Assembly: GCA_016342715.1 (NCBI GenBank)
Contig: JAEINW010000026.1
Location: 1-34,666 of the forward strand
Origin: Salinivirgaceae bacterium
GTDB lineage: Bacteria; Bacteroidota; Bacteroidia; Bacteroidales; SZUA-534
Reading direction: 5' to 3'
Length of the DNA stretch: 34,666 bases
The notes beneath the pieces were generated by a model that had not been told where the DNA came from, made no database searches, and saw nothing but the letters and a program-made list of their open reading frames with translations. The position numbers were made by a program, and so were the translations under genes. Shown here piece by piece: positions 1 through 34,666 of the stretch; positions within the stretch are counted from its first letter, which is position 1, and every line of letters starts with the position of its first letter.

Positions 1-126
1 CTTTAAAATCCATTTTGTCCTGTTTTAAGTTGACTTATTAACATTTTTTTAGTCAACCTATTTCAGGACTATACAGGGTCATTATTATCAACAGATTCCC
101 TAGGCTTTTTTGAGGGTTTATTTAAT

Positions 127-375
127 ATGGCAAATGATTATATCAAATCGCAACCAAACAAAACATTACTCAAATTCAACATTGAATATTTTAATACCAG
201 CTCCTCAAAACTGTTACTAAATCTTCTAATTCAATTTGAGGAACTTTTAACCATGGGTAAAGACGTTTATCTTGAATGGCATTACGAAGAAGATGATTTT
301 GACATGTATGATGCTGGCAAAACCTATGAAGCAAGCATTAAAATCCCAACACAACTTATAGCATTCGAATCCTAG
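127..375 (+). CDS. SiaC-family (DUF1987) protein, N-terminally incomplete
   Basis: The 82 residues match the C-terminal two thirds of the SiaC/DUF1987 family, small phosphoproteins of SiaABCD-type signalling. Visible family marks are the YFNTSSSK motif at residues 21-28, holding the Thr/Ser where SiaC proteins are phosphorylated, and an acidic WHYEEDDFDM stretch at about 51-60. Family members are usually about 120-130 residues. The frame stays open upstream to codon 34 and those codons still resemble the family (a Gly, then the FFEGLFNMANDYI stretch leading into the annotated start), but there is no ATG, GTG or TTG before 127 and a TGA lies at 31-33. So either translation begins at 127 and gives a half-domain, or the 5' end has decayed. 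It converges on polA with a 5-nt gap. The family call is firm; functionality is doubtful. Confidence 0.6.
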   Translation: MANDYIKSQPNKTLLKFNIEYFNTSSSKLLLNLLIQFEELLTMGKDVYLEWHYEEDDFDMYDAGKTYEASIKIPTQLIAFES

Positions 376-380
376 GAATT

Positions 381-3158
381 CTAATGGGCTTGCAACCAAT
401 TTTCACCAACTCCAAAGTCGACTGTTAATGGAACCTTAAGTTGGGTTACATTTTCCATTTCGTATATTACAATTTCTTTAACCTTTTCTAATTCTGCTTT
501 AAGCACATCAAACACCAATTCATCGTGCACTTGTAAAATCATTTTTGATTGGATATCCTCTTTTTCAAAACGTTTTTGAATTCGAATCATAGCAATTTTA
601 ATAATGTCAGCAGCTGCTCCTTGTATAGGTGCATTAATTGCATTTCGTTCGGCGCCTCCTCGTACAATAGCATTATTCGATTGAATATCGGACAAATACC
701 TACGTCGGCCAAAAATAGTTTCGGCAAATCCATTTTCGCGTACAATAGCAATGCTTTGATCCATAAATATTTTTACTCCCGGATAACTTTCAAAATAGTT
801 ATCAATAAGGCTTTTTGCATCACTTCGAGAAATATTTAGGTTTTGTGAAAGTCCAAAGGATGAAATGCCATAAATAATTCCAAAGTTTGCTCCTTTTGCA
901 TTGCCACGTTGCTCACGAGTCACTTCTTTTTTATCAACTTTAAATATTCTGGCAGCTGTTGCTGAGTGAATATCCTCACCATTTTTAAAAGCCTCAATCA
1001 TATGCTCATCTTCACATAAATGAGCCATTATACGCAGCTCAATTTGCGAATAGTCAGCTGCTAATAAAATATGATCACCGTCGCATGGAATAAATGATTT
1101 TCTAATTTCGCGACCTCGTGCTTCACGAATGGGAATGTTCTGCAAATTTGGGTTATTTGAGCTCAATCGTCCCGTTGATGTAATAGTTTGATTGTACGAA
1201 GTGTGAATTCTGCCAGTCTTGCTATGGATAAGTAATGGTAGTGCATCTACATAAGTTGAAAGCAGTTTTCTTAACGATCGATATTCAAGAATCTCTTCAA
1301 TAATGGGATGTTTGTCTTTTATTTTGCTCAAAACATCTTCGCCTGTTGCGTATTGTTTTGTTTTTGTTTTTTTCGGGTCGCTAATAATTTTCATTTGGTC
1401 AAATAAAACCTCACCCATTTGCTTTGGCGATGCGATATTAAACTCGACTCCTGCATGCTTATAAATACGTTGTTCAACTTTTAAAATATCTTCAACCAAA
1501 GATTTTGAAAAATCAGCCAGACTTTCCTTATCAAGCGTAACCCCTTGATACTCGACTTTTGCAAGAACATTTATAAGCGGAATTTCAATGGTATTAAATA
1601 ATTCAAGCATGTTGGCTTTTTCCAATTCCTTTTGTAAGAATGGCATTAATTGAAGTGTAATGTCGGCATCTTCGCAAGCGTAATTTTTCAATAATTCCAA
1701 TGGAACTTGACGCATACTTATTTGATTTTTGCCCTTTTTCCCAATTAATGCTTCTGTTTTTATTGTATTATAATTCAAATAATTTTTTGCTAAATCATCT
1801 AAATTGTGTCTAAAGTCGGGTTGAATTAAATAATGAGCAATCATGGTGTCAAAAAATGGGCCTTCCACTTCAACTCCATAATTCATTAAAACCATAATAT
1901 CATATTTCAAATTTTGACCAACTTTTAATACCTTTTTACTTTTAAAAAATGGATTAAACCGTTCAATAATTATTTTTGCTTCCTCAAAATTATCGGGAAA
2001 AGGTATATACCATGCTTTATTGGTATTAGTTGATAATGCCAAACCTACAAGTTCGGCAGAATGAATTACAAGAGAAGTTGTTTCGGTATCAAAACAAACC
2101 TGTTCCGATTTTAAAAGTTCTTGTACCAAAGCTAGCTGTTCTTTTTCGTTCGATACAATTTTATAATCGAAAGTTAGCGAAGCTAAGTTTTTTAAATTGT
2201 CTACGGGTTTTTCTTCAGCTTCAACCGGAGCATCAAACAAGGAAGCTTGAAAAGGAACGCCCGCCGGTTTTGAAGGAGCACTTTCCTTAGTTCCCAATAC
2301 TCGATCAATTAAATTATTAAATTCTAATCGATTGAATAGTTCGGTAACCTTTGCTACATCGGGTGATTCAACAATATAATCATTGGCATTAAATTCAACG
2401 GGAACATTGATTTCAATGGTTGCTAAAATTTTTGAAAGTTCAATTTGATCTTTAAAATTTATAAAATTTTCTTTTTGTTTGCCCTTTAATTCCTCAATAT
2501 TTTCGTAAATTCCCTCCAACGAACCATAAGCGCTTATCAGTTTCTCGGCACCTTTGGGTCCCACACCCGGACATCCAGGAATATTATCGGAACTGTCGCC
2601 CATTATTCCTAATAAATCAATTATATTTTCAGGATATACTTTAAATTTTTCGTGTACTTTTTCACGATCCCACACTTCGGCATCGTTTCCATTGCGAGCA
2701 GGTTTAAAAACAAAAATATTGTCAGAAACTAATTGGGCATAATCTTTATCTGGAGTCATCATAAAAACCTGAAATCCTTCTTTTTCAGCTTTTTTTGCAA
2801 GGGTACCAATCACATCGTCTGCTTCAAATGTTGGTATTTCAACTACCGGAACGTTTAAAGAGTCGATCATTTCCTTTATCCAGGGAATTGATTTCCGCAG
2901 ATCTTCAGGCATGGCTTCTCTATTTGCCTTGTATTCTTTAAACATTTCGTGCCTGAATGTTGGACCTTTAGGATCGAAAACTACTCCAATGTGTGAAGGC
3001 TTTTGCTTAGTTATTACCTCAAGAATAGCGTTCGCAAAACCAAATACGGCAGATGTATTATCGCCTTTTGAATTAATTCTAGGATTATTAATAAATGCAT
3101 AATAAGCACGGTAGGCTAAAGCATAAGCATCGAGAAGGAATAGTTTTTTTTCGGACAT
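381..3158 (-). CDS. polA: DNA polymerase I
   Basis: Full-length (925 aa) DNA polymerase I, which removes RNA primers and fills gaps in replication and excision repair. Residues 1 to about 290 form the 5'-3' nuclease with its acidic metal-binding residues (for example FEADD at 111-115). A 3'-5' exonuclease domain follows and appears active: FDTETTSL places the metal ligands at D357 and E359. The polymerase domain has motif A (DYSQIELR, D702), the O-helix motif B (R751, K755, Y763) and motif C (VHDE, D879). The start ATG lies 24 nt from a good TAnnTTTG promoter box on the same strand. The gene stands alone, converging on the SiaC-like frame. Confidence 0.98.
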   Translation of the reverse strand: MSEKKLFLLDAYALAYRAYYAFINNPRINSKGDNTSAVFGFANAILEVITKQKPSHIGVVFDPKGPTFRHEMFKEYKANREAMPEDLRKSIPWIKEMIDSLNVPVVEIPTFEADDVIGTLAKKAEKEGFQVFMMTPDKDYAQLVSDNIFVFKPARNGNDAEVWDREKVHEKFKVYPENIIDLLGIMGDSSDNIPGCPGVGPKGAEKLISAYGSLEGIYENIEELKGKQKENFINFKDQIELSKILATIEINVPVEFNANDYIVESPDVAKVTELFNRLEFNNLIDRVLGTKESAPSKPAGVPFQASLFDAPVEAEEKPVDNLKNLASLTFDYKIVSNEKEQLALVQELLKSEQVCFDTETTSLVIHSAELVGLALSTNTNKAWYIPFPDNFEEAKIIIERFNPFFKSKKVLKVGQNLKYDIMVLMNYGVEVEGPFFDTMIAHYLIQPDFRHNLDDLAKNYLNYNTIKTEALIGKKGKNQISMRQVPLELLKNYACEDADITLQLMPFLQKELEKANMLELFNTIEIPLINVLAKVEYQGVTLDKESLADFSKSLVEDILKVEQRIYKHAGVEFNIASPKQMGEVLFDQMKIISDPKKTKTKQYATGEDVLSKIKDKHPIIEEILEYRSLRKLLSTYVDALPLLIHSKTGRIHTSYNQTITSTGRLSSNNPNLQNIPIREARGREIRKSFIPCDGDHILLAADYSQIELRIMAHLCEDEHMIEAFKNGEDIHSATAARIFKVDKKEVTREQRGNAKGANFGIIYGISSFGLSQNLNISRSDAKSLIDNYFESYPGVKIFMDQSIAIVRENGFAETIFGRRRYLSDIQSNNAIVRGGAERNAINAPIQGAAADIIKIAMIRIQKRFEKEDIQSKMILQVHDELVFDVLKAELEKVKEIVIYEMENVTQLKVPLTVDFGVGENWLQAH

Positions 3159-3181
3159 GTGAATTGTTTTTTGTTTGCTAA

Positions 3182-3208
3182 CAAACCTAATTCTTTTTTT
3201 ACTATCAA
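3182..3208 (-). promoter_or_regulatory. Putative polA promoter (Bacteroidota type)
   Basis: On the minus strand an exact TAGGTTTG (3182-3189) fits the Bacteroidota -7 consensus TAnnTTTG. A TTG at 3206-3208 lies 16 nt upstream, near the expected -33 position. The implied transcript would start about 18 nt before the polA ATG. Confidence 0.5.
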
Positions 3209-3432
3209 TAAAGGATTCATAAAAATAATTATGATACTAAATTATTCATCTTGTATAATTAAATGCATTTACTTACATTCGTGCGTTTGAAACATTGTAC
3301 AACCAAAAAAATCTTCTGCCTATGGAAAATTAAAGAAATATTATTTTACTTTCTCGGAAAATAATATGGAGTCATTAAAAATGGCGAGGGAAAAATATCA
3401 TTAAATTGAAAACAAAAATATACTAAGTTACT

Positions 3433-4543
3433 ATGAAAAATAAAGTATTCAACCTAATTATTTGCACACTTATTGTAGGGGGGGGGGATTACATCTTGCC
3501 AAAAAACGCAAATAATAGAAGACAACCAACCAACTCTTGAGAATGAAAGCTTAACTGTTGAGAAACAACTCATCAACTTCAATAACAAGATGTTAAATCC
3601 AGACCATAGAAAATCAGGTGAAACAATATTACTTAACGATGCGATTGATTTAATGGAAGGTGCTTTTAATTATTATTATGGTTTCATAAATAATAATTAT
3701 TCAAAAGTCGAGACCCAAACAACTACCGTTAAAGTAGATTTCTCTACAAATTCTCAAATCCTGATCTCAAAAATTCAAGAATTATATATCCAACTAAACA
3801 ATCAAATTTATAATACATATAATAGTATTGAATTCGAACAAAAACATTTAAAATTTGTGGATATTGAATTCACCACTGTTGAAAATGAAAATTTTATAAA
3901 ATTAAATGTGGGTGTTGGTCAAGTTGCTTCAAATAAAAGCATTACGTGGGTAAATAAAACTCCTTTTAATGACCAAACTGATCAAACTTGGCTATTAAGC
4001 ATCTACCCCCCATCAAATGATCACTACGAATTTTATGAACAATCAAATGCAACAATAGCAATTAATGAACTCGTTAACATTACTCATGCTAATACTGATC
4101 AATATGTTTACCTTGTGGAAGAAACAGACTATCTAGAAAATCATTTTCCCTATGAAGAAATATATAATTCTACTGATATTGATTTAGCTGCTCCAAATGA
4201 GTACCCAGGTTCTTTGCTATTCGAATATGGTTTTGCTGATGCTAATGGAGCATGGGAATTCTATGGCAATATGCCCAATGGCGACCAAATTAATTTTGGA
4301 TATGAAGGTATATTTGTTAATTACAAGGTTATGAATAAGCTTTATAATGTTTGCATGTACACCATTGAAACATATAAGCCATATATGAAAGAAGCGATAA
4401 ATTCAAATCTTACCAATGATTGTTACGTTTACTTTCATGAAGGAAATTATTACGGGTGGGCTTCGGGTAAATTTAAAGTCACCTACGCTTCAAAATATAG
4501 ACGTATATTTATCGAAGTGCCGAGGGAGCCTTGTTTGATGTAG
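3433..4543 (+). pseudogene. Lipoprotein gene frameshifted at a G10 tract (possible phase-variable gene)
   Basis: An ATG at 3433 opens a signal peptide (MKNKVFNLIICTLIV) followed at once by ten G (3478-3487). As written, this frame ends at a TGA at 3538-3540. With nine G the codons read GGGITSC, giving a lipobox (I-T-S-C, lipidated Cys22), and then run without interruption into the frame open from 3590 to 4543. The restored product would be 369 aa: an outer-membrane or periplasmic lipoprotein of unknown function, rich in Asn and Tyr, with no domain I recognise. The G run begins exactly on a codon boundary inside the signal peptide, where slippage would switch export and translation off. Three readings remain: a contingency locus in its OFF state, a decayed gene, or a homopolymer sequencing error. 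The ATG at 3590 would give a protein without an export signal. Confidence 0.72.
3478..3487 (+). repeat. Mononucleotide G10 tract within a signal-peptide coding region
   Basis: Ten consecutive G in an otherwise very AT-rich surrounding. The run begins at codon 16 of the lipoprotein frame. Lengths of 9 or 12 would restore the reading frame; 10 breaks it. Confidence 0.9.
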
Positions 4544-4547
4544 AATT

Positions 4548-4591
4548 AAAAAGACACTAATTGAAAAGGTATTTTCAATTAGTGTCTTTTT
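4548..4591 (+). terminator. Intrinsic terminator after the lipoprotein gene
   Basis: Two perfect 20-nt inverted arms (4548-4567 and 4572-4591) flank a 4-nt loop (GGTA). The distal arm ends in a T run and the arms begin five bases after the stop codon. The A run on the proximal side means it could also stop transcription coming from the other direction. Confidence 0.85.
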
Positions 4592-4637
4592 AAAATAAAA
4601 TAGTTAGCATCAATAAATCACAATTTAGATACTGTCT

Positions 4638-4718
4638 CATGAAACCCTCACCATTAAGAGCGTTTAAAAAATATCGTACAAAGACAAAAGGACATGAATA
4701 AATTTTGAGGGTTTCATG
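4638..4718. repeat. 13-bp inverted repeat flanking 55 bp
   Basis: CATGAAACCCTCA at 4638-4650 is matched exactly by its reverse complement at 4706-4718. The enclosed 55 bp holds no open frame. It lies just upstream of the T9SS gene at 4795. It could be a small non-autonomous element or the ends of a lost insertion sequence, or a long-looped leader structure. No target-site duplication was established. Confidence 0.5.
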
Positions 4719-4794
4719 GTAATTGAAAAACAAAAAATTACAATTTAAAATTGTAACTAATTGAAATACTTAAACTTAAATAAACTTTACACGA

Positions 4795-6186
4795 ATGAAA
4801 TTTATTTTTACAAATGTCCTAATTTTTACATTAATTAATCTTTGTTCTTCGCAAACTTTTGAAACTACTTTTTGGAAAACTGAAGGATCTCAACAAGCCC
4901 AAGTTATTGAACTATCAGATGAAAAATTTATTGTTAGTGATTTGGTACTACAACCTGATTATAATTATTACCAAAAGTTTTTTTTATTTGATAAATATGG
5001 TGCATTATTGACCACCACGGAATTTGAAAATGAATTATTTTGGAGCATGAAGGCGGTTGGTTTAGATTCCATTTTATTATTAGGAAATGAAACTATAAAT
5101 GACTCGACCAGTAATATTGTTGTGAAATTAGTCAATTCAAATTTTGAAGAATTACATATTGACAAAAAGGAAGTTGAATTCCCTTTTTTCAATAAAGCTC
5201 TTCTTTTAAACTGGAATGATACGTTGTTTTTTCTAAATATTTACAAAAACTATTTTAACCAGCCCGAAACAAAATATGTATTTGGGAGAATAGATAAACA
5301 ATCGTTTGAAATTGTTGATACCGTTATTCAAACAATAAATTTAAATAGTTGTAGGTTGTTTTTAGGTTCTGTAAATGGTGATTTTTACCTAATTGAAGGA
5401 TGGGCTAAAAAATATTGTTTTACCAACGATTTCACCTTTATTGCAGATTCAAGATTAGGTGATGGTCATGTAATTGGAAATTATGATGCCATGGTTTTAC
5501 CCGATTCATCTCATTACATTCTAAATGGTTTTAATAGCGAATATTCAATGGAAAACGAGGATTTGGCACTAATAAAAACAGATGCCAATCTGAATGTACA
5601 AGAAAAGTATTTATTTGAATTGGACTATCCTACAAACCGAGTGAGCAAATTTACTAGTTTTGCCCAACACCCAAATTATTTTATTATGGGAGCTACTGTT
5701 AATTTTGATCAACACCCAACAACATTTGTTACTAAACTAGATTATGATTTTAATGTATCTTGGCAAAAAGAAATTTCATCAACCGATCCGCATTATTTAT
5801 CGTCAGTAACTTCAACAAAAAATGGCGGTGCAATTTTAATTTCGATTGGCAATAATTCTGATAGTACTACAGACTATTCATACTTGCGAATTATTAAAAT
5901 GAATGCGAATGGTGGATATAATTCAATTTTCATAAAAAGAGACTTCGAAAATACCGTTAGCATTTATCCAAATCCGGCAAGCCATAATATAACCATAAAA
6001 TGCAAAAGGGCTCATTTACCAAATCAGTTAATTATAACAAACAATATTGGAAAAGTTGTTTTAGAAGCTCAATTGAAAACAGAAGAAACAACTTTAAACA
6101 TTTCACAGTTTGAGCCAGGCACTTACGTTTACCAATTAAATAATGGCCGTCAAATTATTGGCTGGGGAAAATTTATTAAAGAGTAA
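4795..6186 (+). CDS. Secreted protein with T9SS type A sorting domain
   Basis: A 463-aa exported protein. The N-terminus is a Sec signal peptide (hydrophobic core about residues 3-17, likely cleavage near CSSQT). The C-terminal 75 residues (about 388-463) are a Por secretion-system sorting domain: it opens with SIYPNPASHNITI, has the central II.NNIGKVV strand and the FEPGTYVYQL segment, and ends in a short basic tail. That domain directs export across the outer membrane by the type IX system. The middle has several stretches of the form K-x-D-x(4)-W or L-x-K-x-D (for example VTKLDYDFNVSW), which suggests beta-propeller-like repeats, but no catalytic motif is visible. It seems monocistronic. 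Function unknown. Confidence 0.88.
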   Translation: MKFIFTNVLIFTLINLCSSQTFETTFWKTEGSQQAQVIELSDEKFIVSDLVLQPDYNYYQKFFLFDKYGALLTTTEFENELFWSMKAVGLDSILLLGNETINDSTSNIVVKLVNSNFEELHIDKKEVEFPFFNKALLLNWNDTLFFLNIYKNYFNQPETKYVFGRIDKQSFEIVDTVIQTINLNSCRLFLGSVNGDFYLIEGWAKKYCFTNDFTFIADSRLGDGHVIGNYDAMVLPDSSHYILNGFNSEYSMENEDLALIKTDANLNVQEKYLFELDYPTNRVSKFTSFAQHPNYFIMGATVNFDQHPTTFVTKLDYDFNVSWQKEISSTDPHYLSSVTSTKNGGAILISIGNNSDSTTDYSYLRIIKMNANGGYNSIFIKRDFENTVSIYPNPASHNITIKCKRAHLPNQLIITNNIGKVVLEAQLKTEETTLNISQFEPGTYVYQLNNGRQIIGWGKFIKE

Positions 6187-6636
6187 TTACAAATTATCAG
6201 AAGCAAACCATTCTGCATATGCAGTGGCTGTCTCGTATAAACGTATTGAGAATATTTTTGCTTTTTCAGGTAATTTTGCTTTTATTTTTTCAGCAAAATC
6301 GTTTACCATGTTTTCACAGGTAGGTTGATAATCGACATAAATTGTATTTGAAAACATTTGGTGGGTTTCAGAATTATAATTTACCCCCGAATTTTTATTC
6401 AATAAAAAGGCATGATCGTACACATCAACAATTTCCTTATTCACTATTTTTTTTAAGTCACCAAAATCAATGAGCATTCCAAGTTTTGGATCTTCCATGT
6501 TTGTTGAAGGAGTTCCAATTACAGTAACAAACATTTTATACGAATGTCCGTGTACGTTTTTACAAAACCCATCGTAATTCATTAGGGCATGTGCCATTTC
6601 GAAATTAAATTCTTTTGTTACTCGTATAGTTTTCAT
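6187..6636 (-). CDS. queD: 6-carboxytetrahydropterin synthase (QueD family)
   Basis: A 149-aa member of the QueD/6-pyruvoyltetrahydropterin synthase family, which turns 7,8-dihydroneopterin triphosphate into 6-carboxytetrahydropterin, the second step toward queuosine and other 7-deazapurines. The zinc ligands are His16 and the HGH pair (His29, His31). Cys25, in CKNVHGH, is the catalytic cysteine. Also present are the YDHAFLLN segment with the catalytic Asp-His and the PTCEN motif that binds the pterin. The length is normal for the family. No other queuosine gene is nearby. It is divergent from the lipoprotein gene at 6762 and has its own -7 box. Confidence 0.95.
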   Translation of the reverse strand: MKTIRVTKEFNFEMAHALMNYDGFCKNVHGHSYKMFVTVIGTPSTNMEDPKLGMLIDFGDLKKIVNKEIVDVYDHAFLLNKNSGVNYNSETHQMFSNTIYVDYQPTCENMVNDFAEKIKAKLPEKAKIFSIRLYETATAYAEWFASDNL

Positions 6637-6661
6637 TATGGTAATACTTTTTAAGATTGCG

Positions 6662-6669
6662 CAAAAATA
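6662..6669 (-). promoter_or_regulatory. Putative -7 box of queD
   Basis: TATTTTTG on the minus strand matches TAnnTTTG exactly and lies 25 nt before the queD ATG. No clear TTG was found at the -33 distance. Confidence 0.35.
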
Positions 6670-6761
6670 ACAATTTTAATGGGCGAATGTTTGATTTTGC
6701 AATTTATCCGCCAATTTTTGCCATGTTTTTTTTATATTTATATGAATTAAATTATCTAGCA

Positions 6762-7649
6762 ATGAAAATTTCGATAGTATCAATAGTTTGTTTGGTCTTT
6801 CTTTTGGGATGTTCTAATTCTAATAAAGATAAAACAATTGTGGATGAGAGTACTTTTAATATAAGTGACAACGATGATAATGAAAACCAATCAACAAATG
6901 ACGAGGTAGTATTCTACAATGTTTTTTCACCGGTTGATTTAGAAAATATGATTAATGAAAAAAACTCATATTTCAATTCATCACTTTTAAATAGCACTGA
7001 TAATTTAACCTCTTATACTGAAAGCTCTAAGATTGCTTTAAACATTGGAGTTTATGGAGCCGATTTAAGTTATTTATGGGTATTTGCGCAAACCCAACAA
7101 GCATTATCGTATTTAGCAACCATTCAACACCTAAGCAACAAGTTAGGAATACCTAGAGATTATGTTGATTTCACCTCTGAATCGATTGAAAATAACATGC
7201 AAAATATGGATTCCATTGCATCAGTAGCACGCAATGCGTACAATGCCGCAGCCAATTATTTAAATGGAAGCGAACGCAAAAATGCATCCATATTAATTCT
7301 TTTAGGTGGTTGGATTGAAACGCTATACATTTCAACTCAAATGTACACAAAACCCGACCCTATTTTGGCTAGTAAAATTGCAACGCAAAAATATTCCCTA
7401 AACAGCATAATTACACAAATGCAAAACCATCAAAATGACTTGGTTATGTCAGAATATCTGATTCTTCTCAGAAAGCTAAATGAAACTTTTGCAATTTTTG
7501 AAAGCCAATTAAAACCAGGGGATATTGAAATTGATACTGCGAATAAAAGAATTACCATAAAAGAAAACAGCAGCTTAGATATTAAACCTGCTCAACTTAA
7601 CGAAATTAATGAACTGGTAGGGAAAATACGCAAGCATATTATAAATTAA
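6762..7649 (+). CDS. Lipoprotein, paralogue A of a tandem pair, unknown function
   Basis: A 295-aa lipoprotein. I chose the ATG at 6762 because it begins a clean lipoprotein signal (MKISIVSIVCLVFLLGC, lipidated Cys17). The frame also has an ATG at 6657, but using it would put 35 extra residues in front of the signal. After a charged, disordered linker comes a domain of about 240 residues, mostly helical, with VFYNVFSPVDL, then TESSKIALNIGVYGADLSYL, a later LILLGGWIETLYIS, and KIATQKYSL. The same motifs recur in the next gene (8005-8919) at roughly half identity, so the two arose by duplication. I do not recognise a described function. The conserved Gly/Tyr/Trp-rich blocks suggest a structured periplasmic domain. 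Confidence 0.85.
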   Translation: MKISIVSIVCLVFLLGCSNSNKDKTIVDESTFNISDNDDNENQSTNDEVVFYNVFSPVDLENMINEKNSYFNSSLLNSTDNLTSYTESSKIALNIGVYGADLSYLWVFAQTQQALSYLATIQHLSNKLGIPRDYVDFTSESIENNMQNMDSIASVARNAYNAAANYLNGSERKNASILILLGGWIETLYISTQMYTKPDPILASKIATQKYSLNSIITQMQNHQNDLVMSEYLILLRKLNETFAIFESQLKPGDIEIDTANKRITIKENSSLDIKPAQLNEINELVGKIRKHIIN

Positions 7650-7816
7650 TTACTGAGAACAACTATAAGGGTAACTAAAATTACTAGTCCAAAAAATAAA
7701 GACCAATAGGTAAATTTGAATCTTGAATGATCAGAGGGTTTTTTAGATTCATTTGTTTTTCCACATAAATCTTTATCCATTGAACTTAACACCCACTCAC
7801 TATTATTATATGCCAT
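7646..7816 (-). CDS. Possible small single-pass membrane protein (56 aa)
   Basis: An ATG-initiated frame of 56 codons. It encodes a polar N-terminal half (MAYNNSEWVLSSMDKDLCGK...) and a C-terminal membrane helix of about 20 residues (YWSLFFGLVILVTLIVVLSN). Its stop overlaps by four bases the 3' end of the convergent lipoprotein gene. The polar-then-hydrophobic layout is typical of small tail-anchored bacterial proteins and is unlikely in random AT-rich sequence, but no homologue is known to me and no ribosome site is obvious. Confidence 0.4.
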   Translation of the reverse strand: MAYNNSEWVLSSMDKDLCGKTNESKKPSDHSRFKFTYWSLFFGLVILVTLIVVLSN

Positions 7817-8004
7817 AAACTATTTGCTTATTTCTACAAAAATATAATTATTTCAAGTTGAGAAAAACAGAGTAAAAACCGATTTACAACTAAGTATTAA
7901 TACCAAATAGTTTTTAGCCATTTACACAAAAAACAACTTGTTAAATTATAATTGGTGCGATAAACGCTTTTTTTATTAATTTTAAACGTTGAAAACCAAG
8001 CACT

Positions 8005-8919
8005 ATGAGAAAAAATATATTCTTTGTTTTTATTCTATTCGTTACTTTCCTTATAATAAGCTGCGCTCCTAATAAAAAGGCAGAAGTAAAAGAGAAGCAT
8101 CTTGAAACTGAAATGCAGGTTGAAATAAATGAAAATGAAGTAAGCTTTAATCCAGATAATTATCAAGCCGAAGATATTGTATTTTATAATTTATTCTCTC
8201 CTGTTGATTTAACTTACTTGGTTTCGAAACAAAATGCTTTTTACAATTCGTATTTAATAAACCCAATAAACAACATTACAAAATATACCGAGAGTAGTAA
8301 AATTGCCTTAAACCTTGGTGTTTATGGTGCCGATATTAGCTATTTATGGATGTTCGATCAATCACAACAATCTCTTTCGTACCGATCGGCTATTCAGCGA
8401 TTAACCGATAAATTAGAAATACCTCGCGATTTTGTTGATTTTACCTATTTGCAAGCAGAAAATTATCAGGAACAATTTGACTCTTTAGTTTTTGTGGCAA
8501 GACACTCATACACAACTGCCGATAATTATTTAAAAGAAGCTGATAGAGAACATTCTGCAGCATTAATTTTACTAGGAGGATGGATAGAAACCCTATACAT
8601 TGCTACTCACATGTTCGAAAATCCAGACAAAAAACTTTTAAGTAGGATTGCCATTCAAAAATATTCTCTTAGCAGTCTCTATAATATACTGCAAAAATAT
8701 CAGGATGATAATGATGTAGCTGAATATTTACTTTTACTTAAAAAGCTGAAAAAAACCTACGATGAACTTGAGGTTCAATTTGAAGCTGAAAGTTTAGTTA
8801 TTGATACCGCAAAAAAAAGAATTTCGTTAAAGCCTGATGCCGCCTTTGAAATAACTCCCGCTGACATTGTAAAAATAAAAAACCAAACTAGACAAATTCG
8901 GGAATATATAATAAAATAA
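8005..8919 (+). CDS. Lipoprotein, paralogue B of a tandem pair, unknown function
   Basis: A 304-aa lipoprotein: hydrophobic signal ending in LIISC (lipidated Cys20), then an acidic, Lys/Glu-rich linker, then the same domain as the gene at 6762. Shared blocks are VFYNLFSPVDL, TESSKIALNLGVYGADISYL, LILLGGWIETLYIA, KYSLSSL and the terminal VIDTAKKRISLKP. It ends two to three helical turns after the last block, as its partner does. The two genes are 355 nt apart and each carries its own signal peptide, so they are full copies rather than a split gene. Function unknown. Both products should sit on the same membrane and may form hetero-oligomers; this last point is inference. Confidence 0.86.
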   Translation: MRKNIFFVFILFVTFLIISCAPNKKAEVKEKHLETEMQVEINENEVSFNPDNYQAEDIVFYNLFSPVDLTYLVSKQNAFYNSYLINPINNITKYTESSKIALNLGVYGADISYLWMFDQSQQSLSYRSAIQRLTDKLEIPRDFVDFTYLQAENYQEQFDSLVFVARHSYTTADNYLKEADREHSAALILLGGWIETLYIATHMFENPDKKLLSRIAIQKYSLSSLYNILQKYQDDNDVAEYLLLLKKLKKTYDELEVQFEAESLVIDTAKKRISLKPDAAFEITPADIVKIKNQTRQIREYIIK

Positions 8920-8967
8920 GGTTGTACTACTAATTTTTATGGGTATGCATTTCTGAATTTCCAAGTA

Positions 8968-9030
8968 CACAGTCTTCAGTTCTCAGTACTCATCAAATTT
9001 AACAACTAAGAATTGCCGACTAAACTCCAA
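8968..9030. repeat. Degenerate CAGT-type intergenic repeat
   Basis: Contains ACAGTCTTCAGTTCTCAGTA at about 8968-8988 and a TTGCCGACT piece near 9012. These are the same short words seen at 10514, 18091, 19783 and 27616. It fills the space between the lipoprotein (plus) and glycosylase (minus) 3' ends. Confidence 0.5.
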
Positions 9031-9085
9031 TGATAAAAATGTACGATATATAAGTTTTTCCACCTAATTCGTAACAATACCCTTC

Positions 9086-9595
9086 TCAAGTTAACATAAA
9101 CCGCCAAGGACGATTTTTCCAATATTCACCGGCATAGTCAACTCCAACCCGAACATCGCTTTTGTAATTGGCAATAATGCCTGAATCTTCAACCCAAAGT
9201 TCATTGTTATTTAATAAATGAATTTGATTAAATTCTTTGCGAATATCTAAAGCTTTAGAAACTCTTCCAGGACCAACAACATCATCAATTCCACGAATTA
9301 ATACAGCTTGTGGATTATCTTTTTCTCCACTAACAAAATTCAATAATAAATGAATGCCATAAATAAGGTAAACATACATATACCCACCTTCCCAATACAT
9401 TACTTCGGTTCTTGCAGTTCTACCTTTACTGGCATGACAAGCCAAATCTTCCTCGCCTCTATAAGCTTCAACTTCTGTTATTGTGAAACGCTTTACAGTA
9501 CCATCCTTAAATTTGCGGCAAATGGTTTTGCCTAATAGTTCTGGTGCTACAGTTAAGACATCGCGAGTGAAAAAAGAGTTTGGAAGTTTTTTCAT
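9086..9595 (-). CDS. mpg: 3-methyladenine DNA glycosylase (AAG/MPG family)
   Basis: A 169-aa DNA glycosylase that excises alkylated purines as the first step of base-excision repair. Family features are LPNSFFTRDVLTVAPELLGK near the start, the ITEVEAY strand carrying the catalytic Glu, the ACHASKGRTARTE segment, MYVYLIYGIHLLLN with the tyrosines that intercalate and stack on the flipped base, and the ending WRF. The frame is open to an ATG at 9652, but those extra 19 codons are translated from a palindromic repeat (9607-9650) and match nothing in the family. The ATG at 9595 (MKKLPNSFF) is therefore the better start. It follows guaD in the same direction. Confidence 0.93.
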   Translation of the reverse strand: MKKLPNSFFTRDVLTVAPELLGKTICRKFKDGTVKRFTITEVEAYRGEEDLACHASKGRTARTEVMYWEGGYMYVYLIYGIHLLLNFVSGEKDNPQAVLIRGIDDVVGPGRVSKALDIRKEFNQIHLLNNNELWVEDSGIIANYKSDVRVGVDYAGEYWKNRPWRFMLT

Positions 9596-9606
9596 TGGGT
9601 TAAATT

Positions 9607-9650
9607 GACCTGTCAGGGTTTTTAATTGTTGATAAAAACCGTGACAGGTC
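9607..9650. repeat. Palindromic repeat, 18-bp stem (GACCTGTCA...TGACAGGTC)
   Basis: Arms 9607-9624 and 9633-9650 pair over 18 positions with one mismatch (9616/9641) around an 8-nt loop. It occupies nearly all the space between guaD and the glycosylase gene. Palindromes built on ACCTGTCAGG words are familiar as dispersed intergenic units in Bacteroidota (recollection, not searched). Confidence 0.8.
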
Positions 9651-9664
9651 ATTATTGTAAATAA

Positions 9665-10138
9665 CTAATACTCTGTTTTCCCATCCATTTCAATCCAAGT
9701 TTGGAATGTTTTAATGGCTTCTTCAGGTAATAATTGAATAAATTCTACTTTGCGTTTATCAATAGGTAAATCTATTTCATCGTAAATAAAGCTGTCGTCG
9801 AAACCAATATTGCGAGCATCTACTTTATTGTTTCCGTAAAAAACTTTGTCGATATGTGCCCAATAAATTGCACCTAAACACATAGGGCAAGGCTCACACG
9901 AGGTATAGATAGTGCATCCCGCAAGGTCGAATGTTTTTAATGCGGCGCAAGCTTTGCGAATACAGTTTACTTCGGCGTGTGCTGTGGGGTCGTTATCGTT
10001 GGTTACACTGTTTGCTGCAGCTGCAACAATTTTTCCGTCTTTCACAATTACAGCTCCAAAAGGACCGCCACCTTGTTTCAAATTATCCATTGAAAGTTGA
10101 ATGGCGTCGAGCATAAATTTTCTGTCGTTGTTTTCCAT
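9665..10138 (-). CDS. guaD: Guanine deaminase
   Basis: A 157-aa zinc-dependent deaminase closely resembling the short, cytidine-deaminase-fold guanine deaminase (Bacillus GuaD, about 156 aa), which converts guanine to xanthine and ammonia. The zinc site is H54-A-E56 (Glu as proton shuttle) with P83-C84-x-x-C87. Distinguishing GuaD-type features are GGPFGAVIVKDG, NDPTAHAEVNCIRKAC, YTSCEPCPMCLGAIYWA, FDDSFIYDEI, and the C-terminal tail ending in KTEY, whose end reaches the active site in this family. TadA-type tRNA deaminases lack that tail, so guanine deaminase is preferred. No other purine catabolism gene is in the window. Confidence 0.92.
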   Translation of the reverse strand: MENNDRKFMLDAIQLSMDNLKQGGGPFGAVIVKDGKIVAAAANSVTNDNDPTAHAEVNCIRKACAALKTFDLAGCTIYTSCEPCPMCLGAIYWAHIDKVFYGNNKVDARNIGFDDSFIYDEIDLPIDKRKVEFIQLLPEEAIKTFQTWIEMDGKTEY

Positions 10139-10285
10139 CGATTTAATTTAAATAAGTTTCTAAATAATTTTGTGTTAAACCCAAAATCGTCATTTGATAC
10201 TTCAAATGCCTTAACAATTTACACAAACCGCTCCAATTCTATAAGGAACAAATGTTTGCCTAAACCGGGATTTATCCGAAACGGA

Positions 10286-10507
10286 CTAAACCAATTTAAT
10301 GGCATGGGTCGGACAGATGGTTTCAATTTCTTTTAACAATTGTTTTTCATCAGACCAAAACGCACAAAAATAAACATCTTTTTTTAATTCGCCATTAATT
10401 AAATCGGCTTTTCCATCATCCTTATTCATTTTCCAGATGTGTGGTGCTTTTATAACGCACGAACCACAACCGATACACTTTTTTCGATGATATTGTATTT
10501 TTTTCAT
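10286..10507 (-). CDS. Small 4Fe-4S ferredoxin
   Basis: A 73-aa soluble electron carrier. Cys11, Cys14 and Cys17 (CIGCGSC) plus Cys65 in ICPTHAI supply the four ligands of a single [4Fe-4S] cluster; an extra Cys48 is not a usual ligand. The fold is the divergent single-cluster type in which the second cluster site is lost. The redox partner cannot be told from the neighbourhood: guaD lies 147 nt downstream, and a U32-family protein, itself likely Fe-S dependent, is encoded upstream on the same strand beyond a repeat. Confidence 0.85.
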   Translation of the reverse strand: MKKIQYHRKKCIGCGSCVIKAPHIWKMNKDDGKADLINGELKKDVYFCAFWSDEKQLLKEIETICPTHAIKLV

Positions 10508-10513
10508 ATTATT

Positions 10514-10635
10514 CAGTCTTCAGTCGCCAGTAGGCAGTAAGCAGTCACCAGTCTTCAGTCGCCAGTCGGCAGTAGGCAGTAGACGGTCTTCAGTTATTGA
10601 ATTTGCTGGGTACTGTTGACTGAAAACTGCCTACT
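10514..10635. repeat. CAGT/GGCAGT repeat array with inverted copy
   Basis: The 18-mer CAGTCTTCAGTCGCCAGT occurs at 10514-10531 and again at 10549-10566. AGTAGGCAGT occurs at 10529-10538 and 10571-10580, with its reverse complement ACTGCCTACT at 10626-10635. The array fills the space between the ferredoxin start and the U32 gene stop and could fold into a hairpin. The units are irregular and there are no unique spacers, so this is not a CRISPR. Confidence 0.85.
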
Positions 10636-10639
10636 AATA

Positions 10640-11920
10640 CTATTGCATAAGATCTGGTTCTGCAGCTACTAATTTGTAAAGTTTATCGCCACGACGAATA
10701 AGTTCATTCAATTTTATAGAAAGTTTTTCTCCTTTTACGGCTTTTTCGATCGATTTTAAATCCACACGAATCTCGGAAATTGTTAATTCCATTACACCTG
10801 TGGTTTCGCCAATAATTAATACTTCGTCACCAACCGATAATTCGCCACTTGCCATAGTAAATTCAGCTACATTCAATTTAGCGAAAAAATTAGTGCATTT
10901 TCCTAGAAACTGCTTACGTTTAGTAGCTACCGAACCATAAATTCCACTCCATTCTCCCAATTTTTTTCCAAGATAATACCCGCCCCAAAAACCACGGTTA
11001 AAAACGGTTTTTAATTTATCTTCCCAAGCATGGATTTTTTCTTCTGAGAAACTCCCATCAAAAATGGCATCTAAAGCTTCGTTATAGGTTGAAACAACCA
11101 TTTTAACATATTCAGGACCACGAGCACGCCCTTCAATTTTTAATACCGTAATTCCTGCTATTATCATTCGATCTAAAAACGGCAGTGTACACAAATCTTT
11201 TGGCGACATGATGTATTCGTTGTCGATCTCCAACTGATATCCTGATTCCTTTTCGGTTACTTCATAAGCCTTACGGCAAGTTTGAAAGCACGTTCCCCGA
11301 TTTGCCGATGCATTTTGCTCATGCAGACTCAAATAGCATTTGCCAGAAACCGCCATACAAAGAGCTCCATGAGTAAATGTTTCTATTTCAATTAGATTTC
11401 CTTTAGGTCCTCGAATATTTTCTTTTTGTATTTGTTCTGCAATAGCAGCTACCTGATTTAGGTTTAACTCACGTGCGGTAACCACCACATCGCAAAATTG
11501 AGCAAAGAATTTAACTGCCTCAAAATTCGAAATATTCAATTGAGTAGATGCATGAAGCTCGGCTCCTTTTGAAAAGGCATATTGCAACACCGATAAATCG
11601 GATGCAATAATAGCAGTAACTCCATTTTCAACAGCCGCATCAACCACACGGTGCATCAGGTTTATTTCATTATCGTAGATAATGGTATTTACCGTTAGGT
11701 AGGTTTTTACCTTATTCTCATTGCAAATTTCAACAATCTTTTTTAAGTCGTCGTAGGTAAAATTATTCGACGACCGCGCACGCATATTTAATTGCTCAAT
11801 GCCAAAATACACCGAATTTGCTCCTGCTTGAATGGCAGCTGCCAACGATTCATATGAACCCACTGGTGCCATTATTTCAATATCTTCCCTTCGTAATTCT
11901 TTTCCGTAGATTGTTTTCAT
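10640..11920 (-). CDS. Peptidase U32 family protein (TrhP/RlhA-like)
   Basis: A 426-aa member of the U32 family. Characterised bacterial members (TrhP/YegQ, RlhA) act in tRNA or rRNA hydroxylation rather than proteolysis and hold an Fe-S cluster. Visible features are the N-terminal IEIMAPVGSYESLAAAIQAG barrel strand, VYFGIEQLNMRAR, the HASTQLNISN segment, and the cysteine cluster GALCMAVSGKCYLS with RGTCFQTCRKAY that would ligate the cluster. A C-terminal beta-barrel domain follows. I chose ATG 11920. The frame stays open to 12031, but those 37 codons derive from intergenic repeat DNA (a TACGAATATCGAACA-type word and mini-hairpins). TrhP is the closest described role, but the precise RNA target is inference. 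Confidence 0.88.
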   Translation of the reverse strand: MKTIYGKELRREDIEIMAPVGSYESLAAAIQAGANSVYFGIEQLNMRARSSNNFTYDDLKKIVEICNENKVKTYLTVNTIIYDNEINLMHRVVDAAVENGVTAIIASDLSVLQYAFSKGAELHASTQLNISNFEAVKFFAQFCDVVVTARELNLNQVAAIAEQIQKENIRGPKGNLIEIETFTHGALCMAVSGKCYLSLHEQNASANRGTCFQTCRKAYEVTEKESGYQLEIDNEYIMSPKDLCTLPFLDRMIIAGITVLKIEGRARGPEYVKMVVSTYNEALDAIFDGSFSEEKIHAWEDKLKTVFNRGFWGGYYLGKKLGEWSGIYGSVATKRKQFLGKCTNFFAKLNVAEFTMASGELSVGDEVLIIGETTGVMELTISEIRVDLKSIEKAVKGEKLSIKLNELIRRGDKLYKLVAAEPDLMQ

Positions 11921-11977
11921 TCTGTTTCTTCTTAAATCTTCAATCCTTGTTCGATATTCGTAATTCATTTTATATTT

Positions 11978-12057
11978 CAGACTTTCAGTCTGATTTTGTT
12001 TGCTTTGCAAACACATGGGGCGCTGCCCCAAGTTTTGTTATTCAAGGCTTTCAGCCT
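11978..12057. repeat. Series of four mini-hairpins with 3-nt loops
   Basis: Four consecutive short palindromes: 11978-11992 (6-bp stem, loop TTC), 11998-12012 (6 bp, loop TTT), 12016-12030 (6 bp, loop GCT) and 12045-12057 (5 bp, loop TTC). All have different stem sequences but the same geometry. They lie between the U32 gene and the glycosyltransferase gene. Confidence 0.8.
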
Positions 12058-12123
12058 AATATTCTTTATTCTAAAATCAAAATTAGATAATCAGTGTTCG
12101 ATATTTTACTTGTTTTTTATTCC

Positions 12124-12157
12124 CCCTCCGTCCTTCGGACACCTCCCCAAGGGGAGG
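12124..12157. repeat. GC-rich palindromic repeat unit
   Basis: Contains GTCC-TTC-GGAC (12130-12140) and CCTCCCC-AA-GGGGAGG (12142-12157). It is a sharp GC-rich island in AT-rich surroundings, just past the stop codon of the glycosyltransferase gene. The second hairpin could act as a transcript end, though no T run follows. Confidence 0.75.
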
Positions 12158-12174
12158 ACTTTTTACATCAGCAA

Positions 12175-13164
12175 TTATTCGTTAATAATTGTTTCAATAT
12201 ATTTTACAACCTGCACATTATCAATTTCATTCATGCATTTAAAATGACCTTTGGGACATTTTTCGTATCCAATTTTTGAACAAGGACGGCAACGCAGGTT
12301 TTTAACTTCAAAAACTTTAGAATTTTTATGGGCTTGGTAAGGATACATTCCCAATTCAGGAACTGTATTTCCCCATACCGAAAGAATGGTTTTTTTGAAA
12401 GCTGCTGCAATGTGCATCATTCCAGTATCTGGAGTCAATACTATATCGCATTGTTTTATTAAGGATGCGGAATTATGCAAACTAATTTTCCCAACAGTAT
12501 TTAAAAAAGGAACTTTTAAATGTTTTTCAATTTCAGCCGCTTGTTTTTCAACATCCTTTCCTCCAATTAAACAAACAGGTACGCCACTTTGGTTGGCAAT
12601 AGATACTATTTTTTCAACGGGAATTTGCTTGGTGTTATGGTTTGCCCCCACTACAACAACCATAAATTTTCCTTTAAAAGCAGCATGCATTTCCTCTGGA
12701 TTCACCTCATCTTTTTCTGGAATAAAATAATCCAAGCCCTGTCCGTCGTCATTTACATCAAAAACCGAAACGCTATCCAAATAGCGATCGACAATATGAA
12801 CATCAGGCATTTTATTAATCTTTAAATTAACCAGCAACCACTTTTTAAAATTTAGCTTGTCAAAAGCAAAGGCAATGATTCCTGTTTTACGTTTAATAAT
12901 GCTTGTGCGCAGATTGTTGTGCAAATCGATAATATAATCGTAATCTTCAGCTATTATTTCTTCAATGGTTTCATTGATGTTTTCTTTTAAGGTTAAAAGC
13001 TTATCTACATATGGATTTTCATTTAGAATTCCTGAAAACTGCGGTTTGGTTAGATAATGAACCTCAGCTCCTTCAACCTGTTGCTTTAATCCACGAATAA
13101 CCGGAGTTGTTAAAACAATATCTCCTATAGAACTAAAGCGTATAATTAAGTATTTTACCATCAT
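12175..13164 (-). CDS. Glycosyltransferase family 9 (ADP-heptose:LPS heptosyltransferase-like)
   Basis: A 329-aa GT-B fold enzyme of family GT9, which transfers heptose (or a related sugar) from a nucleotide donor to the lipopolysaccharide core at the inner membrane. Typical features are the opening KYLIIRFSSIGDIVLTTPVIRGLK with the family's SxGD motif, the acceptor-side DYDYIIDLHNNLRT, and in the C-terminal donor domain LIGGKDVE and CDIVLTPDTGMMHIAAAF. A Cys-rich tail (RCRPCSKIGYEKCPKGHFKCM) is common in these proteins. The start may be either of two adjacent ATGs. No other LPS gene is adjacent, so donor and acceptor cannot be named. Confidence 0.92.
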   Translation of the reverse strand: MMVKYLIIRFSSIGDIVLTTPVIRGLKQQVEGAEVHYLTKPQFSGILNENPYVDKLLTLKENINETIEEIIAEDYDYIIDLHNNLRTSIIKRKTGIIAFAFDKLNFKKWLLVNLKINKMPDVHIVDRYLDSVSVFDVNDDGQGLDYFIPEKDEVNPEEMHAAFKGKFMVVVVGANHNTKQIPVEKIVSIANQSGVPVCLIGGKDVEKQAAEIEKHLKVPFLNTVGKISLHNSASLIKQCDIVLTPDTGMMHIAAAFKKTILSVWGNTVPELGMYPYQAHKNSKVFEVKNLRCRPCSKIGYEKCPKGHFKCMNEIDNVQVVKYIETIINE

Positions 13165-13205
13165 CTATTTACTATTATCGTTTGTATATCATTGATTTGT
13201 GGCGG

Positions 13206-13213
13206 CAAAGATA
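13206..13213 (-). promoter_or_regulatory. Putative -7 box of the GT9 gene
   Basis: TATCTTTG on the minus strand is an exact match to TAnnTTTG, about 40 nt before the ATG. No convincing -33 TTG is present; the expected place is occupied by a purine-rich repeat (GAACGGAGAACGAAGAATGA). Confidence 0.45.
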
Positions 13214-13214
13214 A

Positions 13215-13256
13215 AAAAGAAGAACGGAGAACGAAGAATGAAGAATGAAAAATTAA
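13215..13256. repeat. Purine-rich GAACGAAGAATGAAG repeat
   Basis: A run of GAAGAACGGAGAACGAAGAA-type words between the atpC terminator and the glycosyltransferase promoter. The same words, inverted, occur at about 13562-13634 between atpD and atpC. Confidence 0.5.
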
Positions 13257-13259
13257 CAA

Positions 13260-13290
13260 AAAAGCAGAAACCCAATGAGTTTCTGCTTTT
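13260..13290 (-). terminator. Intrinsic terminator of the atp operon
   Basis: Arms 13260-13271 and 13279-13290 pair perfectly over 12 bp around a 7-nt loop. On the minus strand the stem is followed by a T run, and it begins 20 nt after the atpC stop. Confidence 0.85.
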
Positions 13291-13310
13291 CAGACATATA
13301 ATATTTCGTT

Positions 13311-13553
13311 CTAGATTTTCTCGGCTAAAAGAATAATCTTGTTTTTCATAACTTCAATCACTCCCTTGTCAATTTCAAAGATTTTTTCCGTATCGTCTTC
13401 TTCAATAATTTGCACTTTACCTTTTGTTAAGGTAGAAATAATTGGAGCGTGATTTTTTAACACTTCAAAAGATCCATCAGCACCAGGAACCTGAACTAAT
13501 TTTACTTCGCCGGTATATATTTTTGCGTCGGGTGTTACGATTTCTAATTTCAT
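13311..13553 (-). CDS. atpC: ATP synthase epsilon subunit (short form)
   Basis: An 80-aa epsilon subunit, which couples the gamma shaft to the c-ring. Only the N-terminal beta-sandwich domain is present (MKLEIVTPDAKIYTGEV..., with PGADGSFEVLKNHAP). The C-terminal two-helix domain, which in other bacteria inhibits ATP hydrolysis and brings the length to about 130-140 residues, is absent. The frame ends cleanly with no trace of the missing domain before the terminator, so this looks native. Inhibition of wasteful hydrolysis would have to come from elsewhere. It is the last gene of the operon, after atpD. Confidence 0.93.
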   Translation of the reverse strand: MKLEIVTPDAKIYTGEVKLVQVPGADGSFEVLKNHAPIISTLTKGKVQIIEEDDTEKIFEIDKGVIEVMKNKIILLAEKI

Positions 13554-13561
13554 ATTTTAAG

Positions 13562-13634
13562 TAGTTTAGAAGTTAGAACTAAGAACGTATTAAAGTTTTC
13601 TTTCGTTCTCCTTTCTTAATTCTTCGTTCTTAAT
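13562..13634. repeat. Imperfect inverted repeat between atpD and atpC
   Basis: AGAACTAAGAACG-type and CGTTCTCC/CTTCGTTCTTAA-type words face each other and could pair in the transcript. This is the same word family as 13215-13256. It fills the atpD-atpC intergenic space. Confidence 0.45.
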
Positions 13635-15179
<1,545 letters not shown>

Positions 15180-16154
15180 CTATTTTATTCTACTTAATAA
15201 ATACTTTCCTAAGGATTCTAAAGCTATTTTTTGCTCTGTTTTTACCGAAACCTTATCAAGCTGTTCAAAAGCTTTTTCGGAGTATTCTTTTGCTTTATTT
15301 AAAGTCAACTCGTCAATATTAAGCTTTGTATAAATTTCTTTTACCGATGCAATTTTTTCCGCTTCGTCAAATGCTGATTTTGAAATCCAAGCTTCTAATT
15401 GTTGTTTTTCAACTCCAGTAGCTTTTTCCAAAGCATTGATGAGCATAAATGTTTTTTTATTCTCAACAATATCGCCGCCGTTCTTTTTTCCAAAAACTTT
15501 TGGATCACTGTAAACATCTAACCAATCGTCAATTAATTGGAAAGACAAGCCAAGGTTAATTCCAAAATCGTACAATAAATCGGCATCCGTTTTGCTCGCT
15601 CCTCCAATTATGGCTCCCATTTTTATGCTGGCTGCCAAAAGAACGGAAGTTTTTAAGCGAATCATCTCCATGTATTCCGATTCTTTCACATCGCTACGCT
15701 CTTCAAAAAGCATATCGTACATTTGACCTTCGCAAACGCCCGAAGCTGTGTGCGAAAACAAGTCTAATGCTTCGGATAGCTTTTCAGCCGGAGCTTTACT
15801 TACTAATTTATAAGCCTCCACCATCATAGCGTCGCCCGATAAAATAGCGGTATTTGCGTTCCACTTTTCATGCACCGTTGGATTCCCTCTCCGAACTGGA
15901 GCATTATCCATAATATCATCGTGCAATAAAGTGAAATTATGAAACACCTCAAGTCCAAGTGCCGGAGCAATCGCATTATCAATCTTTTCAGAGAACATCT
16001 TGCAAGCCACCAAAGTCAAAATCGGACGTATCCTTTTTCCTTTGTTTTTTAAGGTATAAGAAATCGGATGGTAAAGTTCCGCAGGAGGATTTTCGAATTT
16101 TAAGGCCTCTATAGCCTCCTCAATAATATTTCTTACGCTTTCGATTTCTTGCAT
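15180..16154 (-). CDS. Polyprenyl (isoprenyl) diphosphate synthase
   Basis: A 324-aa trans-prenyltransferase that condenses isopentenyl diphosphate onto an allylic diphosphate, giving precursors of quinone side chains or carrier lipids. It has KGKRIRP near residue 38, the first Asp-rich motif DDIMD at 79-83 followed by RRG, and the second motif LIDDWLD at about 210-217 with GKKNGGDI after it. The first motif has the plain DDxxD spacing and Phe74 lies five residues ahead, but product length cannot be settled from this. Its first 22 nt overlap the end of the epimerase gene, and atpD follows closely. A role in making the quinone tail that serves the same membrane as the ATP synthase would fit, but is inference. 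Confidence 0.93.
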   Translation of the reverse strand: MQEIESVRNIIEEAIEALKFENPPAELYHPISYTLKNKGKRIRPILTLVACKMFSEKIDNAIAPALGLEVFHNFTLLHDDIMDNAPVRRGNPTVHEKWNANTAILSGDAMMVEAYKLVSKAPAEKLSEALDLFSHTASGVCEGQMYDMLFEERSDVKESEYMEMIRLKTSVLLAASIKMGAIIGGASKTDADLLYDFGINLGLSFQLIDDWLDVYSDPKVFGKKNGGDIVENKKTFMLINALEKATGVEKQQLEAWISKSAFDEAEKIASVKEIYTKLNIDELTLNKAKEYSEKAFEQLDKVSVKTEQKIALESLGKYLLSRIK

Positions 16155-17101
16155 ATTTCAAAATCTTTCAACTCAAACAGACCTTCTTTAAGTACTTTTT
16201 TAATACCCTCCTCTACCACAATTAATTTTCTTCCTAATAGCAATTTCATATCTGAATTATCAGGCTGTCTTCTACGCATATCGCCATCTTTTAAAGGGTC
16301 AAGATATACAATTTTCGAATTTGAATTTGTAAGCTTAATAACCAACTCTGCTATTTGTAGTATCGAAATTTCAAAATTTCCACCAATATTTATAACATCA
16401 TTTAGAAACTGATTATCTGTTAAGGTTTTCAAACAAGCATCTACATTATCATCAATATAACAGAATGTTCTGGTTTGCTTACCATCGCCATAGATGGTAA
16501 TATCTTCGTTATTTATAGCTGCAAGAATAAACTTACTAATTACAAAATCTTTACTTTGTTTGGGTCCATAGGTATTAAAGAACCTAAATATTGTATAGTC
16601 TAAATCAAACTCTTGTTTGTATGAACGCATAAAAGCTTCGCCCACATTTTTTACAATTGCATAAGGCAATCGACTATTTAATGGAGTGGTATATACATTT
16701 TGTGGAACTTCCACCGGATCACCATAAATTTCTGATGAAGATGAAAAGAAAATTCTTTTAACGGTTGTGTTTTTCGATAAACCCAAAATATTTTTAATTC
16801 CATCGATATCTTTAAGCACCTTGACCGGATTTTCCTGAGTACGTTGTACGCCCACCAATGCGGCAAAATGAAAAACATAATCAAACTGATACGAGGTCAT
16901 TATTGGAGCAATTTCACTATAATCATTTACATCACACTTGATAAAACGCCAGTTGTCTTTGGGTAATTCCGGCAATTTTCCAATATCCCCAGTCGATAAA
17001 TCATCAACAATAACTACATAATTATTTTTATCAAGTATCAGCTTTTCAGCAATGGCACTCCCAATAAATCCAGATCCTCCTGTTACCAAATATTTTACCA
17101 T
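16133..17101 (-). CDS. NAD-dependent nucleotide-sugar epimerase/dehydratase
   Basis: A 322-aa extended short-chain dehydrogenase. The Rossmann motif TGGSGFIGS is at residues 7-15, an acidic pair after strand 2 (VDDLSTG, 32-38) binds the NAD ribose, SSSSEIYGD around 120-128 provides the catalytic Ser, and Y147-x-x-x-K151 is the catalytic pair. FRFFNTYGPKQ is typical of UDP-sugar epimerases and UDP-glucuronate decarboxylases. The substrate is not resolved. It sits inside the atp cluster, after atpG and a repeat, and overlaps the prenyl synthase gene by 22 nt, suggesting coupled translation of those two. Confidence 0.92.
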   Translation of the reverse strand: MVKYLVTGGSGFIGSAIAEKLILDKNNYVVIVDDLSTGDIGKLPELPKDNWRFIKCDVNDYSEIAPIMTSYQFDYVFHFAALVGVQRTQENPVKVLKDIDGIKNILGLSKNTTVKRIFFSSSSEIYGDPVEVPQNVYTTPLNSRLPYAIVKNVGEAFMRSYKQEFDLDYTIFRFFNTYGPKQSKDFVISKFILAAINNEDITIYGDGKQTRTFCYIDDNVDACLKTLTDNQFLNDVINIGGNFEISILQIAELVIKLTNSNSKIVYLDPLKDGDMRRRQPDNSDMKLLLGRKLIVVEEGIKKVLKEGLFELKDFEICKKSKA

Positions 17102-17113
17102 TCTTTTAAGTTC

Positions 17114-17200
17114 ATAGCTCGTAGCTTATAGCTCGTAGCGTTATTATTTAAAAATAAAACCTCAACAACTATCAGCTATCAGCTAACAGCCACGAGCTGT
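17114..17200. repeat. AGCTCGTAGC / AGCTATCAGC repeat with inverted parts
   Basis: ATAGCTCGTAGC occurs twice (about 17114-17139), and ATCAGCTATCAGCTAACAGC followed by CACGAGCTG occurs at 17171-17199. AGCTCGT and ACGAGCT are complementary, so the transcript between atpG and the epimerase gene can fold back. Confidence 0.6.
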
Positions 17201-17201
17201 T

Positions 17202-18077
17202 TTATCCGTTTAATGCTTCAGCCCCACTTACAATTTCCAATATTTCATTAGTAATTGATGCTTGACGAGCCTTATTGTATTGCAAACTCAAGGCTTTTAA
17301 TAAATCGGTTGCATTATCAGTTGCCTGATGCATGGCTGTCATACGAGCACCGTGTTCTGCCGCATTTGAATCGAGCAATGCTTTATAAAACTGAATTTTT
17401 AACGATTTTGGTATTAAGTCTTTTATTATCTCTTCTTTTGATGGTTCGAACAAATAATCAACGTTTGTTGCACTGTTTTTTGTTTCAACTTTAACTACCG
17501 GTAAAAATTGTTCAGTACGCAAAAGCTGTGTTGCTGCATTTTTAAATTCATTGTAAACCAAATACACTTTATCGTATTTACCATCAACAAAGCTTTTCAT
17601 TATTGCTTCAACAACCGGAGAAACATGATCAAAATCTAAGTTGTTGTATAAATCATTTTCGTTAACTACATTAATATTCCTTCTTCTAAAAAAATCGAAG
17701 GTGTTTTTTCCAACAGCCAATACATCAACATTTCCGTTTTGCAATTGTTCGCTAAAATCATCACTAATCAATTGAAGTGCTTTACGATTCACATTAGTAT
17801 TAAACGCTCCACATAGTCCACGGTTAGAGTTAATTGAAACAATCAATATTTTATTAAACCCTCTATCCACTGCATACGGATTATCTTCTAAAGAATCCAA
17901 GCTCTCAGAAAGATTAGATAGTATTTCAAATAATTTATCGGCATAAGGCCTGATACGAATAATTGCCTCTTGTGCCCGACGAAGTTTTGATGCCGATACC
18001 ATTTTCATAGCACTGGTAACTTGTCTGGTGGTTTTCACCGAAGCCATTCGAGTTCTAACTTCCTTAAGGTTTGCCAT
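17202..18077 (-). CDS. atpG: ATP synthase gamma subunit
   Basis: The central rotor shaft of F1, 291 aa. The N-terminal helix signature (MANLKEVRTRMASVKTTRQ followed by VTSAMKMVSASKLRRAQ) and the C-terminal helix signature (LQYNKARQASITNEILEIVSGAEAL) that form the coiled-coil shaft are both intact. The middle Rossmann-like domain includes NRGLCGAFN. It follows atpA after an 86-nt spacer holding a CAGT hairpin. Confidence 0.98.
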   Translation of the reverse strand: MANLKEVRTRMASVKTTRQVTSAMKMVSASKLRRAQEAIIRIRPYADKLFEILSNLSESLDSLEDNPYAVDRGFNKILIVSINSNRGLCGAFNTNVNRKALQLISDDFSEQLQNGNVDVLAVGKNTFDFFRRRNINVVNENDLYNNLDFDHVSPVVEAIMKSFVDGKYDKVYLVYNEFKNAATQLLRTEQFLPVVKVETKNSATNVDYLFEPSKEEIIKDLIPKSLKIQFYKALLDSNAAEHGARMTAMHQATDNATDLLKALSLQYNKARQASITNEILEIVSGAEALNG

Positions 18078-18090
18078 TTTTTTAAGTGTT

Positions 18091-18162
18091 CAGTATCCAG
18101 TCTTCAGTTGGCAGTAAGCAGTAAAATAATAACTGTGTACTGCCAACTGTTTACTGTGTACT
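18091..18162. repeat. CAGT-type hairpin repeat between atpA and atpG
   Basis: CAGTTGGCAGTA (18105-18116) is matched exactly by its reverse complement at 18138-18149 across a 21-nt loop. Flanking CAGT/ACTG words extend the pairing imperfectly. The element ends one base before the atpA stop codon. Confidence 0.8.
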
Positions 18163-18163
18163 A

Positions 18164-19765
18164 TTAATTATATTTTGCTGATAATTCAACAACAACATGT
18201 TGCATTATTTCTTCAACTTCTGGAGTTAATTTACCTGCTTTTAATGTTTCCAATAAATCTTTGTGTTTCATTTCAAGTCTGTCGAGATATTCAATTTCAA
18301 ATTCCTTTATCTTATTAACAGGAACTGACGATAACAAGCCTTTAACACCACAGTAAATTATTGCAACTTGCTTTTCAACAGACATTGGCGCATATTGTCC
18401 TTGCTTAAGAATTTCAACATTCTTACTACCTTTATCAAGAACATTCATAGTTGCAGCATCTAAATCGGACCCAAATTTTGCAAAGGCTTCCAATTCGCGA
18501 AACTGCGCCTGATCAATTTTTAAAGTACCTGCAATTTTCTTCATCGATTTAATTTGAGCATTACCACCCACACGAGATACAGAAATACCCACATTAATTG
18601 CCGGACGTACACCAGAATTAAATAAATTCGATTCCAAGAAAATCTGACCATCGGTAATTGAAATTACGTTGGTTGGAATGTATGCAGATACATCACCAGC
18701 TTGAGTTTCAATAATTGGTAAGGCTGTTAATGAGCCTCCACCTTTTACTAAAGGATTCCCATTTTCATCTTTAGCATCGGCTAAAACTTTTGGTAAATCG
18801 TTCATTTGACGAGCAACATCATCGGAGTCGATAATTTTTGCTGCACGTTCAAGTAAGCGACTATGTAAATAGAAAACATCGCCAGGATATGCCTCACGCC
18901 CTGGAGGACGACGAAGTAATAAGCTTACCTCACGATAGGCAACGGCTTGTTTCGATAAATCGTCATAAATTACTAAAGCAGGGCGACCTGTATCACGGAA
19001 AAATTCCCCAATAGCAGCTCCTGCAAATGGTGCATTAAACTGCATAGCCGCAGGATCGGCAGCTGTAGCCATTACAATAGTTGTAAATGCCATTGCGCCA
19101 GCTTTTTCTAGTGTTTTTGCAACGTTGGCTACGGTAGAACCTTTTTGCCCGATAGCTACATAAATGCAATAAACCGGTTTTCCAGCATCGTAAAATTCCT
19201 TTTGATTTATTATGGTATCAATTGCAATGGCAGTTTTACCTGTTTGGCGGTCACCAATAATTAACTCACGCTGACCTCTACCAATAGGTGTCATGGCATC
19301 AATAGATTTTAAACCCGTTTGTAAAGGTTCGGTTACTGGTTGCCGATAAATTACTCCAGGAGCTTTGCGTTCCAAAGGCATTTCGTACAAAGTACCTTCA
19401 ATGGGTCCTTTACCATCAATGGGTTCACCAATAGTATTGATAGTTCTACCTAAAAGTCCTTCACCTACATTGATAGATGCAATTCTTTTGGTTCGCTTAA
19501 CAGAGTCGCCTTCGCTAATACCCTCACATAAACCAAGGATTACCGCACCAATATTATCTTCTTCAAGGTTGAGAGCTATTCCCATTACCCCATTTTCGAA
19601 TTCGATTAACTCGTTCGACTGAACATTTGACATTCCATAAATACGAGCAATACCGTCACCTACGGTTAATACTGTACCTACTTCTTCTAGTTCATTTTCC
19701 GATTTAAATCCTTCTAGCTGCTGCTTTAAGATCGAGGAAACTTCTGAAGGTTTAATGTCTGCCAT
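18164..19765 (-). CDS. atpA: ATP synthase alpha subunit
   Basis: The non-catalytic nucleotide-binding F1 subunit, 533 aa, slightly longer than the roughly 510 residues common in other phyla. The P-loop is GDRQTGKT at 171-178, with [14 protein letters not shown] after it. The signature [18 protein letters not shown] contains the arginine finger. The C-terminal helical domain is complete. It follows atpH after 140 nt of repeat-containing spacer. Confidence 0.99.
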
Positions 19766-19782
19766 ATCTTATTTTTTTATTT

Positions 19783-19910
19783 AGTCTTCAGTCCACAGTA
19801 TTCAGTAATCAGTTTTATCTGAATTATCTATTTCTATGGAATTTAAAATTTCATATTAACAATAACTATATTCAGCAAAACTGCCGACTGCTATACTGCC
19901 GACTGCTATA
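19783..19910. repeat. CAGT-type repeat and 15-bp tandem duplication between atpH and atpA
   Basis: One end has TAGTCTTCAGTCCACAGTA (from 19783). The other has an exact tandem pair of CTGCCGACTGCTATA at 19881-19895 and 19896-19910. The second copy contains the atpH stop codon (19906-19908), so the repeat has invaded or formed the last bases of that gene. Confidence 0.8.
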
Positions 19911-20448
19911 CCGAAGTATCTAAAAATTCTCTTTTAATTTTATTCAATTTTGTTGCCACACTTGCATCAATCTGGTCGTCGCCAACACGTAAAATAAAAC
20001 CACCTAACAATTCCGAATTTTCTTCAGTTGTCAATTCAACTTCGGTATTAAACAAATCGGAAATAACTTTTGCAATTTGTTGTTTGGTTTCATTATCGAT
20101 ACTAGATGCCGTAGTAACTTTTGCTGCTTTTATGCCTTTAAACAATCGATATTGATCGATAAAATTGCGGCATATTCCTGGTATATACACTTCACGTTTA
20201 TTATCGGCTACCATTAAAAGGAAACGCAGCGTTAAATCATTCACCTTTTGGGTAAAAATTTTAGCCATTATTTCCCTTTTACGATCCGTTTTAATAAGCG
20301 GACTTTCAAGCAACAATATAAAATCTGATTGTTCGCATGTTAAAGCAACTTGTTCCATATCTTTTTTAAGCTCTTCAAGAATATTTTTTTCTTGAGCTAC
20401 CTGAAAAAGGGCTTTTGCATAACGAACAGCTATTTTGCTTTGGTTCAT
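19906..20448 (-). CDS. atpH: ATP synthase delta subunit
   Basis: The peripheral-stalk subunit joining F1 to the b dimer, 180 aa. The N-terminal six-helix domain begins IAVRYAKALFQVAQEKN, and the C-terminal segment with ELLGGFILRVGDDQIDASV is the family signature. It starts 6 nt after the atpF stop. Its final codons run into a tandem repeat. Confidence 0.97.
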   Translation of the reverse strand: MNQSKIAVRYAKALFQVAQEKNILEELKKDMEQVALTCEQSDFILLLESPLIKTDRKREIMAKIFTQKVNDLTLRFLLMVADNKREVYIPGICRNFIDQYRLFKGIKAAKVTTASSIDNETKQQIAKVISDLFNTEVELTTEENSELLGGFILRVGDDQIDASVATKLNKIKREFLDTSV

Positions 20449-20454
20449 GCTTTA

Positions 20455-20949
20455 TTAGTTAATCTTTGTTTTATCAAGCAAATCTTTAATCAAAGCTTTT
20501 TGCTCCGCATTATCAGCCAATTCTTTCGAAAGAATTTTTTCAGCAATATCTACTGAAAGGGTAGCAATTTGATTTTTGATCTCATTAATTGCTGCACGTT
20601 TTTCGTTTTCGATGGCCGATTTTGCTGATTTAATAATGCTTTCTGCTTCGTTTTTAGCTTGCAATTTTGCTTCTACAATTGTTTGCTCTTTTAATTCGCG
20701 GGCTTCTTTAAGAATTTTATCGCGTTCTATACGAGCTTCTTTAAATACTAGATCGTTATCAGCTCTTAATTTTGCCATTTCTTCTTTGGCCTGCTCAGCA
20801 GAATTTAATGCTTCGGCAATACTTTCGTTACGCTCGTTTACCGCATTCAAAATGGGTTTCCAAGCAAAAGCTCTTAAAAGAACTAGTAGAAATAGGAAGA
20901 TTAATACCGTCCAGAATATCATTCCTATTGCAGGAGTTACCAAATCCAT
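20455..20949 (-). CDS. atpF: ATP synthase b subunit
   Basis: The peripheral-stalk b subunit, 164 aa. One membrane helix (about 9-29, IFWTVLIFLFLLVLLRAF) is followed by a long charged coiled coil rich in Ala, Glu and Lys (about 35-150) that reaches F1. LRAFAWKPILNAVNERN is typical. It lies between atpE and atpH with atpH 6 nt away. Confidence 0.97.
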   Translation of the reverse strand: MDLVTPAIGMIFWTVLIFLFLLVLLRAFAWKPILNAVNERNESIAEALNSAEQAKEEMAKLRADNDLVFKEARIERDKILKEARELKEQTIVEAKLQAKNEAESIIKSAKSAIENEKRAAINEIKNQIATLSVDIAEKILSKELADNAEQKALIKDLLDKTKIN

Positions 20950-20992
20950 ATCGTTCGTATTTTAAAGTTTTCGTTTTAATTAACAAAAGAAA

Positions 20993-21015
20993 TCCTGCAA
21001 CCAACCGTTACAGGA
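20993..21015 (-). promoter_or_regulatory. Intercistronic stem-loop after atpE
   Basis: On the minus strand TCCTGTAAC and GTTGCAGGA pair over 9 bp (one G-U) around a 5-nt loop, followed by a T-rich stretch. It lies between atpE and atpF. A hairpin here could protect the 3' end of an atpE transcript or partly terminate, helping to make c subunit in the needed excess. The role is inference. Confidence 0.5.
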
Positions 21016-21028
21016 AATCGAGTCTTTT

Positions 21029-21256
<228 letters not shown>

Positions 21257-21267
21257 TTAAAAATTTA

Positions 21268-22344
21268 TTAATGATGTTCTTGTACAGCCAAACCAATAAA
21301 TAAAGCCGACAACAAGGTAAAAATATAAGCTTGTAATAGAGCCACCAGCAATTCCAACACATCCATAAATAACACAAATGCTATTGAAACTGGTGATATC
21401 CAAATAGTTTTAAATATAAAAATTAATGAAACCAAACTAAGCACAATAATGTGTCCGGCTGTAATGTTTGCAAACAAACGTATCATTAAAGCAAATGGTT
21501 TGGATAAAATTCCTATTAACTCAACAGGAATCATAATAGGCGCAAGCCAAATAGGAACTCCCGGTGTTGCAAAGACATGTTTCCAGTAATTCTTATTTCC
21601 ACTTAAATTGGTTATTAACATAGTAATAAAAGCCAAGGTCATGGTAACGGCAATATTGCCGGTTAAATTCGCTCCATTAGGCAAGAGACCTAACATGTTA
21701 TTAAACCAAATAAAGAAAAACACAGTAATTAAATAAGGCAAAAACCTTTTATATTGTTGTTCACCAATATTTGGAATAGCAATGTCGTCTTTAATAAAAA
21801 GTATGATTGGCTCCATAAATCCTTGGATGCCACTGGGAATTCCATTTCCTTTTTTGTATTTGCGAGCCATTGGAATAAATACAATAAGTAACAAAATGGC
21901 AGACAACATCATGGAGGCTACATTTTTTGTTATGGATAAATCCAAAGGCTTCACATTAGTGATCTCCTTTTCTTCATTGTAATTTATTTCACCGTGCTCG
22001 GTTAAATATATTTTGCCATGAACAAGAGCATATTCGCAATTGCCTTTTTTTACAGTGGAGTGTCCATGATGGAATTTTGAGGACATAAAAACATCTAAAT
22101 TTCCATCGTGAAATAGAATTACCGGCAGTGGAATACTAACGCCCCGTTTTTCACCGGTTTCTTTGTCCACCTTGTCTAAAATATGCCAATCGTGTGCATC
22201 AGCAATATGCTCCATAATAACCGCTGTTGGATTAAATTCTTCTTCAGCCTGATTGCCATCAAGTTTTTCAGTACCATGCTCATCACTTGCAAACAAGGCA
22301 AACCCAATAAATAGTGTAGTTAGTAAAAGATAAAACCTCTTCAT
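21268..22344 (-). CDS. atpB: ATP synthase a subunit with exported N-terminal extension
   Basis: The stator a subunit, 358 aa. The essential Arg is R289 in LMIRLFANITAGH, and the following helices (MDVLELLVALLQAYIFTLLSALFIGLA) form the proton half-channels. The protein is about 100 residues longer than typical. The surplus is an N-terminal signal peptide (about 1-19) and an acidic, His-rich segment to about residue 135, presumably periplasmic, before the first membrane helix (NVASMMLSAILLLIVFIPM). Such extensions are known in Bacteroidota a subunits; their function is not established. The 135-nt leader upstream carries two copies of a 13-bp direct repeat. Confidence 0.96.
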   Translation of the reverse strand: MKRFYLLLTTLFIGFALFASDEHGTEKLDGNQAEEEFNPTAVIMEHIADAHDWHILDKVDKETGEKRGVSIPLPVILFHDGNLDVFMSSKFHHGHSTVKKGNCEYALVHGKIYLTEHGEINYNEEKEITNVKPLDLSITKNVASMMLSAILLLIVFIPMARKYKKGNGIPSGIQGFMEPIILFIKDDIAIPNIGEQQYKRFLPYLITVFFFIWFNNMLGLLPNGANLTGNIAVTMTLAFITMLITNLSGNKNYWKHVFATPGVPIWLAPIMIPVELIGILSKPFALMIRLFANITAGHIIVLSLVSLIFIFKTIWISPVSIAFVLFMDVLELLVALLQAYIFTLLSALFIGLAVQEHH

Positions 22345-22405
22345 TATGTATAAATAATATGGTCGATTTTCTTAATATTTTTCCCAAGAACGTTTTTTAA
22401 ACAAC

Positions 22406-22454
22406 AATTCCTTTTTAAAGTTCAAGAAACAAAGGTGTAAAAATTCCTTTTTAA
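22406..22454 (-). repeat. Pair of 13-bp direct repeats in the atpB leader
   Basis: AATTCCTTTTTAA occurs at 22406-22418 and at 22442-22454, 36 bp apart start to start. On the transcript strand both read TTAAAAAGGAATT, containing an AAGGA core. They might be a protein- or ribosome-binding leader motif, or chance in AT-rich DNA. Confidence 0.35.
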
Positions 22455-22479
22455 TATTGTTATAAAACAGGTTAAAATT

Positions 22480-22899
22480 TTACTGATTTTTGTTAGCTCT
22501 TTTCATCTCAATAATCATGTTCATGTTTTTTACCAAAAAAACCACTTCGAAAGTAAGCAAAATGAAATAATCTACCATAAAGTTTAAGGCAATGGGAATT
22601 GATTTTTCGTTTGGTGGGAAAATATATGGAAAAAGGTATAGTATACATAGCCCCATTTTTATCAGACTTAATGCTGTAAAGAGCAATCCAGAATATTTTG
22701 GCCATTTTTTAAAAAGCCATCGCAAAGCTAAAAAGTGAACGAGGGTTAATAGGAATAAAAAGACATAAGATTCTATAAGTATTTTTTGAGACATTCCAAG
22801 GCCATTTGGCACAGCTCGAACCAACAAAAAATGAATAACAAATAGAACAATAAATGTTGGTATAAAATGGGTGAGAAATTTATTAATATTTAGTGTCAT
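22480..22899 (-). CDS. Four-helix membrane protein of the atp operon (DUF6168-like)
   Basis: A 139-aa integral membrane protein with about four helices (roughly 10-28, 40-60, 70-92 and 103-125), and a charged C-terminus ending MKRANKNQ. It lies between atpZ (4-nt overlap) and atpB, a place where many other bacteria carry atpI. A small uncharacterised family at this same locus in Bacteroidota fits by position and topology, but I cannot confirm membership. A role in assembling the c-ring or supplying ions, as proposed for AtpI/AtpZ, is inference. Confidence 0.75.
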   Translation of the reverse strand: MTLNINKFLTHFIPTFIVLFVIHFLLVRAVPNGLGMSQKILIESYVFLFLLTLVHFLALRWLFKKWPKYSGLLFTALSLIKMGLCILYLFPYIFPPNEKSIPIALNFMVDYFILLTFEVVFLVKNMNMIIEMKRANKNQ

Positions 22900-23126
22900 T
22901 TTTTCATAAGTCCTTTAATTACAAGATACAATGAAATAAATATAGCAAGTAATGACAAAATTAAAGTCCATAGAGGAAATTCCGAAGGCCTTTTTTCATC
23001 TAATTTTTGGCCTGCAAAAACCCCTAAAATAATAATGCCAAGCATCTCGAAAGCCATTCCCGAATACCTGGCAAAATAATACACCGAAGATTTTTTATTA
23101 AAATCTTTATTTTTTCTTTTGATCAT
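22896..23126 (-). CDS. atpZ: AtpZ/AtpI-like ATP synthase accessory protein
   Basis: A 76-aa two-helix membrane protein: a basic N-terminus (MIKRKNKDFNKKS), then YYFARYSGMAFEMLGIIILGVFAG, a short loop DEKRPSEFPLW, and a second helix LILSLLAIFISLYLVIKGLMKK. This is the AtpZ family (F0F1-ATPase accessory protein), associated with AtpI in cation supply or c-ring assembly. The frame stays open to 23204, but that would overlap the bactofilin gene by about 100 nt, and the extra residues do not fit the family, so I chose the ATG at 23126, which still overlaps by 20 nt. Confidence 0.85.
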   Translation of the reverse strand: MIKRKNKDFNKKSSVYYFARYSGMAFEMLGIIILGVFAGQKLDEKRPSEFPLWTLILSLLAIFISLYLVIKGLMKK

Positions 23127-23502
23127 TTGTGCTTGAAAAAGCTGTATTAGCAGCAGCCCCACTAGACATTTTACAGTTTCCTGTAAATGATGCTCCTGGC
23201 TCAATAGCTAATTTGCCCGTACTAATATCACCCAATATTGATGAGGATGCTTTTAAGGAAAGCAATTCTGCAACAGTTACTTTACCCTCAACCTTACCTT
23301 CAACTTGTGAATTTTTACAAGTAATTTCACCTTTTACAACCCCTGTTGGCCCTATTACAACTCTACCTTGTGCAATTAGAGTTCCATCTAAAGTTCCATC
23401 AACTCTAATGTCGCCAGAGCAATTTACAGTTCCAGTAATAGTAGTTCCAACTATTACAATATTGTGTTGCTTTTGCTGTTCCGTTTCAAAATTCTTAGCC
23501 AT
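23107..23502 (-). CDS. Bactofilin (polymer-forming cytoskeletal protein)
   Basis: A 131-aa bactofilin, a protein that self-assembles into filaments of right-handed beta-helices. The central domain (about 14-105) shows the repeating V/I-x-G pattern: IVGTTITGTV, GDIRVDGTLDGTL, GRVVIGPTGVVKGEI, VEGKVEGKVTV, SILGDISTGKLAIEPGASFTG. Flanking tails are short and polar, as usual. It starts 25 nt after the fabH stop and overlaps atpZ. In other bacteria bactofilins position envelope machinery; a link to the ATP synthase is suggested only by gene order. Confidence 0.93.
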   Translation of the reverse strand: MAKNFETEQQKQHNIVIVGTTITGTVNCSGDIRVDGTLDGTLIAQGRVVIGPTGVVKGEITCKNSQVEGKVEGKVTVAELLSLKASSSILGDISTGKLAIEPGASFTGNCKMSSGAAANTAFSSTNDQKKK

Positions 23503-23527
23503 AATTCATTATAATTTTAGGGTATTC

Positions 23528-24532
23528 TTAGTATTTGTCTCCGTCGTAAGCCCATTTTAAATAAATAGTTCCCCAGGTAAAACCAGCTCCAAATGCCGAT
23601 AGAATAAGGTTATCCCCTTTTTTCAACTGTTTTTCCCATTCCCATAAACATAAGGGAATGGTTGCTGCAGTAGTATTTCCGTATTTTTCAATGTTAATCA
23701 TCACCTTTTCAGGAACTAAGCCCATACGTTTTGCCGTAGCCTCAATAATACGCATATTTGCTTGATGTGGAACTAACCAAGCAATATCATTATGGCTTAA
23801 ATTATTTCTTTCCATAATTTCAACGGAAACATCAGCCATTTTTGAAACTGCATGTTTAAATACTGCTTGTCCCTCTTGATAAATATAATGTAGCCTTTCA
23901 TCAACCGATTCGTGAGAAGCAGGAATACATGATCCACCCGCTTTCATATGCAAATGTTTACGACCCATACCATCAGAACGAGCAATGTAATCCTGAATAC
24001 CAAAACCATCGGTTCCTGGCTCAAGCATAATTGCGGCTCCTGCATCTCCAAATAAAGGACAAGTAGTACGATCAGTATAATCAACAATTGAAGACATTTT
24101 CTCAGCACCAACAACAATTACTTTTCTATAATTGCCCGATTGCACATATTGAGATGCCGTAATTAAGGCATACAAAAAACCCGAACATCCTGCATTAACA
24201 TCGAAATGAAATGCATTTTTAATTCCCACTTTATCAGCAATAATACTAGCTGTTGCCGGAAATGGCATGTCTGGAGTAACTGTTGCACAAATTACTAAAT
24301 CAATTTCATCGGGTGATGTATTTGTTTTTTCAAGCAATTGTTTAACTGCGCGCTCGCCCAGAAAAGAAGTACCTTCTCCTTTTTCCTTTATTATTCTGCG
24401 CTCTTTGATACCTATTCGAGTCATTATCCACTCGTCAGTTGTATCAACCATTTTACATAACTCGTCATTATTTAAAACGTATTCAGGCAGAAATGCTCCC
24501 ACCCCTGTAATCATTGCTTGAATTTTCGACAT
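23528..24532 (-). CDS. fabH: Beta-ketoacyl-ACP synthase III
   Basis: Starts fatty acid synthesis by condensing an acyl-CoA with malonyl-ACP. It has 334 aa with the full Cys-His-Asn triad: Cys116 (DVNAGCSGF), His256 (PHQAN) and Asn286 (KYGNTTAA). The C-terminal GAGFTWG motif is present. Its ATG overlaps the plsX stop by one base (TAATG), so the two are translationally coupled. Confidence 0.98.
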
Positions 24533-25473
24533 TATTGATAGAGTTCTATTAGTTTTTCAGAAACTTTCGCTTCAATTACATCTTTTGTTTTATGAATCAT
24601 GGTTGTAATAGCTCTTGGACTAGAAGCTCCATGACCAATTATTACGGTTGAATTCACTCCCAAAATAGGAGTTCCACCATAAATTTCAGGATTGAATTTA
24701 TCAAAAAACTCGTCCTTAATTCCACGCATTAAAAGTATTTTGTAAATACTCTCTGCTTCCTTAAGAACCACATTTCCTGTAAATCCATCACAAACAATAA
24801 CATCGGCCGGACAATCGCCCAATAAATCATTTGCTTCAACATTTCCAATAAAATTGAAATCTTTTGTGTCTTTCATTAGTTCATAAGTGCTTTTCACAAT
24901 AAGGTTACCCTTTTGCTCTTCAGAACCAATGTTAAGTAATGCCACCTTAGGTTTTTCAACACCATATACACTATTTGCATACACTGAACCTATAGACCCA
25001 TATTGATACAATACATCGGGTCTGCAATCTGGGTTAATACCCACATCGAGCAACAATGCAGGTTTCCCCTCAAATTGCGGCAGCTCTGTTGAAATGCAAG
25101 GTCTAATAATACCTGGAATTGATTTTATGGTGTACATAGCACCTACCAACATAGCTCCTGTGTTTCCTGCACTTGCAAAACCATCAATCTTTTTCTGGTA
25201 AAGCAATTTGAAACCTATTGCTAAACTTGAATTTGGCTTTGCCGCAAAAGCTTTTGCCGGATGATCACCCATACCAATACATTCATCAGTATGAACAATC
25301 TCGAATTTATTGGAATCTACATTTTGACTACGAAGAATTTCTTTAATTTTTTCCTCATCACCAATAAGCACCAACTGTACATCGTCAGATAATTCCTCCC
25401 GGGCTTGAATCGCACCTAGAACTGTTGTTTTAGGTGCGAAATCGCCACCCATTATATCAATACCTATCCTCAT
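24532..25473 (-). CDS. plsX: Phosphate acyltransferase PlsX
   Basis: Makes acyl-phosphate from acyl-ACP, the donor for the PlsY acyltransferase in phospholipid synthesis. It has 313 aa with the family start [20 protein letters not shown] and the conserved [33 protein letters not shown] and HGASSPRAI blocks. It lies 26 nt after rpmF. The yceD-rpmF-plsX-fabH order is conserved across many bacteria. Confidence 0.98.
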
Positions 25474-25499
25474 TAAAAGCCTTTTTGGTTAGCTGCAAA

Positions 25500-25685
25500 T
25501 TATGCAGTTACTAGTTTCTCTACTGCTAATTTTCCACGATAAAATCCACACTCGGGACATACGTGATGATATCTTACAGCAGTACCACAGTTTGAACAAC
25601 TTGCTAGAGTTGGAGCAACAGCTTTGTAATGAGTTCTTCTCTTATTTCTTCTAGTTTTCGAAATCTTGTGTTTAGGATGTGCCAT
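25500..25685 (-). CDS. rpmF: 50S ribosomal protein L32
   Basis: A 61-aa ribosomal protein with the basic start MAHPKHKISKTRRNKRRTH and a zinc ribbon (Cys30, Cys33, Cys43, Cys46). The intact four-Cys form suggests zinc is normally available. It lies 19 nt after yceD. Confidence 0.98.
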   Translation of the reverse strand: MAHPKHKISKTRRNKRRTHYKAVAPTLASCSNCGTAVRYHHVCPECGFYRGKLAVEKLVTA

Positions 25686-25704
25686 TTTAAAATCGCTTTA
25701 AATT

Positions 25705-26226
25705 TTAATTAATTAAATCTCTCAGTTTATCCCATCGGGGATCGTCTATCTCGTCTTCTTCTTTTATACTTGCTTTGTTTATTCTGTTCAGCATTTCTTT
25801 ATTACATAAGGATTTGCCGTTTTCATCTTCAGGGTGAAATTTTTGTATCGGAACACTTAAATTGATAAATTCAGATATATATTTCGCTGCATCTAAATAA
25901 TTTTCAGCTCCTGACAACCTAACCAATTCTTCAGTAAGCTCTTCAGATTCTTCGCCATATTCAAAATAAAGTTTTCCTTCGTATTCAATCGGAAGTTCAA
26001 ATTCATCTAAACAGCGATCGCATTCAACAATTACAAAGCCCGAAATTTTAAAATCGCTTTCTAATCCAGTTGATCTTTTTAACAGATCAACCTGTGCTGT
26101 CAGCTGCCCTTTCCTTATGTCTCCTTCAGGAAATGCATCAAAGAAACTATCATCAACACTATATTGGTATTGATATTTTCCTTCATCCAATCCTCTGAAT
26201 GGAATGTTATAATCCATTTTCTCCAA
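25705..26226 (-). CDS. yceD: YceD/DUF177 family protein (23S rRNA accumulation)
   Basis: A 173-aa member of the DUF177/YceD family, needed in other bacteria and plastids for normal 23S rRNA accumulation. The signature C69-x-x-C72 (VECDRCLDEFELPI) and the later acidic YFEYGEESEELTEEL region are present. The C-terminus ends near DDPRWDKLRDL, typical of the family. It heads the rpmF-plsX-fabH group and has a -7 box and a GGAGAAA ribosome site just upstream. Confidence 0.92.
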   Translation of the reverse strand: MEKMDYNIPFRGLDEGKYQYQYSVDDSFFDAFPEGDIRKGQLTAQVDLLKRSTGLESDFKISGFVIVECDRCLDEFELPIEYEGKLYFEYGEESEELTEELVRLSGAENYLDAAKYISEFINLSVPIQKFHPEDENGKSLCNKEMLNRINKASIKEEDEIDDPRWDKLRDLIN

Positions 26227-26239
26227 AATAAAATACGTG

Positions 26240-26247
26240 CAAAAGTA
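26240..26247 (-). promoter_or_regulatory. Putative -7 box of the yceD-rpmF-plsX-fabH-atp run
   Basis: TACTTTTG on the minus strand matches TAnnTTTG exactly, 14 nt before the yceD ATG, which would give a very short leader with GGAGAAA in it. No clear -33 TTG. No other intergenic space of useful size occurs until the atpB leader. Confidence 0.45.
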
Positions 26248-26331
26248 AAATTTAAATGCTAAATAAAAAAATTAGCGCGCAAATTTAAAAGAATCTCTCT
26301 ACCTAACCAAATGAATTAGCTAATAATCAAC

Positions 26332-27486
26332 TTATTTCGGCAAAACAATTTTAAAAGTAGTACCCTGATTGGGCTCTGAGCTCTGTACAAAAATCTTCCC
26401 TTTATGGTAGTTTTCAATTATCCGACGAGATAGTGACAAGCCCAGACCCCAGCCACGCTCCTTTGAAGTGTATCCGGGGTTAAAAATTACTTTTTGCTTT
26501 GTTTTTGAAATTCCTTTTCCAGTATCTGAAATTTCAATAAATATTTCTTTCTCATTATCAATTAAAGTAAGAGAAATTATTCCTTTTCCGTCCATGGCAT
26601 CCACAGCATTTCGAATTAAATTTTCAATTACCCAGCTAAAAAGCGATTTATTAAGAGGAATAATTACTTCTTGATCGGTTTTAAATAAGGTGATAAACTC
26701 AATATTTTTAGAAACCCGTACTTTCATATATTCCACTGCATTTTCTAAAATATAACCCAAATTAGAAACTGGCAGCTCTGGTATAGAACCTATTTTTGAA
26801 AAACGTTCTGCAATCATTTGCAAACGATGCACATCTTTTTGCATCTCCGCAATATATGAAGTGTTTTGTTCCGAGGGTTCAATAATTTCGAGCCATGCCA
26901 TTAATGAACTAATTGGGGTTCCCAATTGATGTGCTGTTTCTTTCGACATTCCAACCCAAACTTGATTTTGCTCAGCTTTACGCGAAGAACTAAAGGCAAA
27001 ATAGGCTATTAAAATAAAAATTGAAATAATTCCCAACTGTATATATGGATAAATAGCCAATTGTTTTAAAATAGTAGAATCTTCGTAATAAATGAAATTT
27101 TTTCCTCCTAAAAAATTAACCTCAATAGGCGGAGTGCCTTTTTTCATTTTTTGCAGCCGCTTTTCTTCATATGCTTTTGTGACCTTTTTGTCATTCCCCA
27201 AATTTGAACTGCCAATTATTCGATCATTGCCATCGGTTAAAATAACAGGGATGGTTGTATTTTTTGATATTACATTTAGATAAAAATTAATGCCCTGTGG
27301 AACATCTTCACTGGCCAAATAACTTGTTGCCTCGGCCCAAACCTCCATTCGTTTGTGCTCCTCAACCTTCATTTTTTCAACCAGTTGATTGGTGTGTGTT
27401 AATGAAAAAATACCAATTGCAATTGCCATTAAAAATAAGGCAACCTTCCACTCCTTTTTATGTCGATAAAAATTCATTTGATACAT
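26332..27486 (-). CDS. Orphan sensor histidine kinase
   Basis: A 384-aa membrane histidine kinase. TM1 is about residues 14-33 and TM2 about 147-166, enclosing an extracytoplasmic domain of about 110 residues with a PAS-like VILTDGNDRIIGSSN strand. The H-box is SKETAHQLGTPISSLMAW with His186, in the form common in Bacteroidota. The ATPase domain is intact: N-box NLIRNAVDAM, G1 DTGKGI, G2 GWGLGLSLSRRIIE. There is no HAMP domain and no response regulator gene adjacent, so the partner is unknown. The start could also be the third codon beyond (MNFYRHKKEWK). It precedes yceD by 105 nt on the same strand. Confidence 0.93.
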   Translation of the reverse strand: MYQMNFYRHKKEWKVALFLMAIAIGIFSLTHTNQLVEKMKVEEHKRMEVWAEATSYLASEDVPQGINFYLNVISKNTTIPVILTDGNDRIIGSSNLGNDKKVTKAYEEKRLQKMKKGTPPIEVNFLGGKNFIYYEDSTILKQLAIYPYIQLGIISIFILIAYFAFSSSRKAEQNQVWVGMSKETAHQLGTPISSLMAWLEIIEPSEQNTSYIAEMQKDVHRLQMIAERFSKIGSIPELPVSNLGYILENAVEYMKVRVSKNIEFITLFKTDQEVIIPLNKSLFSWVIENLIRNAVDAMDGKGIISLTLIDNEKEIFIEISDTGKGISKTKQKVIFNPGYTSKERGWGLGLSLSRRIIENYHKGKIFVQSSEPNQGTTFKIVLPK

Positions 27487-27615
27487 AATGACTTGAAACG
27501 GGAAAATAGTAAAATTATTATTGGCTCTACAAGCTATTTCGCAGAAAGTTTTAAATTAATTTTTTTTATTTGTTTTTAACCGAGCAGTCCTAAGTTGCCT
27601 GTTTTTAGTTTCAAT

Positions 27616-27670
27616 TTTACTACCTACTGCCAACTGCGAACCGCAGACTGAGAAATGCCTACTACAACCT
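27616..27670. repeat. CAGT/ACTG-type intergenic repeat
   Basis: Holds CTACTGCCAACTGCGAACCG, a 5-bp/3-nt-loop hairpin CTGCG-AAC-CGCAG (27634-27646), then CAGACTGAG and TGCCTACTAC. The words are the reverse complements of those at 10514 and 18091. It lies between the AsmA gene stop and the histidine kinase start; the rest of 27487-27734 shows nothing else. Confidence 0.65.
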
Positions 27671-27734
27671 GTTTCTCATTTAAACAATACAAGTTATCAA
27701 ATAATTTCACACTAATTTAGTCAACAATTTTTTA

Positions 27735-30248
27735 CTAATCGTCGTCCCACTCTATTTCAAATTCTGGTTTTTTTTCTTTAGGCTTATTTAATGTAGAATC
27801 TTTTTTAAACCATCCAAACTCCTTTTTAAGCACGGCTTTAAATTCATTTTTTTCTGCATTAAAATTGCTTTTAAGATTTTTCTTTATTCTTGATTTATCA
27901 AGCTTAACCTCTGATTTCCCATTGGTAGAAGTAACTAAAAACAACATAGGTTTTCTACCAAAGCCATCATCTTCAACCTTACCAAATTCCGATTGCTGCT
28001 TGTGTATATGTTCTGCTTTCCCTTTTAAAAAATCTGACAAATAAATTTTTAAATGGTATTCATAATCGCCATTAAATTTTTGCTGCCCATTTAACGAAAT
28101 GTCAAAAGCAGAGCTTTCAATAGTCATTTCAGGAATATAAATAGTTTCATCGCTAATTAATAAATCGTTGTTTAATTCTGAAAACTTAATGTTCTCTAAT
28201 TCATTAACTTCACTATATTTTGAAGCTTCCATGATGGGTTTAAAGTTGTTTAATTGCCCATCGGAAATGCGAATATGTCCCAAATAATCGATAGAAGAAT
28301 TTAGCACCTTACTATTCTGAACCATAAATTGCAATTGAAAATCGGAGGTTAATCTTCCTGCAATATGACTGCTTGTAATGCTTTTTTGATTGAAGTTATC
28401 AAATGTTTCAAATAAATCTTTTACATCAATATTTGTTAGAATGGTATGTGTATTAAATTCAGTTTTGTCAGTTGATTTACTATTATATGTAACACTACTT
28501 AAAACCTTACCACCAAAGGCGTTGAATTGCAAATCGTCAACAGAAATATTTTTATTTAAATAATTGAATATTCCACTCACTCTTTTTGCATTTATTTTAC
28601 CTTTTGTAAAGTCTAAAATTCTAAAACTTAAATGAACCTTGTAATCAACGTTTTCTTCTGATTCTTTTTCATCGTTAAAAAGCATTTCAAAGTTTTTATA
28701 ATTTATGTTATCAGCAAAAACATCGGCATTAATAATCAATTGGCTCTTACTTTGAATAAACGGAAGCAAATTACTTATTGAACCTGTTCCGCTGGTTTTA
28801 CTTGTATTTATTAGACCTTGAAATTTATTTACAGTAAGTATTGTATTATTTAACACAACATCAGTTTGTAAATCTTTAATGGAAAGGTTTTCTGAATTAT
28901 AGAATCCTTCGGACAAATTAAACTTTCCGCTGTAAGTAAGCCTCGAAAAATCGGTGTTTTTAATGGAATCTGTAAAATTTAAATATCCAACACCAACAAA
29001 TTCACCCTTTAGCCTTCCACCTATTTGAACTGTAGTTGCGTCATTTAATAAATTAAAAAGCTCTTTTAAATTAACATCGCAATTTGTTTGGATAGATATA
29101 TAGGGTGAAGAAAAATTCTTGATTGAAAATGACCCCGACACAAAACCATCGTTTAAATTAAACTTAATGTTATGCAGCTCAACAACTGAGCTTTCTTGAT
29201 TTCGTTGCGCACCATTTGAATAATATCCACCAATAAATACATTTTTTACCTCTATGTTTTTTGATGGGTTTTTTATTGTTGCGTTTTCAATTTCAAACTT
29301 TGTTTCAATTTTAGGTATGATTTTTTTTGTGAGTTTTCCTTTAACATATCCTGAGACTTTTAATTCACCATCACCTTCAAGGTCTTTTGCGCCCTCCAAA
29401 TTCATAAGGTTTAGCAACTCGCTTATTTGAATATTATCGCCACTAAATTTCAAATCAACACTTGGTACTTTATTAAACAAGATTGAACCCGCAAGCTGAA
29501 AGTTTATAATAGAACTGCTTATGGTTCCAGAATTAATTAATAAGCTATCGTTTCTATATTGTAAGTCTAAATCTGCAGAGGTTTTACTTTTGGGCTGAAA
29601 AACAATATTTGCTTGTTTTACATAGTTTATATCTAATTTTCCTTTAGTAGCAATGGAAAAGTTGCTTTTATAAAACGCTCCAGAAACCACATATTTATTT
29701 GTAAAAAAACCAAATTCCGATTCTTTATATTTATTTATATAATTAAATTGAACCTGCTTAAACTGAAATTGATTAATTCGCACATCAATATTCGTATTTT
29801 CATTTTTTGTTGACGGTTTCATAGCATTTAAAATGGAGTAATTGTCTTTCCCATTCTTATCAATTAAAATATTTAGGGTGGCTTTTTCAAGACTAATTTT
29901 ATCAAGTACATATTTGCTTTTTAAAAGAGGCAATATATTAAATGATAGAAATATTCGTTTTGCATGTAAAAGAGTATCGCCTGAGTCCCCACTAAAATGA
30001 CTTGTGCTTAATTGTTTTGCCGAAAGAATGGTAACATTTTTTAATTCTAGCGTAGCTTTCGGAAAATTTCTCAGTAGCGAGAGATTAATTTCATCAACCA
30101 ACACCGGAACATTTATGGTCTCATTTAATTCTTCAACAGCCCTCTGAGTTATTTTGTCTTCGATAATAAATGAAATAAGCACAAGTATTCCTGACAGTAG
30201 AACAAATACGATTATAATTTTTCCGAAAAATTTAAGCAACTTATTCAT
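27735..30248 (-). CDS. AsmA family protein
   Basis: An 837-aa protein of the AsmA/TamB-like superfamily. A single N-terminal membrane anchor (about 8-30) is followed by the AsmA start (VPVLVDEINLSLLRNFPKATLELKNVTI) and a very long periplasmic beta-rich region with recurring V-x-L-x-F and G-x-F-x-I strands. These form the hydrophobic groove that carries lipid between membranes in studied members. AsmA C-terminal blocks are seen at about 560-760 (GKVLSSVTYNSKS, AGRLTSDFQLQF). The tail is highly charged and ends EIEWDDD. Phospholipid transport or outer-membrane assembly is the family role; the specific cargo is unknown. It is divergent from the gene at 30350. Confidence 0.9.
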   Translation of the reverse strand: MNKLLKFFGKIIIVFVLLSGILVLISFIIEDKITQRAVEELNETINVPVLVDEINLSLLRNFPKATLELKNVTILSAKQLSTSHFSGDSGDTLLHAKRIFLSFNILPLLKSKYVLDKISLEKATLNILIDKNGKDNYSILNAMKPSTKNENTNIDVRINQFQFKQVQFNYINKYKESEFGFFTNKYVVSGAFYKSNFSIATKGKLDINYVKQANIVFQPKSKTSADLDLQYRNDSLLINSGTISSSIINFQLAGSILFNKVPSVDLKFSGDNIQISELLNLMNLEGAKDLEGDGELKVSGYVKGKLTKKIIPKIETKFEIENATIKNPSKNIEVKNVFIGGYYSNGAQRNQESSVVELHNIKFNLNDGFVSGSFSIKNFSSPYISIQTNCDVNLKELFNLLNDATTVQIGGRLKGEFVGVGYLNFTDSIKNTDFSRLTYSGKFNLSEGFYNSENLSIKDLQTDVVLNNTILTVNKFQGLINTSKTSGTGSISNLLPFIQSKSQLIINADVFADNINYKNFEMLFNDEKESEENVDYKVHLSFRILDFTKGKINAKRVSGIFNYLNKNISVDDLQFNAFGGKVLSSVTYNSKSTDKTEFNTHTILTNIDVKDLFETFDNFNQKSITSSHIAGRLTSDFQLQFMVQNSKVLNSSIDYLGHIRISDGQLNNFKPIMEASKYSEVNELENIKFSELNNDLLISDETIYIPEMTIESSAFDISLNGQQKFNGDYEYHLKIYLSDFLKGKAEHIHKQQSEFGKVEDDGFGRKPMLFLVTSTNGKSEVKLDKSRIKKNLKSNFNAEKNEFKAVLKKEFGWFKKDSTLNKPKEKKPEFEIEWDDD

Positions 30249-30349
30249 TATCTACTATCCTTATTTTAACTAATTTGCAACTATTATTACTAAATTTATC
30301 GCTTATAAAAAACAAACGAAATTAATTATTATACTTTAAACTCATTATT

Positions 30350-31912
30350 ATGAATAGAATCATTTACACAATAATTTTATCAAGCTTGATTACATTATCA
30401 TATTCACAACATACTAATGTAATGATTAGTGACGATAATTATCCAGAAGAACCTTCTATTTGTTTAAACTATTTAAACCCAAATTATATTGTAGCCGGGT
30501 CAAATATTGACAATTGTTATTTTTCGACAGATGCAGGATTAACCTGGACCTATAAAAAGCTTACATCAACCTATGGTGTGTGGGGCGATCCAGCAATAAT
30601 CTCAGATAAGTATGGCAATTTTTATTTTTTACACCTTTCGAATCCCGATGAAGGAGAATGGATTGACCGTATTGTTTGCCAAAAAAGCACCGACCAAGGA
30701 GCCAACTGGAACAATGGCAGTTTTTTAGGCACCCCAAGCTCCAAAGAGCACGATAAACAGTGGGCTACCGTTGATTTTTCAAACAACACCATTTACGCAA
30801 CATGGACTCTTTTTGATTTTTACGGGTCATCAAGCTCTAATGATAAAAGCAACATTCTTTTTTCAAAATCAACCGATAATGGTGAAACATGGACCGAACC
30901 CAAACAAATAAATGAATTATCGGGCGATTGTGTAGATGATGACAATACTACAGAGGGAGCCGTTCCTGCGGTTGGTCCAAATGGCGAAGTTTATGTAGCT
31001 TGGGCCAACAATAATAAATTATATTTTGATAAATCGTACGATGCCGGCGAAACCTGGTTAGATAATGATATACTAATTGGAGACCAACCAGGAGGTTGGG
31101 CTTATGATGTTCCTGGAATAAGCAGATGCAACGGATTACCCATTACTTGCTGCGATACCAGTTCGTCAGCTCACCGGGGAACTATTTATGTAAACTGGAC
31201 TGATCAAAGAAACGGAACGGAGAATACCGATGTTTGGCTTTCGAAATCGAGTAATGGAGGAAATACTTGGAGCGACGCAATTAAAATAAATAATGATGAA
31301 ACAGCAAGTCATCAATTTTTTACATGGATGACCATAGATCAAAGCAACGGGTATCTATATTTTGTTTTTTACGATCGTAGAAATTACACAACCCTATATA
31401 CCGATGTTTATATGGCCGTTTCAAAAGATGGTGGTGAAACTTTTGAAAATTTCAAAATAAGTGAAAAGCCTTTCCTTCCAAATTCCGGTGTGTTTTTTGG
31501 CGATTATACAAATATTACCGCTTACAACGATATTATTCGACCTATTTGGACAAGATTACATAATGGTGATGGCGAAAGTGGATTGAGCGTTTGGACCGCA
31601 ATTATAAAAACCGATTCAATTGGAGTTAATTATTCCGAACAACTACTGACAAAAGAGAATGAAATTTTCCCGAATCCATCTTCAGAAATGAACTATTTTT
31701 CATTTAAGCTAAAGCATGCTACGCATGTAAAACTTGACCTTTGTGATGCTTCGGGTAGAATTATAAAACAGTTAATTAATGAAGAAAGACCAGCAGGAAA
31801 ATATATTTCGTCGATTAACATAAAGAATGAAAACTTAATTTCAGGCATTTATTTTTATTCATTAACAACCGACTTTAATAAATCAACACGAAAACTCATT
31901 GTTACAGAATAA
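30350..31912 (+). CDS. Secreted Asp-box (BNR) beta-propeller with T9SS sorting domain
   Basis: A 520-aa exported protein. The signal peptide covers about residues 1-19 (cleavage near SYSQ). Six Asp-box repeats (S-x-D/N-x-G-x-T/N-W/F) are at 59-66, 113-120, 174-181, 229-236, 300-307 and 358-365, which fits a six-bladed propeller. The C-terminal 83 residues (from about 438, EIFPNPSSEMN) are a T9SS sorting domain ending in RKLIVTE. Sialidases share Asp boxes, but the FRIP motif and the arginine triad are not evident, so an enzyme call is not supported. A surface adhesin or carbohydrate-binding propeller is equally likely. Confidence 0.88.
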   Translation: MNRIIYTIILSSLITLSYSQHTNVMISDDNYPEEPSICLNYLNPNYIVAGSNIDNCYFSTDAGLTWTYKKLTSTYGVWGDPAIISDKYGNFYFLHLSNPDEGEWIDRIVCQKSTDQGANWNNGSFLGTPSSKEHDKQWATVDFSNNTIYATWTLFDFYGSSSSNDKSNILFSKSTDNGETWTEPKQINELSGDCVDDDNTTEGAVPAVGPNGEVYVAWANNNKLYFDKSYDAGETWLDNDILIGDQPGGWAYDVPGISRCNGLPITCCDTSSSAHRGTIYVNWTDQRNGTENTDVWLSKSSNGGNTWSDAIKINNDETASHQFFTWMTIDQSNGYLYFVFYDRRNYTTLYTDVYMAVSKDGGETFENFKISEKPFLPNSGVFFGDYTNITAYNDIIRPIWTRLHNGDGESGLSVWTAIIKTDSIGVNYSEQLLTKENEIFPNPSSEMNYFSFKLKHATHVKLDLCDASGRIIKQLINEERPAGKYISSINIKNENLISGIYFYSLTTDFNKSTRKLIVTE

Positions 31913-32162
31913 TAATTAAGCTTAAGTAATATTATACAGCTTGATACAATTCATATGTTTTAATTAGGGTTCATGCAAAAAAAACAAAAGCCACAACACG
32001 AATAGCAAATTTGGTTTTTGTGTAAATTGATAATTAAAGTACAAATAATGTTGAAAACCAAAAGAGCTATTTCTTCCAACACACGTCGTAAATTGATACC
32101 TTTACTTTGTATTAAAATTGAAAAATGGCATTAAGCTAGAACGAAAAGAAGAAAAAGAAATA

Positions 32163-32558
32163 ATGCAAGAAAACAACTCACAAATCATTATATATCAAAC
32201 AGAAAGTGGAGAAACCAAATTAGATGTTCGTTTACAGGACGAAACCGTTTGGCTTACTCAATTACAATTATGTGAGCTCTTTGACAAATCGAAAGCAACC
32301 ATTAGCGAGCATATAAAACATATTTTTGAAGAAGGAGAACTGGAAGAAAATTCAGTTGTTCGGAATTTCCGAACAACTGCCCAAGATGGTAAATTAAATC
32401 TTCCTATGGCTTTTCTTCGGTCGGTGGCAAAAGAGGTGCAGCATTTACTTCTACCAAAAATTTTGTGTCTGATAAATGATCAGTTAGCTTGTGATTTACA
32501 TATACAAAAAACTCATCAGGCATTTCAACATCCAAATCTATATACGCCCAATTACTAA
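32163..32558 (+). pseudogene. Truncated RhuM-family gene
   Basis: The first 77 residues match the N-terminus of RhuM-family proteins: IIIYQTESGETKLDVRLQ, VWLTQLQLCELFDKSKATIS with a helix-turn-helix look, EHIKHIFEEGELEENSVVRNF, and TTAQDGK. Homology stops at about 32393; whole RhuM proteins run past 300 residues. The rest of the frame to 32558 is only the reverse strand of the neighbouring secreted-protein gene. The ATG at 32163 matches the family start, although the frame opens at a TTG at 32118. A perfect 27-nt palindrome lies just before the break. A remnant of an accessory gene is the best reading. Confidence 0.8.
32353..32379. repeat. Perfect 27-nt palindrome at the RhuM break point
   Basis: Arms 32353-32365 and 32367-32379 (13 nt each) are exact reverse complements around a single T. 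It encodes the VVRNFRTT region of the RhuM remnant. On the minus strand it lies 24 nt past the stop of the secreted-protein gene and is followed by AATTTTCTTCC, so it might also end that transcript. Confidence 0.85.
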
Positions 32559-33012
32559 ACAAATCATTAGTGATAAAATCTGGCGGTCGGTTTGTAAATT
32601 GAATTTCTTTAAGTTCCTCTTCATTTTTATTTCGAACAATAACAAAAAACAATTTACGGTTTGTTTCATACTGACCATATCGCTCAACATAAAGTACTAT
32701 TCGTCCGCCAGAAGCGTGGTCGCGAAAATAATTTCTCGATTCAAGATATCTTTCCTGTGTCCAGTTTTCTCTTTTTGCAGTATCCTGCATTAAAACAACT
32801 AATTGCCTGTAAGTCAAATAAGCAATATTTGTTTTAGGAAAAATACCAACTCCAAAATGAAATTCTAACTCCGAAAAAACTTCAGTAATTCGATGTCCAT
32901 AGGTCACATATTCCGAACCTTCATAAAGTTGAATGCGTTTTAATGCCTGATCAACCTGTGCTTTGCTCATTAGGGCAGTAATAAGCAAAATTAATGTTAG
33001 TAGTTTTCTCAT
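32404..33012 (-). CDS. Secreted protein of unknown function downstream of sigma/FecR
   Basis: A 202-aa protein with a Sec signal peptide (MRKLLTLILLITALMSKAQ, likely cleaved after KAQ). The mature part is acidic and aromatic-rich, with no domain I recognise. Segments such as RITEVFSELEFHFGVG, GRIVLYVERYGQYETNRKLFFVIV and FVYVNHK suggest a beta-rich fold. It ends in a Pro-rich PLLPPTEEKP tail. It lies 40 nt after the FecR gene in the same direction and probably belongs to its operon, in the place where a SusC-type transporter gene is more usual. Confidence 0.75.
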   Translation of the reverse strand: MRKLLTLILLITALMSKAQVDQALKRIQLYEGSEYVTYGHRITEVFSELEFHFGVGIFPKTNIAYLTYRQLVVLMQDTAKRENWTQERYLESRNYFRDHASGGRIVLYVERYGQYETNRKLFFVIVRNKNEEELKEIQFTNRPPDFITNDLFSNWAYIDLDVEMPDEFFVYVNHKLTDHLSDTKFLVEVNAAPLLPPTEEKP

Positions 33013-33052
33013 TTTAATTTAGGTTAAAAAATTATCATCTGAAAAAAATCAA

Positions 33053-33814
33053 CTAATTAATATTTGTAGCTTGGTATATTAAATATATATTCTCTTTTTT
33101 ACTTTGTTTCCATATTTGTTCACATCTCGATGAATAGTATCCTTCTTCTCCTGCCTCAACCAAAAGCTTTTTCTTCCCAGTTTTATTAGTAGAAAGCTCA
33201 ACCGATCCTGATTCAACCGCGACCGAAATTTCACCATTTTTGTTAGTACTAACTCTGAATGATGTCCCTTTTACTTTAATAGCGACATCACCTACATTAA
33301 TAATAATTTCTTTATCGGGCGATGAAGGAACCACAAAAAAAGCTTCTCCTTCAAGATTCATTTCCTTATTATATGCAAGCGATTTATTGTTTTTCATCTC
33401 AAGTTTTGATGATGGGTATAAATACACAATACTGCCATCCTTTAAGGTATCTTTTCTAAAAGTATCTTCATTGGTAACAAAAGAAACCATTTCAATGGCA
33501 GAGTTTTTTATAAACCAGCCCGATGCAATTAAAAGCAATAAGGTAGCAGCCACAGAAATTTGAAATAAATGTCTACGAACAAGTCCCCGCTTTCTTTCTT
33601 TTATTGCGTTTTTAATAGAGCTCCAAGCATTATTTACATCCCCTATTTGAGCAGTTGTAGTATCATCCCAAAAACACTTTACCTTCTGAAATAATTCCGC
33701 ATTATCAGATGATTCAGACAAGCATTTTTCAAAATGTATTTTTTCATCTTCAGAAGCAATTCCACTGAGGTAATCAATGATATTATCGTATAATATATTT
33801 TCTTCTTTCTTCAT
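33053..33814 (-). CDS. FecR-family anti-sigma factor, lacking the usual C-terminal domain
   Basis: A 253-aa inner-membrane anti-sigma factor. The N-terminal cytoplasmic part (about 1-78) would bind the ECF sigma factor, one membrane helix spans about 80-101 (HLFQISVAATLLLLIASGWF), and the periplasmic FecR domain covers about 110-215 (LKDGSIVYLYPSSKLEM, LEGEAFFVVPS, KVKGTSFRVS, VAVESGSVEL). Bacteroidota FecR proteins are commonly 300-390 aa with a DUF4974/STN-like C-terminal domain that senses the transporter. Here the protein ends soon after the FecR domain, and no trace of that domain follows the stop. It is 211 nt downstream of the sigma gene. Confidence 0.9.
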   Translation of the reverse strand: MKKEENILYDNIIDYLSGIASEDEKIHFEKCLSESSDNAELFQKVKCFWDDTTTAQIGDVNNAWSSIKNAIKERKRGLVRRHLFQISVAATLLLLIASGWFIKNSAIEMVSFVTNEDTFRKDTLKDGSIVYLYPSSKLEMKNNKSLAYNKEMNLEGEAFFVVPSSPDKEIIINVGDVAIKVKGTSFRVSTNKNGEISVAVESGSVELSTNKTGKKKLLVEAGEEGYYSSRCEQIWKQSKKENIYLIYQATNIN

Positions 33815-34025
33815 TTGTTTGTTTCTTTAAATAGAACAGTTCTAAGAAGTTAATCCCTTATAATTTTTTCGCAGTCAGTAGATAAGTTCATATATACAGA
33901 GACAGTAATTATATGGCCAAATAAACAAAGTAGCTAGGCATGATGACATATTTAAGCTCTAAAAAGAACCTAAGGTCTTGTCTGCTTCTCTCTCAAAATG
34001 AGATTAAGTATTTAACTACTCACTT
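33815..34025. other. Sigma-FecR intergenic space, no gene seen
   Basis: 211 nt without an open frame or clear hairpin. It is longer than the usual gap in such pairs and could hold a separate FecR promoter, but no exact TAnnTTTG box was found. Confidence 0.3.
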
Positions 34026-34571
34026 TTATAATTCTTTATAAAAACGTTTTAATTTTTTCTGTAAAAACAAGCGTGCCTTGCGCACCTGTACTTCAACTGT
34101 TTTTTCACTTATGTTTAAATTGTCTGCAATTTCACGATGTCTAAGACCATCTATTCTACTCAATTGAAAAATAATTCGCGCTCTTTCGGGTAATTGCTCT
34201 ATGGCTTCATCAATTGCCTTTTTTAAATAAGGATTCGGCTCAATAGCTTTTTGGCTAACATCTTTGTAAAACTGAAAGTAGTAATGTTTATGCTGATTTA
34301 CAACTTTTATGTGTCGTAGGTAGTTCAATGCTTGATTGTGAATACTTTTGTACAGATATGCGCGCAAATTAAATTCCTCGCTAAGCATTAACCTTTTGTC
34401 CCAAGCTGATAGAAAAGCTTCCTGCACTAGTTCCTCAGCAGCCTCTTCTTCCTTAACAAAGGAATATGCATAACTAAGCAATTGAGAATATAGCATCTCA
34501 AAAACAATTTTAAAAGCTTCTTGATTTCCGCTTTTAATTGCTACGTGATATGGATTCGTTCCTCCCGACAA
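34026..34571 (-). CDS. ECF RNA polymerase sigma factor
   Basis: A 181-aa sigma-70 of the extracytoplasmic function group, Bacteroidota type. Region 2 is AYSFVKEEEAAEELVQEAFLSAWDKR (-10 recognition), and region 4 holds the helix-turn-helix LPERARIIFQLSRIDGLRHREIADNLNISEKTVEVQVRKARLFLQKKL. The start codon is a TTG at 34571, since the frame meets a TAA at 34590 without any ATG, and the next ATG would cut into region 2. The FecR gene downstream supplies its regulator. Rarer TTG initiation would keep the level low. Confidence 0.93.
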   Translation of the reverse strand: MSGGTNPYHVAIKSGNQEAFKIVFEMLYSQLLSYAYSFVKEEEAAEELVQEAFLSAWDKRLMLSEEFNLRAYLYKSIHNQALNYLRHIKVVNQHKHYYFQFYKDVSQKAIEPNPYLKKAIDEAIEQLPERARIIFQLSRIDGLRHREIADNLNISEKTVEVQVRKARLFLQKKLKRFYKEL

Positions 34572-34666
34572 ATGACGTTTTTGCTTAGTTTATCATTAAT
34601 TCGGCTAGCAATCCCAACTGCTGAAAACAGTTAACTTAAGGGGGTTGCTTAAAAATATTTTTCGGG

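Follow-up and report, generated by a model that had tools for sequence, protein, structure and literature searches.

Surface proteins whose reading frame is set by a repeat of variable length are known from several bacterial groups. In the opa genes of Neisseria, CTCTT repeats in the region encoding the leader peptide set the frame (PMC3960869), and homopolymeric contingency loci have been described in Campylobacter, Helicobacter, Bordetella and Mycoplasma (e.g. PMC8355987, PMC2831843). In the Bacteroidales, phase variation is known mainly as DNA inversion affecting capsules, surface proteins and SusCD systems, and slipped-strand switching is not mentioned in a 2025 review of model gut species which covers these inversions (PMC12632263). 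The locus described here resembles opa in that the number of repeat units within the sequence coding for the signal peptide decides the reading frame of a surface protein, here a probable one, and in the existence of multiple gene copies, while it differs from opa, with its pentameric repeats, Opa proteins and measured switching, in involving a G homopolymer and Bacteroidales lipoproteins and in being known from sequence alone. With the homopolymeric loci it shares a homopolymer in the gene, a consensus that is out of frame and an intact frame beyond; unlike those loci, which have been tested and often form genome-wide sets, it is the only one in its genome. The order and the targeting of surface molecules are common to this locus and the Bacteroidales inversion systems, whose mechanism is invertible DNA, whereas tract slippage is proposed here. 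The gene is probably a new addition to the homopolymer contingency loci already known. A few targeted queries of open-access text returned no published report of such a locus, but this argues only weakly for novelty.

The window, that is, the whole stretch of 34,666 nucleotides that was analysed, is contig 358 of the draft genome of an environmental Salinivirgaceae bacterium (5.54 Mb in 358 contigs, 98% complete). A lipoprotein gene on its forward strand begins with an ATG at position 3433, and codons 1–15 (3433–3477) encode the start of a signal peptide, MKNKVFNLIICTLIV. Ten consecutive G residues follow at 3478–3487, the first of them opening codon 16; the tract thus occupies codons 16–18 plus one base, and the ATG frame is at +1 relative to the mature frame. 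As assembled, the ATG frame reads MKNKVFNLIICTLIVGGGDYILPKNANNRRQPTNS and is terminated after 35 codons by a TGA at 3538–3540. The mature frame is in turn shut upstream by a TAG at 3476–3478, overlapping the first G, so that no upstream start codon is usable for it unless the frame is shifted. From 3488 to 4543 this frame, beginning ITSCQKTQ, encodes the remainder of the lipoprotein, with the lipobox ITSC (Cys codon at 3497–3499) and the mature body, and is open for 351 codons before its stop at 4541–4543. The earlier note had placed a ten-G run at codons 16–18 of a lipoprotein signal sequence, had judged this length to be out of frame and had found no other lesion downstream, and all three statements hold for the sequence. 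Its description of the downstream frame as intact was likewise correct, but its size of 300 codons was an underestimate; similarly, nine G residues would give the 369-aa lipoprotein with Cys22 that it proposed, but twelve would give 370 aa with Cys23. The gene carries no lesion besides the G tract and, as expected of a contingency locus, the homopolymer lies within the 5′ coding region, its length sets the frame and an intact coding frame lies beyond it.

Joined in frame, the product reads MKNKVFNLIICTLIV-GGG-ITSC, with the charged n-region, hydrophobic stretch and lipobox Cys of a lipoprotein, and this Cys is invariant in 28 aligned relatives. The Lys at +3 is nearly invariant across the family, with CQKTQ in the window protein and CNKDE in both copies of the most closely related genome (G004, see below). 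The G004 sequence comes close to the surface-export motif (LES) of Capnocytophaga, C-X-K-(D/E)2, with Lys at +3 and acidic residues at +4 and +5 (PMC5080379), and surface exposure is plausible, but the window protein has T and Q at the last two positions. Searches of the lipoprotein against Pfam, NCBIfam (curated cut-offs) and PADLOC gave no match, nor did anti-phage defence models, and the PDB contained neither a sequence nor a fold match. An AlphaFold model built from three sequences reached a mean pLDDT of 41.5 and was usable only N-terminally, at approximately residues 24–148; a fold search with this weak model gave no match at E ≤ 0.001. No canonical Bacteroidota promoter pattern was found 5′ of the gene. 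Directly after the stop codon lies a terminator-like 22-bp perfect hairpin with A/T runs (4546–4593, z = −10.8), followed on the same strand by a partner gene (4795–6186) whose secreted product bears a C-terminal T9SS sorting domain of type A (PF18962, E = 3.6e-11; TIGR04183, E = 8e-10), as is characteristic of T9SS cargo. Elsewhere in the window we observed two similar tandem lipoprotein-like genes (6657–7649 and 8005–8919) with no Pfam or NCBIfam match, and a short frame (32118–32558) that, judging by its sequence, resembles the beginning of a RhuM-type gene and appears to be truncated.

The earlier note regarded a long G run as telling in such AT-rich DNA, which is true of the window, where a first-order Markov model predicts 0.007 G/C runs of at least ten, but not of the whole 5.54 Mb genome, where approximately 0.94 are expected. 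Since about one G10 is expected per genome by chance, the bare existence of the tract is weak evidence, and it is its position and its recurrence that carry the case. G/C runs of at least eight number 10 in this genome, fewer than the approximately 22 expected, the window tract being the longest of the ten and the sole one inside a signal peptide; the other nine are intergenic, in short frames, or intragenic and away from the start. The search for further poly-G tracts in exported-protein genes proposed in the earlier note revealed no repertoire, the other G8 runs in apparently exported genes being mid-gene and in frame, and the notion of a genome-wide repertoire in this organism was dropped. 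An excess of tracts at the signal peptide position becomes apparent through their recurrence in G004 and in a second genome, G367. As a separate observation, two intergenic runs of G8/G9 in the window's genome (L006, G000:C121:255; L012, G000:C267:5736) have the common flanks ttgctacagtactgtaaa ... aatagaaattatacc.aG8-9tgt and, because of this shared sequence, seem to be two copies of one small repetitive element.

The mature frame defines a lipoprotein family without a name. Of the 393 genomes of the order that were sampled, 51 contain it, and 88 members were examined; a contig scan using the window protein alone as query returned no matches. Among the 46 members with enough downstream DNA, 44 are followed by a same-strand ORF of at least 150 codons starting less than 400 nt downstream, and many of these ORFs have a visible signal peptide. 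The majority of the family start in frame in the usual way and lack a G run: over the 90 nt preceding the lipobox Cys, the maximum length of a G run is 0–4 in nearly all and 8–10 in six, with no intermediate values. Homologues lacking any G run had been named in the earlier note as grounds for rejecting the switch, and most distant homologues do indeed lack one, whereas the nearest homologue has a G8. Contingency loci ordinarily come and go between lineages, and for this reason the absence of the tract from most homologues does not refute the reading. Four members display other lesions, namely an in-frame TAG breaking the signal peptide (L034, G107:C89), a TGA where the lipobox Cys should be (L022, G068:C124), and one-base shifts close to an A6 run (L028, G085:C179) or a T7 run (L112, G219:C154); these broken signal peptides could be the outcome of decay, MAG error or A/T-tract switching.

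The nearest relatives of the window gene are two copies in G004 (MAG Salinivirgaceae CSMAG_2877), which represents another genus of the same family. The closest homologue, L018, has a G8 from codon 15 and is out of frame at +1, with an intact 329-codon frame beyond. The second copy, L023, is also at +1, with a G run of only four; it possesses its own ATG in the mature frame, and its partner gene carries an in-frame TAA, which we interpret as a sign that this copy is probably in decay.

G367, a distant genome of another family, contains ten runs of at least G8 in 3.8 Mb, eight of which are located at codons 8–10 of lipoprotein signal peptides; one of these eight loci is in frame, six are at +1 and one is at +2. 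Four of them are paralogues homologous to the window gene, with G8–9 in the signal peptide and all out of frame, three forming a tandem array on contig C49 at a spacing of approximately 2.78 kb, each followed by a T9SS-sorted protein; a fifth copy is interrupted by a contig end. The four leaders are near-identical and the distances from ATG to mature frame are 34, 34, 34 and 32 nt, so that only the tract itself differs in length. The mature bodies, in contrast, are only 33–48% identical, and all their frames are open, with dN/dS values of 0.27–0.79 (dS being near saturation). As these diverged bodies remain open under such constraint, translation of the ‘off’ frame evidently continues to occur from time to time. 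The other four loci encode different lipoproteins preceded by the same leader module, G9 followed by YRTTGTTAG; the C29 locus is in frame and three are at +1, among them one on C205 which is open for only 122 codons. This module is absent from 395 class-sampled genomes and from 20 other genomes of the family to which G367 belongs. The in-frame member, L117 (G367:C29:19172), reads in its sequence like a C10-type cysteine peptidase lipoprotein.

G runs were also noticed in a further genome, G116, where runs of G11, G9 and G15 (C57:1875, C111:1304 and C161:5) follow one coding-like context (CAAACCCAATGG or CTAACTCAATGG) that seems to be an FG-GAP-like repeat; a further family of surface proteins may thus vary through G tracts. 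An order-wide rule of ATGA, a short gap and G8 was rejected because, in the hits that were inspected, the high counts of some genomes came from a small number of very long runs, from repeats and from contexts other than signal peptides.

The preponderance of the +1 state raises the question of recoding, in which the gene would be fixed out of frame and expressed at a constant low level, rather than switched on and off, either because RNA polymerase slips on the G run or because ribosomes shift by +1 at GGG-G. The window gene, both G004 copies and six of the eight G367 loci are at +1, and L023, which retains this state with just G4, at first suggested an obligatory +1 frameshift. L023, however, resides in the decaying cassette described above and has its own in-frame ATG, while the same leader module in G367 is in frame at one locus and at +2 at another, for which a strict +1 shift cannot account; moreover, only about five of some seven independent cases are at +1. 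We consider recoding unlikely on this evidence. Somewhat less probable still is the view that a chance G insertion knocked the gene out and that decay is under way. It would fit a single-copy gene that is out of frame, the broken N-termini of L022, L028, L034 and L112, and the nonsense codon in the partner gene of the L023 cassette, but it sits poorly with 351 codons that have acquired no second lesion, with the preservation of terminator and partner, and with G tracts that recur in this family and at these codons. An assembly or consensus error, the real tract being in frame throughout and the gene simply intact, is similarly improbable. In its favour, homopolymers are prone to error and the draft comprises 358 contigs. 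Against it, independent assemblies are out of frame at the same codons, the large housekeeping genes of the window (polA, atp genes and others) are unbroken despite nine A/T runs of eight, there being no G/C run above six besides the G10, so that the assembly is not generally frame-damaged, and even a miscounted tract would remain a long one.

Translational phase variation through slippage at the G tract is the reading which we consider probable for the window gene, and the proposal of a contingency locus in the earlier note is supported by the out-of-frame G8 of the nearest homologue and by the G8–9 tracts in differing frames of the four G367 paralogues. Recurrence of the tract, its differing lengths, the one in-frame copy, the constrained bodies and the conserved leaders together make up the anatomy of slipped-strand phase variation. 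In the window and G004 the tract begins at codon 15–16, close to the lipobox; in G367 it lies at codons 8–10, and such recurrence at different positions points to repeated selection for a signal peptide tract. The single copy of the window gene in its genome counts against a switch, as do the lack of any further signal peptide tract there and the many homologues without a tract, and the +1 state in nine of the eleven compared loci exceeds what random switching would predict, with only about seven of these loci being independent. The comparison draws on one genome per species and on draft assemblies, and the differences in tract length come from the G367 paralogues only.

According to the proposed mechanism, the gene would encode an outer-membrane, probably surface-exposed, lipoprotein, and slipped-strand mispairing would add or remove G residues at the tract, thereby determining whether the signal peptide shares a reading frame with the lipobox and mature body. 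The population would thus be a mixture of ON and OFF cells switching at random, and the assembled consensus would represent the OFF state, in which only the 35-residue peptide is made. We infer that slippage takes place in the living population, and a surface-exposed product that is switched in this manner may be advantageous, for instance in the face of phages, predators or immunity.

For G367, we tentatively propose, as a possibility that we hold with less confidence than the switch itself, that a portable G-tract signal peptide module (G8–9 followed by YRTTGTTAG) has become attached to a number of unrelated lipoproteins at eight loci, including tandem cassettes of a lipoprotein with a variable body and a T9SS protein, the window gene being an independent case in another family; a slipped-strand system would then operate beside the known DNA inversions in some Bacteroidales. 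This shared leader module, if confirmed, would be the more unusual part of the findings. Should the proposed switch be real, a homopolymer in lipoprotein signal peptides would give the large order Bacteroidales another and simpler means of varying the cell surface, one that extends to environmental lineages without a known host, and lipoprotein genes that look ‘frameshifted’ in such genomes may in fact be live but OFF.
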